Program-made: the position numbers and the translations under genes
The notes under the pieces: model-generated
The model's database searches: none
Seen by the model: the letters and a program-made list of their open reading frames with translations, nothing else
Told to the model about the DNA's origin: nothing
Source of the DNA: an uncultured Chryseobacterium sp.
GTDB taxonomy: Bacteria > Bacteroidota > Bacteroidia > Flavobacteriales > Weeksellaceae
Assembly: GCA_913775525.1 (NCBI GenBank)
Contig: CAJYLH010000040.1
Location: 1-64,000 of the forward strand
Direction of reading: 5' to 3'
Length of the DNA: 64,000 bases
Part shown: piece by piece, positions 1 to 64,000 of the stretch
How positions within the stretch are numbered: position 1 is the first letter of the stretch
How the letters are laid out: every line of letters starts with the position of its first letter

Positions 1-174
1 ATAGCTTCAGATCAATACTTAACAGGTTTGACACTTCAATAACAAGCTGGACAGGGTTTAATTATTTAGCGTTCATGGTGATTGCTTTGAGAAAATTTCA
101 AAAAATAAAGTCGAGATGAGTTCAATAATAATCTTTCACCAAAATCAAGACTCGTTTCTCGATTCGATTCTTAT

Positions 175-1293
175 TTAGGACAGTCTGTTTTCGTATTCTC
201 CTACCAGGATTACAGGTTTGATGGTTTTCCCGGATTCGGAATCTTCAATGGCTTGGTTGATGTCTTCAAATGCATATTTTTTAATCAGTTTATCAAAAGC
301 AAACTGCCCGTTCAGGTACATCCTGACCATCGCCGGAATAAACTCGGAAGGAATGCTGTCGCCTTCAACAATGCCCTTCAGGCGGATGCCTCTAGCTACG
401 AAGGCATTCATTTCAATTTCCAGCGGTTTTACGGCTACGCCCACAATCCCCATTTCCCCGAAGGACTTGAGGCAGGCAATGGTGTTGTTGATGACATCAT
501 TTCTTCCTGTAGTATCAAATCCGTAATCAAACCCTTTAGGTGAAATCCTGTTCAGGGATTCTATGACATTTTCATTTCTGCTGTTGACGGTATGGGTTGC
601 GCCCAGCTCTTTAGCCAGCTGCAAGCGGTCATCGTTGATGTCCACAGCAACAATTGTCCCGGCGGAACACGCTTTCGCTCCCAGAACACCGGAAAGCCCT
701 ACTGCACCCGCTCCTGAAATGACAATGGATTGTCCCGGAGATACTGCCAGTGAATTGATAACAGCCCCCGCACCGGTCTGGATGCCGCAGCCCAATGGTC
801 CCAGGATTTCCAGCGGAGCTTCCTCAGGAACTTTTATCACATTATTTTTATGGGCAATGGAATAGGTGGCAAATGATGACTGGGAGAAGAAATTATCAAA
901 AACCTCGTAGCGGTCGCTGTGATGGCTGTGGCTTCCGTCCAGCCTGCATCCTGCGAAATTAAGGGCCATAAAGTTTTCGCAGTACGCAGGTTTCCCTTTT
1001 CTGCAATTGTCGCACTCCCCGCAGAAGCCGAAGGTGAGCACTACATGGTCTCCGGGCTGCAGGTGAACAACGTTCTTCCCTACTTTTTCTACCACGCCCG
1101 AGCCTTCATGGCCCAGTACAAAAGGGAATGGCGTATCGCCAATCTGCTGGTCACGGACTGCCATATCCGTATGGCATGTTCCCGTAGCGACAATCCTTAC
1201 AAGCACTTCATCCGGTTTCGGATCATCAAGGCGGATTTTTTCCAATTCGAAATGTCCTCCTTTTTCTTTTACTAAAGCTGCTGTGATTTCCAT
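175..1293 (-). CDS. Zinc-dependent NAD(P) alcohol dehydrogenase
   Basis: Medium-chain dehydrogenase of 372 residues, the usual length for the zinc alcohol/aryl-alcohol dehydrogenase family, which interconverts alcohols and aldehydes or ketones in the cytosol. Catalytic zinc ligands are visible as Cys40 and the GHEG motif at 61-64. The structural zinc site is the four-cysteine lobe CGECDNCRKGKPAYC (Cys91, 94, 97, 105). A Rossmann GAGAVG motif lies near residue 195. The arrangement resembles benzyl/aryl-alcohol dehydrogenases more than class III or short bacterial ADHs, but the substrate cannot be read from sequence. The gene stands alone; a -7 element lies about 25 bases before the start. Family call is firm, substrate unknown. 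Confidence 0.9.
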   Translation of the reverse strand: MEITAALVKEKGGHFELEKIRLDDPKPDEVLVRIVATGTCHTDMAVRDQQIGDTPFPFVLGHEGSGVVEKVGKNVVHLQPGDHVVLTFGFCGECDNCRKGKPAYCENFMALNFAGCRLDGSHSHHSDRYEVFDNFFSQSSFATYSIAHKNNVIKVPEEAPLEILGPLGCGIQTGAGAVINSLAVSPGQSIVISGAGAVGLSGVLGAKACSAGTIVAVDINDDRLQLAKELGATHTVNSRNENVIESLNRISPKGFDYGFDTTGRNDVINNTIACLKSFGEMGIVGVAVKPLEIEMNAFVARGIRLKGIVEGDSIPSEFIPAMVRMYLNGQFAFDKLIKKYAFEDINQAIEDSESGKTIKPVILVGEYENRLS

Positions 1294-1316
1294 TATTTAT
1301 ATTTTTTTGGTTTGAT

Positions 1317-1324
1317 CAAAGGTA
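1317..1324 (-). promoter_or_regulatory. Promoter -7 element of the alcohol dehydrogenase gene
   Basis: The minus strand reads TACCTTTG, an exact match to the Bacteroidota TAnnTTTG element, ending 23 bases before the start codon. Confidence 0.6.
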
Positions 1325-1391
1325 CTCAATGTAAAATGGTATGAACCTGACTGAAGTTATAAAGTTACGGTATTCTTTTGATTATAAAAAA

Positions 1392-1429
1392 GTTCCGGGG
1401 CAGAAAGCTTCGCTTTCCAGCCCCGGAAC
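1392..1429 (-). terminator. Rho-independent terminator of the sigma-factor operon
   Basis: A 10-bp GC-rich stem (GTTCCGGGGC with GCCCCGGAAC) encloses a second small stem AAAGC/GCTTT. On the minus strand it is followed by CTTTTTT. It lies just past the stop of the small membrane protein gene. Confidence 0.85.
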
Positions 1430-1455
1430 CAACAATTTCAATTTAGTATTTTCTT

Positions 1456-1725
1456 TTATGCTTCGGTAAGCTGATCTTTATGATCTTCCATCCTGCAGCA
1501 TTTCGATGCAAATTCTTTCCTGAATTTCCCTTTCAGTTCCTGATACTGATCGTCATTCATTTCACGGATCTTATCAGCGAGCCCGAAAGGCGATCTTTCC
1601 TTAATCCCGTATTCCTCAAAAATACTTTTTACAAATCTTTTTCTTTTGGCTGCTTTTTTAACGATCAAAGCAACGCCTGCTACGGCTAACGCTCCCAGAG
1701 CTCCTTTTACGACTGAATTTTTCAT
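1456..1725 (-). CDS. Small membrane-anchored protein of unknown function
   Basis: 89 residues. The N-terminus (residues 8-24, GALGALAVAGVALIVKK) is a short hydrophobic segment rich in Gly and Ala, followed by a basic stretch KKAAKRKRF, so a single-pass anchor with a cytoplasmic tail is likely. The rest is charged and helical, with a CC pair near the C-terminus (SKCCRMED). I recognise no domain. It is the third gene after an ECF sigma factor, 83 bases past the preceding gene and before a strong terminator, so it is probably cotranscribed with the sigma factor and may belong to its regulatory output. Confidence 0.7.
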   Translation of the reverse strand: MKNSVVKGALGALAVAGVALIVKKAAKRKRFVKSIFEEYGIKERSPFGLADKIREMNDDQYQELKGKFRKEFASKCCRMEDHKDQLTEA

Positions 1726-1808
1726 TGTTCAAAATTTTAAATTTTACTACTTCTAATTATTTAGACGGGTTGGTACGGATATTTACTTTACTACTTCTGA
1801 AATTCCGC

Positions 1809-2150
1809 TTATTCCCTGTTGGTTCTGTTCCTGCCGAAGAATCCGTTTTCGCACCGGCTCTTCCAGACCTCTTTGAATTTTTCTCTTTCTTCCGGGGAAA
1901 GATTCATCATTTTCTGTCTCATCTTTCGGTCTTTAAAGTCTCTCATTCCTTTTCCGAAATGAAATCCCCCGAAAAGGATCTTGCTTAAGACCAGTATTCC
2001 CATGGCCTGCCAGAACGTAATGGCCTTAACGCCGATGATATCCGGGAGAAGAGCATTCCATAATGCCATGACGATCCAGGTAACACCCAGGAAAATCAAT
2101 GGCGGGCAAAGAAATAAAAAGATCCATCCTTTTTTATGTTTATGATTCAT
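1809..2150 (-). CDS. Two-helix membrane protein downstream of ECF sigma factor
   Basis: 113 residues with two hydrophobic segments, roughly residues 8-30 and 42-62, followed by a charged tail (NLSPEEREKFKEVWKSRC) that resembles the LSPEER helix of Spy/CpxP-like periplasmic proteins, though the match is too short to assign that family. It begins 13 bases after the sigma factor stop, so translational coupling is likely. This is the position where an anti-sigma factor is often found, but no zinc-finger anti-sigma motif is visible. Function unknown; a role as regulatory partner of the sigma factor is inference from position only. Confidence 0.75.
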   Translation of the reverse strand: MNHKHKKGWIFLFLCPPLIFLGVTWIVMALWNALLPDIIGVKAITFWQAMGILVLSKILFGGFHFGKGMRDFKDRKMRQKMMNLSPEEREKFKEVWKSRCENGFFGRNRTNRE

Positions 2151-2163
2151 ATCTGTTGTTTTT

Positions 2164-2742
2164 CTAACTGTTTAAATCTTCGTATAATTTTCTTAACCGG
2201 TTCCTCAGGTGCTTTACAGCGTAATTTTTCCTGCTGATGATGGTTTTGATATTTTCTCCCTGCTCATCTGCAATCTGTTGCAGTGTTTTATCGTTCAGTT
2301 CATTTTCTACATAGACCAGCTTCTGTTTCTCCGGAAGTTCGTCCAGGGCCTCAAAAAGTTTCTTCCAGATCTCATCCTGGAACATCTTTATTTCGGGTCC
2401 GGCACTTTCATCCATCAGCAGGATATCTTTAATGGAAAAATCACCGTCTTCATCCTCGTACACAAAGTCTTCCAGGTTTTCCGTTTTCTTTTTGCGGTAC
2501 TTATCGGTAATTTTATTGGCGGTTACGCGATAGAGCCATCCTCCTACATTCACAATTTCCGAGAGGTTGGTGAGACTGCTGAACTGATACCAGACTTCCT
2601 GCAGAATATCTTCCGCGTCTTCGGTATTTTTCACTTTGGGACGGATGTATGACATCAGTTTGCCTCCGTATTTGGATACGGTCTGCGAAATGATATTTTC
2701 CTTTTCCTTCTGTGGCATTGTTATTTTTTCGACAACCTCCAT
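2164..2742 (-). CDS. ECF-type RNA polymerase sigma factor
   Basis: 192 residues with the two-domain ECF layout. Region 2 (about 30-95) carries the signature DAEDILQEVWYQF and the -10 recognition helix around VGGWLYRVTANKITDKYRK. Region 4 (about 130-185) contains ELPEKQKLVYVENELNDKTLQQIADE followed by a helix-turn-helix. It would direct RNA polymerase to a dedicated set of promoters. Two small membrane proteins follow within the same transcription unit in place of a recognisable anti-sigma factor. An internal Met at residue 9 is an alternative start. Target genes cannot be deduced here. Confidence 0.9.
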   Translation of the reverse strand: MEVVEKITMPQKEKENIISQTVSKYGGKLMSYIRPKVKNTEDAEDILQEVWYQFSSLTNLSEIVNVGGWLYRVTANKITDKYRKKKTENLEDFVYEDEDGDFSIKDILLMDESAGPEIKMFQDEIWKKLFEALDELPEKQKLVYVENELNDKTLQQIADEQGENIKTIISRKNYAVKHLRNRLRKLYEDLNS

Positions 2743-2986
2743 ATGGGTAAGACGGTTATTTTTTTTGTTTTACTTTAATGAATGTAAAATATTTTTCCTG
2801 AAGTATCTGCGTTTTGCTGTTTAATTTTACTCCTGCATGAACACATTAAGCTACATATACATCATGATTCAACAATAAATATCTGAATACCAAATTTTTA
2901 TACAAGTTTAAAATAAATTTGATGCTGATCAAACCAAGCTCAACAATTCCGCTGAATCTATCAATATACATGTGCATCCAAAACAA

Positions 2987-3008
2987 ATCCGGACCATTAA
3001 GTCCGGAT
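2987..3008 (-). terminator. Terminator after the ChaN-like gene
   Basis: Perfect 8-bp stem ATCCGGAC/GTCCGGAT with a six-base loop, followed on the minus strand by TTTGTTTT. It lies 23 bases past the stop codon. Confidence 0.8.
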
Positions 3009-3030
3009 CTGTATGTTATATATCTTTCTT

Positions 3031-3903
3031 TTAATATATTTTGGTCATATCTGAAGGAATGATGAGATTGAATGTGGTCGGTACGTAGTCTTTTTCAGGG
3101 ATTTTAAGGTCCGGAGAGTCGGATTCGAAAACTGAGATTACCGCCATCTTCAGGTCAGGCCTTTTCTGCCTGATGTACCAGTAAATACCCCCGAATTCTT
3201 TGGAGTGGTAATTCCCATTGTAATGCATGAATGTTTTTCCCGGCTTCAGGTTCTTGACTACGGATTCTGCCATGGTGGCATCCTTGATTGCCTGTGCGGA
3301 AATAAAGTTCATCACTCTGGTACCTTCCGCATGCTCTCCCATCATGCTTTTCATCTCTGTATATCCCGGAGTGTCGAGCGTCACTTTTACGGGCAGTTCT
3401 GCAATATAGGTTTTTTCTTCAGCCGTAAGGGCATTCAGTGATTCCATGCCTTCCTTAGCGGTTTTAGAAGCATACCTCCTTGGAATATTGGTTGCTATGA
3501 ACGGGAGTTTCTTTGTTTTGGCAAAATCGAGCAAAGGTTGGTAATCGGTAGCATAATTGTTCCAGAGCCGCACCGAATCTTTCAGGTTTTTAGGCTCTAT
3601 CTTACCGGCCAGGTATTCATCAAGCTGAGGCTGGTTATCCCGTTCAAACATTTCAGCACCCAGGATGACCTGCCCGTTTCTTCTTTGGTATAAAGCTTCG
3701 GTAACCTTCAGCTGCAGCCAGTGGATGATTGAGCTGTTGTGATTTTCACCGAAAAAGACGACATCATAATCCGCCAGCTCCCTGACAAGCTTATCCGTAT
3801 TGACTTTCTGTCCTTTCTGGTTATAAAACTGATACGCTTTAAAGTCCTGGGCACCTACCAGGCAGAACCCAGAAAGCAATATGATGGTTAGTATATTTTT
3901 CAT
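3031..3903 (-). CDS. ChaN/Tiki-superfamily exported iron-regulated protein
   Basis: About 290 residues from the chosen Met (MKNILTII), which begins a clean signal peptide ending near VGAQ; an earlier Met six codons upstream would put charged residues ahead of it. The mature part carries the EreA/ChaN-like signature with FFGENHNSSIIHWLQL near residue 55 and a conserved AEMFERDNQPQLDEYL segment. ChaN-family proteins are haem-binding or haem-associated (the Campylobacter ChaN structure binds a haem pair). It sits next to the haem operon but on a separate transcription unit with its own terminator. A role in periplasmic haem handling is plausible; no lipobox cysteine is evident in the signal peptide. 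Confidence 0.8.
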   Translation of the reverse strand: MKNILTIILLSGFCLVGAQDFKAYQFYNQKGQKVNTDKLVRELADYDVVFFGENHNSSIIHWLQLKVTEALYQRRNGQVILGAEMFERDNQPQLDEYLAGKIEPKNLKDSVRLWNNYATDYQPLLDFAKTKKLPFIATNIPRRYASKTAKEGMESLNALTAEEKTYIAELPVKVTLDTPGYTEMKSMMGEHAEGTRVMNFISAQAIKDATMAESVVKNLKPGKTFMHYNGNYHSKEFGGIYWYIRQKRPDLKMAVISVFESDSPDLKIPEKDYVPTTFNLIIPSDMTKIY

Positions 3904-3986
3904 TCTTATTTTATTAAACACAAGTTACAGAACTATCTTTGAATAGCATCTATTTTCATGTACTTTCCTTAAGCAGTATGTTAAAA

Positions 3987-4015
3987 AAGCCGCCTTGCAC
4001 AATACAAGACGGCTT
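3987..4015 (-). terminator. Terminator of the haem-uptake operon
   Basis: An 11-bp stem AAGCCGCCTTG/CAAGACGGCTT with one A-C mismatch and a seven-base loop, followed on the minus strand by TTTTTTAA. It closes the seven-gene operon 20 bases after the hmuS stop. Confidence 0.85.
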
Positions 4016-4034
4016 CATTCAAATCATCTAACTA

Positions 4035-5063
4035 CTATCTTTCAAGATCTGCTACGAGGTCTTTCCATTCCTGTAATTCAGGGATTCCCGGCTTTCTTTT
4101 TCCGAAAAACTGAACGATAAAATCTCCCTGTTTATTGAACACTTCAATAGCCGTCACCTCGCCGTCCTCCGTTGGTTTTTTGACGATCCAGGCTTCGGCA
4201 ATTTTGGTGACGTCCAGATGCAGGTTAAAATCCGGATCCATTACGTTGAACCACTGCTGGTGCCACAGCGTTTTCTTCACCAGCCCGGTGTGGATCTGGA
4301 TGATCCCTCTGTTGCCGACGAAGATCATGATCGGAAGATTCTTTTCAGAGGCATCTTCCAGAACATTAACTACTCTTGCGTTTTCTATTTTCCTGGCAAA
4401 TCCTTCCGGAGCCAGCCTTAATGCCTGCGTCCTGCTTACGCCGTATTTTCTGGTCATCATGAAGAAATCGTGGGTATCTTTCAGGTCTTTCCATGCTTTT
4501 TGGAATCCTTCCACGTCTATCTCTTCATCTGATTTCTCAGGAGCTTTTGCCGCTACTTTTTCAAACTCAAAATTGAGGGTCTGGTCATCCGCCTTATATT
4601 GTGCTACAAGGGTATCGAATGCCTCTTCAGAGCTGTCTTTGGTAAGGTATATTTTATGAAGGGCCAGTCCGTCCTTCCCGAAGAACTGCAGGCTTTTCTT
4701 GTCTCCTTCCACCACGGCAAATGCCAGTTTCCAGTGGTTAAGGAAGATCCTCAGGTCGATATCTTCCCCTACGAACAGCTGAGCGTGCGGACTGCTGAAG
4801 TCAGGATTCTGATAGATTCCTTTTCTCTCATGCACACATTCGTCATTACGGGTGAGCGCCATTACTTTTCCAAGCTGTTCCGCATCTGTCAAAATAGACT
4901 GAAATTCCGGCTTCAGGACCGTCACCCCTTCACCGATATTGGTAGCCAGCAGTTCCGCTTCGCTGACCCCCAGCTGTGCTGCTGCATTTCTTATTCTCAT
5001 ATGTGGATTTTCCGCTTTCAGCGCTTCCCATTTTTCTTTCAGATCGTTCACTAATGTGCTCAT
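4035..5063 (-). CDS. hmuS: Haemin-degrading factor, HmuS/HemS/ChuS family
   Basis: 342 residues, the standard length of the two-repeat HemS/ChuS family. The N-terminal half starts LKEKWEALKAENPHMRIRNAAAQLGVSEAELLATN, and the second repeat begins near residue 190 (FQKAWKDLKDTHDFFMMTRKYGVSRTQALRLAP), showing the internal duplication typical of the fold. Family members bind haem in the cytoplasm and act as haem carriers or as haem-degrading enzymes. It is the last gene of the operon, four bases after the methyltransferase stop. The cytoplasmic fate of imported haem is therefore encoded with the transporter. Whether this protein is enzymatic cannot be judged from sequence. Confidence 0.9.
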   Translation of the reverse strand: MSTLVNDLKEKWEALKAENPHMRIRNAAAQLGVSEAELLATNIGEGVTVLKPEFQSILTDAEQLGKVMALTRNDECVHERKGIYQNPDFSSPHAQLFVGEDIDLRIFLNHWKLAFAVVEGDKKSLQFFGKDGLALHKIYLTKDSSEEAFDTLVAQYKADDQTLNFEFEKVAAKAPEKSDEEIDVEGFQKAWKDLKDTHDFFMMTRKYGVSRTQALRLAPEGFARKIENARVVNVLEDASEKNLPIMIFVGNRGIIQIHTGLVKKTLWHQQWFNVMDPDFNLHLDVTKIAEAWIVKKPTEDGEVTAIEVFNKQGDFIVQFFGKRKPGIPELQEWKDLVADLER

Positions 5064-5067
5064 TTAT

Positions 5068-5718
5068 TTATTTTTTTATGGTTAAAACTGTGTATGTTCT
5101 CGTTATGGTCTTTTGGTTGGTTTTACTGGATACCTGCTCTTCTTTTTCAGAAATTTTCATCCTCTTGAACGGACTGCCGGAAATCAGTTCTTCCATCTCA
5201 TCGTTGCTGTATAAGGTGAAACCATATTCTGTGAACGGAAGCTGCTCCATGGAATGTCTTTGCCCATAAGTGAGGACAAAAGTTCCGTGTTTTTTCAGGA
5301 CCCGGTAAATCTCCTTAAGGAATGTTGCAGGCTGTTTCCAGAAATAAACGGTGTTGACTGTACATATTTTATCAAAAGTTTTGTCTTCAAACGGCAAACG
5401 GTTTCCATCATAGAGGATAAACTGCGCCTGATCGCCAAACTTTGCATTCTTGCTTTTGGCTTCATCATGCATAGTTGCCGATATGTCAATCCCGGTATAT
5501 CGTACATCCTGCGCTTTGTCCAGGATATGCTCTACGTGTGCCGCATTTCCATGACCGATTTCCAGGATGTGCTCATGATCCTCAATCAGAAGGGCACAGA
5601 TGCTCTCCATCGTCATGCCTATGTTTGTCCGGTGCATCATTTCACCGATTTCAATGCCGGTTTCCCCTTCAGGCCTGGCCAGGTTCTGCGCCAGTTTTTT
5701 TAGTTCTACCTGTTCCAT
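5068..5718 (-). CDS. Class I SAM-dependent methyltransferase in haem operon
   Basis: 216 residues. The SAM-binding motif I is HILEIGHGNAAHVEHIL (about 50-66), motif II YTGIDIS follows near residue 75, and FILYDGNRLPFEDKTFDKICTVNTVYFW (about 98-125) is the usual motif III region of Methyltransf_11 proteins. Substrate unknown. It sits between hmuV (one base apart) and hmuS (four bases apart), so it is certainly cotranscribed with haem import. Known haem operons generally lack a methyltransferase of this type, which makes a role in haem or tetrapyrrole handling possible but unproven. Confidence 0.85.
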   Translation of the reverse strand: MEQVELKKLAQNLARPEGETGIEIGEMMHRTNIGMTMESICALLIEDHEHILEIGHGNAAHVEHILDKAQDVRYTGIDISATMHDEAKSKNAKFGDQAQFILYDGNRLPFEDKTFDKICTVNTVYFWKQPATFLKEIYRVLKKHGTFVLTYGQRHSMEQLPFTEYGFTLYSNDEMEELISGSPFKRMKISEKEEQVSSKTNQKTITRTYTVLTIKK

Positions 5719-5719
5719 C

Positions 5720-6493
5720 TCAGCCGAAAATAATCATAGGGTTATGGTGTATAGGATGCGGACATATGGTGCATGGAAAATTGTAGGCATCCGTGATGTG
5801 CTCTGCAGTAAATACTTCACCCGGTGTCCCATACGCAGCCGTCTTACCGGATTTCATCAGCAGTACTTTATCTGCATACTGTGCAGCAAGATTGAGGTCA
5901 TGCAATACGACTACTGCACTGTTGCCTTTACGGGTAAAGTTTTTTATGATTTCCAACGCCTTGTACTGATGTTTTACATCCAGGTTATTCAGCGGTTCAT
6001 CCAGAAAAATCAGCTTGTGTGCAATAGGATTCTGAAGCTGGGCCATCACCCTGGACAGGTGCACCCGCTGCTTTTCACCTCCGGAAAGGGTGTTGTATTC
6101 CCGGTCTTTCAGGTGGATCACATCCGTTTCCTGCATCATCCTGTCTGAAGCAGTATAATCTTCTTCACGCGGCTGTGCATCAAAATAAGGATACCTTCCC
6201 ATCATGACTACATCTTTTACTTCCAGCGGAATATCATTGCTGTTATGCTGGGAAAATTTAGCTTTATGCATGGACAGTTCCGAAATCTTCCAGTCGTGAA
6301 CCGGCTTATTTTTAAACAGGATGTCCCTGTTGTCAGATTTCACCTCGTTGGCCAGGATACTGAGCAAACTTGACTTTCCTGCTCCGTTGGGTCCGACAAT
6401 GGCTAGAAATTCACCGTATTCCAGAGAAAGATCTATGTTTTTCAGGATATGAAAATCCTTATGCCTGTAGTTGATCTGATGGGCTGTGATCAT
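5720..6493 (-). CDS. hmuV: Haemin ABC transporter ATP-binding protein
   Basis: 257 residues. Walker A is GPNGAGKSS (about 35-43), the ABC signature is LSGGEKQRVHLSR (about 137-149), Walker B is KLIFLDEPLNNLD, and the H-loop is VVLHDLN. The FepC/HmuV-type subfamily is indicated by the Q-loop region and partner genes. It powers haem transfer from the HmuT-bound state through HmuU across the inner membrane. The start overlaps the permease stop by four bases (ATGA), which supports translational coupling. Confidence 0.93.
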   Translation of the reverse strand: MITAHQINYRHKDFHILKNIDLSLEYGEFLAIVGPNGAGKSSLLSILANEVKSDNRDILFKNKPVHDWKISELSMHKAKFSQHNSNDIPLEVKDVVMMGRYPYFDAQPREEDYTASDRMMQETDVIHLKDREYNTLSGGEKQRVHLSRVMAQLQNPIAHKLIFLDEPLNNLDVKHQYKALEIIKNFTRKGNSAVVVLHDLNLAAQYADKVLLMKSGKTAAYGTPGEVFTAEHITDAYNFPCTICPHPIHHNPMIIFG

Positions 6494-7533
6494 GACAATG
6501 ATTTTTTGGATTTAATCAGTATGGCAATAAAGATAGGCCCTCCCATTAATGCTGTGAGAATACCGATCGGAAGTTCTGAAGGAGCTACAATGCTCCTGCT
6601 GAACGTATCTGCCGTCAGGAGCAAAATGCTTCCGCAGACAGCGGATAACGGCAGTATAAATACATAATCCGACTTAAAAAGCAATCTGAGGATGTAGGGA
6701 ACAATCAGTCCCACAAACCCTATGGTTCCGGAAAATGCGACGCAGGTCCCGATCATCAGTGCTGTAACTACAATAATCTGTTTTTTAAGTTTTTCTACCT
6801 GGACTCCCAGGTGCTGCGCATCTTTTTCACCCAGCATCATCGCATTCAGGGCTTTTCCCTGCGGGAGGATAATGAGGTAGGAAATGCACAGGACCACCGC
6901 CAGAATGCCATTCTTGATCCAGGTGGCTGCGGCAAGGCTGCCCAGGTTCCAGAAGGTAAGGTCCCTCAGCTGCTCATCTTTGGAAATATAAATCAGGAAA
7001 CCGGTCACGGAAAAGCCGATGGCCGTAATGGCAACCCCGGTAAGCAACATCATGACTACATTGGTTTTTCCTCCGCTGGTAGAAATCCTGTACACCAGCA
7101 TCATGGATAAAAAGGCCCCTACAAAAGCAGAAATACCGACCAGTGAAAATTGTACTGTTTCAGGAAGGTAGTGTTTAAAATACCCTCCTAAAACAATGGC
7201 AATAGCAGCCAGTAATGTTGCTCCTGAAGTGAGCCCGATCAGGTCGCCGGTAGCCAGAGGATTTTTGAACATTCCCTGCAGGCCTGTTCCTGAAACGGCG
7301 AGCATGCTTCCGATAAGGATGGCCATGACAATCCTGGCCGCTCTTACATCCCAGATCACATATTTATGGCTCAGAGACAATGCAGGATCGCCCTTGATAT
7401 ACTGCCACAATGTGCTGAACGCAGAATTCCCTCCGAAATCATACACCCCGGTATTAAGTGCCGCTACTGCGATCAGGATCAGCAGTACGGCACTTAAAGT
7501 GAGATACAGGTACAGTTTATTTTGTGTTTTCAA
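6490..7533 (-). CDS. hmuU: Haemin ABC transporter permease, FecCD family
   Basis: 347 residues with about ten hydrophobic segments, typical of BtuC/FecCD permeases. Recognisable family segments are RAARIVMAILIGSMLAVSGTGLQGMFKNPLA (about 64-94) and the coupling region CVAFSGTIGFVGLIVPYILRLL (about 262-283), which contacts HmuV. It forms the dimeric channel for haem import. Its start codon lies within the end of hmuT (17-base overlap), and its stop overlaps hmuV. Confidence 0.93.
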   Translation of the reverse strand: MKTQNKLYLYLTLSAVLLILIAVAALNTGVYDFGGNSAFSTLWQYIKGDPALSLSHKYVIWDVRAARIVMAILIGSMLAVSGTGLQGMFKNPLATGDLIGLTSGATLLAAIAIVLGGYFKHYLPETVQFSLVGISAFVGAFLSMMLVYRISTSGGKTNVVMMLLTGVAITAIGFSVTGFLIYISKDEQLRDLTFWNLGSLAAATWIKNGILAVVLCISYLIILPQGKALNAMMLGEKDAQHLGVQVEKLKKQIIVVTALMIGTCVAFSGTIGFVGLIVPYILRLLFKSDYVFILPLSAVCGSILLLTADTFSRSIVAPSELPIGILTALMGGPIFIAILIKSKKSLS

Positions 7534-8395
7534 CTAAAAGCTTGTTTAATGCTACTGCGGCTTCTCCTAACCTTGGACCGAATGCAGAAACCAGTCCTCC
7601 GTCCATGGCAATAATCTTCTTATTTTTTCCGGCATTGGTCTGTGCCACACCCGGCATTTTTAGGACTCCTTCATTGCCTCCTGCTCCCTGCAGTCCCGTA
7701 GTGAAGAAAAACAATATATCAGGATTGGCTTTAACAACGGCTTCGGGAGTCAGTGGCTTGAAATCTTCAAAGTCATTGACTGCATTTTCACCGCCAGCTA
7801 ACTGTATTAATGAGGCCATTGGTGTATTCTTTCCGGAAACCATCAGCATATTGCCTCTTGCATAGATGAAGAGTACCTTCGGTTTTTTAGAGAGGGGCTG
7901 GATCTGCTTCAGGTCAGCATCAATTTTGTCATTCAGCTTCTGATAGTCTGTATTGCCCAATGCTTTGGCAACATCAGCAATTAATTTTTTAGTCCCGTCA
8001 ACGGTAAATTCCTGTTTGAAAATTTCCGTTTTGATTCCAGAAGACTTGATTTTACCCATCAATTCAGGGTTGATATCTTTATCAGATGCCAAAATAAGGG
8101 TTGGGTTTACAGCCATAATCGGTTCAATCGTCATGGATCTTACATGCCCCAGATCCTTAGCTGTGGCTTTCAGGGATTCCGGATACGTACTGGTTACATC
8201 GGTTCCCACGATCTCTTTTTCGTGACCCAATGCACTTACAATTTCCGTAATACCTCCGTTCAGGGTAACGATTTTATTGGTGGATTTCGGGCTTTCCGAA
8301 ACAGATTCAGTTGTATTTTCCTGTGCAGTACCTTGTTCTTTTTTGCATGAATATACAGCAACCAGCACAGAAGCGGCAAGAATGAATTTTTTCAT
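7517..8395 (-). CDS. hmuT: Haemin-binding periplasmic lipoprotein of the ABC importer
   Basis: 292 residues. A lipoprotein signal peptide ends at Cys17 (VLVAVYSC), followed by a Ser/Thr/Glu-rich linker and the PeripBP_2 domain from NKIVTLNGGITEIVSALGHEKEIVGTDVTSTYP. Segments such as TIEPIMAVNPTLILASDK and FKPLTPEAVVKANPDILFFF are typical of the HmuT branch of type III binding proteins. It would accept haem after outer-membrane transport and hand it to HmuUV. Confidence 0.9.
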   Translation of the reverse strand: MKKFILAASVLVAVYSCKKEQGTAQENTTESVSESPKSTNKIVTLNGGITEIVSALGHEKEIVGTDVTSTYPESLKATAKDLGHVRSMTIEPIMAVNPTLILASDKDINPELMGKIKSSGIKTEIFKQEFTVDGTKKLIADVAKALGNTDYQKLNDKIDADLKQIQPLSKKPKVLFIYARGNMLMVSGKNTPMASLIQLAGGENAVNDFEDFKPLTPEAVVKANPDILFFFTTGLQGAGGNEGVLKMPGVAQTNAGKNKKIIAMDGGLVSAFGPRLGEAAVALNKLLVENTK

Positions 8396-8418
8396 GATAT
8401 ACGTATTATTTGATTGAT

Positions 8419-9534
8419 TTATAAAGGAGCGAATTCAAAATTAGGATAGCCGCGCACCCCATTCTGGGTCATGGCATTGAACCGTATTTTGTAGTAAAAC
8501 CCTTCTGCATCTTTCAGGACGAAAAACCGGTCACTGTAGGTCTGAGGGCCATTTGCTCCTGTTGTCGTTCTCCATTTGTCCCCCAGTGCCCTCTGGTCGT
8601 TAAAGATGAATTTGGACTGGCTGACATCATTCAGCTTAAATTCTCCGTAGATCTGATCCAGTGTTTTTCCGGCCGGGACATCTACCTGGTATACGCCTAC
8701 ACCGCTTACGGTATTGGTGATGATAAAGTCTGCATAGAAATAGCTTCCGGCACTTTGCCCGGGCCCCATAAAGACTTCGTTGGTAAAGGTCGTGAATGCC
8801 ATGTCCCAGTTGTGCTTCTGTGGCTGGATCTGGATCTGCTGGCCATTCTGAAGGCTGAAGAAATTAAAGTTATAATCCGGATTCTTGGTAATAATCTGTT
8901 CTTTGTATTGATTATCATTCAGGTCTGCGTACCTCAGCTTATATCCGTTGGCAGATCTCAGGAGCTGGATTTTTTTCCATCCTCTGGAATCTCCGGTCAA
9001 TGAAACGGAACCAGGAGCCACCGTAGCGGTAGAAAGTGCTTTGCCCATGTTCACCAGGTAAACCGCATTATCAGCATCATTGGCTTTTATTTCTGCGATT
9101 CCGGTAGTCTGGGTGAGAAAATTCCCGTTGGGGTTGTCGATATATTGAAGATTACTTGCGGTAAAGGTACCGATCTGTACCACACCCATCAGAGAAGAAA
9201 CATCTGCCGTTTTTACGGTATTGATATTCGTAGCGCCGGGAATTTTAGCCACCGCCATTCCAATGGATCCGTTGATGATCACGCGGAATTCATCACCGTT
9301 ATAAAATCCTAATTCCCAGTCCGTCCTCAGGTTGGTTTTTTGCCTCGGTTCTTTCGTTACCGGATCAATATCACTTAAATCGATCCACACCTGGTTAGGC
9401 TGATTGGCTCCCCCAACCGCAGGCTTGGCCGTGGCTCCCGTCATAGGCGGCACAGCTACAGGATCTTCATCTGCTGAAAGACAGGATTGTGCTGCAATGA
9501 TTAAACCGATAGATAATAATTTTAAATATTTCAT
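8419..9534 (-). CDS. hmuY: HmuY-family haem-binding lipoprotein
   Basis: 371 residues. The signal peptide MKYLKLLSIGLIIAAQSC ends in a lipobox with Cys18. The mature protein shows the HmuY features of Bacteroidota: VWIDLSDIDPV near residue 50, WELGFYNGDEFRVIINGS around 70-90 and a later HNWDMAFTTFTNEVFMGP near 243. In Porphyromonas gingivalis HmuY is a haemophore that delivers haem to the TonB receptor HmuR. This protein is longer than that HmuY (about 216 residues), so the extra regions may add a second lobe. The gene sits 12 bases after hmuR, matching the conserved hmuR-hmuY pairing. Confidence 0.88.
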   Translation of the reverse strand: MKYLKLLSIGLIIAAQSCLSADEDPVAVPPMTGATAKPAVGGANQPNQVWIDLSDIDPVTKEPRQKTNLRTDWELGFYNGDEFRVIINGSIGMAVAKIPGATNINTVKTADVSSLMGVVQIGTFTASNLQYIDNPNGNFLTQTTGIAEIKANDADNAVYLVNMGKALSTATVAPGSVSLTGDSRGWKKIQLLRSANGYKLRYADLNDNQYKEQIITKNPDYNFNFFSLQNGQQIQIQPQKHNWDMAFTTFTNEVFMGPGQSAGSYFYADFIITNTVSGVGVYQVDVPAGKTLDQIYGEFKLNDVSQSKFIFNDQRALGDKWRTTTGANGPQTYSDRFFVLKDAEGFYYKIRFNAMTQNGVRGYPNFEFAPL

Positions 9535-9546
9535 GCTGTAGTTTTA

Positions 9547-11649
9547 TTAGAATTGATACATTAATCTTGCAAAATAGCTCCTTCCGTAATACAGATTAAC
9601 GCGGTCCGTAGCTGCATTATGCCCGGTTGCCGTACTGTTGGTACTGTTGATGGTCGTTACATCGAATATATTTTTGATCCCGACTGAAAGTTCGAGACGG
9701 TCTTTCCAGAACGGCTGACTAACAATAAAGTCCATCATATGGAACCCGTCTGTCTTTGCCAGCCGGAAACTTTCGTTTTCTATCACATACAGCCTTGCCG
9801 GCCCTGTATATTTGTAATACAGGTTGAATGCGGTATTGGAACCGGCTATTTTGTACCCTGCATTAGCTCCCGCCTGGAAATTATACTGGAAGTCTTCCGG
9901 GGTCCTTACATCCATTTCCTGCTTGGAAACTGATATCCCATTCAGTGAGGTACGTACTCCCAGTGAGAACTGGTCTTTGACAATATTCGCATTTGCACCA
10001 AACAGAAGGCTTCTGTACTTATCCAGGTTCATGTATTTGTAGGTGGAGGGACGGACAATCATAACGTTTTCAATCTTGTCATTGAGGTCTACATACAACG
10101 CTTCCAGGTTATAATTGAATTTCCACCCATTTCCCAAGCCGAAGCCCTGGTCCCAGAATAACCCTGCTGAGTAGCCTGTTTCAGGCTTCAGGTCCGGATT
10201 TCCCTGAATATCGTGGTTGACATTAACAAAGTAGGTAAACAGCTCATCGTAAGTCGGATAACGGTTAGCCGTACCAAACACTCCTCTTAAATTGGAGTTT
10301 TCAGATGTCTTATACCTTGCAGAAAGTGAATAGTTGAACTGATTGTTGAACCTGTTGCTCACAGAAAACCTTGTTCCCGGCCTCAGTGAAAATTTATCGG
10401 AGATATTCCATTCTGCGGAAAGGAACGTTCCGTAGGTGAAAATTTTCCTGCTGATGTTGTTCCCGTTAAATTCTCCGGCAATCAGCGCGGCATAGCCGTC
10501 GGTATGGTCAAGTTCATATCCTAATTGAAAATCGAATGTTTTATTATCCAGGAAATTACTGAACATCCCCCTGGAATAGATCACATCCGTTTTATAATAC
10601 GACTGTTCATTATAGTTAGGATCTTTTTTCCTGTTGGGGATATCGTAATTATAGTCGTAGAATTTCCTGTTCTGATTCTGATAGGAAAAATCTCCCATAT
10701 ACCTTATCTGCCCCAGATGGGTCTGGATATTGAACTGATGGATCCAGCGCTCCGTATTGTAATTACGGTCCAGGCTTTTATAGACAACACCTCCGGCACC
10801 GTCATTCAACGGAATCCTGTCTACTTTCGGATTGTAGTAATTGAACGTCTCATTCAGATAAGAGGCTTTATAATACAATGAAGTTTTATTTTTGGAATAC
10901 CGGATCAGTGCGTTCGCTTCGTACTGGTCTTTTGGATTCCAGTCGTACCCCCGCCGGTTGTCCTGCTCAAAATATTTGTATCCTTTTTTCTCTCCTTCGT
11001 AGCCCATAAACTGGTTATGGTTGAAACTGATATTCGTAAACCAGTGGTCATTGAAGTTATATCCGATATTCAGGTTCTGGATGTGTCTGCCCTGGCCTTT
11101 TTTCCTGAGATTGTAGCTGTCACGTACCGTTTCTTCCTGAAGGCCTGCCCGGATGCTCAGCTTTTTGGAGCTGCTTTTCTTAGTGATGATATTGATAACA
11201 CCGGCGAGAGCTCCGTTACCGTATTCTACCCCCATGCTGCCTTTCACGATTTCAATCCGTTCTATATTGGTAAGGCTAAGCTTTGTCAGGTCAATATTGC
11301 TTCCCAGTCCGGTATCACCTACTACGGGAATATTATCGATCAGGATTTTAACATACTGTCCTCCCAGACCTAAAATATTCGCCGTAGAATTTCCTGAATT
11401 GGTGTCCGGCGTAATCTGGATGTTCAGCGACTGGTTCAGGACTTCAGCCACATTGGTAACAGCCATGTTTTTAATCTGCTGTGCATCAATCACCTCAACT
11501 TTATAAATCGATTTGTTGATGGACTGCTGCATGTATTGTCCGGTGATGACCACCTCTTCTATTTTCTTCTGGCCGAGAGAATCTTTTTCCTGTGCATTCA
11601 TCCATAGAACAACGGATACGGATAGAATGGAAAGCACTTTCTTCTTCAT
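9547..11649 (-). CDS. hmuR: TonB-dependent haem receptor, HmuR-like
   Basis: 700 residues with a signal peptide ending at MNAQ. A TonB-box-like IEEVVITGQY lies near residue 32, a plug domain spans about 45-160 (VTNVAEVLNQSLNIQI, GLGGQYVKILIDNIPVVGDTG, IERIEIVKGSMGVEYGNGALAGVINI), and a 22-strand barrel ends in aromatic YFARLMYQF. It is the first gene of the haem operon and would take haem, or haem delivered by HmuY, across the outer membrane. The substrate call rests on operon context (hmuY, hmuTUV, hmuS). The start is preceded by a -7 element and a palindrome shared with the divergent gene. Confidence 0.9.
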   Translation of the reverse strand: MKKKVLSILSVSVVLWMNAQEKDSLGQKKIEEVVITGQYMQQSINKSIYKVEVIDAQQIKNMAVTNVAEVLNQSLNIQITPDTNSGNSTANILGLGGQYVKILIDNIPVVGDTGLGSNIDLTKLSLTNIERIEIVKGSMGVEYGNGALAGVINIITKKSSSKKLSIRAGLQEETVRDSYNLRKKGQGRHIQNLNIGYNFNDHWFTNISFNHNQFMGYEGEKKGYKYFEQDNRRGYDWNPKDQYEANALIRYSKNKTSLYYKASYLNETFNYYNPKVDRIPLNDGAGGVVYKSLDRNYNTERWIHQFNIQTHLGQIRYMGDFSYQNQNRKFYDYNYDIPNRKKDPNYNEQSYYKTDVIYSRGMFSNFLDNKTFDFQLGYELDHTDGYAALIAGEFNGNNISRKIFTYGTFLSAEWNISDKFSLRPGTRFSVSNRFNNQFNYSLSARYKTSENSNLRGVFGTANRYPTYDELFTYFVNVNHDIQGNPDLKPETGYSAGLFWDQGFGLGNGWKFNYNLEALYVDLNDKIENVMIVRPSTYKYMNLDKYRSLLFGANANIVKDQFSLGVRTSLNGISVSKQEMDVRTPEDFQYNFQAGANAGYKIAGSNTAFNLYYKYTGPARLYVIENESFRLAKTDGFHMMDFIVSQPFWKDRLELSVGIKNIFDVTTINSTNSTATGHNAATDRVNLYYGRSYFARLMYQF

Positions 11650-11668
11650 AGATTCAAAAAATTTCCGA

Positions 11669-11676
11669 CAAATATA
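11669..11676 (-). promoter_or_regulatory. Promoter -7 element of the haem operon
   Basis: The minus strand reads TATATTTG, an exact TAnnTTTG match, ending 19 bases before the hmuR start codon. No good -33 TTTG is seen at the usual spacing; the palindrome occupies that place, which suits a promoter that depends on removal of a repressor or on an activator. Confidence 0.7.
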
Positions 11677-11680
11677 ATGC

Positions 11681-11705
11681 TTTATTTAGAACAGTTAAAA
11701 ATAAA
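11681..11705. promoter_or_regulatory. Imperfect 25-bp palindrome between divergent haem promoters (putative iron-regulator operator)
   Basis: The arms TTTATTTAGAAC and GTTAAAAATAAA flank a single A; 10 of 12 arm positions pair. It lies directly upstream of both the hmuR -7 element and the -7 element of the divergent T9SS cargo gene, overlapping the -33 position of each, so one bound protein could control both directions. A Fur- or DtxR-type iron regulator is the natural candidate, by inference from gene content. Confidence 0.65.
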
Positions 11706-11709
11706 TATG

Positions 11710-11717
11710 TAATTTTG
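11710..11717 (+). promoter_or_regulatory. Promoter -7 element of the first T9SS cargo gene
   Basis: TAATTTTG matches TAnnTTTG exactly and ends 28 bases before the ATG. It is part of a 51-bp module (11681-11731) that is repeated at 12713-12763. Confidence 0.65.
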
Positions 11718-11745
11718 TGTAATAATTCTAATTAAAAATAATATT

Positions 11746-12552
11746 ATGAAACTAAGACTACTTATTGGAACTATGATGTTTACGGCTTTTACAGCGCATG
11801 CACAGGTAGCTTCTATCAACGAGAATTTCAATAACTTCACTTTAGGCCAGGGCCAGGGAGTTTTTCCACAAAATCAATGGACAACTATTTTTCCAGCCGC
11901 AGCCGGAAATCCCGCTCCAATGATGAATGTGGTTGCCAATGGTACTACAGATCGTTTCATACAATCCTACTCAGGTGCGAATCAGAATACCCCGCAATAC
12001 TTGATTTCGCCAATGATCGTTGCACCGACAGGTGATAAGACTATCACATTCAAAGCCAGAAGAAATACAGGATCTGCACCCGGATCCGTTCAGGTTGGTC
12101 TTGCCTCTAGTCCTACTGATATGAGTACATTTGTTGCACTTGGCAATGCCGCTTTTCTTTCAAGTGATGTTTTTCAGACCCTATCAGTTCCTGTAACGGC
12201 ATCCTCATCCCAGTATATAGTTTTTAAATTTGTTGGCCCATTGGCTCCTCATACTGTTTTGGAAATTGATGATGTGGTATACACTACAGCAGCAAACCTT
12301 TCCGTTGCGGATGAAAACAAGGCTTATAATGATGTTAAGTTTGCCGTTAATGCAGACCACACAGCATTACATTTTGTAAGCAGCAAAGATCCGAGGAATA
12401 TTAAGGTGTATTCAGCGTCAGGTCAGAAAGTGAGTGAAGGAAAGCTTTCCAATAAAAATTATGATATCAGCGCACTCCAGACTGGAATGTACTATATCCT
12501 TATTGAAACGGCAGAAGGCCAGGCGGTACCATCGAAGTTTATCAAGAAATAA
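11746..12552 (+). CDS. T9SS-secreted choice-of-anchor J (cleaved-adhesin-like) protein
   Basis: 268 residues. A signal peptide ends at AHA-Q (residue 20). Residues about 25-185 form a beta-sandwich of the choice-of-anchor J/cleaved-adhesin type: FNNFTLGQGQG, NQWTTIF, QYLISPMIVAPTGDKTITFKARR and VLEIDDVVYTTA. The final ~80 residues (KVYSASGQKVSEGKLS, YDISALQTGMYYILIET, ending KFIKK) are a T9SS type A sorting domain, so the protein should be exported to the surface or medium. Related adhesin domains in P. gingivalis HagA and gingipains bind haemoglobin and haem. The divergent haem operon and shared operator suggest a similar scavenging role here; that is inference. Confidence 0.8.
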   Translation: MKLRLLIGTMMFTAFTAHAQVASINENFNNFTLGQGQGVFPQNQWTTIFPAAAGNPAPMMNVVANGTTDRFIQSYSGANQNTPQYLISPMIVAPTGDKTITFKARRNTGSAPGSVQVGLASSPTDMSTFVALGNAAFLSSDVFQTLSVPVTASSSQYIVFKFVGPLAPHTVLEIDDVVYTTAANLSVADENKAYNDVKFAVNADHTALHFVSSKDPRNIKVYSASGQKVSEGKLSNKNYDISALQTGMYYILIETAEGQAVPSKFIKK

Positions 12553-12574
12553 TTGATCAGATCACCTACGTGAG

Positions 12575-12598
12575 ACGGCCGTGATTTTCGCGGGCTGT
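12575..12598 (+). terminator. Terminator after the first T9SS cargo gene
   Basis: A short stem ACGGCC/GGCTGT (one G-U pair) with a 12-base loop, followed by TTTTTCTTTAC. It separates the two cargo genes, consistent with each having its own promoter. Confidence 0.55.
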
Positions 12599-12712
12599 TT
12601 TTCTTTACATGAATCGAATACTTAATTCCGGACCTTTGTCCCTGATTCAAAGTGAAGAATTTTGAACATCACTACCAGGTATAAAATTTAAAAACACGAC
12701 AAAAATCATATT

Positions 12713-12763
12713 TTTATTTAGAACTATTAAAAATAATTATTTAGTTTTGTAGAATAATTCTAA
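12713..12763 (+). promoter_or_regulatory. Repeated promoter-operator module of the HmuY-like T9SS gene
   Basis: This 51-bp stretch aligns without gaps to 11681-11731, with 44 identical positions by my count. It starts TTTATTTAGAAC, contains the -7 element TAGTTTTG (12742-12749) and ends with the perfect odd palindrome TAGAATAATTCTA (12750-12762). The ATG lies 22 bases further on. Its similarity to the haem-operon intergenic region implies common control of both cargo genes. Confidence 0.7.
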
Positions 12764-12785
12764 ATAGTAAATTAACAAACAGATT

Positions 12786-14060
12786 ATGAAAACAAAATTA
12801 CTTCTGACCGCCATGCTGGCTCTGGGCATACAGCAGACCACAATGGCTCAGGCAGATGCCAACGGTTACACAACTGTAAATATGACCATGGGACCAAGTT
12901 ATCAGAACCGTGTATTCTTTGACCTGAGTGCCAATGCTACCGTTTCTCAACCTGCCAACACGTGGGATATTGCTTTTTACAGAAATTCCAACATGAGCTT
13001 TGGAACGAGGATCAATGATGCCCAAAATATTGAAGTGTATCAGGCGTCCACTAATCCGGCCGACTGGAATTCCATTACCTCAAACTCCGTAGCTACTTAC
13101 GGTTCACCACTCTATAATCCGGATAACAGTACTGCCCTTCAGAAAGGGGCTTTTGAACAGGGAACAGCAACCTACGGGTGGGGAGAATACAATTCAATGA
13201 ACCACCACATAGAAGGAAAAGTGATCTTTATCCTGAAATATGCTACCGGGGATTATTATAAATTCATGATTGATGATTATTTCGGAGGCTATACCTTTAA
13301 ATATGCCAAATGGAACACGGCTACTTCTGCCTGGGATACTACACAGACCAAGACCATTGCGAACGGTACCGATGATGCGTATTTCAACTACTTCTCATTT
13401 GCCACCAATGATAAGGTAAGCAATATGGAACCGCCGAAAGCCAATTGGGATCTGATGTTTACCCGTTACTGGACGTTCTACGCCAACACCATGATGTACA
13501 GGATGGCAGGCGTTATTCAGGGACCTAATGTTTCCGTAGCCAGAGTACAGCCGGAAACCCAGGAAACAGCGGCTTCTACCCTTCCTGCATCAACAGCATT
13601 TTCCTCTGTTATTACAACCATTGGACACTCCTGGAAACCGACCAGCGGGGTATATTCGGATGTGGTGTATTATGTAAAGCAGGGATCGGATTACTACAGG
13701 ATGTATTTTATTTCCAACGGAGGAACAAGTACAGGGAATATGTATTTCAAATATAAAAATATTACTTCCACATTAGGCATTACGGAAATAGGTAAGAAAG
13801 CATCTTTCGGTGTGTATCCTAATCCTGTAACAGCCGATAGGAAAGTAACCGTCCTGTTTGATATCAAGGAAAAAACCGGGAATAAAGGAAGCGTTGAAGT
13901 GTATGACCTGACCGGGAAAAAAGTGTATGCTTCGGAACTGACCAATCAATCCGGCTTCTATAAGCAGGACCTGAATTTATCCCATCTTCCTTCCGGAAAT
14001 TACCTCCTCAAAATATCTTACGGAGGACAAACAGAAACCAAAAAGCTGATTGTAAAATAA
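12786..14060 (+). CDS. T9SS-secreted HmuY-like haem-binding protein
   Basis: 424 residues. A signal peptide ends near TTMAQ (residue 21). The main part resembles the HmuY family: RVFFDLSANATVSQPANTWDIAFYRN (about 42-67) parallels VWIDLSDIDPV and WELGFYNGDEF in the neighbouring hmuY lipoprotein, and PPKANWDLMFTRYWTFY (about 217-233) parallels HNWDMAFTTFTNE. Residues from about 338 (FGVYPNPVTADRK, VYDLTGKKVYASE, LPSGNYLLKI, ending KKLIVK) form a T9SS type A sorting domain. The likely outcome is a HmuY-type haemophore that is secreted by T9SS rather than lipid-anchored. Family membership is inferred from short conserved segments; a search would settle it. Confidence 0.8.
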   Translation: MKTKLLLTAMLALGIQQTTMAQADANGYTTVNMTMGPSYQNRVFFDLSANATVSQPANTWDIAFYRNSNMSFGTRINDAQNIEVYQASTNPADWNSITSNSVATYGSPLYNPDNSTALQKGAFEQGTATYGWGEYNSMNHHIEGKVIFILKYATGDYYKFMIDDYFGGYTFKYAKWNTATSAWDTTQTKTIANGTDDAYFNYFSFATNDKVSNMEPPKANWDLMFTRYWTFYANTMMYRMAGVIQGPNVSVARVQPETQETAASTLPASTAFSSVITTIGHSWKPTSGVYSDVVYYVKQGSDYYRMYFISNGGTSTGNMYFKYKNITSTLGITEIGKKASFGVYPNPVTADRKVTVLFDIKEKTGNKGSVEVYDLTGKKVYASELTNQSGFYKQDLNLSHLPSGNYLLKISYGGQTETKKLIVK

Positions 14061-14107
14061 GCCACATCCGCAGTTCATTTAAATTATAATACTTTCTATT
14101 TTTCTAT

Positions 14108-14139
14108 AAAGGCTGTTTATCGTAGGATAGGCAGCCTTT
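14108..14139 (+). terminator. Terminator after the HmuY-like T9SS gene
   Basis: Perfect 8-bp stem AAAGGCTG/CAGCCTTT with a 16-base loop, running into TTTTTAAG. Confidence 0.8.
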
Positions 14140-14211
14140 TTAAGATGGTAGATATCAGATGCTAGATTTCAGATTTCAGACTTCAGATTTCAGACACAAA
14201 ATATCTGTGGA

Positions 14212-14502
14212 TTAATAGATTCTGAAACCTTTGTAGACCTGTATGGAGCTTTCCAGGATTCTTGAGGCATCGCGTCTGAAATTCAGCAGGTGATCCTGAC
14301 CGTTATGCCGGTTATGGTGCTCTACGGTTTCCCAAAGTTCGATCAGGAAAAAAGTCCCTTTATTATCCTTATCCTCGATAAGGTCGTACTGGAGGCAGCC
14401 TTCTTCTTTTCTCGTTTCTTTTACCAGGTTCTGGAACAGTTCCACCGCTTCCATAAGATCACTTTCATTAAATTTAAAAAGCGCCACGATATGTAAATTC
14501 AT
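14212..14502 (-). CDS. ABM-domain quinol monooxygenase-like protein
   Basis: 96 residues, the typical size of single-domain antibiotic biosynthesis monooxygenase (ABM/YgiN-like) proteins, which form dimeric ferredoxin-like barrels. Recognisable segments are NLHIVALFKFNESD at the start, ETRKEEGCLQYDLIED in the middle and FFLIELWETVEHHNRH, with paired His residues. Some relatives oxidise quinols and others (IsdG/HmoB) degrade haem. The haem-degrading branch needs a specific His/Trp/Asn set that I cannot confirm here, so quinol monooxygenase-like is the safer name. It stands alone between the cargo genes and the sulfur block. Confidence 0.8.
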   Translation of the reverse strand: MNLHIVALFKFNESDLMEAVELFQNLVKETRKEEGCLQYDLIEDKDNKGTFFLIELWETVEHHNRHNGQDHLLNFRRDASRILESSIQVYKGFRIY

Positions 14503-14587
14503 TGTTAAATTTTTGTGCTGTAAAAGTAGAATATTTTCAGGCAGAAAATGATCTTAACCCGGTATTTTTATGCAATCAAAATAGTAC

Positions 14588-15484
14588 TTAACTGAAGACT
14601 GATTTATAGATGGTTATTGAACTCATGACAATAACCAGAGTCCCGATAATGATAAACATTTTCTTCACCGGCAATTTAGCTGTCAGCATCGCAGAAAACG
14701 GTGCGGTAATAATTCCGCCGATCAGCAGACCGAGGATGATGTTCCAGTGCTGGACACCCAACGTAATGAAAAAGGTTATGGCAGCCGTAAGGGTAAGAAT
14801 GAATTTGGCCACTGTAGAACTTCCTACGGCGAACCTTGGGGTAAAAGCATTCTTAATCAGGGTTCCGGTAACCAGAGGTCCCCATCCGCCACCGGCAAAA
14901 GAGTCGATAAAACCTCCGATCACGCCCAGCCGGGTAAGGTTGGTTTTCCGTTTCAGTTTTTTGCTCTGCTTTTCTTTGAAAGCATTGGAAAGGATCTGAA
15001 AGCCAAGGTAGAGTGTGTAAAAGGCAATGATCGTTTTAGTAAGCCTGGCATAATACTCACCCAGATAAGTGAGGCACACCGCACCGATAACAGCACCGAT
15101 CACCGCAGGGATCGCCAGTTTTTTCACCAGACTTTTGCTGACGTTTTTAAGCCTGACATGACTGATGCTTCCTGCCGCCGTTGTAAAACTCTCCGCAGAG
15201 TGGATGCTTGCACTCACAACATGCGGCGGGATATTAAGGAACAGCAACGTTGTAGTACAGATGACCCCATACCCCATTCCCATAGATCCTGCGACAATCT
15301 CAGCGAGGAAACCTACCAGCATCATCCAATAGAAAATATAGTGGTCCTTAGCGAGCAGAGTACCCAGCTGATCCAGATATCCTGTTTCATACAGGATAAA
15401 AACCGTGAGGGATAAAATGGCGAGGGTAACAAAAAGTATGTTCAGCCTGATCTGTATTTTTCTTGAGACCACCATCTTATACAA
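14588..15484 (-). CDS. TauE/SafE-family sulfite/sulfur-anion permease
   Basis: 298 residues with about eight hydrophobic helices and the TauE/SafE pattern: LAEIVAGSMGMGYGVICTTTLL (about 54-75) and GVIGGFIDSFAGGGWGPLVTGTLI (about 186-209), the two inverted half-repeats. The family exports sulfite or sulfoacetate, or imports sulfur anions. It is the last gene of the cys operon, its start overlapping the cysN stop by eight bases. Sulfate uptake or sulfite export are both reasonable; the window has no other sulfate transporter. Confidence 0.88.
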   Translation of the reverse strand: MYKMVVSRKIQIRLNILFVTLAILSLTVFILYETGYLDQLGTLLAKDHYIFYWMMLVGFLAEIVAGSMGMGYGVICTTTLLFLNIPPHVVSASIHSAESFTTAAGSISHVRLKNVSKSLVKKLAIPAVIGAVIGAVCLTYLGEYYARLTKTIIAFYTLYLGFQILSNAFKEKQSKKLKRKTNLTRLGVIGGFIDSFAGGGWGPLVTGTLIKNAFTPRFAVGSSTVAKFILTLTAAITFFITLGVQHWNIILGLLIGGIITAPFSAMLTAKLPVKKMFIIIGTLVIVMSSITIYKSVFS

Positions 15485-16718
15485 TCATTACGGCACCCAC
15501 AGTAGCATGGCTGGTTTCATCAATAAGAATGGCGTTTCCCGTAGCTTTACTATCCCCGAAACGGTCAAAAACCAACGGAGAAGCAGTTTTCAGGCGCAGC
15601 TTTACCACTTCGTTCAGGCGGATACCCGCTTCTGCCGGAGTCTGTTCCAGGGTATTGACATCAATCTGATAGTCAATTTCCTTAACTACAGCTTTTATCA
15701 CTTTGCTTTTATGCTGGAGGTAATATTTGTTACCTTCCGTCAGTTCCTTTTTATCCAGCCAGCACACGATGGCTTCCACCTCCTGGCTGACTTCCGGCAG
15801 GTCATCTGAATGCACAAGGAAATCCCCGCGGCTGATATCAATATCATCCTCAACATGAATGACAGCCGGCTGGTTGGCCAATACTGAATCCGTTTCTTTT
15901 CCGCCGGTCTCGATTTTTGAAATCCGGGTTGTTATATTCTGTGGAAGCACGGTAATCGGGTCTCCTTTACGATAAACCCCTGAAATGACCTGTCCGGCAT
16001 ATCCCCTGTAATCATGCAGTTCCTCCGTCTGAGGACGGATGACATACTGTACCTGGAATCTGGCTTTTCCGGAATCTGCCTGCTGATGGATAGGGACATG
16101 TTCAAGATAACCCAGGAGCGTTGTTCCTTTATACCAGTTCATATTTTCGGAATGTTCAACAATATTGTCCCCCTCAAATGCCGAGATGGGGAAATACACC
16201 ACTTCAGGCAATCCGAGCTTCTCCGCAACCAGTTCATACTGGGCTTTAATATCATTGAACACTTCTTCAGAATAGCTGACGAGATCCATTTTATTCACTG
16301 CTACCACCACATGCTGCATTTTCAGCAACGATGCAATAATCGAATGCCTCCTGGTCTGCTCGATGACTCCCTGTCTTGCATCAATCAGGATGACGATCAG
16401 CTGGGAGTTGGATGCTCCGGTAATCATATTTCTCGTGTACTGAATATGCCCGGGAGCATCGGCAATGATAAATTTCCTTTTCGGGGTTGAAAAGTAGCGG
16501 TAGGCGACATCAATGGTAATTCCCTGTTCCCTTTCTGCCCGTAATCCGTCGGTTAAAATGGCCAGGTCTATCCCGTTCGCATTTTTGTTTTTCGATTGCT
16601 TTTCCAGCGCTTCAAGCTGATCAATCAGTATATTTTTGGTGTCATACAGGAGCCTTCCGATCAGGGTACTCTTCCCGTCGTCTACGCTTCCCGCAGTAAT
16701 AAATCGTAGTATATCCAT
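15477..16718 (-). CDS. cysN: Sulfate adenylyltransferase subunit 1 (GTPase)
   Basis: 413 residues, matching CysN without a fused APS kinase. GTPase motifs are visible: G1 GSVDDGKST (10-18), G3 DAPGHIQYTRNM (about 91-102) and G4 NKMDL (about 147-151). C-terminal EF-Tu-like beta-barrel domains follow. With CysD it forms ATP sulfurylase, making adenosine 5'-phosphosulfate (APS) from sulfate and ATP, coupled to GTP hydrolysis. It is separated from cysD by a 344-bp repeat-filled gap, unusual within an operon. Confidence 0.93.
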   Translation of the reverse strand: MDILRFITAGSVDDGKSTLIGRLLYDTKNILIDQLEALEKQSKNKNANGIDLAILTDGLRAEREQGITIDVAYRYFSTPKRKFIIADAPGHIQYTRNMITGASNSQLIVILIDARQGVIEQTRRHSIIASLLKMQHVVVAVNKMDLVSYSEEVFNDIKAQYELVAEKLGLPEVVYFPISAFEGDNIVEHSENMNWYKGTTLLGYLEHVPIHQQADSGKARFQVQYVIRPQTEELHDYRGYAGQVISGVYRKGDPITVLPQNITTRISKIETGGKETDSVLANQPAVIHVEDDIDISRGDFLVHSDDLPEVSQEVEAIVCWLDKKELTEGNKYYLQHKSKVIKAVVKEIDYQIDVNTLEQTPAEAGIRLNEVVKLRLKTASPLVFDRFGDSKATGNAILIDETSHATVGAVMIV

Positions 16719-17062
16719 GTTGTTGTTTGTTATAAGTAATAGGTAATGGGTTATGAGTTATGAGTTATGAGTTATGAGTTATGAGTTAGGAAAGGTAACA
16801 GATCCATGATAAGTGAGATTCAAAATTTAAAATTTATAATCAAAATTTAAAATCCATGATCTCTGTCTCTCATCTATCCGTCTATGATCTCTCATCTAAA
16901 ATCTAAAATTTATGATCTAAAATTTAAAGTTCCCCGTCTATCATCTATCCGTCTATCATCTCTCATCTAAAATTTAAAATCTATAATCTAAAATTCAATA
17001 CGCCTTGTCTCTCATCTATCCATCTCTCATCTCTCATCTAAAATTCAATACATCTCTTTCTC
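16719..17062. repeat. Simple-repeat array inside the cys operon
   Basis: No gene is visible. The stretch contains five exact tandem copies of the heptamer GTTATGA (16750-16784), then a patchwork of two alternating short themes: AT-rich words such as AAAATTTAAAATC and TC-rich words such as TCTCATCTATCCGTC. The same words recur at 21640-21800, 22020-22155 and 23385-23580. It separates cysD from cysN on the same strand. Confidence 0.8.
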
Positions 17063-17968
17063 TCAAAAGTACCCGCCTTTTTTCCGGTCTTCCATAGCAG
17101 CTTCCGTCACGCGGTCGTCAATTCTGGTTTCACCGCGTTCTGAAATCCTGGAAGCAATGATTTCACTGACTACCTCATCGATAGTTTCTGCCGTACTTTC
17201 CACGGCTGCCGTACAGGTCATATCGCCCACGGTTCTGTACCGTACCTTTTTACGGATGATTTCATCAGTTTCGTCAATGCGGATAAAATCTGAGACGGCA
17301 ATGAGCTGTCCGTCGTATTCAATCACTTCGCGGTCATGGGCAAAATAAATTGGCGGAAGCGGAATCTGTTCTTTCCTGATGTAATTCCATACATCCAGTT
17401 CCGTCCAGTTGGAAATGGGGAATACACGCACATTTTCCCCTTTATTGATCCTGCCGTTGTAGATGTCCCATAATTCAGGCCGCTGAAGTTTCGGGTCCCA
17501 TTGCCCGAATTCATCCCGTACCGAGAAGAAACGCTCTTTAGCCCGCGCTTTTTCTTCATCCCTTCTTGCTCCGCCAATGCACGCATCAAACTGGAACTCT
17601 TCAATAGTATCCAGTAAGGTATGGGTCTGCAGCCAGTTCCTGGAAGCAAATTTTCCTTTAGGCTCGGTCAGTTTTTTATTCCTGATGGTATCTTCCACGT
17701 TTCTTACGATAAGTTCGGCACCGATACGCTCAGCGAGCTGATCTCTGAACTGCAATGCCTCCGGAAAATTGTGCCCGGTATCGATATGGACCAATGGAAA
17801 CGGAATTTTCATCGGTGCAAAAGCTTTGATAGCAAGATGGACGAGGGTAATGGAATCTTTCCCTCCGCTGAACAGCAAAGCAGGTTTTTCAAACTGTGCT
17901 GCGACTTCCCGCATAATGTAAATGCTTTCAGCCTCTAGCTGTTCCAGGTAATTAAGTTGGTCGTTCAT
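17063..17968 (-). CDS. cysD: Sulfate adenylyltransferase subunit 2
   Basis: 301 residues, standard for CysD. The PP-loop is LFSGGKDSITLVHLA (about 32-46). Also visible are FPLVHIDTGHNFPEALQFRD (about 57-76) and the C-terminal RYRTVGDMTCTAAVES and DRVTEAAMEDRKKGGYF, which are characteristic of the family. It transfers AMP from ATP to sulfate as the catalytic partner of CysN. It lies 21 bases after cysH and continues the same transcription unit. Confidence 0.95.
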   Translation of the reverse strand: MNDQLNYLEQLEAESIYIMREVAAQFEKPALLFSGGKDSITLVHLAIKAFAPMKIPFPLVHIDTGHNFPEALQFRDQLAERIGAELIVRNVEDTIRNKKLTEPKGKFASRNWLQTHTLLDTIEEFQFDACIGGARRDEEKARAKERFFSVRDEFGQWDPKLQRPELWDIYNGRINKGENVRVFPISNWTELDVWNYIRKEQIPLPPIYFAHDREVIEYDGQLIAVSDFIRIDETDEIIRKKVRYRTVGDMTCTAAVESTAETIDEVVSEIIASRISERGETRIDDRVTEAAMEDRKKGGYF

Positions 17969-17989
17969 AATTTGAGGGTTGTTTATCCG

Positions 17990-18679
17990 TTAACTGTGCA
18001 ATCCGCATTCTTTCTGTGAGGTTTCCCACCACCACCGGCCGGCCCGGGGATTTTCCCCTTCTGCGATGGCTCGGGTACACGGCTGGCAGCCGACGCTGAT
18101 GAATCCTTTTTTATGAAGGGAAAGTTCCTGCACACGGTGATTTTGAAGATAATCCAGCACATCCTGATAGCTCCAGTGCATGAGCGGATTGTATTTATAG
18201 AGCTGCCGTTCTTCATCCCATTCCAGGACAGGCATGTGGCCGCGGTTTTCCGACTGTTCCGCGCGAAGGCCGGTAATCCATACTGTGGCGCTTTCCAGAG
18301 CCCTGTTCAGGGGTTTTACTTTACGGATGTAGCAGCACTCTTTTCTGTGCTCCATGGAATGGTAAAATGCGTTGATGCCTTTTTCATTCACAAACTTCTC
18401 TACATCCGAGGGTTCCGGAAAATAGACCTGCGTCCTGGTTTTGTATTTTGAATTGTTATTGGCAAGAAGTTCATAATGCTCATAAAAAAGCCTTCCGGTA
18501 TCTAGTGTAAAGACTTGTATGGGAAGCTGGTTTTTAAAGATCATATCCGTGATCACCTGGTCTTCCTGTCCCAGTGAGGTAGAGAAAACCACTCCGGAAG
18601 GAAACTTTGAAGCGATAAACTCCAATCCTTCCTCCGGCGGAAGCTCCTTCAATATGTCTGCATCTTCTGTTGAAATCAT
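17990..18679 (-). CDS. cysH: Assimilatory adenylyl-sulfate reductase (CysH family)
   Basis: About 229 residues from the chosen start (MISTED). An upstream in-frame Met at 18703 lies inside the probable -7 element and is unlikely to be used. The protein has the PAPS reductase fold with VVFSTSLGQEDQVI near the N-terminus and LDTGRLFYEHY. Two cysteine pairs, ECCYIRK and GCQPCTRA, indicate a [4Fe-4S] cluster, the mark of APS reductases. That fits the absence of an APS kinase domain in CysN, so APS is probably reduced directly to sulfite. It is the first gene of the cysH-cysD-cysN-permease unit. Confidence 0.9.
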   Translation of the reverse strand: MISTEDADILKELPPEEGLEFIASKFPSGVVFSTSLGQEDQVITDMIFKNQLPIQVFTLDTGRLFYEHYELLANNNSKYKTRTQVYFPEPSDVEKFVNEKGINAFYHSMEHRKECCYIRKVKPLNRALESATVWITGLRAEQSENRGHMPVLEWDEERQLYKYNPLMHWSYQDVLDYLQNHRVQELSLHKKGFISVGCQPCTRAIAEGENPRAGRWWWETSQKECGLHS

Positions 18680-18700
18680 TGATATCTGTTTAGACTTACA

Positions 18701-18745
18701 CAAATATCTGATAAAATAATTATCCTACCAAACAAGTAGACTAAT
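18701..18745 (-). promoter_or_regulatory. cysH promoter with 9-N9-9 inverted repeat
   Basis: The -7 element is GATATTTG on the minus strand (18708-18701), one mismatch from TAnnTTTG. Upstream lies ATTATCCTA (18719-18727), nine bases, then TAGACTAAT (18737-18745). The same arm TAGACTAAT with the same nine-base spacer and a perfect partner ATTAGTCTA occurs at 31612-31638 before the cupin gene. The Rrf2 regulator encoded next door is the obvious candidate binder; this is inference. Confidence 0.6.
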
Positions 18746-18767
18746 TATTGATAAAAAAGGATTTAAA

Positions 18768-19175
18768 TCAGTCGATCAAATCCATCAGTGTTTTTTTCTC
18801 CAGAATATTGAGCGAGGCATCGCGAACCTCGATCAGCACGTCATGCAACCCGCAGTGATCTTCATTGCAGTCATCACATTTTTCGTAAAAATTAAGGCTT
18901 ACACACGGAAGCAGGGCAATAGGTCCGTTCACCAGCCTGATGATTTTTGCCAGCTTCACATTTTCCGGGTTTTCCCTGAAAAAATATCCGCCTCCTTTCC
19001 CTTTTTTACTGTCGAGGATATCCGCTTTTTTAAGTTCAAGCAGGATATTCTCCAGGAATTTCAGAGGAATTTTTTTGTGCTCTGCAATTTCTGAGATCAG
19101 GATAGGGCCTTCATTCCTCTTTTCAACAAGGTATGAAAGTGCCTTAAAAGCATATTGGGATTTTTTAGACAGCAT
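18768..19175 (-). CDS. Rrf2-family transcriptional regulator, probably of sulfur genes
   Basis: 135 residues from MLSKKSQYAFKALSYLV, where the winged helix-turn-helix begins; an upstream in-frame extension to 19307 would run through the promoter and is rejected. The recognition region includes ILISEIAEHKKIPLKFLENILLELKKADIL and the wing KGKGGGYFF. The C-terminal part has four cysteines, PCVSLNFYEKCDDCNEDHCG (about 100-119), spaced unlike the CX5CX5C of IscR, but suited to a metal or Fe-S site or to redox sensing. Its place just upstream of cysH, with a palindrome between, suggests control of sulfate assimilation. Confidence 0.88.
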   Translation of the reverse strand: MLSKKSQYAFKALSYLVEKRNEGPILISEIAEHKKIPLKFLENILLELKKADILDSKKGKGGGYFFRENPENVKLAKIIRLVNGPIALLPCVSLNFYEKCDDCNEDHCGLHDVLIEVRDASLNILEKKTLMDLID

Positions 19176-19180
19176 TACAG

Positions 19181-19211
19181 CAAAAATAAGAAATTTGTTT
19201 TGATGGAGCAA
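19181..19211 (-). promoter_or_regulatory. Promoter of the Rrf2 gene, giving a near-leaderless transcript
   Basis: The minus strand shows TTG (19211-19209), 20 bases, then TATTTTTG (19188-19181), a full -33/-7 match. The ATG begins only five bases after the element, so the mRNA should have almost no leader. This also fixes the start codon. Confidence 0.65.
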
Positions 19212-19331
19212 CGGGAGAATCTTACAAATTTGGAAGTCCAAATGATTAAGGCGGTCAGGAGAAAGGAAGAAAGCACTATTCTTTACCATCGCTGATCTTT
19301 TCCTCATAATATAAGCGGTCTCATTTGCTCC

Positions 19332-19363
19332 TTTGTTTTTCTCCCCTCAAATCACTAAGTTTG
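19332..19363 (+). promoter_or_regulatory. Promoter of the DUF4268 gene, giving a near-leaderless transcript
   Basis: TTTG (19332-19335), 20 bases, then TAAGTTTG (19356-19363). The ATG follows after four bases. Confidence 0.65.
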
Positions 19364-19367
19364 TTTT

Positions 19368-19796
19368 ATGTTCAGCAAACAGGAAGCACAGCAGTTAAAA
19401 AAGGAGTTTTGGACGGCTTTCGGAAAGTCTTTCCCAAGGAAATGGATCTTGTATGACACCAAGATCAAGGATATGTCGTTTAAGTTTTACGCAGACAATA
19501 AAAAGGCCGAAGTTTCGCTGGATATCGAAATGAAAGATGAGGTTTTCCGTAATGCTTACTATGAAAAAATCTGGTCCTTGGAAGATATTTTAAAAGATTT
19601 CATCGGTGATTTCCACAAAGAAGAATATTTTACGATGGAAAACGGAAAGGTCATCAGCAAAATCTGGATCGAGCTTCATGGTGTTTCCATTTTCAATAAA
19701 AATACATGGCAACAGATCTTCGAATTCTTTGTGGACAAGATGGATGGCTTTGAAAGGTTCTACTATGAATATGAAGATTTCATCAAGGATGTTTAG
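19368..19796 (+). CDS. DUF4268-family protein
   Basis: 142 residues, the usual size for the DUF4268 family. Conserved-looking segments are EFWTAFGKSFPRKWILYDTKIKDMSFKF at the N-terminus and IWIELHGVSIFNKNTWQQIFEFFVDKM toward the end. Acidic and aromatic, no signal peptide, probably cytosolic. Function is not known for the family; DUF4268 also occurs as a domain in some restriction-type proteins, but nothing here shows nuclease residues. The next small open frame begins two bases past its stop, so the two are likely cotranscribed. Confidence 0.82.
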   Translation: MFSKQEAQQLKKEFWTAFGKSFPRKWILYDTKIKDMSFKFYADNKKAEVSLDIEMKDEVFRNAYYEKIWSLEDILKDFIGDFHKEEYFTMENGKVISKIWIELHGVSIFNKNTWQQIFEFFVDKMDGFERFYYEYEDFIKDV

Positions 19797-19798
19797 CT

Positions 19799-19939
19799 AT
19801 GGAAATTATTGTTGAGTTGCTGATTCATATGGCTGCCGGAATCCTCAGGTTTCTTACAGAGGTTATTGCTCAGGTAGTCATAGAATGTGCCTTCCGCTCG
19901 TTATGGGATGCCATTCAAAAGGTGTATCATAAATTTTAA
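19799..19939 (+). CDS. Small hydrophobic protein (46 residues)
   Basis: An ATG two bases after the DUF4268 stop opens a 46-codon frame: MEIIVELLIHMAAGILRFLT, then EVIAQVVIECAFRSLWDAIQ, ending KVYHKF. The first 37 residues are a continuous hydrophobic helix with few charges, suggesting a membrane or amphipathic peptide. Tight spacing to the upstream gene supports translational coupling. I know no homologue; short open frames can arise by chance, so confidence is moderate. Confidence 0.5.
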   Translation: MEIIVELLIHMAAGILRFLTEVIAQVVIECAFRSLWDAIQKVYHKF

Positions 19940-19961
19940 TCCTGCTTACTATCTTTTTTAC

Positions 19962-19978
19962 CAAATGGCAAAAGCCGG
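19962..19978 (+). promoter_or_regulatory. Putative Crp/Fnr-type operator upstream of its own regulator gene
   Basis: CAAATGGCAAAAGCCGG lies 28 bases before the regulator ATG. The core GGCA-AA-AGCC is a near-palindrome. The same word with one substitution recurs before the next gene at 20643. Confidence 0.55.
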
Positions 19979-20005
19979 TCTCTTGTCTTTCTCTAAATTG
20001 CACGC

Positions 20006-20575
20006 ATGAAAGAATTATTTGATTTTATCCTGACCTTTGGAAACCTCAATCAGCAGCAAATGGATTTTATTGCAGAAAAATCGAAAGAAATCCATCTCTC
20101 CAAAGATGCATATTTTTCTGAAGCCGGAAAAGTAGCCCGCCGAATCGGATTTATTTATGAAGGCATCCTTCGCGTATGCTATTACAATAACACGGGTGAC
20201 GAAATCACAAAGTATTTTATTGATGAAAACAATCTCGTTGTAGACCTGGAAAGCTTCGATCATGAAATCTGTTCCAGTGCCTACGTACAGGCCGTTACCG
20301 ACTGCAAGATGATTGTTTTTTCAAAAAAAGACTGGACGGAACTTCTGCAGACCATTGTTGGTTTTGATGCTACAGTGCACAAGATCATTTCAAAAGCACT
20401 GATGCAAAAAGTAGAGCGGCGCAGTCCATTGGTTTCTGAAGATGCCACAACCCGCTACCTGAAATTCCTTGACGTATATCCCAATGCAGTCAATCGCATT
20501 CCGCTTTCCTATGTCGCTTCATACCTGGGTATTACCCAGTCTTCTTTGAGCAGGATCAGGAAAGGGGTACGATGA
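20006..20575 (+). CDS. Crp/Fnr-family transcriptional regulator
   Basis: 189 residues. The N-terminal cyclic-nucleotide-binding-like beta-roll spans about 5-120 (IHLSKDAYFSEAGKVARRIGFIYEGILRVCYYN, GDEITKYFIDENNLVVDLESF). It lacks the PRPAARVG-type phosphate cassette of true CRP, so a different ligand is likely. A C-terminal helix-turn-helix (VNRIPLSYVASYLGITQSSLSRIRK) ends the protein. The downstream SDR gene shares its upstream motif, suggesting autoregulation plus control of that gene, a common pairing in flavobacteria. Confidence 0.88.
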   Translation: MKELFDFILTFGNLNQQQMDFIAEKSKEIHLSKDAYFSEAGKVARRIGFIYEGILRVCYYNNTGDEITKYFIDENNLVVDLESFDHEICSSAYVQAVTDCKMIVFSKKDWTELLQTIVGFDATVHKIISKALMQKVERRSPLVSEDATTRYLKFLDVYPNAVNRIPLSYVASYLGITQSSLSRIRKGVR

Positions 20576-20642
20576 ATCGGGCAGGTTTAGAGAGTTGAAG
20601 GGTGTTTGAGTTTTAGAGTTGTGGATCTTTTGTTCTTTTTGT

Positions 20643-20659
20643 CAAATGGCAAATGCCGG
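20643..20659 (+). promoter_or_regulatory. Putative Crp/Fnr-type operator upstream of SDR gene
   Basis: CAAATGGCAAATGCCGG differs by one base from the site at 19962 and has the perfect inverted core GGCA-AA-TGCC. It lies upstream of GAATTTTG (20675-20682), a one-mismatch -7 element. Confidence 0.6.
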
Positions 20660-20712
20660 CTCGGAAAATTGGCGGAATTTTGCTTCAACATTAATTAAAA
20701 ATTAAAAAAGAC

Positions 20713-21450
20713 ATGCAAACCGTACTGATTACCGGAGCCAACAGAAGCATCGGGCTCGAAACCGCAAAACAGCTTTCCAAAAAAGGATTATTGGTCTATT
20801 TAGGAAGCCGCGACCTTGCCAAAGGAGAAGAGATTGTAGAAGATCTTACCGAAAAAGGATTTCAGAATATTAAGGCTATTGAAATAGACGTTACCCATCC
20901 GGTATCTGTTCTCAAAGCCAAAGAGCAAATTGAAGATGAGCAGGGAAAACTGGATATCCTGATCAACAATGCCGGCATTTTAGGGGTTATTCCACAAACT
21001 GCAGAAAGTACGGCTGTTGAAGACATCAAAAACGTTTTCGAAACCAATTTCTTCGGCGTGATCAATGTTACCCAAACGTTCCTGGAACTTTTGAAGAAAT
21101 CTGACCAGCCGAGAATCAGCAATATCACTTCCGGGTTAGGATCCCTTACCCTGCACAGCGATCCTTCATGGAAATACTATCACGTAAAAAATGCGGCCTA
21201 TGGTCCTTCCAAATCCGCTTTGAATGCCTACACTATTGTCCTTGCCTACGAACTTCGGGATCTCCCTTTCAAGGTGAATGTTATTGATCCCGGATATACG
21301 GCAACGGATTTCAATCATCACAACGGGCCGGGATCCGTAGAAAGTGCAGCATCCTTCATCGTTAAACATACCCTGACTGATGAACATGGCCCTACCGGAC
21401 AGTATTTCAGCAATGATATTGAAGATGAGGATGGAATCAGTCCTTGGTAA
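20713..21450 (+). CDS. Short-chain dehydrogenase/reductase
   Basis: 245 residues, classical SDR length. The cofactor motif is TGANRSIG (7-14), the structural NNAG motif is at about 87-90, and the active site YGPSK is near residue 162 with an upstream Ser region NITSGLGSL. Segments such as NVIDPGYTATDFN are typical of carbonyl-reductase-like SDRs. NADP(H) preference is suggested by Arg after the glycine motif but not proven. It is probably controlled by the Crp/Fnr regulator next door through the shared 17-bp motif. A terminator follows. Confidence 0.9.
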   Translation: MQTVLITGANRSIGLETAKQLSKKGLLVYLGSRDLAKGEEIVEDLTEKGFQNIKAIEIDVTHPVSVLKAKEQIEDEQGKLDILINNAGILGVIPQTAESTAVEDIKNVFETNFFGVINVTQTFLELLKKSDQPRISNITSGLGSLTLHSDPSWKYYHVKNAAYGPSKSALNAYTIVLAYELRDLPFKVNVIDPGYTATDFNHHNGPGSVESAASFIVKHTLTDEHGPTGQYFSNDIEDEDGISPW

Positions 21451-21503
21451 TGGGGTTTGGTATTGATGCACCATTTCCTATTTCAATAGGGATTATAATA
21501 TAT

Positions 21504-21529
21504 AAGATGCGTTTATTTAAGCGCATCTT
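21504..21529 (+). terminator. Terminator after the first SDR gene
   Basis: Perfect 8-bp stem AAGATGCG/CGCATCTT with a ten-base loop, followed by TTTTTTG. Confidence 0.85.
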
Positions 21530-21534
21530 TTTTG

Positions 21535-21632
21535 ATACCGTGCTTCCGAAGAAGGAATTTTCCTAATACTCGCAGCGTTTATTTTTTTTAACGCCTTTCT
21601 TTCCCAGGTCGATTTTATATGTCTGTTAATAA
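21535..21632 (+). repeat. Degenerate third copy of the MITE-like element
   Basis: The stretch shares GCTTCCGA, AAGGAATTTTCC and the terminal segment AACGCCTTTCTTTCCCAGGT with the better copies at 21844 and 23194, but lacks the left half. It is a remnant in the same orientation. Confidence 0.6.
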
Positions 21633-21639
21633 TCTTTCA

Positions 21640-21800
21640 CAATTTAAAATTTAAAATCTATAATTTAAAATGCAATATCCATCGTCTATTATCTATCCGT
21701 CTATTATCTCTCATCTGAATCTATAATTTAAAATCTAAAATTCAAATTCCCCCTGTCTCTCATCTATCCGTCTATTATCTCTCATCTAAAATCATTTCCC
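21640..21800. repeat. AT/TC-rich patchwork array
   Basis: Non-coding stretch built from words such as TTTAAAATCTATAATTTAAA and CTCTCATCTATCCGTC, the same vocabulary as in the cysD-cysN gap. No gene seen. Confidence 0.75.
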
Positions 21801-21843
21801 CCGCTTTTTCTTTTGCCTTGAAGCAAAAGAAACAAAAGTTCAA

Positions 21844-22006
21844 GACTGGAAAGAAAGGCTAAAAATAAACGCTGTGCTCTAAAAATTCTAAACTTGTGCA
21901 GATCAGCTATGGCATTGTCTTTGAAGTTCTTGTGCCGCGCTTCGGACAGAAGAATTTTCTTAACGTTCACAGCCTTTATTTTCTTAACGCCTTTCTTTCC
22001 CAGGTC
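21844..22006 (+). repeat. MITE-like element, copy A
   Basis: About 163 bp bounded by related inverted ends: GACTGGAAAGAAAGGC on the left, and on the right GCCTTTCTTTCCCAGGTC, whose complement is GACCTGGGAAAGAAAGGC. The similarity of the ends continues inward (AATAAACGCTGTG against AAATAAAGGCTGTG). A separate perfect hairpin TTTCTTTTGC/GCAAAAGAAA (21807-21832) lies just before it. A directly oriented copy is at 23194. No transposase is encoded; any translated frame here is from the repeat. Confidence 0.7.
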
Positions 22007-22019
22007 GTTTTTATATGTC

Positions 22020-22155
22020 TGTTAATCATCATCTGCTAAAATTCAATGTCTATTATCTATCCGTCTATTATCTTTCATCTAAAATCTAAAATTTAAAATT
22101 TATAATCTAAAATCAATATATGGTCTCTCATCTAAAATCTGTAATCTAAAATCAT
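22020..22155. repeat. AT/TC-rich patchwork array
   Basis: Short repeated words (TCTATTATCTATCCGTC, AAATCTAAAATTTAAAATT) as in the arrays at 16719, 21640 and 23385. No coding potential seen. Confidence 0.75.
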
Positions 22156-22266
22156 CATATCATTTCCTCCTCTTCACGATTCGGTTACATCACCGGTGGA
22201 TTGGGTTAGTTTTTCTGTGCTGCCGCTGCTGATCTTTGTACCATCATTTAAAATAAATATTAGCAA

Positions 22267-23106
22267 ATGGAAACAAACAAAGTATGGTTCGTTACAGGAG
22301 CCTCAAAAGGATTAGGATTTGAGCTGGTTAAAAAATTATTATCGGAGGGATTTCGGGTGGCGGCTACAAGCCGCAGTGTAGATTCTTTGATTTCTTCTTT
22401 CGGGGAAGCGTCAGAAAGTTTCTTGCCATTAGGCATGGATATTACGGATAATTCCGATGTGAAATCTTCCGTTACCAAAACCGTTGAACATTTCGGGAAC
22501 CTGGATGTCATTGTCAATAATGCCGGTTACGGCCAGTTGGGAACGTTGGAAGAACTTACGGATGAAGAAGCCAAAGCGAATTTCGACGTTAATGTTTTCG
22601 GGAGCCTGAATGTGATCCGGAATGCGATGCCATATCTTCGGGAACAGAGATCAGGAAATATCTTCAACATCTCCTCTATTGGCGGTTTTGCAGGAAATTT
22701 TCCGGGTTGGGGAATTTATTGTTCCACTAAATTTGCTGTAGCCGGATTTACGGAAGCTCTGGCGGAAGAAATCCGACCGTTCGGGGTTCATGCAACCGTA
22801 GTGTATCCCGGATATTTCCGTACCGATTTTTTAACCCAGGAATCCGCAAAAACGCCTGCCCATTCGATCGAGGCGTATGAATCGGCAAGGAATTCCGAAC
22901 AGGCGCACCTGAATGAGATCAACGGAAACCAACCGAATGATCCTGTGAAAGCTGCGGAGGCATTGATTGCATTAAGCAAAGAAGCTCATCCGCCGGTACA
23001 TTTCCTGCTGGGCATCGAAACCCAGGAGTTCCTGAATAACAAGATTGAAGCGATTACGAAAGATGCGAAGGCCTGGGAAAACCTGACGGTATCTACGGCT
23101 ATTTAA
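22267..23106 (+). CDS. Short-chain dehydrogenase/reductase between repeat copies
   Basis: 279 residues. Cofactor motif TGASKGLG (10-17), NNAGYGQLG (about 87-95), catalytic Ser in NISSIGG and YCSTK (about 157-161). The C-terminal extension of about 30 residues is common in the SDR subgroup often annotated as oxidoreductase/KR-like. It differs clearly from the SDR at 20713, so this is not a recent duplication. It is flanked by directly repeated MITE-like elements (21844, 23194) and AT-rich arrays, which could have brought it in or could mobilise it. The divergent spacing leaves it as a single-gene unit. Confidence 0.9.
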   Translation: METNKVWFVTGASKGLGFELVKKLLSEGFRVAATSRSVDSLISSFGEASESFLPLGMDITDNSDVKSSVTKTVEHFGNLDVIVNNAGYGQLGTLEELTDEEAKANFDVNVFGSLNVIRNAMPYLREQRSGNIFNISSIGGFAGNFPGWGIYCSTKFAVAGFTEALAEEIRPFGVHATVVYPGYFRTDFLTQESAKTPAHSIEAYESARNSEQAHLNEINGNQPNDPVKAAEALIALSKEAHPPVHFLLGIETQEFLNNKIEAITKDAKAWENLTVSTAI

Positions 23107-23193
23107 TATTCTTTTGTCTTAAAATCGAAAATTCGATATTGTCAAACAGAAGAAATAAGATTGCCTCCGTAAAGTCGGTGAATTTCACTTCAA

Positions 23194-23357
23194 GACCAGA
23201 GAGAAAGGCTAAAAGTAAACGTTGTGCTTTAAAAATTCTAAACTTGCGCGGATCAGCTATGGTCACTGTCTTTGAAATTTTTGTGCCGCGCTTCGGACAG
23301 AAGAATTTTCTTAACGCTCACAGCCTTTATTTTCTTAACGCCTTTCTTTCCTAGGTC
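23194..23357 (+). repeat. MITE-like element, copy B
   Basis: About 164 bp, same orientation as copy A and nearly identical in its interior (CTTCGGACAGAAGAATTTTC and flanks). Inverted ends are GACCAGAGAGAAAGGC and GCCTTTCTTTCCTAGGTC. The shared sequence continues beyond the right end into TTTATATGTCTGTT, as in copy A. Confidence 0.7.
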
Positions 23358-23384
23358 GATTTTATATGTCTGTTGATCATCATC

Positions 23385-23580
23385 TGTCAAAATTCAATGT
23401 CTATTATCTTTCATTTAAAATTTAAAGTCCTCTGTCTATTATCTATCCGTCTATCATCTTTCATCTAAAATTTAAAATCTATAATTTAAAATTCAAAGTC
23501 CTCTGTCTCTCATCTATCCGTCTATAATCTCTCATCTAAAATCTATAATTTAAAATTTAAAATCAATATATGGTCTCTCT
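23385..23580. repeat. AT/TC-rich patchwork array
   Basis: Alternating words such as TCTATCATCTTTCATC and AAAATCTATAATTTAAAATT fill the gap before the AraC gene. No gene seen in 23107-23644 apart from the MITE-like element. Confidence 0.75.
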
Positions 23581-23644
23581 TCAAATCCAGATTTCACATC
23601 CAAAATAAAAGAATGCGTTCATTTTAATTTAATTAAATAACTTA

Positions 23645-24565
23645 GTGTTTATGAAAGAGACGTTCCGTTTTAACTCGATTTCGGATTTCCATGCATTCTG
23701 TGGCCTGCCGAAGCCTGAACACCCGCTGATCAGCCTCATTGATTACAGCAAGGTGCAGTATCCGGTCAATGATGACGAAATGAAATGGATCCAGAACTAT
23801 TATTCCATCGGACTGAAAAGGAATGTGAATGCGCGGTTCAATTACGGGCAGCAGGAATATGATTTTGATTCCGGCGTGCTGTGCTTTGTTTCACCGCTCC
23901 AGTTTCTGCGGATTGAAATGAAGCCGGATGTGGAAGTGTCTCCAACCGGATACCTGCTGTTAATACACCCCGATTTTCTCTGGGGATCGTCCCTGATCAG
24001 GAAAATGAAATCCTATGAATTTTTCAGCTACCGGATCAATGAAGCACTGTTTCTGTCAGAAAAAGAAGAGAATATCATCGTTGACCTGTTTAAAAATATT
24101 GAAAAGGAATACCGGAACAACATCGATAAGTTTACCCAGGAACTGATAGTTGCCCAGCTGGAACTGTTCATGATCTATTCCGAACGGTTTTATGAACGGC
24201 AGTTCCTTACCCGGAAAAAATCCAGCCATGAACTGCTTGACAAATTTGAAGAAGTACTTTCTGAATATTTCGAAAGCGGAAAACTCCTCGAAAACGGCAT
24301 TCCCTCCGTCACTGCCATTGCCGAGCAACTGAATATTTCCCCTAATTACCTCGGCAGCCTGCTGCGCATCCATACGCAGCAGAACACGCAGCAACATATC
24401 CAGAACAAGCTGATCGATTATGCCAGGGAACGCCTGAGCACTACGAATTTATCCGTAAGCGAAATCGCTTATGAACTGGGATTTGAGCATCCGCAGTCGT
24501 TCAGCAAGCTTTTTAAGCAGAAAACCCATCAATCGCCGCTGGAGTTCAGGAAATTGTTTCACTGA
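23645..24565 (+). CDS. AraC-family transcriptional regulator
   Basis: 306 residues. The C-terminal ~100 residues hold two helix-turn-helix units, with the second, LSVSEIAYELGFEHPQSFSKLFKQKTHQSPLEFRK (about 270-304), matching the AraC signature. The N-terminal 200 residues (cupin-like in many relatives) show no motif I can name. An alternative Met at residue 3 is possible. In flavobacteria such regulators often control an adjacent SDR or efflux gene; the SDR upstream is a candidate but separated by 540 bp of repeats. Confidence 0.88.
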   Translation: MFMKETFRFNSISDFHAFCGLPKPEHPLISLIDYSKVQYPVNDDEMKWIQNYYSIGLKRNVNARFNYGQQEYDFDSGVLCFVSPLQFLRIEMKPDVEVSPTGYLLLIHPDFLWGSSLIRKMKSYEFFSYRINEALFLSEKEENIIVDLFKNIEKEYRNNIDKFTQELIVAQLELFMIYSERFYERQFLTRKKSSHELLDKFEEVLSEYFESGKLLENGIPSVTAIAEQLNISPNYLGSLLRIHTQQNTQQHIQNKLIDYARERLSTTNLSVSEIAYELGFEHPQSFSKLFKQKTHQSPLEFRKLFH

Positions 24566-24670
24566 ATTTTAGGATCAGCATGGCTTGCAAAATACCAAAC
24601 GAAATAATATAGTCCAGTTGAAGATTCCTGACAATTACAGGCATCCGTTTTATATAAACACAATTTTCTC

Positions 24671-24678
24671 TATATTTG
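24671..24678 (+). promoter_or_regulatory. Promoter -7 element of the XRE regulator
   Basis: TATATTTG, exact TAnnTTTG match, 23 bases before the ATG at 24702. It rules out the upstream in-frame start at 24585. Confidence 0.65.
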
Positions 24679-24701
24679 TACAAAGCACGAATACTACAAC
24701 T

Positions 24702-25070
24702 ATGGAAAAGCTAAAAAATCTAAGAAAACAGAGAGGGATCTCTCAGGAAAAGCTGGCAAGTATTATCTCAACAGATCCATCCAACTACTCCCGGAAAGAA
24801 AGAGGCGAAGTAAGAATGTACGACGATGAATGGGAAAAACTGGCCAAAGCCCTGGAGGTAGAAGTGGATGATATTAGGGAGGAAAAACCAATTTCCATTG
24901 TTCATAATAATCATGACAATACTACTTTCAATGACAATGCAGGCAGTTATTTCAACCAGTCTTACAGTATTCCAACATCAGTGGTAGAAGACCTACAGGA
25001 TTATATCAAGCTTTTGAAGGAGCAAAATGAAGCTTTAAAACAGGAAAATGAAAGGCTGAAAAATAGTTAG
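24702..25070 (+). CDS. XRE-family DNA-binding protein with C-terminal coiled coil
   Basis: 122 residues from MEKLKNLRKQRG. An N-terminal HTH_3 domain covers about 1-62 (GISQEKLASIISTDPSNYSRKERGEVRMYDDEWEKLAKALEV). A Asn-rich linker (HNNHDNTTFNDNAGSYFNQS) leads to a C-terminal coiled coil (VVEDLQDYIKLLKEQNEALKQENERLKNS). This layout is common among small Bacteroidota regulators of unknown target. The gene is a single unit with its own promoter and a weak terminator. Confidence 0.85.
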   Translation: MEKLKNLRKQRGISQEKLASIISTDPSNYSRKERGEVRMYDDEWEKLAKALEVEVDDIREEKPISIVHNNHDNTTFNDNAGSYFNQSYSIPTSVVEDLQDYIKLLKEQNEALKQENERLKNS

Positions 25071-25078
25071 ATACACGG

Positions 25079-25104
25079 AGAGACCATTTAGGTTTCTCTT
25101 TTTT
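25079..25104 (+). terminator. Weak terminator after the XRE gene
   Basis: AGAGACC pairs with GGTTTCTCT with two unpaired bases, followed by TTTTTTA. Confidence 0.5.
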
Positions 25105-25202
25105 ATTGACAAAGCTCAAAACGTCACTGAAAGAAGCTAAAGCCTTGATATCCTATTGATAAAAACTATTTCACATTAAATATTACATTAAGAATTCATT
25201 TG

Positions 25203-25210
25203 TACTTTTG
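25203..25210 (+). promoter_or_regulatory. Promoter -7 element of the toxin-antitoxin pair
   Basis: TACTTTTG, exact TAnnTTTG match, 17 bases before the antitoxin ATG. Confidence 0.55.
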
Positions 25211-25227
25211 ATTAAAAGATATTAGTT

Positions 25228-25467
25228 ATGGATCTTCAGACAAGAAAATTACATTTAATCACTTACCTTGCTCAATTGCAGGATGAGCTGTTTTTTGATA
25301 AAATTGAAAAATATGTTTTTTCAAAATCAGAGAAAGAAGATTGTTCTGAGCTTGCGCCTTTTACCATTGAGAACTTAATCAGCCGTATTGAAAGATCTGA
25401 AGAAGATTTTAAAAATGGCCAATTTAAGACTCAGGAGGATTTAGAAAATTTATCTGCAAATTGGTAA
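25228..25467 (+). CDS. Putative antitoxin of a RelE/ParE-type pair
   Basis: 79 residues, acidic and helical, without a recognisable DNA-binding motif at the N-terminus. The C-terminal part (FTIENLISRIERSEEDFKNGQFKTQEDLENLSANW) has the EDFKNGQFKTQEDLE pattern seen in many Bacteroidota antitoxins that precede RelE/ParE toxins. It ends three bases before the start of a frameshifted RelE/ParE-like toxin. The order antitoxin-toxin and the tight spacing support the call. The antitoxin frame is intact. Confidence 0.72.
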   Translation: MDLQTRKLHLITYLAQLQDELFFDKIEKYVFSKSEKEDCSELAPFTIENLISRIERSEEDFKNGQFKTQEDLENLSANW

Positions 25468-25470
25468 TCG

Positions 25471-25787
25471 ATGAAAATTGTATGGACAGATTTTGCAATT
25501 GAAATTTAAAAAGCATTTTTCATTACTATACCATTAAAGCCAATAGAAGGATTGCCCACAAAATCAGAAAACAAATTCTAGATTCAACAAGACAATTTGT
25601 TCTTAATCCAAAATCCGGTCAACTTGAATTATATCTTGAAAAACTTCATGAACAACATCGATATATTTTAAGCAGTAATTTTAAAATTATTTATAAAATT
25701 GATGGCGACTATATTGTTATTAAAGATATTTTTGATACAAGACAAGATTCATTTAACATGATCGACGAAAAACGAAATACAAAATAA
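25471..25787 (+). pseudogene. Frameshifted RelE/ParE-family toxin
   Basis: An ATG three bases after the antitoxin stop opens MKIVWTDFAIE, then meets a stop at codon 13. Adding one base in the A-run at 25501-25504 restores a continuous frame of about 105 residues: SIFHYYTIKANRRIAHKIRK, then LNPKSGQLELYLEKLHEQHR, YILSSNFKIIYKIDGDYIVI and KDIFDTRQDS. This is a RelE/ParE toxin, with the usual YKI and F-x-T-R-Q motifs near the C-terminus. The lesion is a single missing A, so it could be a genuine inactivation, a programmed slip or a sequencing error. No other damage is seen, which argues the change is recent. Confidence 0.8.
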
Positions 25788-25790
25788 AAA

Positions 25791-25812
25791 AGAGAAGCTT
25801 ACAGTCTTCTCT
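25791..25812. terminator. Bidirectional terminator between toxin remnant and gldG
   Basis: Stem AGAGAAG/CTTCTCT with an eight-base loop, A-rich on the left and T-rich on the right, serving both convergent units. Confidence 0.65.
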
Positions 25813-25829
25813 CTTTCTATATCATTTAT

Positions 25830-27497
25830 TTATCCAAACTTCTTTTTCCTCAGCCAGAAGAACAGTCCTCCCAGCAGCCCGATGATGGCAAGCGGCAGCA
25901 GTAAATTCAGCCATTGCCAGTTGGCTTTCTCTTCGGTAATCCTCTGCCGGTCGAGAAGCCTTTCTTCGATGTTGCGGTTTCTCAGCTCCATCAGGTTGCT
26001 GTCATCCAACAGGAAATCCAGGGCATTTCTCAGGAACTGTTCGTTTCCGAACTGTTCGTTGGTAAGCATATCCACGCCTAACGGCAGCGGCTGTCCTTTG
26101 ATGACTTTATTCCTTCCTACATCACCGTCCGCAATCACGATCATTTTATTCTCCGGACTCACCGCTTTAAAATTGGGATACGATTTCCTTTCAATCCTGG
26201 ATGCATAGGCAGACGTAAATTTCCCTTCAAGGGATACGGCATATATTTTCGGCGTGCTCGGTTTTTCCATTTGTCCTAAACTGTCTACGCTGGCGATTTC
26301 CTTCAGGTCTACATAATTCGGAACCTGTTTCAGCAGGGTTCGTTCGCTGGATTCGAAAAGTACATTGGTTTTGATGTTTTTCCTTCCAAGTGTATCAATG
26401 GAAGTCGGGAACTCAAATTTTACCGGATTGATATTCTTGGTTACCGGATTGTCTTTTTCGGCGATTCCCAATGGGAAATACGGCCAGGGAAGACTGGTAT
26501 ACTGAGGGTTCCCTCCTACTTCACCGGTAACCAGCCTCAACAGGGCGAATTTCTTCACATCTTTCACCAGGGCAGGGTTGATCCTGATCCCGTAATTAAA
26601 GAAGAAATCGGTCATATTGAGGTCTACCGGGAACGGCATTACTTTTTTGGACCTGGTAAGGGTATCCATTTCGGCATTCACGGCATCGATCATCCATAGA
26701 GTTCTACCACCGTTCATGATGTACTGGTCCAGGATCACCTTTTCATTATCGGTAAAGGCTTTTCTCGGCTTGGCGATAACCAGTGCGCTCATCTGCTTCA
26801 GCAGAGGGACATCGGCAAGGCTCAGTTCTTTCTGGTTTTTCGGGATGATGGGTCCGGCATCATAATTTTCCAGCGCCAGATGCATGAATCCCTGGAATTC
26901 ATCCGGGCTCAGTTCATCCTGATTGACCAGGACCCCGATTTTCTTTCTTTTATCAGCCGATACGTTTTTGATATTGGAAACCAGGTTGTATTCCAGGTTT
27001 TCAATGGATTTATTAAGCTGTGCATCCGCATCTATCCCGGTCTGCTGCACCACCAAAGGAATGGAAACCCCTCTGTTGTTGTATTTGATCACGGTATACG
27101 GAAACAGGTAGATCTGCGAGACTTTCCCGTCTTTGATATCCGGCAGCACAGAAGGCTGCATGCCCATCGCCATCAGGGTATCCTGCGAAATCTTGCTTTT
27201 GATGGGATCTATAAATTTAAAATCGATCTTCGGATTGATCTTCCTGAATTCTTCCAGCATGAAACGCGTCTCGCTCTGAAGCTGTTTGAAGCTCGCCGGG
27301 AAATCTCCCTCCAGATACACATCCACCGTCAGCGGTTTCTTTACGGATTCAAGCACTTTAACGGTATTCTCAGAAAGTGTATAGCGTTTTTCTTTGGTAA
27401 GGTCAAGCCTGATCCCGGAAATATAGAGGACCACTGCTAGTGGAAAAATCACGAACAATACAATGCCCAACGGAGACCTGAATGAAATCTTCTTCAT
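25830..27497 (-). CDS. gldG: Gliding-motility ABC transporter substrate-binding-like protein GldG
   Basis: 555 residues. An N-terminal transmembrane helix (IVLFVIFPLAVVLYISG) precedes the ABC_transp_aux domain, with conserved TKEKRYTLSENTVKVLESVKKPLTVDVYLEGDFP and GIDADAQLNKSIENLEYNLV. A C-terminal helix (WLNLLLPLAIIGLLGGLFFWLRKKKFG) anchors the end. GldA, GldF and GldG form an ABC transporter linked to Flavobacterium gliding and T9SS-dependent motility. GldG starts five bases after gldF, so they are one operon; gldA is not in the window. Confidence 0.93.
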   Translation of the reverse strand: MKKISFRSPLGIVLFVIFPLAVVLYISGIRLDLTKEKRYTLSENTVKVLESVKKPLTVDVYLEGDFPASFKQLQSETRFMLEEFRKINPKIDFKFIDPIKSKISQDTLMAMGMQPSVLPDIKDGKVSQIYLFPYTVIKYNNRGVSIPLVVQQTGIDADAQLNKSIENLEYNLVSNIKNVSADKRKKIGVLVNQDELSPDEFQGFMHLALENYDAGPIIPKNQKELSLADVPLLKQMSALVIAKPRKAFTDNEKVILDQYIMNGGRTLWMIDAVNAEMDTLTRSKKVMPFPVDLNMTDFFFNYGIRINPALVKDVKKFALLRLVTGEVGGNPQYTSLPWPYFPLGIAEKDNPVTKNINPVKFEFPTSIDTLGRKNIKTNVLFESSERTLLKQVPNYVDLKEIASVDSLGQMEKPSTPKIYAVSLEGKFTSAYASRIERKSYPNFKAVSPENKMIVIADGDVGRNKVIKGQPLPLGVDMLTNEQFGNEQFLRNALDFLLDDSNLMELRNRNIEERLLDRQRITEEKANWQWLNLLLPLAIIGLLGGLFFWLRKKKFG

Positions 27498-27501
27498 ACG
27501 T

Positions 27502-28230
27502 TTACTTCTTTTTTTGGATAAAATGGTTGGACAATACTAGGGTAATCCCGATAATCAGAACAAAATAGGCGACATCTTTGAAATCAATCAGCCCTCTGGT
27601 AAACCCTAAAAAGTGTTGGTAAAAACCTATGCTCTGCAGGATGAAGTCGGCACCGCCCAGCAGTTTGTAACTGGCCAGCTGCTCAATCCCGAAATACATG
27701 ATGAAACACATGAAAACGCCCAGCAGGTAAGCCATGATCTGGTTCTGGGAAAGCGATGAAGCCAGGATTCCCACGCCTGAAAAGGCTGCAATTAAAATAA
27801 TTAACCCGATATAGCTCCCGAAGGTCATTCCAAGGTCTATATTCCCGGCCGGAACACCTAATACATATACGGTATAAAGGTAGATCAGCGAAGGGATGAG
27901 GCAAAGAATACCCACGATCCATACAGAAAGGAACTTCCCGAAAACAAGATCCGACACTTTCAGAGGCTGCGAAAACAGCCAGTTCAGGGTTCCGGTCTGC
28001 TGCTCTTCGGCAAAGGTCTTCATAGAAAGGGCCGGAATGATGAACATCAGCAGCCAGGGCACCAGCACAAAATAACTTTGCAGGGAAGCCATCCCGATTT
28101 CGAAGATATTGGAATCGTTATCGAAAAAAAACAGGAAGAGCGTAACGATCAGGCTGAATGCGGCCATAATCACCCAGGCGCTCCAGTTCCCGAAATAACT
28201 CCAGAGTTCTTTTTTTAAAATTGCAAACAT
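27502..28230 (-). CDS. gldF: Gliding-motility ABC transporter permease GldF
   Basis: 242 residues from MFAILKKELWSYFGNWSAWV; an upstream extension of 16 residues is not needed. Six hydrophobic segments and the motif SMKTFAEEQQTGTLNWLFSQPLKVSDLVFGKF are typical of ABC-2 permeases. It forms the membrane channel with GldA and GldG. Not every gliding flavobacterium needs GldAFG, so gliding of this strain is only suggested. Confidence 0.92.
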   Translation of the reverse strand: MFAILKKELWSYFGNWSAWVIMAAFSLIVTLFLFFFDNDSNIFEIGMASLQSYFVLVPWLLMFIIPALSMKTFAEEQQTGTLNWLFSQPLKVSDLVFGKFLSVWIVGILCLIPSLIYLYTVYVLGVPAGNIDLGMTFGSYIGLIILIAAFSGVGILASSLSQNQIMAYLLGVFMCFIMYFGIEQLASYKLLGGADFILQSIGFYQHFLGFTRGLIDFKDVAYFVLIIGITLVLSNHFIQKKK

Positions 28231-28314
28231 AGTTTTTATAGTAAAAGGTAAAAAGTATTTATGTATTCGGGAATGCACCGGTTTGCAGCCAACAGCATTC
28301 CCTCTTCAACAACT

Positions 28315-28863
28315 TTATTTTTTCTTGTTTTTATTCACCAGCTTCACGGTCATCATAATCAGCACTACCAGAACGAAAAATCCGGTAATTAATTGCCACC
28401 AGTATTCAATCACCATAGATTTCAGGATTACGGTAAACACGACCAGGAACAGAATAAAAGTCGCAATTTCATTAGCCTGCCTTAATTTAATATTCGCAGT
28501 TTCAAGGGTCTGCCCATTTAGCTCTTTCAGCCGCAGCACTTTCTTCCAGCACCAGTAATGGTACGCAGCCAGCCCTACCAGGAACGTAAGCTTCAGGTGG
28601 AACCATGGTGTTTTTATCAGTCCAGTATTCAGGAAAATCAAGATGATTCCGCATACTGCCATAATAACTCCGGCAGGAACCGTAATGATGTTCCAGAGCC
28701 TTCGCGCCATGAAAATGTACTGCTCCCGTAAAATGCGTTTCTTGTCTTCCGGAAAGGTATCGGTATCCTTGTAGTATACAAAGATCCTCACCAGGTAGAA
28801 AATCCCTGCAAAATAGCTCACCATGAAGATAATGTGCAGTGCTTTGATAATGGTATACAGCAT
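28315..28863 (-). CDS. hemJ: Protoporphyrinogen IX oxidase HemJ
   Basis: 182 residues from MLYTIIKALHIIFMVSYFAG. Four hydrophobic helices and the HemJ/CopD signature are present: the N-terminal conserved His in KALHIIFMVSYFAGIFYLVR and a later WFHLKLTFLVGLAAYHYWCWK with His and Lys. HemJ oxidises protoporphyrinogen IX to protoporphyrin IX in the membrane, the step before ferrochelatase. A -7 element at 28880 fixes the start and discards the longer frame. It is not clustered with other haem-biosynthesis genes here, although haem uptake is in the same window. Confidence 0.88.
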   Translation of the reverse strand: MLYTIIKALHIIFMVSYFAGIFYLVRIFVYYKDTDTFPEDKKRILREQYIFMARRLWNIITVPAGVIMAVCGIILIFLNTGLIKTPWFHLKLTFLVGLAAYHYWCWKKVLRLKELNGQTLETANIKLRQANEIATFILFLVVFTVILKSMVIEYWWQLITGFFVLVVLIMMTVKLVNKNKKK

Positions 28864-28879
28864 CCTGAAAATTTGTTTG

Positions 28880-28887
28880 CAAAGATA
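28880..28887 (-). promoter_or_regulatory. Promoter -7 element of hemJ
   Basis: The minus strand reads TATCTTTG, an exact TAnnTTTG match, 16 bases before the ATG at 28863. Confidence 0.6.
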
Positions 28888-29003
28888 GTTTATTTCACAA
28901 AAATTCAGCATTTAATATGAAAAAATGACGGGGAAATCAGGGCAGCCGGAGAAAGTAGGAAAAAGTAAAACAACCCTCGATCATCATTGCTTTTATTGGA
29001 AAA

Positions 29004-29040
29004 GACCTGGTTTAAGAATCTGTAATTCTGAAACCAGGTC
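29004..29040 (-). terminator. Terminator after the outer-membrane protein gene
   Basis: A perfect 10-bp stem GACCTGGTTT/AAACCAGGTC with an inner AGAAT/ATTCT stem, followed on the minus strand by TTTTCC. Confidence 0.85.
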
Positions 29041-29051
29041 GTGTAAGGATA

Positions 29052-29696
29052 TCAAAACTTAAAGATAAATTTGATGTCTACATTGAAATGCGGACGGAAA
29101 CCTTCCTGTTCCCTGTCCCTGTCTTTAAGGAAACCAAATACATTGATAGGTTCTACCCCATATTCTTTGCCTTGTACATTCCGGTAAATGATGTTCCGGT
29201 GGGCAATCCCGATTCCTACTTTCGGCATAAAACCGAACCAAGAAGATTCCCTGTGCAGCAAAATGCTGTAATTGATGCTCAGTGACTGGCGTGTCCTTTG
29301 ATAATCTGCCGACTGGAAATGGTAGTATGAACCTGTTTCATCACTGTATTCTTCATTGACTTTTTTAGACTGATGGTTAAGGTAAGAAAATTCAGCAGAG
29401 ATAAAATGTTTCAGCTTGGATTCAGGAGCAAGGCTGTAATAGACTTCCGGCTTCACCTCAAAGATGGTATAGTCGTTTTCTTCAATAGGATAAGGGGTCA
29501 TTCCCTTCTGTCCGTACGCTACTTCTGCACCTAGCCACCACCGTTCATTCAGGCGGTGCATGTATCCGATATTCCAGCGATAGTCCCGAAGCGGAGCGAA
29601 TCCGCTTACGGTAATGATAGAACGGTAATCGCCCTGTTGGGCATAGACGACAACTCCAAAGACAAGAAAAATAAAAAGAGTAATTTTTTTTCTCAT
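29052..29696 (-). CDS. Outer-membrane beta-barrel-like protein of unknown function
   Basis: 214 residues with a signal peptide ending VVYAQ. The mature sequence alternates aromatic and polar residues and ends FRPHFNVDIKFIFKF, a terminal aromatic residue typical of outer-membrane barrels. Segments like WNIGYMHRLNERWWLGAEVAYGQKG resemble barrel strands of the OmpA-like/DUF-type membrane beta-barrels found in Bacteroidota. No enzymatic motif. It forms a single-gene unit with a strong terminator. Confidence 0.72.
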   Translation of the reverse strand: MRKKITLFIFLVFGVVVYAQQGDYRSIITVSGFAPLRDYRWNIGYMHRLNERWWLGAEVAYGQKGMTPYPIEENDYTIFEVKPEVYYSLAPESKLKHFISAEFSYLNHQSKKVNEEYSDETGSYYHFQSADYQRTRQSLSINYSILLHRESSWFGFMPKVGIGIAHRNIIYRNVQGKEYGVEPINVFGFLKDRDREQEGFRPHFNVDIKFIFKF

Positions 29697-29805
29697 AGGC
29701 TTTTCACAATTTCAATATTTATTTAAGAGATTTTTTGATGCAATATCTGACGGATTATGCAGATCATCAAGATTAAGATGCAGGTTCATCGTACAGTCAT
29801 GCAGT

Positions 29806-30243
29806 TCATTTTGCCATAGAAATACTATCCGTCTTACTGCCTTTTTTGTAGATCTTGATGTAGGACAGCCTGCCTTCCTGAGTATAATATTTCCACGGGC
29901 CGAAGTAAAACCAGTGTCTTTCACGATCCGAAACTTCAAGTTTCGACTGTCCGGATTCCATAAGTTTGCCATTGGGATAATACCGTTTGGTTTTTGTGAC
30001 ATCTTTCCTGATCTTATTTTTTTCGTACAGCTTATTTCCCAGGAATGTTTTCCAGGTTCCTGTCTTCTCTCCGTTCCTGTACTTCCCTATGGCAACCAGG
30101 GTGCCTTCATCAGCCGAATATTCCTCTTTCCACTTTCCATGCCTTTTACTGACATGATGATCGTCTTCAACATACTGATTCATTTTGGTTGTGCAGGAAG
30201 CCATACACAAGACTATCAAAACAGGAACAAGTATTTTACTCAT
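29806..30243 (-). CDS. MORN-repeat-variant lipoprotein
   Basis: 145 residues from MSKILVPVLIVLCMASC, a lipoprotein signal peptide with lipobox Cys17. The rest has degenerate MORN-variant (YwqK-like) repeats: GKWKEEYSADEGTLVAIGKYRNGEKTGTWKTF and YYPNGKLMESGQ. Such proteins are often labelled 'YwqK family antitoxin', but no toxin lies nearby, so that name would mislead. Probably attached to the outer membrane facing the periplasm or surface. The ATG lies right after the T-tract of the preceding terminator, and its -7 element is in that terminator's loop. Confidence 0.75.
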   Translation of the reverse strand: MSKILVPVLIVLCMASCTTKMNQYVEDDHHVSKRHGKWKEEYSADEGTLVAIGKYRNGEKTGTWKTFLGNKLYEKNKIRKDVTKTKRYYPNGKLMESGQSKLEVSDRERHWFYFGPWKYYTQEGRLSYIKIYKKGSKTDSISMAK

Positions 30244-30247
30244 AAAA

Positions 30248-30282
30248 AAACAGGATTTCCACAAATATAGAAAATCCTGTTT
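30248..30282 (-). terminator. Terminator of kbl, with a promoter element in its loop
   Basis: Perfect 11-bp stem AAACAGGATTT/AAATCCTGTTT followed on the minus strand by TTTTTTT. The 13-base loop contains TATATTTG (30269-30262), an exact -7 match for the next gene, whose ATG begins at 30243. Confidence 0.8.
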
Positions 30283-30311
30283 AATTCCACTCAGGTAGAA
30301 ATATATTTTTT

Positions 30312-31508
30312 TTAAGAAATCACCTCCAGTGCTTTACCTACTTTTTCAAAAGCGGCAATGGCCTTATCCAGATGCTCTCTGGTATGGGCCGCGGAAAGCT
30401 GTACCCTGATCCTGGCTTTTCCTTTCGGTACCACCGGATAGAAGAAACCGATCACGTAAATGCCTTCGTCCATCAGCTTTTCAGCCATTTTCTGGGCAAG
30501 AGGCGCATCATACAGCATCACCGGAACTATGGCAGCATCCCCGTCCGGGATGTCAAACCCCTTTGCTTTCATTTCTGTCCTGAAATAGGCTGCATTTTCC
30601 ATGACCCGGTCGCGAAGAGAGGTATCCTCGGAAATCATATCCAATACTTTCAGGGCAGCCCCAACGATCCCCGGAGCCAGTGAATTGGAGAATAAATAGG
30701 GCCTTGAACGTTGTCTCAACATGTCAATGATCTCCTTTTTTCCGGAAGTAAATCCGCCCAAAGCTCCTCCAAGGGCTTTTCCTAAAGTAGAGGTAATAAT
30801 ATCTACCCTGCCCATCACTTCATTGGCTTCATGCGTTCCGCGTCCTGTTTTTCCTATGAATCCCGTTGCATGGGAATCATCAACCATTACGAGTGCATTG
30901 TATTTATCCGCCAGGTCGCAAACGCCTTTCAGGTCAGCAACAATACCGTCCATAGAGAACACCCCGTCCGTTACAATGATTTTAAACCTGTGCTCTTTCT
31001 CAGATGCTGCCATCAGCTGCGCTTCCAGGTCTTCCATATTGTTGTTTTTGTACCGGTATCTTGCCGCTTTACAAAGACGCACCCCATCAATAATGGATGC
31101 ATGGTTCAGTTCATCTGAAATAATGGCATCCTCTTCGGTAAATAACGGCTCAAAAACCCCTCCGTTAGCATCAAAACAGGCTGCGTAAAGAATAGTATCT
31201 TCCAGCCCGAGGAAATCAGCAATTTTCTGTTCCAGCTGTTTGTGGATGTCCTGGGTACCGCAGATGAAACGAACGGAAGACATTCCGTAGCCATGGGATC
31301 CGATCATATCCTGGGATGCTTTCATCACATCAGGATGGTTGGATAGCCCCAGATAATTATTGGCGCAGAAATTCAGTAATTTCTTTCCGTTGGCTTCAAT
31401 CTCAGCGCTCTGCTGGGAAGTGATGATACGCTCTCTTTTGTAGAGTCCGTCATTTTCAATATTCTGAAGTTCGTTCTGTAAATGCTGAAGGTATTTTTCA
31501 GAGATCAT
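30312..31508 (-). CDS. kbl: Glycine C-acetyltransferase (2-amino-3-ketobutyrate CoA ligase)
   Basis: 398 residues from [15 protein letters not shown], the usual length of KBL; an in-frame extension upstream of 31508 is not supported. PLP-dependent class II aminotransferase fold: the catalytic lysine is in [13 protein letters not shown] (about 240-252), the PLP-phosphate region is [16 protein letters not shown] (about 205-220), and [13 protein letters not shown] precedes it. It converts 2-amino-3-ketobutyrate and CoA to glycine and acetyl-CoA in threonine breakdown. The threonine dehydrogenase partner is not in this window. A divergent cupin gene begins 160 bases away. Confidence 0.92.
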
Positions 31509-31611
31509 TATTGTTAATTTTAGATGTGCTAATTTAAGAAAAAGGCAGTAAACTAAAGAGTCCTCCACTTTTTATTCTTCCCTGCGAAAACAAAAGGGCT
31601 TATTTAATCAA

Positions 31612-31649
31612 ATTAGTCTATTGAAAAAGTAGACTAATCGTTATCTTTG
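31612..31649 (+). promoter_or_regulatory. Perfect 9-N9-9 operator and promoter before the cupin gene
   Basis: ATTAGTCTA (31612-31620), nine bases, TAGACTAAT (31630-31638), then the -7 element TATCTTTG (31642-31649). The spacer holds the -33 TTG (31621-31623). A repressor bound here would cover both promoter elements. The right arm and the spacing are the same as before cysH at 18719-18745. Confidence 0.7.
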
Positions 31650-31668
31650 TGGGCCTAAACAATGAAGT

Positions 31669-32547
31669 ATGAATTTATCGCCCATACCGAAGGTCAGGCA
31701 AATGAATGCCGGAGATTTCCTGAAAAACCATATGAGAGCAGCAAAGCCTGTAGTACTGAAAGATTTTGTTGATCCCCGAAGCCCCGCCTTACAAAAGTGG
31801 AATTATGATTATTTTAAATCCATCGCCGGAGACCATCAGGTCAATATTTACGGCAGCGAAATAGAATCTCTGGACAGGGTGGCCAGCAAGCCCGTACGGC
31901 AGAGCACATTCTCCGAATACCTGGACCAGATCCTGGCTGCACCCACTGAAGAACGGCTTTTCCTGTTCAATCTCCTGACCATAAAACCGGAACTTAAAAG
32001 TGACCTTCAATACCATGATGTTACGAATGGCAAAGTCCTGAAATGGCTCCCTTTTATGTTTTTCGGAGGTGAAGGCTCTGTGACCCGGAACCATATTGAC
32101 ATTGATATGTCACACGTCTTCATCACGCAGTTCCAGGGCATCAAGCGCATCTGGCTTTTTCCATGGGAACAGTCTGACCTGCTGTATAAACTGCCATACA
32201 ATTTCCATAGCCTGGCAAACGTAAAAGAACCTGATTTTGATGAATTCCCCGGACTGAAATACATCAACGGGTATGAAGCGGTCATCAGCCCCGGCGAAAC
32301 CCTATATATTCCTTCAGGCTGGTGGCATTACATCTAGTACGAAACGGAAGGCTATTCGGTTTCCGTTCGTGCCCTGCCTTCCAGCTGGCTGGAGAAATGG
32401 CGCGGCTTCAAAAATATGGTTATCATCCGTAACTTTGATAATCTGATGCGGAATATTTTTAAAGACCGATGGTTCAGGCATAAAGTGAAAGCAGCCAGAA
32501 GCAGGGCTGAGAAAGCCATTAAAAAACAAAAGAGCTTTCAGATTTAA
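31669..32547 (+). pseudogene. Cupin-like (JmjC/FIH-type) protein interrupted by an amber codon
   Basis: The frame runs 222 residues to TAG at 32335-32337, then continues without further stops for 69 codons to TAA at 32545-32547, giving 291 residues if the TAG is ignored. The protein is a cupin_8/JmjC-like Fe(II)/2-oxoglutarate oxygenase: NHIDIDMSHVF supplies the H-x-D pair and GGWWHYI the distal His. The downstream part (YETEGYSVSVRALPSSWLEKW and a basic helical tail) is the normal continuation, including a core strand. Relatives normally have Glu where the TAG falls, so GAG to TAG is the likely change. All three iron ligands precede the stop, but the fold would be incomplete. Confidence 0.78.
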
Positions 32548-32558
32548 ACTGAAAGCTC
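32532..32558. terminator. Bidirectional terminator sharing the cupin stop codon
   Basis: Perfect 10-bp stem GAGCTTTCAG/CTGAAAGCTC with loop ATTTAAA. The original TAA of the cupin frame is in the loop. It serves both the cupin gene and the convergent peptidase gene. Confidence 0.8.
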
Positions 32559-32565
32559 CTGTATT

Positions 32566-34491
32566 TTAATATTTGATGAATTTTATATCCTTGTCTTTAA
32601 TCCTGAACATATAGGTTCCCGGAACCAACTCAGCAATATTGATTGACTTGCCCGGCTCATATGTAGCCTTCTTAACCAGCTTTCCGTCTGTGAAATAGAT
32701 GGTATAATCCGTTTTTTGGGATATTCCTCTCACATTAAGTTCGTTACGTGCCGGATTAGGATAAAGGGCGAATGTTTCGGTTTGAAAATCTGCTGTTCCT
32801 AAAGTCGCATCCTGGGCTACCGTGGAATTTTTTTCCAGGATCTGATATTCATAATTGAATTCCACACTGGCTACCGGAAAAGATACGGTCTGGGTAAAAT
32901 ACTGGTTGTTGGTGGTATTGTTCAGGGCAAAATAAGCAACCTGTCCACCAGTTCCGTTTACTTTTATCGGTAACGGCATCTCAAAGAAACTTACCGTAGG
33001 GCTGCTCTGCACCTGGGAAGCCCTGAAAGTAACCTGGTTCCCGTTCTGCTTCCAGCGGATGGTATATGTTGGGTAGCCTTCTCCATAGATCCAGTCGTTG
33101 AAGAATTCTGTAAAATCCTTTCCGGTTGACTGTAATAATGACGTAGTAAGGTCTGCTGTCTTGGCATAGTTATAGGCCAGATTCGGCCTTGAGTGATAAT
33201 CTTTTACAGCCTGATAAAAAGCGGTATCACCCAGAATCCATTTCAGCATCCTGAGGACATACCCTCCTTTGGAATACGAAAGTCTCCCGCTGAAGATTGC
33301 TCCGATATTCCCCAGATTGGAATCTGCCACATACACACTTCCGCCCGGAGCGCCCGTAATATAGTTTTTCTGTCCCAACAGGTAGGTCATGAACTGGGCA
33401 TTCGTCATCAGAAGCTTTTCGTTGGCCAGGTGTTCCCCGAAGGTAGCAAAGCCCTCATTCAGCCAGATATCATTCCATGTCCCGCAGGTTACCTTATCCC
33501 CAAACCACTGATGCGCAAGTTCATGGGCAATGACTCCCCTGTCCCAGCTGCTCATGGAAGACATGGTCTGGTGTTCCATACAGGTCCCGCCGTACTGGAA
33601 TTCCATATGACCGTATTTCTCATTCCTGAACGGATAAGCCCCGAAATACGTTTCAAAAGTATCCATTACCTGTTTGGTCCAGTTGATATTGGACATGGTT
33701 GAGGTATTATTGGCTGTGGTTGGATATACATAGTTTACAAATGGGAACGGCGGCGATCCCATGGTGTCATTCAACTTGGTGAAATTGGTGATAGCCAGAG
33801 CGACGAGATAAGAGGCCATTGGATACATCGTCCTCCAGAATGTGAGTTTTTTCCCATTCTGAAGCTGGGTCTCAGACATCAGCTTACCGTTGGCTGCCAC
33901 ATTGTACTGTGAAGGGGCAGTAATTTTAAAGTCGAAACGGTCGATCTTATCATTCAGGCTTTGTTTCGTCGGAAACCAGTCCTGGGCTCCGTACGGCTCA
34001 CTCAGTGTGGAAATGATGGGTGCCCCGTTCTGCGATCCGCTTGAAAAAGCGTTGTTATCGGTAGCCGGCGGTCCGGAATAGGTAATCTTTAATGAATCTG
34101 TCACATTGGCCGGAAGCGAAACCGGGAAATCAATTTTAACTTCTTTTGTGGGCAGCTGCTGGAAAGTGAGATTAGTCCCGTGATATTGTACCTGAGAAAC
34201 CGTCAGCGTATTGGCCAGGTCAAAATAGATGCTGCTCATGCTTTGAGAAGGCTTAAAATGTGATGTTACAGAACCTGAAATATTGTAAACAGCCGGATCC
34301 AGGCTGACCTCCATCCTTTGGTACAGCAGGTCATAGTTAAGGGTATTGGGATTGACATTGTAGGCAGTCATCTTTTGGGTGAAAGATTTCATTTCTTTGT
34401 CAACAAGCCCTTTACGGTCCGTATTCAGCTGCTGGGAGAATCCTTGCTGACAGAACAATAAGGTTACTGCTAAAAGGGAAAGTTTTTTCAT
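32566..34491 (-). CDS. Secreted M1-family metallopeptidase with T9SS sorting domain
   Basis: 641 residues from MKKLSLLAVTLLFCQQGFSQ, a signal peptide; a longer upstream frame is rejected because the -7 element is at 34514. The M1 zinc motif HELAHQWFGDKVTCGTWNDIWLNEG (HExxH plus Glu 18 residues on) lies near residue 325. An N-terminal beta domain and a mid-domain YGGTCMEHQTMSSM (GxMEN-like) precede it. The C-terminal ~75 residues (FALYPNPARNELNVRG, VPGTYMFRIKDKDIKFIKY) are a T9SS type A domain, so it is exported across the outer membrane. It would degrade extracellular peptides by aminopeptidase activity. Confidence 0.9.
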   Translation of the reverse strand: MKKLSLLAVTLLFCQQGFSQQLNTDRKGLVDKEMKSFTQKMTAYNVNPNTLNYDLLYQRMEVSLDPAVYNISGSVTSHFKPSQSMSSIYFDLANTLTVSQVQYHGTNLTFQQLPTKEVKIDFPVSLPANVTDSLKITYSGPPATDNNAFSSGSQNGAPIISTLSEPYGAQDWFPTKQSLNDKIDRFDFKITAPSQYNVAANGKLMSETQLQNGKKLTFWRTMYPMASYLVALAITNFTKLNDTMGSPPFPFVNYVYPTTANNTSTMSNINWTKQVMDTFETYFGAYPFRNEKYGHMEFQYGGTCMEHQTMSSMSSWDRGVIAHELAHQWFGDKVTCGTWNDIWLNEGFATFGEHLANEKLLMTNAQFMTYLLGQKNYITGAPGGSVYVADSNLGNIGAIFSGRLSYSKGGYVLRMLKWILGDTAFYQAVKDYHSRPNLAYNYAKTADLTTSLLQSTGKDFTEFFNDWIYGEGYPTYTIRWKQNGNQVTFRASQVQSSPTVSFFEMPLPIKVNGTGGQVAYFALNNTTNNQYFTQTVSFPVASVEFNYEYQILEKNSTVAQDATLGTADFQTETFALYPNPARNELNVRGISQKTDYTIYFTDGKLVKKATYEPGKSINIAELVPGTYMFRIKDKDIKFIKY

Positions 34492-34513
34492 ATGGAGATC
34501 ATTATTTTGCAAC

Positions 34514-34521
34514 CAAAGATA
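34514..34521 (-). promoter_or_regulatory. Promoter -7 element of the M1 peptidase gene
   Basis: The minus strand reads TATCTTTG, directly at the end of the T-tract of the dacB terminator, 22 bases before the ATG. Confidence 0.65.
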
Positions 34522-34524
34522 AAA

Positions 34525-34555
34525 AAAACCTTTCAATCGATGATTAAAAGGTTTT
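34525..34555 (-). terminator. Terminator of dacB
   Basis: Stem AAAACCTTT/AAAGGTTTT with a 13-base loop, then TTTTTT on the minus strand, running straight into the next promoter. Confidence 0.75.
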
Positions 34556-34579
34556 ATCTTAATGAATTTTTAATTTTTT

Positions 34580-36052
34580 CTATAAATCTAATGCAGGTTC
34601 AAGAATTTTCTCCATTCTTTTCTTCACCATATCCACGGATCCCGCATAGTTATTAACCATCAGTGAGAAGACCAATGTCTTTCCGGTATTGGTTTTAAGA
34701 TATCCTGCAAGGGTTTTCACTTTGTTCAGAGTTCCCGTCTTCGCAAATACCTGCCCGTTTCCGGTACCGATGAACATTCTCTTCAGTGTGCCTGACTGTC
34801 CGCCTACCGGTAATGAATGAAGATATGTATTATAATATTTCTCATCCATCAATGAAGTCAAAAACTTCGCCTGGGCAATAGGCGTTACATGATTGCTTCT
34901 TGAAAGCCCGCTGCCATCCATATAGTTCAGCCCCTGTATATCAAAATTCCGTTCTCTCAAGTGTTCCGTTACGACAACTCTTCCGGACTCTGAAGTCTGG
35001 TCACCCAGTTTCTGGAAACCTACCGTCTTAAGAAGTGCTTCTGCAAGGGAATTGTCACTGTGCTGATTGGTATAATAAATGATATCACCAAGTGTAGGTG
35101 ACTTGTACATGGCAAGCATTTTACGGCTTTCAGGACTGGCGTCCGTCATTTTAGGGGTTACCTTTCCGGTTACGGCAATACCGCTTTTTACCAGAGTCGT
35201 CCGGAATGTATTGGCAAGATAAGCCGGAGCATCAGGAAGCTTTGTCGTCAGAATGCCATTGCCTTCGTATTTATCTGCGTACACTACTTTTTTCACATAC
35301 GGTGAAACATAAAAGTATTTCTTATCCGCAGAAAAACCGGCACTGTTTTTAACAATCAGTTTTTCGTTGGCCGGATTGATTTCCTGTGTGGTTCCTGCCG
35401 GCAGGTAGTAATTATTGTTTTCCAACCAAACAACATTTTCCGGAAGCCCTGAAATATTGCCTTTGAAAAGCGCTGTCTGGATTACAATATCACCATTTAC
35501 CTTTTTGATTCCCTCACGTGACATTCCGCCCATGAAATCTGAAATAATATCCCTGTACGACCACGCACCCGCCTTATTGGTTCCCAAAGAAGGGTCACCG
35601 CTTCCTATAAGGTACAGGTTTCCGTTCAGCACCCCATTTTCATCAATGCTTCCGGAATACTCCAGCTGGGTCATCCAGCGGTAGTTTTCCCCGAGCAGGT
35701 TCATGGCCGTCTCAGTGGTCAGAAGTTTGGTAGTGGAAGCAGGGACCAGCGGCGTGGTTTCATTATACGAAGAAATCACCTTCTTCGTTTTCGGGTCATA
35801 GACCACGAAGCCCCAGGTTGCATTTTTCAGCACCGGATCGGCCATCATGGTATTAACATTGATATCCACGAGTTCTTTGGCCGACAGAACGGTCTTCTCT
35901 ACTGCTGCAGTTATAGGAGAAGGAAGATTTAAAGTGCTTTTCTGATTGTCGTAAGCCTGTGAATACAGTACTGTGGAAACGGTAGATTGGGCAAAGAAAA
36001 AACCAGTGGCCAAAACCGTAATACCTGAAACATATTTTCTGAAATTTACCAT
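34580..36052 (-). CDS. dacB: D-alanyl-D-alanine carboxypeptidase/endopeptidase (PBP4 family)
   Basis: 490 residues with an N-terminal signal peptide. Class C penicillin-binding protein motifs are clear: SxxK as PASTTKLL (Ser about 83), SxN as HSDNSLAEALL (about 328), and KTG as AKTGTLNKVKTLAGYL (about 440). The extra domain between SxxK and SxN is the usual PBP4 insertion. It trims peptidoglycan stem peptides in the periplasm. The gene is a single unit between priA and the M1 peptidase. Confidence 0.93.
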   Translation of the reverse strand: MVNFRKYVSGITVLATGFFFAQSTVSTVLYSQAYDNQKSTLNLPSPITAAVEKTVLSAKELVDINVNTMMADPVLKNATWGFVVYDPKTKKVISSYNETTPLVPASTTKLLTTETAMNLLGENYRWMTQLEYSGSIDENGVLNGNLYLIGSGDPSLGTNKAGAWSYRDIISDFMGGMSREGIKKVNGDIVIQTALFKGNISGLPENVVWLENNNYYLPAGTTQEINPANEKLIVKNSAGFSADKKYFYVSPYVKKVVYADKYEGNGILTTKLPDAPAYLANTFRTTLVKSGIAVTGKVTPKMTDASPESRKMLAMYKSPTLGDIIYYTNQHSDNSLAEALLKTVGFQKLGDQTSESGRVVVTEHLRERNFDIQGLNYMDGSGLSRSNHVTPIAQAKFLTSLMDEKYYNTYLHSLPVGGQSGTLKRMFIGTGNGQVFAKTGTLNKVKTLAGYLKTNTGKTLVFSLMVNNYAGSVDMVKKRMEKILEPALDL

Positions 36053-36211
36053 CTATTTTCTCATTTTCTTACAAATTTGATCAGCTAGGAATCAATAAGT
36101 TAAATCAATACCATCCGGTCAAACATATAATCAACGGTCAAAAGTAGAGAATATTGCTTTAAGTAGGTCCTGATGGCCCTTATAAAACCCTATAAAGTTT
36201 GTTAAAAAATG

Positions 36212-38659
36212 TTAATAATCCGTAAAAATATCGGTTTTTACACTTTGATATGCGGTAATTTCGTTGAACTCCTGCATACTCACTGCAACCATCTGCTTAA
36301 ATTTTTCATACTTCTTTCCGCGCGGCAACTTAAGCATGATCTGAAACTGATAGAGGTTGTTCAGTTTGCCGATCTGAGCTCTTTCCGGACCTAAGACACA
36401 TTCTTCCGGAAGGTATTTCCTGAGCACCGAACCTAAAAACTGGGAAGCGCGGTTGACCCGGTCTTCTTTCCTGTGTTTAAGCTCGATCATCATCAGCCTG
36501 GTAAAAGGAGGATAATGGAATTTCTTCCGTTCTTCCAGAAAATATTCATAGATTTTCGCAGGATCATGCATAGTGATCAGCTGAAAAACGGAATGTTCAG
36601 GGTGATAGGTCTGAATAATAATCTTTCCGTTCCCTGAGACCCGCCCGGCTCTTCCTGAAACCTGTGTAATCAACTGATATGCCCTTTCCTCCGCCCTAAA
36701 ATCCTGCACATACAGCATGGAATCTGCTTTTGGGATGGTTACGAGTTCAATATGATCGAAATCCAGGCCTTTCGAGATCATCTGGGTTCCCACAATGATA
36801 TCTGTTTCCCGGGCTTCTATTTTCTCATACAGCTTTTCATATGCAAATTTTTTCCGCATGGAATCTACATCCATCCGGTCCACCTCCTGATCGGGAAATA
36901 GTTTGGATACTTCTTCATGGATCTGTTCCACGCCGACTCCCCTTTCATTCAGGTTCTCAGAATGGCATTTCGGGCAAACCCTAGGTTTTGATGCCCGCTG
37001 TCCGCAGTAATGGCATTTCATTTCATTGGCAGCTTTATGGTACGTCATCACCACATCGCAGTTGGAACAGTAGTTAACATATCCGCAGGTTTCACATTCC
37101 ACCACATTGGCATAGCCGCGCCGGTTATGCAGTACCATAACCTGATTATGCTCCTCCAGCGTCTTTTTGATTTCATCTGTCAGCTTCTGGGAAAAATTGC
37201 CATTTACTTTTTTAGATTCCTGGGCTTCCTTGAAATTGATGATTTCGTAGGACGGCAGCTTTACATTTCCAAACCGTTCATTAATCAGGACATATGTAAG
37301 CTTGTCTTTCTTGGCCAGGTAATAACTTTCCACAGAAGGTGTTGCCGACCCTAAAATGACCCGGGCACCGTACAGTGGCCCGAAAACCAGTGAAGCATCC
37401 CGTGCATTGAAATACGGAGATACTTCTCTCGGACGGTACGCGGAATCGTGTTCTTCATCCACAATAACGAGCCCGAGATTCTGAAAAGGCAGGAAGAGGG
37501 CATTCCGGGTTCCGATCAGGATCCTGAGGTCATTCTGGCGTACCTTTTTCCATACTTCCACCCGTTCGAAATCCGTTAGTTTCTGATGGTAAAAACCGAG
37601 CAGCTTCCCGTATTTTTTCTCCAGCCGCTGGATGATTTGTTTGGCCAGTGACGTTTCAGGCAGCAGGAACAGAACGTTTTTGCCCTGCTGAATGCATTCT
37701 TCAATTTTTTCCAGGTAAATATGGGTCTTCCCGGAAGAGGTAACGCCATGCAGCAAAACATTTTTGCCCTCTTCAAAGGCAGCATCAATATCGGACTTCG
37801 CTTTTTTCTGGGCTTCCGACAGTTCTTCAATGGCTTCTATATCGCCCTCGTAACTTTCCAGCCGGTCTTTGCGGAGGTAATATTCTTCCACCAGGTTTTT
37901 GTCAGCAAGCGCTTTAAAATGGGATGACGCAAAAAAACCGTCTTCAAACAGGTCAGACTTTCTAATGGGCTGATCTGGATTCTCGGTCTGCTTTTCCAGG
38001 ATAAAAAGAAAAAGCTCTTTTTGTTTTGCAGCCCTGTTGAGTTTCAATAACACCTCCATGAGGTTCATGTCCTGAATAATCTCATCGCGGACCTTTACAT
38101 AAGCGACTTCTTTCGCCTTGTATTTTTCTGCAATTTTCTCATCAATCTCGATGTACTGGAGGTCAATCAGGGAATTGATGGTTTTGATGATATCTTTTTT
38201 GGGAATAAAAGCCTCAATATCCGTAAGGTTAATGAGCTGTCTGACTTCAAGGGCCTGGATCAGGTACATTTCATTCACATCAAGATTTTCAAAATCGATT
38301 ACTGCATTAGGCTTTAGCTTTAGGTAGGTTTCACTTTCCAGCTTCAGGGATGAAGGAAAAGCAAAACGGTAGATCTCACCCAGGCCGCACAGATAATAGT
38401 CTGACAGCCAGCTCCAGAATTTAAGCTGGGCTTCCGGCACAATGGGCTGTTCGTCCAGAATGCTGATGATATCTTTAGCCAGAAAGCCTTCCGGCTGATT
38501 CTGATGCAATTCAAAAACAATACCGGTGTAAATCTTTTTGCCCCGGAAAGGGACCAGTACGCGCATCCCCTCCTGGATCTGCGGTATAAGCTCTTCAGGA
38601 ACGGTGTAAGTAAAGGATCCTTTTAAATTTAATGGTAAAATAATCTGGGCGTACTGCAA
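36212..38659 (-). CDS. priA: Primosomal replication protein N' (PriA helicase)
   Basis: 815 residues, full length for PriA. Walker A is LLHGVTSSGKTHIYL (about 303-317), the DEEH box is VIVDEEHDSAYRPREVSPYFNARD, and the two zinc sites are in CETCGYVNYCSNCDVVMTYH and MKCHYCGQRASKPRVCPKC. Helicase motifs V/VI appear as VGTQMISKGLDFDH and ERAYQLITQVSGRAGR. It restarts stalled replication forks by loading the replisome. Stand-alone gene. Confidence 0.95.
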   Translation of the reverse strand: MQYAQIILPLNLKGSFTYTVPEELIPQIQEGMRVLVPFRGKKIYTGIVFELHQNQPEGFLAKDIISILDEQPIVPEAQLKFWSWLSDYYLCGLGEIYRFAFPSSLKLESETYLKLKPNAVIDFENLDVNEMYLIQALEVRQLINLTDIEAFIPKKDIIKTINSLIDLQYIEIDEKIAEKYKAKEVAYVKVRDEIIQDMNLMEVLLKLNRAAKQKELFLFILEKQTENPDQPIRKSDLFEDGFFASSHFKALADKNLVEEYYLRKDRLESYEGDIEAIEELSEAQKKAKSDIDAAFEEGKNVLLHGVTSSGKTHIYLEKIEECIQQGKNVLFLLPETSLAKQIIQRLEKKYGKLLGFYHQKLTDFERVEVWKKVRQNDLRILIGTRNALFLPFQNLGLVIVDEEHDSAYRPREVSPYFNARDASLVFGPLYGARVILGSATPSVESYYLAKKDKLTYVLINERFGNVKLPSYEIINFKEAQESKKVNGNFSQKLTDEIKKTLEEHNQVMVLHNRRGYANVVECETCGYVNYCSNCDVVMTYHKAANEMKCHYCGQRASKPRVCPKCHSENLNERGVGVEQIHEEVSKLFPDQEVDRMDVDSMRKKFAYEKLYEKIEARETDIIVGTQMISKGLDFDHIELVTIPKADSMLYVQDFRAEERAYQLITQVSGRAGRVSGNGKIIIQTYHPEHSVFQLITMHDPAKIYEYFLEERKKFHYPPFTRLMMIELKHRKEDRVNRASQFLGSVLRKYLPEECVLGPERAQIGKLNNLYQFQIMLKLPRGKKYEKFKQMVAVSMQEFNEITAYQSVKTDIFTDY

Positions 38660-38750
38660 AGGAATAAATTAAACGTAAAATTAAGGGTTTATTTATACAA
38701 TTGCAATTATTTCTTATTTTTAAAGCTGCCATATCCATCTGAAGAATCCT

Positions 38751-39224
38751 ATGAAAAAACATCTGTACATCGTTGCCTTATTTTTCACTTTCCTGATTCA
38801 GGCACAGGAAAATATCATCATCAAAAAAAATGAAATAACCATTCCGCTGGGAAAAAAGATCATCCTCATCCCTGAATTGGAGGAGCATACCGTTATCCGT
38901 TCTAAAAAGGTTTCTGAAGATAAAGTCACGGAAAAGCAGGATATGTTCCAGGTACTGAAAAACTTCAAAAAAAGCGATGTCAATGATCATACGATTGAAT
39001 TTACGTTCTCTGAATCGGAAATGATGAAGTCTCCCATCATTACACTGGTCACGGTGCAGAAAACCGGGAAAAAGATGAGTTTTAAAGCAAAAATTAGATT
39101 GAAAGGGTCTCCGTTATATCAGCCGACTTCCATTGTACCGGCACACAGCAATGTTGTTTCCGTAGAACAGTGGAATGATCCTGTTGATTCTATTTTCCTG
39201 TATGATTTTAAACTGGAAGATTAG
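38751..39224 (+). CDS. Exported protein of unknown function
   Basis: 157 residues with a clear signal peptide (MKKHLYIVALFFTFLIQAQ, cut after AQ). The mature part is Lys- and Glu-rich with alternating beta-type segments (NIIIKKNEITIPLGKKIILI, HTIEFTFSESEM, SFKAKIRLKG). No motif recognised; periplasmic or outer-membrane facing location is likely. Its TAG overlaps the stop of the convergent AEC transporter by two bases, leaving no space for a terminator. Confidence 0.72.
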   Translation: MKKHLYIVALFFTFLIQAQENIIIKKNEITIPLGKKIILIPELEEHTVIRSKKVSEDKVTEKQDMFQVLKNFKKSDVNDHTIEFTFSESEMMKSPIITLVTVQKTGKKMSFKAKIRLKGSPLYQPTSIVPAHSNVVSVEQWNDPVDSIFLYDFKLED

Positions 39225-40129
39225 AATACCAGTACCGTTATCTGATACCAGAGCGCAGAAGTTATGAATCCGACGATGATGCTGAAGCCGATAATCAGGT
39301 TGGTAAGTTTCGTATTGAGCCTGAACTGTTCTGCAATGATGCTGGAAGTAACTACCGTAGGCATCGCAGCTTCAAAGACCGTAATTTTTGCTACGTCCCC
39401 TTTAATGCCGATCAGCAACGCCAGACCCAAAACAATCGCCGGCGCCAGGATAAGTTTGTAGAGCATAGATACGGACATCTGAGGAATGAGCTTTTTCCAT
39501 CCGTTAAATTTAAGCTGCAACCCGACAGAAAACAAAGCCAGCGGACTTACCGTGGCGGCGAGCTTATCAAAAAACGGTTCCGCAGCAGTGAAATCGATAT
39601 ACCTTGACAGTACCAATGCTGCCAGGCAGCCTAAAAGCGGCGGGAAGGTCAGCAGCCTTTTGAGAATAAATGCCGCACTTACTTTTCCGGATTTGCTTCC
39701 GCCCCGTACTGCGGCGATAATACCAAGTGTTGACAGCGCAAAAAACATGGTCTGGTCACAGATGATCGCAATACTCAGCAGGCTTTCCCCGTAAAAAGCG
39801 CTGATCAGAGGAAAGCCGATGAATGAGGTATTGCTGTAGCCGCTCACCAGTTCCATGGTACTTCTTGACCTTTCAGAATAGCTTTTGCTCCTGCTGTACA
39901 TTTTCATCACGAAGAAACAGACCACCGCAATGAGAAAAGTGGCTACAATAGGAAAAAGCATTTCTTTGGTCCACTGCACTTTAGGCAGGTATTTAAAGGA
40001 AACCGCCGGAAGCGCAAGATACAGGATCCAGGTATTGATCCCTTTATGTGCATCCGGATGAATAGACTTTGTTGCCTTAAATATCATGCCTGCCAGGATA
40101 CAGACCGCAATCAGAACAAAATTGACCAT
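39221..40129 (-). CDS. AEC-family transporter
   Basis: 302 residues from MVNFVLIAVCILAGMIFKAT; the longer frame upstream is rejected because it adds a charged non-hydrophobic leader. About ten hydrophobic helices in two five-helix halves, with the AEC-type segments GYSNTSFIGFPLISAFYGE and AAMPTVVTSSIIAEQF. Members of this family (auxin efflux carrier-like) move malate, malonate or other small organic anions. Substrate not deducible. Convergent and overlapping with the exported protein gene. Confidence 0.88.
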   Translation of the reverse strand: MVNFVLIAVCILAGMIFKATKSIHPDAHKGINTWILYLALPAVSFKYLPKVQWTKEMLFPIVATFLIAVVCFFVMKMYSRSKSYSERSRSTMELVSGYSNTSFIGFPLISAFYGESLLSIAIICDQTMFFALSTLGIIAAVRGGSKSGKVSAAFILKRLLTFPPLLGCLAALVLSRYIDFTAAEPFFDKLAATVSPLALFSVGLQLKFNGWKKLIPQMSVSMLYKLILAPAIVLGLALLIGIKGDVAKITVFEAAMPTVVTSSIIAEQFRLNTKLTNLIIGFSIIVGFITSALWYQITVLVF

Positions 40130-40280
40130 AGTTGACGAATAGGATGCAAAGGTACAAATGAAAGATTTTTCAAAGGTAAGGTATCGTCCTTTTTTTTGCC
40201 GCAACCGTCCCGGAAATATGGCATAATGGACTGCAAACAGGAATTAAAACCCTATGTAATGATTAATCCCTACTCCTGAA

Positions 40281-42767
40281 TTAATGCATCGTATCCCATA
40301 AAGTCATCACTTGTATTTGCTCCAAAGGTTTTGACAGCATGATTTTTTTTGAAGTATGAGGAAGCAGATCAAAAAAATTATCGCTGAAATGGGTATCTCC
40401 CATAAGGTAAACATCTTTAGCCAGAACATCAGTGGAAACCTCTATTTCCGTCGGGGATATGTTCTTTATGCGGACGTTGGGTTTAACAAGCTTTAGATCT
40501 TTTGGCTTAGAGAAGAAATAATTGCGTTCCGTAATTACATGATTTTTTGCATCTTTCAGCATTACATGCAAAAAAATTTCATTTCTGTCTGCATCTCCAA
40601 TGATTTCTTCCAGGGAAAAGGGATCCAGTTTCAATACTCCGTTAGGTCCCAAATTTTTAGTATCAGCGGTTCCCGCCGACCCTTTTTTCTCCCCGTTCAA
40701 GGTTAGGATATCAAAATCCATCGATACATTCTCAAACGTTTTCAATTCATCATTGATCACATAAAAGTTTAAGACATCATCTTTCTCCTCCGGTAATATC
40801 ACCTGGTTTTCAAAGCTCCTTTTCGCCTGGTAATGCAATGCTTTCCAGTTGCCCAGATAATCGACGGATGACCAGGAAACTACCGGCCAGCAGTCATTCA
40901 ACTGCCAGTATAAAGTCCCCATATTGTGTGGCCGTGCCCGGCGGTGGGCTTCGATGGCGACCTGCATTCCGCGGGCTTGCAAAAGCTGGGAAACATAATT
41001 GTACTGAATAAAATCTGCCGGGATTTTGTAATCGCGTGCCATATAGGTATTGATGATCTCCCAGCCCCGCGCATGTTTCTCATGAGCATTGATCACGGCG
41101 TTATCCAGACTTAGATCCGGTTTCACCGAGAACATGGATCTTGTGGTTTCAATCGTTGGCATTCCCTGGAAACCATATTCCGACATGAAACGCCCCACTT
41201 TTTCATTGTATACCTCAAACGGTTGCTCGCCCCACCAAACGCCCCAATAATGGGAATCGCCTTCGGTAAGGCTTTCTTTATGGCCCCAGCCGATCGAAGG
41301 TGAGCTTGGCCAATAGATGGTTTTATCGGAGGCCGCATATTTCTTTATGGCATTGGGAATCACTTCATGGAATATTTTCCTGTAGTCTTTCCATACCTGC
41401 ACCGAATCTTCCCTGGAATATTTGAACTGCTTCTGATAGCCCCAGTTGACAATGGCTTCATCCACTTCATTGTTTCCGCACCACAGAGCCAGCGAAGGAT
41501 GATTCTGAAGCCTTTCCACCTGGTCTTTTACTTCGGCTTCCACATTCTTCTGAAAAAGTTCGTCTGCCGGATAAAAGCTTCCTGCAAACATAAAGTCCTG
41601 CCACACCAGGATTCCGTTTTCATCACAGGCTTTATAAAATTCATCATCCTCATAAATGCCGCCGCCCCAGACCCTGACCATATTCATATGGGCTTCTTTA
41701 CAGTCACGGATGAGTTTCTGGTATTTTTCTTTCGTTATTCTCGGTGAAAAGCTGTCCGCAGGAATCCAGTTGGTTCCTTTGATATAAACCGGATTTCCAT
41801 TCACTTTGAAATAAAATGATATTCCCTGTTCATCTTTTTCCTGTACAAGTTCCACCGTTCTCAAACCGACTTTCTGGAAATGCTCATCTACAGTTGCAGA
41901 GCCCTGCTTGAGGATCACCGATAGTTCATACATGTCCGGCTTTCCCCATCCGTTCGGTTGCCATAGTTTGGGATGATTGATCCTGTATGGCAATACAACA
42001 ACATTCAGTCCCTGTTTTAAAGCCGCTTTTTGGGATCTATGGTTAACATTCAGGATGTAATCTCCTGGCTTTTCTGCGATGATTTCTGCCCGGATGTTCA
42101 GTTCTGCTTTTTGTTTTGTCAATGACTTTTGCTCAATTCTGACCTGCTTAAGCCTGGCCTGGTTCCAGAAATTCAGGTGTACGTCTTTCCAGATTCCTGC
42201 CGTTACCAGCCTCGGTCCCCAGTCCCATCCGAACTGGTATTGTGCCTTTCTCACAAAACTCCTCGGCGATTCCGGCATCGTGAAAGGAACTTTTTTGGCC
42301 CGTTCTTTCCCCGCCTGTACCGCAGACGTGAATTTTACCTGCATTATATTATCGCCTGCTTTGAGGTATGTTTTAACAGGAATTTCCCACGTCCTGAACA
42401 TATTGTCTGTGGTTGCCACCTTTTTTCCGTTAATATAAATTTCCGAGAATGTATCCAGCCCATGGAACACCAGGTCGATGTTCCGGTTTTCCAGCTCCTG
42501 TGAACTGACCTTAAAAACAGTCCGGTACTCCCAGTCTTCATTTTCGATCCACTGGACTTTCTTTTCATTCTCATCTTTAAAAGGATCGGGAATGATGCGG
42601 TTTTGCATCAGGTCAAGATGAACCGTTCCTGGAACCTTTGCCGGAAGCCAGGTATGGTCTTTGGTATTTTTAAACTGCCACTGTTCTGAAGACAGGCTCC
42701 GCTCGGAAAACTGAGCATCAATAAAAGACTGAATGAAAATAAAGGCAAAAAGTAATGTTTTGTTCAT
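40281..42767 (-). CDS. GH2 beta-mannosidase, exported
   Basis: 828 residues with a signal peptide (MNKTLLFAFIFIQSFIDAQ). Order of domains: N-terminal jelly-roll (about 20-200), immunoglobulin-like (about 200-310), TIM barrel (about 320-640) with acid/base Glu in LWCGNNEVDEA and nucleophile Glu in GRFMSEYGFQGMP, then C-terminal beta domains. This is the eukaryote-like GH2 beta-mannosidase layout that removes beta-linked mannose from mannans or from the N-glycan core. Its ATG overlaps the stop of the GxxExxY gene by four bases, so they are translationally coupled. Confidence 0.9.
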   Translation of the reverse strand: MNKTLLFAFIFIQSFIDAQFSERSLSSEQWQFKNTKDHTWLPAKVPGTVHLDLMQNRIIPDPFKDENEKKVQWIENEDWEYRTVFKVSSQELENRNIDLVFHGLDTFSEIYINGKKVATTDNMFRTWEIPVKTYLKAGDNIMQVKFTSAVQAGKERAKKVPFTMPESPRSFVRKAQYQFGWDWGPRLVTAGIWKDVHLNFWNQARLKQVRIEQKSLTKQKAELNIRAEIIAEKPGDYILNVNHRSQKAALKQGLNVVVLPYRINHPKLWQPNGWGKPDMYELSVILKQGSATVDEHFQKVGLRTVELVQEKDEQGISFYFKVNGNPVYIKGTNWIPADSFSPRITKEKYQKLIRDCKEAHMNMVRVWGGGIYEDDEFYKACDENGILVWQDFMFAGSFYPADELFQKNVEAEVKDQVERLQNHPSLALWCGNNEVDEAIVNWGYQKQFKYSREDSVQVWKDYRKIFHEVIPNAIKKYAASDKTIYWPSSPSIGWGHKESLTEGDSHYWGVWWGEQPFEVYNEKVGRFMSEYGFQGMPTIETTRSMFSVKPDLSLDNAVINAHEKHARGWEIINTYMARDYKIPADFIQYNYVSQLLQARGMQVAIEAHRRARPHNMGTLYWQLNDCWPVVSWSSVDYLGNWKALHYQAKRSFENQVILPEEKDDVLNFYVINDELKTFENVSMDFDILTLNGEKKGSAGTADTKNLGPNGVLKLDPFSLEEIIGDADRNEIFLHVMLKDAKNHVITERNYFFSKPKDLKLVKPNVRIKNISPTEIEVSTDVLAKDVYLMGDTHFSDNFFDLLPHTSKKIMLSKPLEQIQVMTLWDTMH

Positions 42768-43144
42768 GGTAATTGATTTACTACTCGATGAATTCCGTTT
42801 TTTATAAGAGGTGTATTGAAATTAATCAGTAAACCAAGCTTCAAATTGGTAAGTTTCAGATAAGTCAGCAACTGTGCCTGAAATATAGGATTTATTTCTA
42901 AAACGGATTTTACTTCAATAATTACTTTATTTTCTACCAAAAGATCAATTTTGTAGGCATTATAAATAATTTCTTCTTTATACTTGAGGGGTAATGACAT
43001 TTGTTGTTGAATATTAAACCCTAAGTATTTTAATTCAAAAGCCAATGCAGTTTCATAAGTGCTTTCTAATAAGCCAACACCTAAGTTTTTTCGTACTTCT
43101 AATGCAGCCCCTATAATTTTATAGGATAATTCATTTTCCGTCAT
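42764..43144 (-). CDS. GxxExxY protein, PD-(D/E)XK nuclease-like
   Basis: 126 residues. The name-giving motif is GVGLLESTYE (about 22-31). The PD-(D/E)XK-type core is KIDLLVENKVIIEVKSV (about 65-81), with D, E and K in the expected spacing. The family (PDDEXK_3) is widespread in Bacteroidota, and its job is unknown. The gene lies immediately beside four tandem copies of a palindromic repeat and is coupled to the beta-mannosidase by a four-base overlap. Unusually for a metabolic operon it is the leading gene. A nuclease acting on the repeat is a hypothesis only. Confidence 0.88.
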   Translation of the reverse strand: MTENELSYKIIGAALEVRKNLGVGLLESTYETALAFELKYLGFNIQQQMSLPLKYKEEIIYNAYKIDLLVENKVIIEVKSVLEINPIFQAQLLTYLKLTNLKLGLLINFNTPLIKNGIHRVVNQLP

Positions 43145-43189
43145 TGATGTTTTATTTATTTACTACAAATATGATTGCTTTTTATTTGT

Positions 43190-43392
43190 GACGCAAAGAT
43201 TTATTTAAAATTCTTTTATTGAGATAGCAAAGAGTGAATCAACTTGGTTGATTTGATGAAGCGTACATATCCATACGCTCTATCAGTGGCGTAGCCACAA
43301 TACTTTGCTACCTAAAAATCTGCATACTGAAGATGAATCTTTGCGTTTAATTGAGTGACAGAATCTTGTTAAACAGCTCATTTTATATTTTT
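43190..43392. repeat. Nested-palindrome tandem repeat, copy 1
   Basis: First of four tandem units of about 203 bp. Outer inverted ends are ACGCAAAGATT and AATCTTTGCGT, the second stem is TAGCAAAG/CTTTGCTA, and inside are three hairpins: AATCAAC-TTG-GTTGATT, AGCGTA/TACGCT and GTGGC-GTA-GCCAC. The first loop is TTG where other copies have CAA. No coding frame. Confidence 0.85.
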
Positions 43393-43594
43393 GACGCAAA
43401 GATTTATTTAAAATTTTTTTATTGAGATAGCAAAGAATGAATCAACCAAGTTGATTTGATGAAGCGTACATGTCCATACGCTCTATCAGTGGCGTAGCCA
43501 CAATACTTTGCTACCTAAAATCTACATACTGAAGATGAATCTTTGCGTTTAATTGAGTGACAGAATCTTATTAAATAGCTCATTTTATATTTTT
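43393..43594. repeat. Nested-palindrome tandem repeat, copy 2
   Basis: Best-formed unit. Outer stem 43394-43404 with 43538-43548 (11 bp); second stem 43428-43435 with 43506-43513 (8 bp); hairpins at 43440-43456 (7-bp stem), 43463-43482 (6-bp stem) and 43489-43501 (5-bp stem). The drawing is a three-armed cloverleaf on a two-part stem. Confidence 0.88.
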
Positions 43595-43798
43595 GACGCA
43601 AAGATTTATTTAATTTTTTTACATTGAGATAGCAAAGAATGAATCAACCAAGTTGATTTGATGAAGCGTACATATCCATACGCTCTATCAATGGCGTAGC
43701 CACAATACTTTGCTACCTAAAAAATCTACATACTGAAGATGAATCTTTGCGTTTAATTGAGTGACAGAATCTTATTAAATAGCTCATTTTATATTTTT
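43595..43798. repeat. Nested-palindrome tandem repeat, copy 3
   Basis: Same layout. The third hairpin is ATGGC-GTA-GCCAC, with a closing A-C mismatch, intermediate between copies 1-2 (G-C) and copy 4 (A-T). Confidence 0.85.
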
Positions 43799-43975
43799 GA
43801 CGCAAAGATTTATTTAAAATTCTTTTATATTGAGATAACAAAGAATGAATCAACCAAGTTGATTTGATGAAGCGTACATATTCATAAGCTCTATCAATGG
43901 CGTAGCCATAATACTTTGCTACCTAAAAAATTTACGTACTATAAATCTTTGCGCTTAAATTAAGTGCATTCAATT
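43799..43975. repeat. Nested-palindrome tandem repeat, copy 4
   Basis: The last unit is somewhat degenerate: TAACAAAG in the second stem, AGCGTA/TAAGCT in the second hairpin, and ATGGC-GTA-GCCAT in the third. It ends a few bases before the cutC stop. Confidence 0.82.
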
Positions 43976-43982
43976 TTTGATA

Positions 43983-44648
43983 TTAAGCATTCTTTAACGC
44001 GACTACCTCATCAGCATCCGCGAAAGCTCCGCCGTCTGTAATAGCAGAAGAATGAAAGTATGCTGCCTTGGTATACTCCCGGATGCCGGAAATATTGCCA
44101 GACCGCAGCCCGCCGCCGACCAGGATTTCAATTCTTCCATCGGATAATTCCACCAGTTTTTTTAAGTTTTCTGTGCCTTCTGACACATTGGGTTTCTGGC
44201 CTGAGGTAAGGATGGTTGTAAAACCGCACTCGATCACCTGCTCCAGGGAAGTTTCCAGATCTCCGGCACGGTCAAAGGCACGGTGAAAAGTACAGGGATA
44301 AGGTTGTGCCAATGTAACGAGTTCTTTATTCTGAACAATATTAACCTGATCATTCTCATCCAGGATTCCGAATACAAAACCATCGACTTTCAAGGTCTTC
44401 AGCCGGACCAGATCCGATTTCATCTGTTCGAACTCCTCCTCTGAGTAGGTAAAATCTCCGCCGCGGGGACGGATCATCACAAAGATGGGGATGTTTATTT
44501 TTTCCCTGAGCTGCTTTACGGTTTCAAAATCCGGCGTGGTACCGCCTTCGCTCAGCCCGTCACACAGTTCGATCCGGTCGGCTTCGTTCTTAAAGGCAAT
44601 CATTGCCGATTCCGGATTAAAGCAGGCTATTTCTATTTTTGACATCAA
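43983..44648 (-). CDS. cutC: CutC-family protein
   Basis: 221 residues with the CutC TIM-barrel pattern: EIACFNPESAMIAFKNEADRIELCDGLSEGGTTPDFETV at the N-terminus, FVMIRPRGGDFTYSEEE, TFHRAFDRAGD and ILTSGQ. Linked by old genetics to copper homeostasis in E. coli, but its biochemical role is unsettled. It follows the glycosylasparaginase by 49 bases on the same strand and so is probably in the same operon. Its 3' end abuts the tandem palindromic repeats. Confidence 0.9.
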   Translation of the reverse strand: MMSKIEIACFNPESAMIAFKNEADRIELCDGLSEGGTTPDFETVKQLREKINIPIFVMIRPRGGDFTYSEEEFEQMKSDLVRLKTLKVDGFVFGILDENDQVNIVQNKELVTLAQPYPCTFHRAFDRAGDLETSLEQVIECGFTTILTSGQKPNVSEGTENLKKLVELSDGRIEILVGGGLRSGNISGIREYTKAAYFHSSAITDGGAFADADEVVALKNA

Positions 44649-44697
44649 TATTCAATTTTTACTTGAATTAATCTTAACTTTTCAACTAAATTCAACT

Positions 44698-45705
44698 TTA
44701 CTTCAGGGCAAAGTCAGGTTTTTCAAGGCGGTTGCCTTTCTGATCATAGACTGCAAAGTTGAATCCGTCCTGGATACAGTAGGAGCCATATTCCCCTTTT
44801 TTATTCAGGGCAATAAAGCCGACCTGGATATCTTTCAGGTTTTTGTTCCTTCTTTTGGTAATCGCTACAATTCTTTCTACCGCCTCTTTACAGGCCTGCT
44901 GGGGATTCCTGCCCTGCCGCATCAGTTCGACAACCAGGTGGGTTCCTACGGTACGAATTACTTCTTCGCCATGACCCGTTGCCGTAGCCGCTCCCACTTC
45001 ATTATCCACAAACAGCCCTGCCCCGATAATGGGAGAATCCCCCACTCTTCCATGCATCTTAAAAGCCATTCCGCTGGTGGTGCACGCTCCGGAAAGATTT
45101 CCCTGGGCATCGAGGGCAATCATACCGATCGTATCGTGATTTTCGATGTTGACAATCGGTTTGTACTGGCTGGTTTTCAGCCATTCTTTCCATTCTTTTT
45201 CCGATTCCGGCGTCAGAAGGTTTTCTTTTTTAAATCTTTGCGAAAGGGCAAACTGCAAGGCACCGTCTCCTACGAGCATAACATGCGGGGTCTTTTCCAT
45301 CACTGCCCTGGCTACGGAAATAGGGTTTTTGATATGCTCCAGGCAGGCCACTGAGCCTATATTATAGTTCTCATCCATTATGCATGCATCAAGCGTCACC
45401 CTTCCGTCTCTGTCTGGACGTCCGCCATATCCTACGCTTCGCTCATTAGGATCGAGCTCCACAAGACGCACCCCTTTTTCTACCGCGTCAAGAGCCCGTC
45501 CGCCTTTTCCTAAAACAGTCCAGGCTTCGGCGTTTGCCTGCAAGCCGAAATTCCAGGTTGACAGGACAATGGGTTTATTAACTGTAGTCAGCTTTTCCTG
45601 CACAGGTTCATTGGCTATCAGGTCCAATGGGTTCAGTGCCAGCACCAATGATGCTACTGCTGATCTTTTTATAAATTTCCGTCTTGAATTCATTGATGGG
45701 TTCAT
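44698..45705 (-). CDS. Glycosylasparaginase (N4-(beta-N-acetylglucosaminyl)-L-asparaginase), Tat-exported
   Basis: About 335 residues from MNPSMNSRRKFIKRS. The twin-arginine motif SRRKFIKR precedes a hydrophobic stretch, so folded export by Tat is expected. The autoproteolytic site is HDTIGMIALD, where the Thr becomes the nucleophile after cleavage at Asp-Thr. Conserved GRVGDSPIIGAGLFVDNEVGAATATGHGE carries substrate-binding residues. Overall it closely matches the known Elizabethkingia meningosepticum enzyme, which cleaves the GlcNAc-Asn bond of glycoasparagines. It sits 15 bases after the GH20 hexosaminidase. Confidence 0.93.
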   Translation of the reverse strand: MNPSMNSRRKFIKRSAVASLVLALNPLDLIANEPVQEKLTTVNKPIVLSTWNFGLQANAEAWTVLGKGGRALDAVEKGVRLVELDPNERSVGYGGRPDRDGRVTLDACIMDENYNIGSVACLEHIKNPISVARAVMEKTPHVMLVGDGALQFALSQRFKKENLLTPESEKEWKEWLKTSQYKPIVNIENHDTIGMIALDAQGNLSGACTTSGMAFKMHGRVGDSPIIGAGLFVDNEVGAATATGHGEEVIRTVGTHLVVELMRQGRNPQQACKEAVERIVAITKRRNKNLKDIQVGFIALNKKGEYGSYCIQDGFNFAVYDQKGNRLEKPDFALK

Positions 45706-45719
45706 TTTTAAATCTAAGT

Positions 45720-47966
45720 TTACAACGCGCCTATTTCGTCCACAAAAAGCCATGCTTTGGAATCGGCACCAGGATTACCTGCCGGAATGATGCCTGCATT
45801 TTCTATCCTGATTTTAAGGTACCTTCCTTTTTGCTGACCGACTTTGAGCTTCATTTTTCCTCCTGCCTTCACGATATCATCTTTGCCCGCTTCACCAATG
45901 AGCGTGAAACGGCTGTTGTCATCAGAGACATAAACCTGAGCAGACTTGGCCAGATGAATCCAGCTGCCTTTATTGTCCAGGGTATTGAAATAGACTTCCG
46001 TGAAATCTGTATTTTTTCCAAGATCAATTGTGGCTACAACATCTTTTCCCTGAAAACCAAGCCAGGTTTTTCCTAGTTGCCTTGTATTTCCGATGATGCC
46101 ATCAACGAGAGTAAATGCTCCCCCGAAAGCGTAATTCTCACTCGGCTGCTGTTCCAGCGTAATGTTTTTACCGGTTGTCTTGGATACGGTAAACTGCTGG
46201 GAGGAAACAGCGCTTTTCAGCTGTCCGTTTTCAAAATAGGCTGATTGTATGGTGGATGATGTTGGAACAGGAATGGCCTTCTCATAAGGTGTTGACTGTA
46301 TCGTAGGGTTTGTTCCGTCCAGAGTATAGCGGATGCCGGATGGATTTTGTGAAGTGGAAAGCTCATAGGCTACACCACCGGCCGCCGGAATGACTTTCCC
46401 TGAAATATTATAAATGCTTTTTGCATAATTGACATGCATCCTGTCCAGCTTTTCAAACTGATGGATGACCCTGCCTTCAAATTCTTTGTACTTTTCGGGC
46501 TGCGAGGTTCCCCAGGCAACTTCGGAAAGAGCCATGATTCTTGGGAAGATCATGTATTGTACCTGTTTGAAATCGGTGATGTATTCTGTCCAGAGGTTCG
46601 CCTGGACTCCCATAATGTATCTGGCCTGCTCAGCATTCAGTTCTTCAGGGATGGGATGGTAAGAATAGACTTTATCCAGAGGCGTATATCCTCCGAATGC
46701 ATTGGGTTCGGTCTGCGGATCTCCCTGATAATGGTCGAAATAGCAGTAAGCTCCGGGGGTCATAACGGCAAAGTGCTTGGTTTTGGCAGCTTCTATTCCG
46801 CCATTTACGCCGGTCCAGCTCATCACGGCAGCATTGGGAGCAAGGCCGCCTTCCAGGATCTCGTCCCAGCCGATGATTTTCCTGCCTTTGCTGTTGACGT
46901 ATTTTTCAATTCTCCGGATGAAATAGCTTTGGAGGCCGTGCTCATCCTTAAGGTTATATTTTTTTATGAGTTCCTGGCAGTGCGCACATTCTTTCCACCG
47001 GGTTTTCGGGCATTCATCGCCTCCGATGTGGATGTAGGCAGAAGGAAATAGTTTGATGACCTCATCCAGAACATTTTCCAGGAAGGTGAAAGTCTCTTCT
47101 TTCGGGCAGAACACGTCATCGAAGACTCCCCATTTTGTGGCCGGTTCAAAAGGGCCTTTGGTGCACGCGAGTTCCGGATAGGCCGACAACGCTGCCAAAG
47201 CATGCCCGGGCATTTCTATTTCGGGAACCACAGTAATATGGCGGTCGGTGGCATATTGTACCACCTCCCTGATCTGTTCCTGGGTGTAGAAATAAGGTCC
47301 ATACGGTTTCCCGTCAAAGGTATTGTCTACATACGCACCGATCATGGATTCTTTTCTTTTGGATCCGATCTGCGTGAGCTTGGGGTATTTTTTAATTTCA
47401 ATCCTCCATCCCTGGTCATCAGTAAGATGCCAGTGGAAAGTATTGAGTTTGTACATCGCGAGATAGTCGATGTACTGTTTTACTTCATCAACCGTGAAAA
47501 AGTGGCGGCAGACATCCAGGTGCATCCCTCTCCAGGCGAGTTCCGGCTGGTCCTGAATTTTCATGGCAGGAATGGTTTTATCGGCTTTATGTTCTTCCAA
47601 CAGCTGGATCAGGGTCTGCAATGCCCAAAAATAGCCCTGATCGGTAAAGGAAAGGATATGAATACGGTCAGGGGTTATTTCCAGGGTATAGGATTCATTA
47701 AGAGCTTCAGCACCTGCAGGCTGTTTCAGCTTAGTATAGGTCAGCTGTGCCTCTGCCTTTCCGGATTTCCCGAAATCAAGACCTGATTTCTGCTTAAAAT
47801 ACGCTGTTTCTTTTACGGGAAGTCCGGGAGCCAGGTTAAGTTTTCCAGGGATTTTAAATGTACCTCCGGTGACCTGTATGGAAACCGGTTTGGGAATCAG
47901 CTGGTCTTGGGCAGAGGCATTCAGGCTTAAAAAAGCCAGCGCCATCATAAAAAAGATTTTTTTCAT
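45720..47966 (-). CDS. GH20 beta-N-acetylhexosaminidase
   Basis: 748 residues with a signal peptide ending ASAQ. Layout: GH20b N-terminal domain (about 20-150), catalytic TIM barrel (about 150-500) with the Asp-Glu pair in HIGGDECPKTRW, a short CHB_HEX_C-like segment (GIRYTLDGTNPTIQSTPYEKAI), and a C-terminal discoidin-like (CBM32-type) beta domain (about 610-748). It removes terminal GlcNAc or GalNAc from glycans in the periplasm or at the surface. It leads an operon with the glycosylasparaginase and cutC. Confidence 0.92.
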   Translation of the reverse strand: MKKIFFMMALAFLSLNASAQDQLIPKPVSIQVTGGTFKIPGKLNLAPGLPVKETAYFKQKSGLDFGKSGKAEAQLTYTKLKQPAGAEALNESYTLEITPDRIHILSFTDQGYFWALQTLIQLLEEHKADKTIPAMKIQDQPELAWRGMHLDVCRHFFTVDEVKQYIDYLAMYKLNTFHWHLTDDQGWRIEIKKYPKLTQIGSKRKESMIGAYVDNTFDGKPYGPYFYTQEQIREVVQYATDRHITVVPEIEMPGHALAALSAYPELACTKGPFEPATKWGVFDDVFCPKEETFTFLENVLDEVIKLFPSAYIHIGGDECPKTRWKECAHCQELIKKYNLKDEHGLQSYFIRRIEKYVNSKGRKIIGWDEILEGGLAPNAAVMSWTGVNGGIEAAKTKHFAVMTPGAYCYFDHYQGDPQTEPNAFGGYTPLDKVYSYHPIPEELNAEQARYIMGVQANLWTEYITDFKQVQYMIFPRIMALSEVAWGTSQPEKYKEFEGRVIHQFEKLDRMHVNYAKSIYNISGKVIPAAGGVAYELSTSQNPSGIRYTLDGTNPTIQSTPYEKAIPVPTSSTIQSAYFENGQLKSAVSSQQFTVSKTTGKNITLEQQPSENYAFGGAFTLVDGIIGNTRQLGKTWLGFQGKDVVATIDLGKNTDFTEVYFNTLDNKGSWIHLAKSAQVYVSDDNSRFTLIGEAGKDDIVKAGGKMKLKVGQQKGRYLKIRIENAGIIPAGNPGADSKAWLFVDEIGAL

Positions 47967-48001
47967 TCAGGATGTAAGGGAATCAGTTTAACTAAAGAAA
48001 A

Positions 48002-48026
48002 CCGAAACAGCACTGGACTGTTCCGG
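48002..48026 (-). terminator. Terminator after scoB
   Basis: Stem CCGAAACAG/CTGTTCCGG (one G-U) with a seven-base loop, followed on the minus strand by TTTTCTTT. Confidence 0.7.
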
Positions 48027-48036
48027 CTGTATGAGA

Positions 48037-48690
48037 TTAAATGGCCATTTCAGGAATGTCTCCTTCAATAATCAGATCGGCTTCCGTTGCTTTGATGATA
48101 TCTTCCACAGAAATGCCGGGAGCTCTTTCCACAAGCTTAAAGCCTGCCGGAGTGATATCCAGTACCGCTAATTCCGTTACCACTCTTTTGACGCAGCTGA
48201 CCCCGGTTAACGGAAGGGTGCATTTTTTAAGGATCTTGCTTTCGCCGGCTTTATTCACGTGCATCATAGCGACAATAATATTTTCGGCAGACGCTACAAG
48301 GTCCATGGCTCCGCCCATCCCTTTCACCATTTTTCCCGGGATCTTCCAGTTGGCAATGTCTCCGTTTTCAGAAACTTCCATGGCACCCAAAATGGTCAGG
48401 TCTACTTTCTGGCCGCGGATCATCCCGAAACTGAATGCAGAATCAAAGAACGAACCGCCGGGCAGGATGGTGATGGTCTGTTTTCCTGCGTTAATGATGT
48501 CGGCGTCCTCTTCTCCTTCGTACGGAAAGGGGCCCATCCCGAGAACCCCGTTTTCACTCTGGAATTCCACGGAAATATTATCAGGAACGTAATTCGCCAC
48601 CAAAGTAGGAATCCCGATTCCCAGGTTCACGTAATAGCCGTCCTTTACTTCTCTGGCAATGCGCTTTGCTATATCTTCTTTACTTAACAT
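48037..48690 (-). CDS. scoB: 3-oxoacid CoA-transferase subunit B
   Basis: 217 residues, standard for the beta subunit of succinyl-CoA:3-ketoacid CoA-transferase. The N-terminal GYYVNLGIGIPTLVANYVP and the active-site glutamate region FQSENGVLGMGPFP (about 43-56) are conserved. It activates acetoacetate or similar acids with succinyl-CoA. Separated from scoA by about 100 bases on the same strand. Confidence 0.93.
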   Translation of the reverse strand: MLSKEDIAKRIAREVKDGYYVNLGIGIPTLVANYVPDNISVEFQSENGVLGMGPFPYEGEEDADIINAGKQTITILPGGSFFDSAFSFGMIRGQKVDLTILGAMEVSENGDIANWKIPGKMVKGMGGAMDLVASAENIIVAMMHVNKAGESKILKKCTLPLTGVSCVKRVVTELAVLDITPAGFKLVERAPGISVEDIIKATEADLIIEGDIPEMAI

Positions 48691-48791
48691 AGTAATAATT
48701 TGAAATTTTTTAATGGGTCAATTTGGAAATTGACGCTTAGTGTTGATTTGTTGTGAGCGTCCCATTTAGGATACAGTAAAAACAGGGGAAA

Positions 48792-49490
48792 TTACCTTTT
48801 TCTTACTGTTCTCTGCTCAATTCTTTTCTCAAACTTTTCTCCCTGGAATATCCTTTGTACCATTATACCCGGAATATGGATCTCATTCGGGTCAAGCATT
48901 CCTGGTTCCACCAATTCTTCCACTTCGGCAACCGTTATTTTTCCGGCTCCTGCCATTGGGTGGTTAAAGTTCCTTGCCGACCCTTTGAAAACAAGGTTTC
49001 CGGCGTGGTCGCCTTTCCAGGCTTTTACAATGGAGTAATCTGCTTTAAATGCATGTTCCAGGATATGGGGCTTACCATCGAAATCTTTCACTTCCTTATC
49101 TTCGGCTACTTCTGTTCCGTACCCCGCCGGTGTGTAGAAAGCAGGAATTCCCGCCTGTGCCGCGCGGCATTTTTCTGCAAGGGTTCCCTGGGGAGTCAGT
49201 TCCACTTCAAGCTCTCCGGAAAGCATCTGCCTTTCGAATTCTGCATTTTCCCCAACATAGGATGAAATCATTTTTTTGATCTGTCTTTTATGAAGCAGAA
49301 GGCCCAACCCGAAATCATCTACTCCGGCGTTATTGGAAATGCAGGTAAGGTCTTTTACATTGCTTTCTACCAGGGCATTGATGGAGTTTTCAGGGATACC
49401 GCAAAGCCCGAAGCCTCCGAGCATCAGCGTCATGCCGTCTTCAATGCCTTCAATGGCTTCCTGTGCATTTTTTACTCTTTTATCTATCAT
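48792..49490 (-). CDS. scoA: 3-oxoacid CoA-transferase subunit A
   Basis: 232 residues. The glycine-rich oxyanion-hole segment [18 protein letters not shown] (about 22-39) and [29 protein letters not shown] (about 107-135) identify the alpha subunit. It pairs with ScoB. The order A then B and tight orientation support a two-gene unit. Confidence 0.93.
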
Positions 49491-49596
49491 GAATATCAGA
49501 TTTTCTGTTGGCTAAATTTAATGATTTTTCTTATAACTGCACTATCGTGTATTGCCCTGAATCTCATAGCTTTTGATCAACTACTCTAAAAAAAGA

Positions 49597-49618
49597 AAGC
49601 CATTCTCACGAATGACTT
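49597..49618 (-). terminator. Terminator between the small exported protein and scoA
   Basis: Stem AAGCCATTC/GAATGACTT with one mismatch and a TCAC loop, followed on the minus strand by TTTTTTT. Confidence 0.7.
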
Positions 49619-49637
49619 AAGGTATGTCCAGCAAAAA

Positions 49638-50048
49638 TTACATCTGCTCATAAATGATTTTATTATCCTTTTTCAGTCTGTACCGGTCTTTTTTATACGC
49701 TTCCAGTACATAACTTCCGTTTTTCCAGATGGCTCCGTTAGCCTGCCTGGCCAGGACAATGCTGCCGGACTTTGCCGTAGGAAGGAAAATTTCAGCCTGT
49801 TTCATGTCTATGCTGAAAATAACGCCCGACATAAAGGCTGCACTTCCCGTAGGTTTCGCTTCTCTTAGCCGTATCTTTTGTTCAAACGGCCGTATGCACT
49901 TATGACTGACCTGCGAGTAGGTATAGCCTGCCGAAGCTTTACAGCCATGGGCATCCTTATCATTACCCACCTTGTCCAGTACGATCGTTTTCTGTCCGAA
50001 AGCCATGAAGCCCAATACCGTGGCTCCGAATACAATTGCCTTTTTCAT
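49638..50048 (-). CDS. Small exported protein with paired cysteines
   Basis: 136 residues with a signal peptide ending MAFGQ. A conserved-looking segment, KDAHGCKASAGYTYSQVSHKCIRPFE (about 32-57), has two Cys that could form a disulfide; I have seen similar segments in uncharacterised Bacteroidota exported proteins but cannot name a family. The remainder is beta-rich, ending DKKIIYEQM-like. Single-gene unit with its own terminator; function unknown. Confidence 0.68.
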   Translation of the reverse strand: MKKAIVFGATVLGFMAFGQKTIVLDKVGNDKDAHGCKASAGYTYSQVSHKCIRPFEQKIRLREAKPTGSAAFMSGVIFSIDMKQAEIFLPTAKSGSIVLARQANGAIWKNGSYVLEAYKKDRYRLKKDNKIIYEQM

Positions 50049-50123
50049 ATTTTGCTTTTAAAATTTGAACTGATCAAAAAATGAACCAAAAATATGGTAC
50101 GTACAGGTCAACATCCACAAAAA

Positions 50124-50144
50124 AGCCACCCGTAAAGGGTGGCT
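50124..50144 (-). terminator. Terminator at the end of the polysaccharide locus
   Basis: Perfect 8-bp stem AGCCACCC/GGGTGGCT with a five-base loop, then TTTTTTG on the minus strand. Confidence 0.85.
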
Positions 50145-50152
50145 GATGGAAT

Positions 50153-52480
50153 TTATTTGGTCCAGTTGATTTTTGAATGTTTCACCTCTTCGGAATTGGT
50201 TCCGATCATGATGTCGAATTCCCCCGGTTCCCAGTCGTACTTAAGGTCGCCGTTATAAAACTTCAGGTTTTCAGGCGTGATCTCGAATGTTACTTTTTTG
50301 GATTCTCCTTTTTTCAGCATGACTTTCTGGAAGCCTTTCAGCTCTTTTACCGGTCTGGTGATGCTTCCTACCATATCCCTGATGTACAGCTGCACCACTT
50401 CTGCTCCGTCATAGTTCCCGGAATTGGTAACGGTTACGGAAGCCTGGATGCTTTGGTTGCCTTTAGGGTTGGCATTGGAAACCGTAATGTCTGAATACTT
50501 GAATTTAGTATAGCTTAATCCATATCCGAACGGATACAGCGGCGTATTGCACTCATCCATATAATTGGAACGGAACCTCTGGTATTCGCATTTGTCAACC
50601 AGCTTCTGATCCAGCGGACGGCCGGTATTTTTAGCATTATAATAGATCGGAACCTGTCCAAGGCTTCTCGGGAAAGTCATCGGCAGTTTTCCGGATGGGT
50701 TTACTTTTCCGAAAAGCACATCCGCGATAGCGCTTCCTGCTTCAGAACCCGGGAACCAGGCATTCAGGATGGCATCCGGTGTATCTTTCACATTGGTTAA
50801 GGCTAAAGGACGACCTGTAAATAATACCATAGCGATCGGCTTTCCGGTCTTCTTAAGTTCGTTGAGCAGATCTACCTGAGACTGAGGGATGGTAATTTCT
50901 GTCCTGGAAGAAGATTCACCGCTCATTTCCGCAGATTCCCCGATGGCCAGTACAATGACATCAGCTTTATTGGCTATGTCTACCGCTTCTTTCAGCAATG
51001 CTTCTTTTGAACGGTTATCGCGGTCGGTCTTTTTACCGTGTGCTGCATAGATGTCCTCTAATTTAGCGTCGTAATCGATGTTGGCTCCTTTAGCGGAAAG
51101 GAATTTTACATCTTTCCCGTAGTTTGCCTGGAGGCCCTGCATCAGGTTAACGGAAATGGCGTGCTTTGTCGCTACGCTCCATGTTCCGGCCATGTTCATT
51201 GAATTATTGACCAACGGGCCGATAACAGCTACCGTTCCCGATTTTTTCAACGGCAGCACCTGGTTGTCGTTTTTCATCAGGACCATGGACTGTGCTGCTA
51301 CATTCCTTGCGATATTCCGGTTTTCCATGCTGTACACTTCTTTAGCTGCCAATTTTGCATCCCCGTGTTTGTATGGGTTATCGAATAAGCCTAAGTCATA
51401 TTTTGCTTCAAGGATCCTCCTGGCTGCCATATCAATTTCAGCCTGCGTTACTTTTCCTTCGGATAATGATTTTTTAAGCGTAGTTAAAAAACCTTCCCCT
51501 ACCATATCCATATCGATCCCGGCTTTCAGCGCCAGTGCAGACACCTGCTGAAGGTCTCCCATACCGTGGTCCACCATTTCGTTGATCCCGGTATAATCCG
51601 TTACCACAAAACCTTTGAATTTCCACTGGTTTCTTAATACTTCAGTCTGAAGCCATCTGTTTCCGGTTGCCGGAACGCCATCCACTTCATTGAAAGAAGC
51701 CATTACGGAAGCTACTCCAGCGTCTACCGCTGCTTTATAAGGTGGAAAATACTCATTGTACATTCTTACGTGGCTCATATCCACGGTATTGTAATCCCTT
51801 CCGGCTTCTCCTGCTCCGTATAAAGCAAAGTGCTTCACACAGGCCAGGATATTGGTTCCGTTCGCCAGGTCTTTCCCCTGGTATCCATAGACCATATTTT
51901 TGGCAATTTCACTTCCTAAGTACGGATCTTCACCGGAACCTTCGGAAACCCTTCCCCATCTCGGTTCACGGGAAATGTCCACCATCGGCGAGAACGTCCA
52001 GTTGATTCCATCTGCCGCAGCTTCTCTGGCTGCTACTCTGGCCGACTGCTGCACCAGGTTCATATCCCATGATGAGGCTAAACCTAAAGGAATCGGGAAT
52101 GTGGTTTCGTATCCGTGGATCACGTCCATACCGAAGATCAAAGGAATTTTCAGGCGGCTGTTTTCAACCGCAACTTTCTGCACGGCTTTGATCTTGTCCG
52201 CTCCTTTTATGTTGAATAAACCACCAACTAATCCCTGTTCCACTTTTTTACCTATGTCTGAGCTCTTCGCCAGTCCGGTGGTAAAATCGCCTGAACTCGG
52301 TAAGTTGAGCTGCCCGATTTTCTCGTCCAGCGTCATTTTGGCCAGAAGACTTTCAACAAAAGCTTTCTTTTTAGCCTGGTACTGAGCGGTCTGATAAGCC
52401 TGAACAGGCTTGGTTACCATTTCCTGTGCCGAAAATACAGGAGCAAGAGCCAAAGTGGCGATTACAATTAACTTTTTCAT
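50153..52480 (-). CDS. bglX: GH3 beta-glucosidase
   Basis: 775 residues with a signal peptide (cut near VFSAQ). The catalytic nucleophile Asp is in KGFVVTDYTGINEMVDHG (about 285-302). The N-terminal TIM barrel, the (alpha/beta)6 sandwich, and a C-terminal Fn3-like domain (LFPFGYGLSYTKFKYS onward) give the full BglX architecture. The enzyme removes beta-linked glucose from oligosaccharides, probably in the periplasm. It is the last gene of the SusC/SusD-containing locus, a natural partner for finishing oligosaccharides made by the GH144-type enzyme. Confidence 0.9.
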   Translation of the reverse strand: MKKLIVIATLALAPVFSAQEMVTKPVQAYQTAQYQAKKKAFVESLLAKMTLDEKIGQLNLPSSGDFTTGLAKSSDIGKKVEQGLVGGLFNIKGADKIKAVQKVAVENSRLKIPLIFGMDVIHGYETTFPIPLGLASSWDMNLVQQSARVAAREAAADGINWTFSPMVDISREPRWGRVSEGSGEDPYLGSEIAKNMVYGYQGKDLANGTNILACVKHFALYGAGEAGRDYNTVDMSHVRMYNEYFPPYKAAVDAGVASVMASFNEVDGVPATGNRWLQTEVLRNQWKFKGFVVTDYTGINEMVDHGMGDLQQVSALALKAGIDMDMVGEGFLTTLKKSLSEGKVTQAEIDMAARRILEAKYDLGLFDNPYKHGDAKLAAKEVYSMENRNIARNVAAQSMVLMKNDNQVLPLKKSGTVAVIGPLVNNSMNMAGTWSVATKHAISVNLMQGLQANYGKDVKFLSAKGANIDYDAKLEDIYAAHGKKTDRDNRSKEALLKEAVDIANKADVIVLAIGESAEMSGESSSRTEITIPQSQVDLLNELKKTGKPIAMVLFTGRPLALTNVKDTPDAILNAWFPGSEAGSAIADVLFGKVNPSGKLPMTFPRSLGQVPIYYNAKNTGRPLDQKLVDKCEYQRFRSNYMDECNTPLYPFGYGLSYTKFKYSDITVSNANPKGNQSIQASVTVTNSGNYDGAEVVQLYIRDMVGSITRPVKELKGFQKVMLKKGESKKVTFEITPENLKFYNGDLKYDWEPGEFDIMIGTNSEEVKHSKINWTK

Positions 52481-52706
52481 TACTTCTTCATTTTTTGATA
52501 TTCATGAATGATTGACTGATGATCAATATTCTTAAATTATAGTTTCTTTTGGTTTGATTCTGACTGGTAAACGCATCTGCACCCTGCTTTATTTTCTACA
52601 GATGGTGTGCTGAACTGTATTTACCTTCAGGAATTTAAAGCTTTAAAGCAGTTCTGATCCGCTAAGATCGTGAAGATTCCCTGAATTATGATGAATTTCA
52701 GATGAA

Positions 52707-53414
52707 TTATCGTTCTTTTTTCTTGGACAGCATCCAGCGGTATAGCTCCGGATTGGAGTAGGTTGAGTCCCATGAATTATGGTTATCATTCGGGAAAATG
52801 GTAAGCTCTGCGGAAGGATTGACCGGATGGAGCTTCTGGTAAAAATTAAAGGCATTCTCCGGAAGTACCACATCATCCATCCCGCCATGGAAAATTTTCA
52901 TGTTGAGGTCCTTATACTGCTGGATGTTAGCGTACATCACCCGGTCTGTAGGAGCACACACCGAAACTACCGCAGCGAACATCTCTGGGTGTTCCATAGC
53001 CAGCTTCAGGGTTCCCCAGCCTCCCATGGAAAGACCGGTAAGGTAAATCCTGGAAGCATCCACTTTGTATTTGGACTGTATTTCCTTAATCAGATTGTAT
53101 ACCGTTACGGTATCCCACCAGGTATTTTCCGGACACTGCGGTGCCAGGATGGCTACCGGTTCCTTGATAAGGTTTTTATAAGTAAAAGGACTGTGCGCTT
53201 TTACCATTTCCAGGTTATTCCCTCTTTCTCCTGAACCGTGAAGGAAAACGATCAGCGGGACATTGCCTTTTGCGTTCTGCGGATAATCCAGGATGTAAGA
53301 GATTTTCTCCTGTCTTTTTACTTCTTTATTTAATTCCGATTTGATTTCCTGAGCGTGTAAGCTTAAAGAGAACGGAAGAAAAATAAGGGATAAATGCTTT
53401 ATTTTCAGTTTCAT
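52707..53414 (-). CDS. Exported alpha/beta-hydrolase (esterase/PHB-depolymerase-like)
   Basis: 235 residues with a signal peptide ending LHAQ. The oxyanion segment is FLHGSGERGNN (about 55-65), the nucleophile elbow is GLSMGGWG (about 123-130), Asp is in the HGGMDDVV region and His in NDNHNSWDSTYS. The short size and motifs resemble prolyl-oligopeptidase-like or carbohydrate-esterase hydrolases found in PULs. Location in this locus suggests removal of acyl groups or other decorations, but the substrate is unknown. Confidence 0.82.
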   Translation of the reverse strand: MKLKIKHLSLIFLPFSLSLHAQEIKSELNKEVKRQEKISYILDYPQNAKGNVPLIVFLHGSGERGNNLEMVKAHSPFTYKNLIKEPVAILAPQCPENTWWDTVTVYNLIKEIQSKYKVDASRIYLTGLSMGGWGTLKLAMEHPEMFAAVVSVCAPTDRVMYANIQQYKDLNMKIFHGGMDDVVLPENAFNFYQKLHPVNPSAELTIFPNDNHNSWDSTYSNPELYRWMLSKKKER

Positions 53415-53498
53415 CTTTACTTTTAAGTTTGGGTTAAAGCCTGTTTGAATTTCATTTAATAAACGGACTAAAGTCCGTTCCTATTGATTAACGAAGTT

Positions 53499-54890
53499 TT
53501 ATTTTATTCCGTATTTTGGGGATTTAAAACTGAGTTTCTCTAATCCCTGCTGAATTTCAGGAGCATTCATAAAAAGTTTCCACAAAAATCCCGTCCTGTA
53601 GTTTTCAATCATCGGGGCAATGGTTCCCTGATCAATGGCGAGGTACCTCGGCGTTGTCCAGTTGTCATAGTGGATGGAATTGGCATCGTAAGGACCTGCA
53701 GAACCAATGAATTCAGGTTTCTGAGTATATATAAACCTCAGGAAATCCATGGATTCCTTAGGTGTATACGGGAAGCTGCTGAGTGCTGCCGTTGGTGTGA
53801 TCACCCCGCGGTCATTCTGCGGGAAATGGGCATCATATCCTACGCTTCCGTCTTCATTCCTGGAGTAGCTTGCAGTCAGTCCCCAATAATCAGGTCCGTA
53901 TCCTTTCCAGTGTTTCGGGTTTTCAACGCAGTATTTATAATCGATCAGCACCTGGTTTTTGTTCAGATCGAAATAGTTTTTGATCAGCTTATCGGATAAA
54001 TGGGTCGGATCAAGCCCGATATAAGAATAATGCGCCCAGAACAAAGGTCCTCCGTATTCCTGTGCCCCGTTATGCTTGACATACATCGGAAGGCCGTATT
54101 GTTTTTTATCTGAAAGGTAAGTCCCGTTTCTTGTCCAGCCTTTGTAATAAGTTTCAGCGTCAATAGGATACGTAGGTGACGAAGCAGCCAGAATATAGGT
54201 GATCAGGCATTCATTGTAGCCTTCCAGAGGAAAATTCATTTCCCATTGGTAGTCCGGCGACCAGTGCCAGTACAGGACTTTCTCCCCTCCTTTGGTATAC
54301 CAATTCCACTGAATCCCTTTCCAGAGATCATCACACTTTTTAGCCAGGGCCTTTTCTTCTGCATTCCCGTTTTTAAAGTATTCCCGCACCATCAGGATCC
54401 CTGAGGTGAGGAATGCGGTTTCCACAAGATCGCCGCCGTTGTCCTTTTTCCCGAACGGAACGGTTTTTCCGGTTTCCCCGTTGATCCAGTGAGACCATGC
54501 TCCTTTATGGCGGTCTGCTTTTGCCAGGAAATCCATCATCGTATTCAGCCTTTTTACCGCTTCCTGCCTTGGCACAAATCCTCTCTCAATCCCAACCAAA
54601 ACCGTAGCCAACCCGAATCCTGACCCACCTGTAGTGACTACATGTTTATCGTTATCCGGATAAATATTATCTTCATGGTAGCGTTCCCTTCCCAGCTTTG
54701 AGTTGGGTTCTGCATAATCCCAGAAATATTTCAGGGCCTGTTTCTGGACGTTGTCCATAAGCTGGTCATCTGTAACATTCTTTACCGTCTTGTTATTCTG
54801 AATATTTTCTTTCTGGTGAACCGCTGAATTCCCGCACGATGTTGCACAGAATACAGAGGCTACAGCGAGCGACATGACAATCCTTTTCAT
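53499..54890 (-). CDS. GH144-type (glucoamylase-like) endo-beta-1,2-glucanase candidate
   Basis: 463 residues with a lipoprotein signal peptide (VASVFCATSC). The (alpha/alpha)6 fold of the PF10091 'glycoamylase' group is indicated by ALKYFWDYAEPNSKLGRER (about 52-70), VVTTGGSGFGLATVLVGIERGF (about 84-105), MVREYFK, YWHWSPDYQWEMNFPLEGYNECLITYILAASSP and PYDANSIHYDNWTTPRYLAIDQGTIAPMIENYRTG. Proteins with this profile include the GH144 endo-beta-1,2-glucanases. It lies downstream of susC/susD and upstream of a GH3 enzyme, matching the layout of beta-1,2-glucan loci. Specificity is inference. Confidence 0.82.
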   Translation of the reverse strand: MKRIVMSLAVASVFCATSCGNSAVHQKENIQNNKTVKNVTDDQLMDNVQKQALKYFWDYAEPNSKLGRERYHEDNIYPDNDKHVVTTGGSGFGLATVLVGIERGFVPRQEAVKRLNTMMDFLAKADRHKGAWSHWINGETGKTVPFGKKDNGGDLVETAFLTSGILMVREYFKNGNAEEKALAKKCDDLWKGIQWNWYTKGGEKVLYWHWSPDYQWEMNFPLEGYNECLITYILAASSPTYPIDAETYYKGWTRNGTYLSDKKQYGLPMYVKHNGAQEYGGPLFWAHYSYIGLDPTHLSDKLIKNYFDLNKNQVLIDYKYCVENPKHWKGYGPDYWGLTASYSRNEDGSVGYDAHFPQNDRGVITPTAALSSFPYTPKESMDFLRFIYTQKPEFIGSAGPYDANSIHYDNWTTPRYLAIDQGTIAPMIENYRTGFLWKLFMNAPEIQQGLEKLSFKSPKYGIK

Positions 54891-54923
54891 AATTTTGAGA
54901 TATTAGAATTAAATGCTAAAAGA

Positions 54924-54947
54924 AGAGGAGAACTTTCATTCTCCTCT
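54924..54947 (-). terminator. Terminator-like hairpin between susD and the glucanase gene
   Basis: Perfect 9-bp stem AGAGGAGAA/TTCTCCTCT with a six-base loop and TCTTTTAG afterwards on the minus strand. Its place inside the operon suggests partial termination that lowers enzyme expression relative to SusC/D. Confidence 0.7.
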
Positions 54948-54968
54948 AAAGTTGGTATCTGTTGATTT

Positions 54969-56387
54969 TTAGTAGCCAGGGTTCTGTGTAAACAGCCCGT
55001 TACTCTGATTAATCGCATCCAAAGGGATAGGGAACAATTCATTTTTCCCGGCTTTGAATCCATAAGAAGCCAGAACGGTTGCCGCCTGACCTGTTCTCAC
55101 AAGATCTACAAAACGGTCGCCTTCCATAGCAAGCTCTACCCTTCTTTCACGCCAGATTGCCGTACGTAAAGCTGCCTGATTGGTTGCTGTAGTAGCTGCC
55201 AATTGAGCTCTCGTTCTTACTTTATTAAGATTAAGGGTTGCCGTTGCAATATTCCCCATTTCGTTGGCTGCTTCTGCATTGATCAAAAGAATTTCTGCAA
55301 ATCTTAAAATCCTGATGTTTTGTCTTGAACCATATCCGCAGGCGTTATTGTTCTGAGAAGTCGGAACATATACTTTCTGGTTGTACGTTGTTACAGAGTT
55401 AGGATCTCCCATAGCGATAAGATCACCTTCAGGTGTTGTTTCACCATTTCTCAGGATGGTTAATTCTTTACGGATATCTCCCGGCTCAAATGCATTTTCC
55501 AGAGCCTGCGAAGGCGTAAAGAAGCCCCATCCAAACTGGTTTCTTACCCCCTGAACTTCTGCGTACTGGCTGCCTCCGAACTGAGGAGAACACTCGCAGT
55601 TAACTTCAAATACGGATTCTGAACCGAATTCTCCGGCAATTCTGAATAAATGGTTGAAATCAGGATCCAGAGAATATCCCATGGCAATAACCTGATTGGA
55701 TGTATCATAAGCTTTCTGCCAGTCTTTTTTATACAGATATACTTTTGACAGTAAACCTAAAGCAGCTCCTTTAGTTACCCTTCCCTGATCTCCTGCTCCA
55801 TAAGACTGTGGAAGGTCTGCAGCTGCACTGGTAAGATCTGAGATGATAAAGTTGTATACTTCATCCACAGAGCTTCTAGGGATATTATTGTATGATTCTT
55901 TCAAGGAATCCAGGATTGGAACTCCTCCATAAATCCTTACCAGGTTAAAATAGAAATATGCTCTCAGCATTCTGGCTTCCGCAAGAAGCCTTGTTTTAAG
56001 GGCAGCATTCATTTCTATGGCAGGAACCTTGGTTAAAACCTGGTTACATCTGTTCACTGCCTGCCACTGGCCGATCCAATATCCTCTGATCCCTTCATCA
56101 CTGGTAGTATACGTGAACTGGTCATAGGCATTGATAAAAGAAGCATCTCCTGGGTTAGATCCTTTCACCACATCATCTGCAGGCACACCAAATACAAACT
56201 GATATGGAAATGCAGAATTTTCCCAGCTTCTGAGGAAACTGTAAATTGCATTCGTACCTAGCATGGCATCGTTTTCAGTTTTGAAAAAATTTGAGGCATC
56301 CGTTGCCCCCTCTACAGGTATATCTAAGTAATCATTGCAGCTTGACATCATCGTCAATACGGCAATTGATAAAAATATCTTTTTCAT
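54969..56387 (-). CDS. susD: SusD/RagB-family glycan-binding lipoprotein
   Basis: 472 residues with a lipoprotein signal (LTMMSSC, Cys16). SusD features: EGATDASNFFKTENDAMLGTNAIYSFLR (about 28-55), LLAEARMLRAYFYFNLVRIYGGVPIL (about 130-155), and the C-terminal RILRFAEILLINAEAANEM and WRERRVELAMEGDRFVDLVRTG. It binds the target glycan at the surface and caps the SusC channel. It starts about 10 bases after susC. Confidence 0.93.
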   Translation of the reverse strand: MKKIFLSIAVLTMMSSCNDYLDIPVEGATDASNFFKTENDAMLGTNAIYSFLRSWENSAFPYQFVFGVPADDVVKGSNPGDASFINAYDQFTYTTSDEGIRGYWIGQWQAVNRCNQVLTKVPAIEMNAALKTRLLAEARMLRAYFYFNLVRIYGGVPILDSLKESYNNIPRSSVDEVYNFIISDLTSAAADLPQSYGAGDQGRVTKGAALGLLSKVYLYKKDWQKAYDTSNQVIAMGYSLDPDFNHLFRIAGEFGSESVFEVNCECSPQFGGSQYAEVQGVRNQFGWGFFTPSQALENAFEPGDIRKELTILRNGETTPEGDLIAMGDPNSVTTYNQKVYVPTSQNNNACGYGSRQNIRILRFAEILLINAEAANEMGNIATATLNLNKVRTRAQLAATTATNQAALRTAIWRERRVELAMEGDRFVDLVRTGQAATVLASYGFKAGKNELFPIPLDAINQSNGLFTQNPGY

Positions 56388-56397
56388 GTTCTCTTAA

Positions 56398-59217
56398 TTA
56401 AAATGTTAAATTCATACCAAAGGTATAGATGGCAGAGATAGGGGCAATGTTCTGGTCAATTCCCATTTGTACTCTGTCTGTATTCAGGATCTCAGGTGAA
56501 AAACCATTGTACTTAAAGCTAGTCCAAGGGTTCTGTGCACTAACGTATAGTCTTAACCTTGTTAAGGCCATTGATCTTGCAAAATCCTTAGGTAGGTTAT
56601 ACCCTATGGTAACGTTTCTTAATCTGATATAACTTCCATCCTCAACAAAGAAGCTGTTCGGCTTGATAATGTCCTGGTTGTTGGTTGTCATAGGATACGT
56701 ATTGGAAGTTCCCTGACCTCTCCATCTGTTGTTGTAGAAATCAAGATCCCAGTTTTCGTTACCATAACGCTGTTCACGGTTGTAGTTATAGATCTTATTG
56801 CCATATACTCCCTGGAAGTCTACCGCGATATCGAAATCATATACGTTTAAATTGATACCGAAACCATACGTTCCTTTTGGAATCGGGCTTCCTAAGAATG
56901 TTTTATCTCTGGAATCGATTACGCCGTTACCGTCGATATCTGCAAATTTAAATCCTCCAACAGTAGCATTGGTCTGTTGTGCCCATGCGTTTACATCAGC
57001 CTGATTTTGGAATACTCCTGATACCTGATAACCATAATAAGAACCTACAGCCTGTCCTTCCTGTAATCTGATGATAGGATTTCCAAATAAGCTTGCTCCT
57101 GTTTCTAGATAAGAACCTCCGAATACGGATGTGATCTTATTTTTAAGGGTTGTTAAGTTTCCGTAAACCCCTAATCTTACTTTGTCCGTAATTTTAGTAT
57201 CGTAATTAACATTTACTTCGAAACCTCTGTTGTTGAATGAATAGGCATTGGTGATATAATTATTCCAGTTTCCGGCACCGGATACAGTTCCTTGAACAAC
57301 TCCGTAAACTACATCCTTGGAATCTTTATCGTAATATGTTCCTTCAATTTTAAGTTTATTATTAAAAAGGGCCATTTCCACACCTACATCTCTACCCGTT
57401 GTTGTTTCCCATCCGATATTCGGGTCAATAAACTGGTCTATGGTTGCTGCAGGATATCCCGTGTTTCCATAATACGCTCCTGAATTAATAAAGGTGACCA
57501 ATTGTGTGTAAGCACGAGGCACATTAGGATTACCTAGTTTACCCCAGCTGGCCCTTAGTTTCAATAGATTGAAAACATTCTGACCGCTCATGAAGTTTTC
57601 TTTTGAAATTACCCAGCCTGCACTCACCGCAGGGAATGTCCTGAAACGGTCGCCTGAAGAATACTTGGATGTACCGTCTCTACGAACGGATCCGTTCAAA
57701 AGATATTTTCCTTTATAATCATAGTTAACCCTCGCAAATAAGGATTCAATCCTGTCCTGATAAGGAACTACCCCTCTGCCTTCATCATAAGTTGTTCCTG
57801 TGATGCCTGTTCCGTCAAAGATATTCAATGATTCATTGGTACCGTTATAATTTACATCCAAAGCCTCAAGGTAGCTCTGCTGATAGGAATTCCTGACTCT
57901 GGAGAAACCTGCCAGTACTTCAAGATTATGATCGCCCAACTGTTTCTTCCATCCTAAAGTATTATCCCACACATAGTTCCTTGTTCTGGAATCCCTTGTA
58001 AGAAGCTTAGTCGGCTTTTGCTGATCTTTAGGAAGATAGGTAAGTACAGGTGTATATTCATACTGATTTGTATTGTAATTATCAGTAGTATAGCTTACCC
58101 TTAATGTCAAATCCTTCAGGAATTTATATTCTGCCCAGACATTATTAAGCAATCTTTCTTCCCTTGTTTGTCCTCTGAATAAATCCAGTACAGCTCTAGG
58201 GTTGGCAATAGAATATCCGTTAAAAAACTGATAATCTCCGGTGGCTGCATTCATAGGACTGAATATCGGTGGCGCGTTATATGCATTTAATAGTGGATTA
58301 TTGATTGCATCTGTCCTCGTCTTGGAAAAAGTGAAATTATCTCCAATGGTTAGATTATCTGTAATCTTATAACTAAGATTTAACTTTGAACTGAATCTGT
58401 TAAACCCGTTTCCTGAATTGATGTTATTACCGGCATTAAAATTACCTTCATCCTGCAGAAGTCCTAAACTCGCATAATAATTCAGTTTACCCAGGCTTCC
58501 TGAAGCTGAAAAATCGTTGGCATTAATAATGCTTGTTTTTCTGAAAATTTCATTGAACCAATTGGTATCTGCCGGGAAATTAGCTCTTGAAAGAGAACCG
58601 TTGCTGGATCCTGTATCATTGATGAGCTTTTCATTGTACAACTCAATATACTGGTCAGAATTAGCCATTTTTGGTATATTGGTAATCTTCTTGAAACCCA
58701 GATAAGAATTGAAATTGTAAACAGGTTTTCCTTTTCCTGTTTTTGTTTTGATAATTACCGCACCGTTTGCAGCCTGGGCACCAAAGATCGCCAAACTGGA
58801 CGGATCTTTAAGGACGCTCATGGATTCTATATCCTGCGGATTTAAAAATGAAATATCGTTTGTGATAGTCCCGTCAACGATGAAAACGGTATATCCGCTT
58901 AATGAACCTACTCCTCTGATATCAACCCTCGGAGAACTTCCTGGCGATCCGGAATTAACAATGTTCACACCGGCAAGTTTTCCCTGCACAGAACTCATTG
59001 GGTTGGCATTCGGCTTATCTGCAAGATCTTTGGCAGACACTACACCGATACTCCCCGTCACATTTTCTTTTTTCTGCGTACCATATCCCACAAGCACTAC
59101 CTCCTCGATCTTCTGCTCCTTGGCAGTCGTATCTCTTGGGGTGGTCTGTGCATTGACATTCATACCGAAGTAGAGAACAGCAATGAGACATGAATACTTT
59201 AAATCACGTTGTTTCAT
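56398..59217 (-). CDS. susC: SusC/RagA-family TonB-dependent glycan transporter
   Basis: 939 residues from MKQRDLKYSCLIAVLYF; the longer start at 59244 is not needed. The signal peptide ends NVNAQ. A TonB-box-like KIEEVVLVGYGTQKKENVTG begins near residue 34, with plug motifs DLADKPNANPMSSVQGKLAGVNIV and DIRGVGSLSG. The barrel ends in FGMNLTF. Unusually for SusC it lacks the N-terminal CarboxypepD_reg domain, so signalling through that domain is unlikely. It imports oligosaccharides across the outer membrane together with SusD. Confidence 0.92.
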   Translation of the reverse strand: MKQRDLKYSCLIAVLYFGMNVNAQTTPRDTTAKEQKIEEVVLVGYGTQKKENVTGSIGVVSAKDLADKPNANPMSSVQGKLAGVNIVNSGSPGSSPRVDIRGVGSLSGYTVFIVDGTITNDISFLNPQDIESMSVLKDPSSLAIFGAQAANGAVIIKTKTGKGKPVYNFNSYLGFKKITNIPKMANSDQYIELYNEKLINDTGSSNGSLSRANFPADTNWFNEIFRKTSIINANDFSASGSLGKLNYYASLGLLQDEGNFNAGNNINSGNGFNRFSSKLNLSYKITDNLTIGDNFTFSKTRTDAINNPLLNAYNAPPIFSPMNAATGDYQFFNGYSIANPRAVLDLFRGQTREERLLNNVWAEYKFLKDLTLRVSYTTDNYNTNQYEYTPVLTYLPKDQQKPTKLLTRDSRTRNYVWDNTLGWKKQLGDHNLEVLAGFSRVRNSYQQSYLEALDVNYNGTNESLNIFDGTGITGTTYDEGRGVVPYQDRIESLFARVNYDYKGKYLLNGSVRRDGTSKYSSGDRFRTFPAVSAGWVISKENFMSGQNVFNLLKLRASWGKLGNPNVPRAYTQLVTFINSGAYYGNTGYPAATIDQFIDPNIGWETTTGRDVGVEMALFNNKLKIEGTYYDKDSKDVVYGVVQGTVSGAGNWNNYITNAYSFNNRGFEVNVNYDTKITDKVRLGVYGNLTTLKNKITSVFGGSYLETGASLFGNPIIRLQEGQAVGSYYGYQVSGVFQNQADVNAWAQQTNATVGGFKFADIDGNGVIDSRDKTFLGSPIPKGTYGFGINLNVYDFDIAVDFQGVYGNKIYNYNREQRYGNENWDLDFYNNRWRGQGTSNTYPMTTNNQDIIKPNSFFVEDGSYIRLRNVTIGYNLPKDFARSMALTRLRLYVSAQNPWTSFKYNGFSPEILNTDRVQMGIDQNIAPISAIYTFGMNLTF

Positions 59218-59587
59218 ATAGTTTAATTTTATTCGTACAATCACACTCTAAAGCAGTCTTCCTAAATAAGAGCCTTAAAAAAAGCCGTTTATTTTTTCAA
59301 AAAAAGACATTAGACCCAAAATTATAAAAATATCTGAAACAACGTTAAAATCTCTTAAAAATTTTAAAATTCATCGTTAAAATTAAAAATATGATACAAA
59401 CACACTGCTTAGTGTAAATTTATATTAAAATTACTGTTAATTAATTGTAAATTATTCAACATGTTTTATCGCTTCATATCATAAAATCATCCCCGATATC
59501 CTGACCTGTAAGAAGATTTTGATAAATGTAAAGGTCTGTTTAAATTTGGTCGGATATTTGAATAACCCATAAAATGAATCTAACAAG
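59218..59587. other. AT-rich divergent intergenic region between susC and DUF4197
   Basis: No gene seen. Only one promoter is clear, TTTG at 59518 with TAAATTTG at 59541, serving the rightward gene. No confident promoter for susC was found; an activator-dependent promoter is likely. No hybrid two-component or sigma/anti-sigma regulator of the locus lies in this window. Confidence 0.6.
59518..59548 (+). promoter_or_regulatory. Consensus promoter of the DUF4197 gene
   Basis: TTTG (59518-59521), exactly 19 bases, TAAATTTG (59541-59548): a full Bacteroidota -33/-7 match. Confidence 0.75.
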
Positions 59588-60265
59588 ATGAAAAAGTATA
59601 TTATTATCGCCGCACTGGCCTTATGTACCGGGGCGGTTATCAATTCCGCCATGCAGTCATGCTCCAGCCTGGCCACTACAGATCTCGGATTATCTGTGAT
59701 CAAAAGGTTACTGCTTAACGGTATCGACAAAGGCATGAATATTTACAGCAGCAAGGAAGCATTCCTTCAGAATAATATGGTAGACCGTGCTTTACCGAAG
59801 CAGTTGCGCGATATCAACAGTACGCTGGAAAGAATTGCCCCTTCCCTTGTAGCCAAAGAAAGGGAATACATAGCAGAAGCTGCTGCTTATACTGTAAATA
59901 CATCAAGGCCTATCCTGCAGAATGCTGTCAACAGCCTGAATGCGCAGGATGTTACGAGGATCATCCAGGGAACAACGGCAACGCAAATCCTGAAGGAAAA
60001 GGCATCCCAACAGCTTGTTGCCGCCATTGCACCAAAAGTAGATGAAAAACTCAACCAATACGGAATCGTTAAGACCATCAATACCGCACTATCCGGAAAC
60101 AGCTTACTGGGTGGGCTGCTGGGCGGAAGCAGCAGCAATACAAGGGTAAATGCGGGCGGACTCAGCCAGCTGGCCTCGGAACAGCTTGTTAACGGACTCT
60201 TCTATATCATTGAAGACTATGAGCAGCAGAACTCCAGGACACTCCTCGGGCCGCTTGGAAAATAG
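59588..60265 (+). CDS. DUF4197 family exported protein
   Basis: 225 residues. Signal-peptide-like N-terminus (IIIAALALCTGAVINSAMQSC) with a Cys that could be a lipobox. The body (LGLSVIKRLLLNGIDKGMNIY, YIAEAAAYTVNTSRPILQNAVNSLNAQDVTRIIQGTTATQILKEKASQQL) is the helical DUF4197 pattern. Family function unknown; found widely in Gram-negative bacteria as an exported helical protein. It has a textbook promoter and probably forms a unit with the next gene. Confidence 0.87.
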   Translation: MKKYIIIAALALCTGAVINSAMQSCSSLATTDLGLSVIKRLLLNGIDKGMNIYSSKEAFLQNNMVDRALPKQLRDINSTLERIAPSLVAKEREYIAEAAAYTVNTSRPILQNAVNSLNAQDVTRIIQGTTATQILKEKASQQLVAAIAPKVDEKLNQYGIVKTINTALSGNSLLGGLLGGSSSNTRVNAGGLSQLASEQLVNGLFYIIEDYEQQNSRTLLGPLGK

Positions 60266-60307
60266 GATATTTTTAGGTATCTTTACGTAATCAGATAAAA
60301 TTTGCAG

Positions 60308-60613
60308 ATGGACATACTTCAAGGAAACCAGCACGCCAGCCCGGAGGATTTTTATAAATCCCTGAAGGCTAAACTGGAAGATCACCATGATTTTCCGGAG
60401 GATTATTTATTTAAATTCATCATTCCCACAGATCAATCCAAATTAACGGAAATTTACAGGGTTTTTGACGGTATTAAATTTACCCTTGGAAACCGGGAAA
60501 GCAAAAACGGGAAGTATACAGCCTGCAATATCAATGCATTTGTACTGGATGCAGACCAGGTAGTCGACATATATCAGCAGGTCGCCAAAATAGAGGGCGT
60601 CATGCTCCTGTAA
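60308..60613 (+). CDS. DUF493-family protein (YbeD-like)
   Basis: 101 residues from the ATG at 60308; two upstream codons beginning with TTG are not needed. The pattern ASPEDFYKSLKAKLEDHHDFPEDYLFKFIIPTD and a C-terminal QQVAKIEGVMLL match small ferredoxin-like DUF493 proteins, whose role in enterobacteria is linked to lipoate metabolism neighbours but is not established. Ends right before a bidirectional terminator. Confidence 0.82.
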   Translation: MDILQGNQHASPEDFYKSLKAKLEDHHDFPEDYLFKFIIPTDQSKLTEIYRVFDGIKFTLGNRESKNGKYTACNINAFVLDADQVVDIYQQVAKIEGVMLL

Positions 60614-60617
60614 CAAC

Positions 60618-60643
60618 AAAGTCAGCTTTTCAAAGCTGACTTT
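60618..60643. terminator. Bidirectional terminator
   Basis: Perfect 12-bp stem AAAGTCAGCTTT/AAAGCTGACTTT with a two-base loop, with T-rich flanks on both sides. It serves the DUF493 gene and the convergent ArsC-like gene. Confidence 0.9.
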
Positions 60644-60664
60644 TTATTTTTAAATGATAAATCC

Positions 60665-61015
60665 TTATTTTTCTATAAAATACTTCACGTTTTCAACCGG
60701 CCTTCCGAGCATGGCTACCGAACCTTTAATAAGGATTGGCCTCTGAATCAGTGAAGGGTTTTCAGACAGGATTTTGATCCACTCTTCTTCTGAATAATTT
60801 TTACCCGCAAATTTCTCGATATACAGCCTTTCATTTTTACGGATGATATGGAATACGCTCTGGTTAAGCTTTTTCAAAACTGTTTTGAGTTCTGTAATGC
60901 TTAAAGGGTCTTCAATGATGTTGATGATTTCAAATGGCACCCCGTTCTCATCCAGATACTCAAGTACCGCATTTGATTTTGAACAATTGGCATTATGTAA
61001 AACTTTAACCAGCAT
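60665..61015 (-). CDS. ArsC-family thiol oxidoreductase
   Basis: 116 residues, typical of ArsC/Spx/YfgD-like glutaredoxin-fold proteins. The N-terminal NANCSKSNAVLEYLDENG has the active Cys at 11, with SKS where arsenate reductases have CTKCR-like contexts; the Arg in PSLIQRPILIKGSVAMLGRP is the conserved substrate-binding one. It could reduce arsenate with glutathione or glutaredoxin, or act as a YfgD-like protein of unknown role. No ars genes are nearby. Confidence 0.82.
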   Translation of the reverse strand: MLVKVLHNANCSKSNAVLEYLDENGVPFEIINIIEDPLSITELKTVLKKLNQSVFHIIRKNERLYIEKFAGKNYSEEEWIKILSENPSLIQRPILIKGSVAMLGRPVENVKYFIEK

Positions 61016-61050
61016 TGAGATTTGATTTTAAAAGACTAAGCGTATACCTA

Positions 61051-61058
61051 CAAATATA
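61051..61058 (-). promoter_or_regulatory. Promoter -7 element of the ArsC-like gene
   Basis: The minus strand reads TATATTTG, exact TAnnTTTG, 35 bases before the start codon. Confidence 0.6.
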
Positions 61059-61079
61059 AGAATTTTTAAAATAATATCC

Positions 61080-61101
61080 CGCAGCTTTTAAAACGGCTGC
61101 G
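61080..61101 (-). terminator. Hairpin at the end of the deoxynucleoside kinase gene
   Basis: Perfect 6-bp stem CGCAGC/GCTGCG directly abutting the stop codon, with a ten-base loop and a poor T-tract (GGGATATTATTTT), so termination is probably moderate. Confidence 0.5.
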
Positions 61102-61716
61102 TTAAAACAGTCCGTACAGCTCCGCCTCTATTTTCTCCAGGATAAACCCGAAATCTTCAGGCTTTTCTACAAAGTCAAGATCATCCACTTCAATGATGAG
61201 AAGCTTCCCTTCCGTATATCCGGAGATCCATTTTTCGTATTTCTGGTTCAGCTTGGACAGATATTCAATGCTGATGGATGCTTCATACTCCCTTCCTCTT
61301 TTGTAAATCTTCTTTACCAGGTTCGGAACATCCGATTTAAGATAGATGAGAAGGTCCGGCGCTGAGATAAAAGCTTTCATAAGGTTAAATACGGAAGTGT
61401 AATTATTAAAATCCCTGTCTGAAAGGAGCTTCATGTCATTCAGGTTTTCCGCAAAGATATGGGCATCTTCATAGATGGTTCGGTCCTGGATGATGTTCTT
61501 GCCGCTTTCCCGGATTTCTTTTACCTGCCGGAAGCGGCTTCCCAGAAAGTAGATCTGCAGGGCAAAGCTCCATTTGCTCATGTCCGCATAAAAGTCTTCC
61601 AGATAAGGATTATGGTCTACATCCTCAAATTGTGCATCCCATCCGTAATGTTTGGAGAGCATGGTGGTTAATGTTGTCTTCCCTGCTCCGATGTTGCCTG
61701 TTACTGCAATGTGCAT
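61102..61716 (-). CDS. Deoxynucleoside kinase
   Basis: 204 residues with a P-loop GNIGAGKTTL (7-16), a central DRTIYEDAHIF (catalytic ERS/DRTIYED-type region) and a C-terminal FVEKPEDFGFILEKIEAEL. This is the dNK/dGK family that phosphorylates deoxynucleosides for salvage. Substrate specificity unclear. It lies 33 bases after the upstream gene's stop and is probably cotranscribed with it. Confidence 0.92.
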   Translation of the reverse strand: MHIAVTGNIGAGKTTLTTMLSKHYGWDAQFEDVDHNPYLEDFYADMSKWSFALQIYFLGSRFRQVKEIRESGKNIIQDRTIYEDAHIFAENLNDMKLLSDRDFNNYTSVFNLMKAFISAPDLLIYLKSDVPNLVKKIYKRGREYEASISIEYLSKLNQKYEKWISGYTEGKLLIIEVDDLDFVEKPEDFGFILEKIEAELYGLF

Positions 61717-61749
61717 ATATATTCCCCTAGTATTTACTGATTAACAAAA

Positions 61750-62718
61750 CTAAACCCCTGCTGCCTGAACCTCCGCACTTTCCTCCATCAGCTTTCTCAA
61801 CGGATCTGCGGCCTGCTGTTCTGCAGCGCTCTGTTGCTCCGGCTCTTTCTTTTCGCCGGCTTCCCCTGAAGTTTTTTCACCCGGCTGGGCAGGCTGCTGT
61901 TCAGCGTCGATTTTTACCGGTTCAGGTTCTTTTTGTTCCTGTGTGTCATCCGGTTGTTTGAGGGTGTAAAGATAAAGGTTGTTCGCTTTGATTTCAAAGA
62001 AAGAAAGGATATTTTTATCCACAATCTGTGCACCGGGATCAGTAAAAACCGTGGCCAGTTCCTTTTCCGGAATATATTTCAGGATCGCCTGGGCAGTAAT
62101 GACCAGGATGGCGTCGTTCTCCCGGCGGAAACGTTTTGCATTCTCCGTAGCGGCTTCAAAAATCTTCTCAAATTTTAAATTGTATACCCTGATATTTTTT
62201 TTGGTCAGGATGTAGACTTTGTTTTCATATACGAGAAGGTCCATCAGTTCATCAAAGCTGCCGTCAAACGGATAGGAATTGATGGTGGTATCATTCCTGA
62301 AATTGTACTGGATGAGCCGTTTTGAGCTTTCATCCAGAAGCCATAACTGCTGCAGGTCTTCCGCATATGCCATTTTGATAAAGCCGAATTTCTGCCGGAA
62401 ATCCACCCGCTGGATCTCATTCAGGTTCTGGTCTACAAACTTCATCTCCTGGGCGTTTTCAGAAAAAAGAGGGACACTCAGCGGATTCTGTACGCTCTGC
62501 ACCTTATACGGAACCGTAAGCATCATTTTGCCCAGCTGCCTTCCCAGGGAATCATATTTGGTAAAGCTGAAGTCTTTATTTTTATAGATGTACAGATTGC
62601 CGTAATCGTCTGCGTGCAGGTCATCTGCATCCTTCAGCTTCAGGGTGTCGAATGCCAGTTTTTTCTGCGCAGATAAAGAGCAGAAAAGCAAAACCGATAG
62701 TAAGTAGAATATTCTCAA
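61750..62718 (-). CDS. Exported protein with Pro/Gln/Glu-rich tail
   Basis: About 322 residues from a TTG start giving MRIFYLLSVLLFCSLSAQ, a signal peptide. A longer in-frame start at 62757 is inconsistent with the -7 element at 62727-62734. Residues about 20-230 have alternating beta segments (DLHADDYGNLYIYKNKDFSF, LWLLDESSKRLIQYNF, VYILTKKNIRVYNLKFEKIF) that suggest a beta-propeller. The last ~90 residues are a low-complexity Pro/Gln/Glu/Ala tail. Function unknown. Confidence 0.75.
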   Translation of the reverse strand: MRIFYLLSVLLFCSLSAQKKLAFDTLKLKDADDLHADDYGNLYIYKNKDFSFTKYDSLGRQLGKMMLTVPYKVQSVQNPLSVPLFSENAQEMKFVDQNLNEIQRVDFRQKFGFIKMAYAEDLQQLWLLDESSKRLIQYNFRNDTTINSYPFDGSFDELMDLLVYENKVYILTKKNIRVYNLKFEKIFEAATENAKRFRRENDAILVITAQAILKYIPEKELATVFTDPGAQIVDKNILSFFEIKANNLYLYTLKQPDDTQEQKEPEPVKIDAEQQPAQPGEKTSGEAGEKKEPEQQSAAEQQAADPLRKLMEESAEVQAAGV

Positions 62719-62726
62719 AGTGATTA

Positions 62727-62734
62727 CAAAGATA
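62727..62734 (-). promoter_or_regulatory. Promoter -7 element setting a TTG start
   Basis: The minus strand reads TATCTTTG, exact TAnnTTTG, ending eight bases before the TTG start codon at 62718. Confidence 0.6.
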
Positions 62735-62796
62735 GCGCTCCTAAGGAACGCTACCAATTTACATTTTATTTTAATTGAAATTGCTTTTTTATTGCA

Positions 62797-63819
62797 TTAC
62801 TGTATTTCAACTTCATAAATCTTAGACCAGTTCTTTCCGGTAACCAGCATATGATCTCCTTTAAAGGCGATCCCGTTCAGGACATCATCGCTGCCTTTGG
62901 TATTCTTTTGGGCAATTTCCGTAAAGTCAAATTTGCCAACTACCTCTCCGTTCGCAGGATTGATCTTTAATACGAAAGGCTTCTGCCATACATTGGCATA
63001 AATGAATCCGTTGTGGTATTCCAGTTCGTTCAGCTGATCATAAGCCTGAGAGCTCCCTGCAACAGCAATATACTTAACAAGCTTGGAAGGATCTTTCGGA
63101 TCAAGGAAGTACAGCAGCTTACTGCCGTCCGAGGCAATAAGGTTTTTCCCATCATAGGTCAGTCCCCATCCTTCTCCCAAAACATTAGGATACGGAAACT
63201 CAGATAGAAGCTTCAGGGTATTTTTGTCATAGACATATCCTTTTTTGCTCTGCCAGGTCAGCTGGTATACTTTGTCCCCTACAATCGTACTTCCTTCAGA
63301 GAAATCTTCCTGGGCCTGTTTGGTAGACATGAGAGGCGTAGTAGTTCCGAGCGTGTATTTCAGGATCTGGGAAGAACCGTTCTGACCGTCACTTTCGTAT
63401 ACTGTATTCCCTTCAAGCTGGAAACCCTGGACAAAGTTCTTGGGATCATGCGGATATTCCGAAACAATCTTATACGGAATATTCTTTTCAGGGCTTTTCG
63501 CATATACGTTAATAGTAGCATCCTGGTTGAGTGTTTCTCCGCCTTTTGTTTTGATATTAAACGTTACCGGATTGTCTCCCAGGGTGAAAAATTTGGGATC
63601 AACCGTCAGATTTGAAGTTTCTTTATCCCCGAAGCTGATGGTAATGCTTTCCGCATTATCGGTTACGTCCTTGGGAAGGTTCAGTTTGTCTCCGAAGTGG
63701 TATCCTGTCGTCTCCATAGAATTGTTGTAATCATTCAGGGAGTCCAGGATCTTTTTATCGTTTTTACAGGAGGCCAGCAGGACTAGGGCTGCAAAACCTA
63801 CTATGATGCTTTTTTTCAT
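62797..63819 (-). CDS. Glutaminyl-peptide cyclotransferase (glutamine cyclotransferase) lipoprotein
   Basis: 340 residues from MKKSIIVGFAALVLLASC, a lipoprotein signal with Cys18. The body is the five-bladed beta-propeller of plant/bacterial glutaminyl cyclases: PYKIVSEYPHDPKNFVQGFQLEGNTVYESDGQNGSSQI, TWQSKKGYVYDKNTLKLL, GEGWGLTYDGKNLIASDGS, and ELEYHNGFIYANVW. It converts N-terminal Gln of exported proteins to pyroglutamate. Many T9SS cargo and SusD-like lipoproteins carry such N-termini after signal cleavage (AQ ends are frequent in this window), so it is a plausible processing enzyme for them. The longer upstream frame is rejected because of the -7 element at 63841. Confidence 0.88.
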   Translation of the reverse strand: MKKSIIVGFAALVLLASCKNDKKILDSLNDYNNSMETTGYHFGDKLNLPKDVTDNAESITISFGDKETSNLTVDPKFFTLGDNPVTFNIKTKGGETLNQDATINVYAKSPEKNIPYKIVSEYPHDPKNFVQGFQLEGNTVYESDGQNGSSQILKYTLGTTTPLMSTKQAQEDFSEGSTIVGDKVYQLTWQSKKGYVYDKNTLKLLSEFPYPNVLGEGWGLTYDGKNLIASDGSKLLYFLDPKDPSKLVKYIAVAGSSQAYDQLNELEYHNGFIYANVWQKPFVLKINPANGEVVGKFDFTEIAQKNTKGSDDVLNGIAFKGDHMLVTGKNWSKIYEVEIQ

Positions 63820-63840
63820 TGAAAATCGAAATATTTTCCC

Positions 63841-63848
63841 CAAAAGTA
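63841..63848 (-). promoter_or_regulatory. Promoter -7 element of the glutaminyl cyclase gene
   Basis: The minus strand reads TACTTTTG, exact TAnnTTTG, 21 bases before the ATG. Confidence 0.6.
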
Positions 63849-63921
63849 AGAAAAATTTATTTCCGGGCTTGCACTTAAGCGGCGGATTAACCAAATTATA
63901 ACGTATGCAGGGCATCAGGCA

Positions 63922-64000
63922 TCAGTCGTGGCTAAACCCTGTCACTTTAGCTTCATCAAAATCCAGCTGCATTTCAATTGCTCTCAGGACATGGTCATCA
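63922..64000 (-). CDS. C-terminal end of an unidentified gene cut by the window edge
   Basis: The minus strand enters an open frame at the window edge that reads DDHVLRAIEMQLDFDEAKVT then GFSHD and a TGA. Codon use and composition look protein-like and the orientation matches the neighbours, but only 25 residues are visible, so no family can be assigned. It may not be a real gene. Confidence 0.4.
   Translation of the reverse strand, partial: DDHVLRAIEMQLDFDEAKVTGFSHD

Follow-up and report, generated by a model that had tools for sequence, protein, structure and literature searches.

Introduction

In REPIN-RAYT systems, clusters of repeats lie beside a cognate nuclease-type gene and the type of the repeat is matched to the type of the protein, as two papers describe (PMC3116915, PMC8266576). 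A GTAG or CGTC tag is given for such palindromes elsewhere (PMC3733652). Among the open-licence papers searched, two name the GxxExxY family. A GxxExxY model matched a gene called cas4 by CRISPRone (PMC8934634), GxxExxY appears in a table of PMC12085832, and PF13366 is listed in PMC9756366; the relevant passages of the first two papers give no function for GxxExxY. Searches of these open-licence papers by family name, motif sequence and description brought up no title or abstract that reports an association of GxxExxY/PDDEXK_3 genes with repeats. Here we describe such an association, starting from a tandem array in a 64,000-nucleotide stretch of DNA (the window) from an uncultured Chryseobacterium sp.

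Results

The array and its neighbours

The array lies between a nuclease gene and a cutC-like gene, with the following features.

40281–42767, minus strand: mannosidase-like gene, its start overlapping the GxxExxY stop; downstream neighbour in the conserved order
42764–43144, minus strand: GxxExxY/PDDEXK_3 nuclease gene (PF13366, TIGR04256), 126 aa, start codon towards the array
43183–43966, no strand: whole array of four tandem units with ~47-nt spacers (extent of BLAST similarity)
43191–43346, no strand: unit 1, outer stem to outer stem, hairpin 1 inverted relative to units 2–4
43192–43198, plus strand: outer heptamer CGCAAAG of unit 1
43394–43548, no strand: unit 2, outer stem to outer stem
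43596–43752, no strand: unit 3, outer stem to outer stem
43800–43954, no strand: unit 4, outer stem to outer stem, a single change in each stem
43193, 43227, 43396, 43430, 43598, 43632, 43802: GCAAAG cores
43303, 43339, 43506, 43541, 43708, 43745, 43914, 43947: CTTTGC cores
43983–44648, minus strand: cutC-like gene (PF03932), upstream neighbour in the conserved order

The four tandem copies of the preliminary description are confirmed, with start-to-start distances of 203, 202 and 204 bp. Each unit also has the outer stem (ACGCAAAGATT/AATCTTTGCGT), the second, inner stem (TAGCAAAG/CTTTGCTA) and the three hairpins given there. Unit 4 departs from this at one position of each stem (inner, TAACAAAG; outer, CTTTGCGC), and in unit 1 the first hairpin is an exact reverse complement of its counterpart in units 2–4. 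The outer stems contain CGCAAAG and the inner stems (A)GCAAAG, without the first C of the heptamer, and these are inverted about the hairpins. The three spacers of the array are near-copies of each other and not the unique spacers of a CRISPR. Folding, which had been proposed as a check, was carried out for unit 2 with its spacer. It gave −32.3 kcal/mol as DNA (z −6.1), −55.1 as plus-strand RNA (z −6.1) and −51.1 as minus-strand RNA (z −5.1), that is, about 6 SD better than shuffles for the first two and about 5 SD for the third, and for each of the three none of 200 shuffles reached so low a value. No Rfam family scored above its threshold in the window.

The gene beginning 47 bp from the array, which the preliminary description leaves out, belongs to TIGR04256 (141 bits against a cut-off of 35, E 2e-41) and PF13366 (136.8 bits against 22, E 5.7e-40). 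Residues G24, E27, Y30, D67, E77 and K79 are invariant across 31 sequences including the window protein. The 126-aa window protein has no cysteine, and thus neither the iron-sulfur cysteines of Cas4 nor an iron-sulfur cluster. At E ≤ 0.001 the gene matched PF13366 alone, whereas a type III toxin-antitoxin locus has a gene for a ToxN-like endoRNase after the repeats. The product of the mannosidase-like gene we take, from its sequence rather than from a family search, to be GH2.

Units and nuclease gene at the cutC locus

The order cutC, units, GxxExxY and mannosidase recurs across the genus. cutC is present in 59 of the 60 genus genomes drawn, and its junction was scanned by script in these 59 (one being ended by a contig end), 15 of them also being read by eye. 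A full-length GxxExxY gene stands at the locus in 27 genomes, in all of them open and 125–128 aa long. All 27 loci have at least three motif cores before the gene, always upstream, and the last arm ends 17–77 nt ahead of the start codon. The strict unit pattern matched in 21 of them; G014, G023, G034, G037, G056 and G058 are counted through their three or more cores. None of 26 gene-less loci has three or more cores.

Five further loci (G003, G004, G024, G031 and G050) hold GxxExxY remnants. Four of these have a decayed unit or none, and G024 has a nearly whole one beside a truncated gene. The remnant loci were set apart in the comparison of dispersed counts (see below) and scored as gene-less in the tree test, in which G024 was scored as unit-less because the count stopped at the gene remnant. 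G032, which keeps only the C-terminal end of GxxExxY, was scored as gene-absent. G039, without cutC, and G051, with the contig end, were omitted from the comparison of this locus. On a tree of flanking genes, gene and unit each require 17 changes, all 13 independent pairs agree (p 0.00024), and presence at the site changed at least 13 times. Single deletions spanning gene and units could yield their joint absence, so these data show linkage and not mechanism.

A separate repeat was seen in G003 (C2:4674058–4674745), where the sequence for roughly the first 38 residues of cutC occurs three times in partial form, at a spacing of 229 nt, just before the full gene.

The heptamer in the flanks of GxxExxY genes

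GxxExxY genes elsewhere are flanked by a heptamer, CRCNRAG, of which the CGCAAAG stem of the window is a variant. We built a GxxExxY profile from nine sequences and kept the best 80 of at least 586 named loci, spanning Bacteroidota, Ignavibacteria, Planctomycetota, Verrucomicrobiota, Chloroflexota, Acidobacteria, Cyanobacteria, Proteobacteria and others. The sequences behind the profile were taken from loci that had been examined before, and some of these had strong flanking repeats; the 80 loci thus do not form a blind sample. Among these best 80 loci, the inverted repeats in the flanks exceed those of all 30 base shuffles for 59 of the 79 genes that could be tested, against 1 of 61 control ORFs from the same loci. 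The arms consist of iterated CRCNRAG, with 13.8 forward copies per kb upstream and 12.8 reverse copies per kb downstream over a background of 1.03 per kb, which is a 12–13-fold enrichment within the best 80 of at least 586 loci. In the opposite orientation the heptamer reaches 5.5 per kb on either side. Within the inverted arms the heptamer spacing peaks at 9–10 nt. Arms rich in CGCAAAG lie on either side of a 61% identical homologue (L098) that comes from a different family within the order. In having the same terminal inverted repeats (the heptamer arms), units and GxxExxY cassettes resemble MITEs and their gene-bearing forms.

In the array, the distance from outer to inner heptamer is 34 nt on the left and 33–37 nt on the right, against the 9–10 nt usual in the family. 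The array heptamers are not iterated at 9–10 nt, and the unit of the array would be a derived form of the CRCNRAG repeats.

The make-up of the heptamer correlates with the relatedness of the proteins (Mantel r 0.43, p 0.0005, for the 113 of 140 loci that passed filters), also outside the genus (r 0.35, 99 loci, p 0.0005), although such a correlation would also be expected from shared descent of arms and gene. PF13366/GxxExxY was found in 55 of 60 genus genomes and GxxExxY in 60 of 118 phylum genomes, with up to 12 matches in one.

Two other settings of the gene were seen. On contig C35 of the window's own genome (L040:3780–4440), a second GxxExxY gene, adjoined by hairpins, lies between nested inverted repeats of different sequence (ACACATTAGA type). 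At L201 and L203 (~2266–2963), a GxxExxY cassette of about 700 bp, 85% identical between the two, has flanks unaligned by BLAST and the ends GCTACTCTTT and AAAGAGTAGC. The latter is possibly a different mobile element carrying GxxExxY.

Dispersed units

We then searched genomes for further units and counted them, as the preliminary description had advised. Unit-like BLAST matches occur in 124 of 148 genus genomes. The strict pattern found units in 52 of 60 genus genomes, with 295 forward matches in total and 0 to 28 per genome, a few of the listed matches not being typical units; a reversed control pattern gave no match in the 60. A sample of the family gave matches in 49 of 148 genomes and 10 of 33 genera, and three control matches. 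Copies at separate sites in G022 are 82–94% identical (82% being the cut-off). In four pairs of them similarity ends no more than about 12 nt from the outer heptamers, and other pairs have longer flanks in common. By eye, open frames converge on 10 of the 19 G022 loci, and the flanks of the G022 copies show no evident target-site duplication. Among L279–L298 of G022, several units come immediately after hairpins that resemble terminators and have T runs, and the flank ACTCCTTTTGCC.. is common to several.

One orthologous site was compared in 30 loci from 59 matching genomes. G022 has an intact unit there, and those of G017, G027, G048 and G050 have decayed. The remaining 25 loci comprise 22 without a motif core and three with one isolated core, the right-hand neighbour being not located in six of the 25. 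No exact empty site was found among the 30 loci. In the intergenic gap of L299–L305, a solo iterated arm of the CGCAGAT type stands beside the CGCAAAG unit at the same site, and two heptamer subfamilies seem to meet there.

Genomes with the full-length gene have a median of 6.5 dispersed matches against 2.0 (p 0.0003), or 6.0 against 2.0 when the cutC-locus units are left out (p 0.001); after correction for the tree, the relation of dispersed copy number to the gene is not significant (median p 0.125–0.375). Five genus genomes have no PF13366, and four of them contain BLAST matches and three pattern matches. For 12 of 34 dispersed units (ties included) the closest unit is that at the cutC locus of their own genome, 11 of the 12 being in G022. 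In the window's genome the array is closest for none of four dispersed units, and units of relatives are more similar.

Tandem arrays recur elsewhere. We found five units about 283 nt apart (L188, G006:C18), four units (L189, G005:C1), repeats about 100 nt apart (L038, G011:C47) and three units (G012:C45:52622–53159). On contig C14 of the window's own genome (L009:2980–4130), two units are part of a composite tandem repeat of about 450 bp, together with AACCACAAAAGT.. and CTGCTGAT.. repeats.

The loss of all stems in homologous copies, which would have counted against the element initially described, is not what relatives show: the hairpin stems persist with changed sequence. In the 37 distinct units that fit the anchors, the hairpin stems comprise 417 Watson-Crick, 2 G.T, 1 A.C and 3 other pairs (of 423), and distinct hairpin arms pair at 97–98% within units against about 35% when re-paired, although these figures are inflated and only indicative since the best hairpin was chosen for each region. 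Across units, pairing is poor in the part of the stem that adjoins the inner heptamer on its outer side, where 109 of 185 pairs are Watson-Crick.

Discussion

We propose, with a probability of roughly 0.55, that the array consists of non-autonomous palindromic elements recognised by the Cas4/RecB-fold nuclease GxxExxY, similar to REPIN-RAYT but built on an unrelated enzyme. The analysis shows the linkage, the motif, the co-variation of motif and protein, the dispersal and the joint presence or absence at the cutC locus; from these we infer recognition, cleavage and transposition by the GxxExxY protein. The units would be four tandem gene-less members of a family whose CRCNRAG ends (here CGCAAAG) are inverted around hairpins, and the adjoining gene would encode their partner, a small PD-(D/E)XK nuclease of the Cas4/RecB fold. 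This protein may bind the heptamer arms, probably while the unit is a folded-back hairpin or single strand, and cut there, whereupon host repair or replication could spread, tandemly duplicate or delete units. The leader units would keep the GxxExxY gene tied to its own target and possibly regulated by it. Several results count against this reading: the tree-corrected copy numbers, the units in genomes without PF13366, the poor match of most dispersed units to the cutC locus of their own genome, the 34-nt heptamer spacing of the array and the loose pairing next to its inner heptamer. Two guesses of the preliminary description fit best: a REP/BIME-like element, as the unit is dispersed, multi-copy, hairpin-bearing and intergenic, and a recombination or nuclease target, as the unit is linked to a nuclease gene. 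Its interpretation holds in part. Its statement that no transposase is present was misleading because of the PD-(D/E)XK gene of the GxxExxY family 47 bp away.

Alternatively, the leader units may form an autoregulatory operator or leader, with binding sites through which the nuclease (or its transcript) controls its own expression, the dispersed copies being incidental. The upstream position of the unit, ending 17–77 nt ahead of the start codon in 27 of 27 full-length cutC-locus genes, makes this a serious rival or a second role. As an explanation of the units we think it unlikely, given that few of the 295 forward pattern matches in 60 genomes are at the cutC locus and that, for 59 of 79 GxxExxY genes at other loci, arms lie downstream as well as upstream. 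The genome also has two Y1_Tnp genes and the units look like MITEs, so an ordinary MITE or REP might be moved by another enzyme (an IS transposase or RAYT), with GxxExxY a bystander inserted among repeats. This is improbable: neither Y1_Tnp gene is near a unit listed for this genome (one is 14.6 kb off on C14, and C24 has no listed unit), the heptamer occurs in GxxExxY flanks across phyla, and its variant tracks the protein.

The array had also been suggested to be a structured RNA. It might then be a type III toxin-antitoxin RNA or another noncoding RNA from tandem repeats, and a nuclease gene beside tandem repeats with a strong plus-strand fold (z −6.1) would suit it. We consider this very unlikely, as both strands fold well, the hairpin stems are almost free of wobble (2 G.T and 1 A.C against 417 Watson-Crick pairs of 423), Rfam gave no match, and the gene matched PF13366 and TIGR04256 only. 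Least probable of all is a chromosome feature useful to the host and under selection (terminator-like, nucleoid or recombination site), with GxxExxY a housekeeping resolvase. Presence at a single site has changed at least 13 times, the unit has decayed at the orthologous site, and pattern matches range from 0 to 28 per genome, all of which speaks against it.

Returning to units recognised by the nuclease, the sequence comparisons suggest that the GxxExxY family and such repeats form a REP-like, probably selfish system in several phyla. An even chance seems right to us for the wider proposal of selfish or programmed elements spanning phyla, in which a minimal Cas4/RecB-fold nuclease would recognise CRCNRAK heptamers iterated at the ends both of its own gene and of dispersed, gene-less cloverleaf units, with the heptamer matched to each nuclease clade, as an independently evolved analogue of REPIN-RAYT on a PD-(D/E)XK enzyme. 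The candidate clade-specific DNA target motif makes the anonymous GxxExxY family a testable nuclease-target system, and it points to a small nuclease with apparently evolvable recognition of short motifs. If true, this would be a second, independent bacterial route to REP-like repeats and would account for one class of intergenic repeats in these genomes.

Compared with known systems, the nuclease beside the array shares with Cas4/RecB-type domains the fold and the order of the motifs E, D, ExK and QxxxY that is typical of RecB and Cas4. It differs from Cas4 in that the GxxExxY gene is linked to genomic repeats and the window protein is without cysteine. The units resemble MITEs in size range, in their terminal inverted repeats and in having gene-less forms with the ends of gene-bearing forms; unlike in MITEs, the arms are heptamers, usually iterated in the family, and the partner is not a DDE transposase. 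In the flanks read by eye no target-site duplication is evident. The units also resemble REPIN-RAYT, whose elements are also short, palindromic, hairpin-forming, intergenic, multi-copy and dispersed. There the enzyme is an HUH Y1 transposase and the elements are pairs of 20–40 bp REPs, whereas here the adjacent gene encodes not a Y1 but a PD-(D/E)XK enzyme (PF13366), the units are about 145–170 bp with nested heptamer stems, and GxxExxY genes may be multi-copy in a genome.
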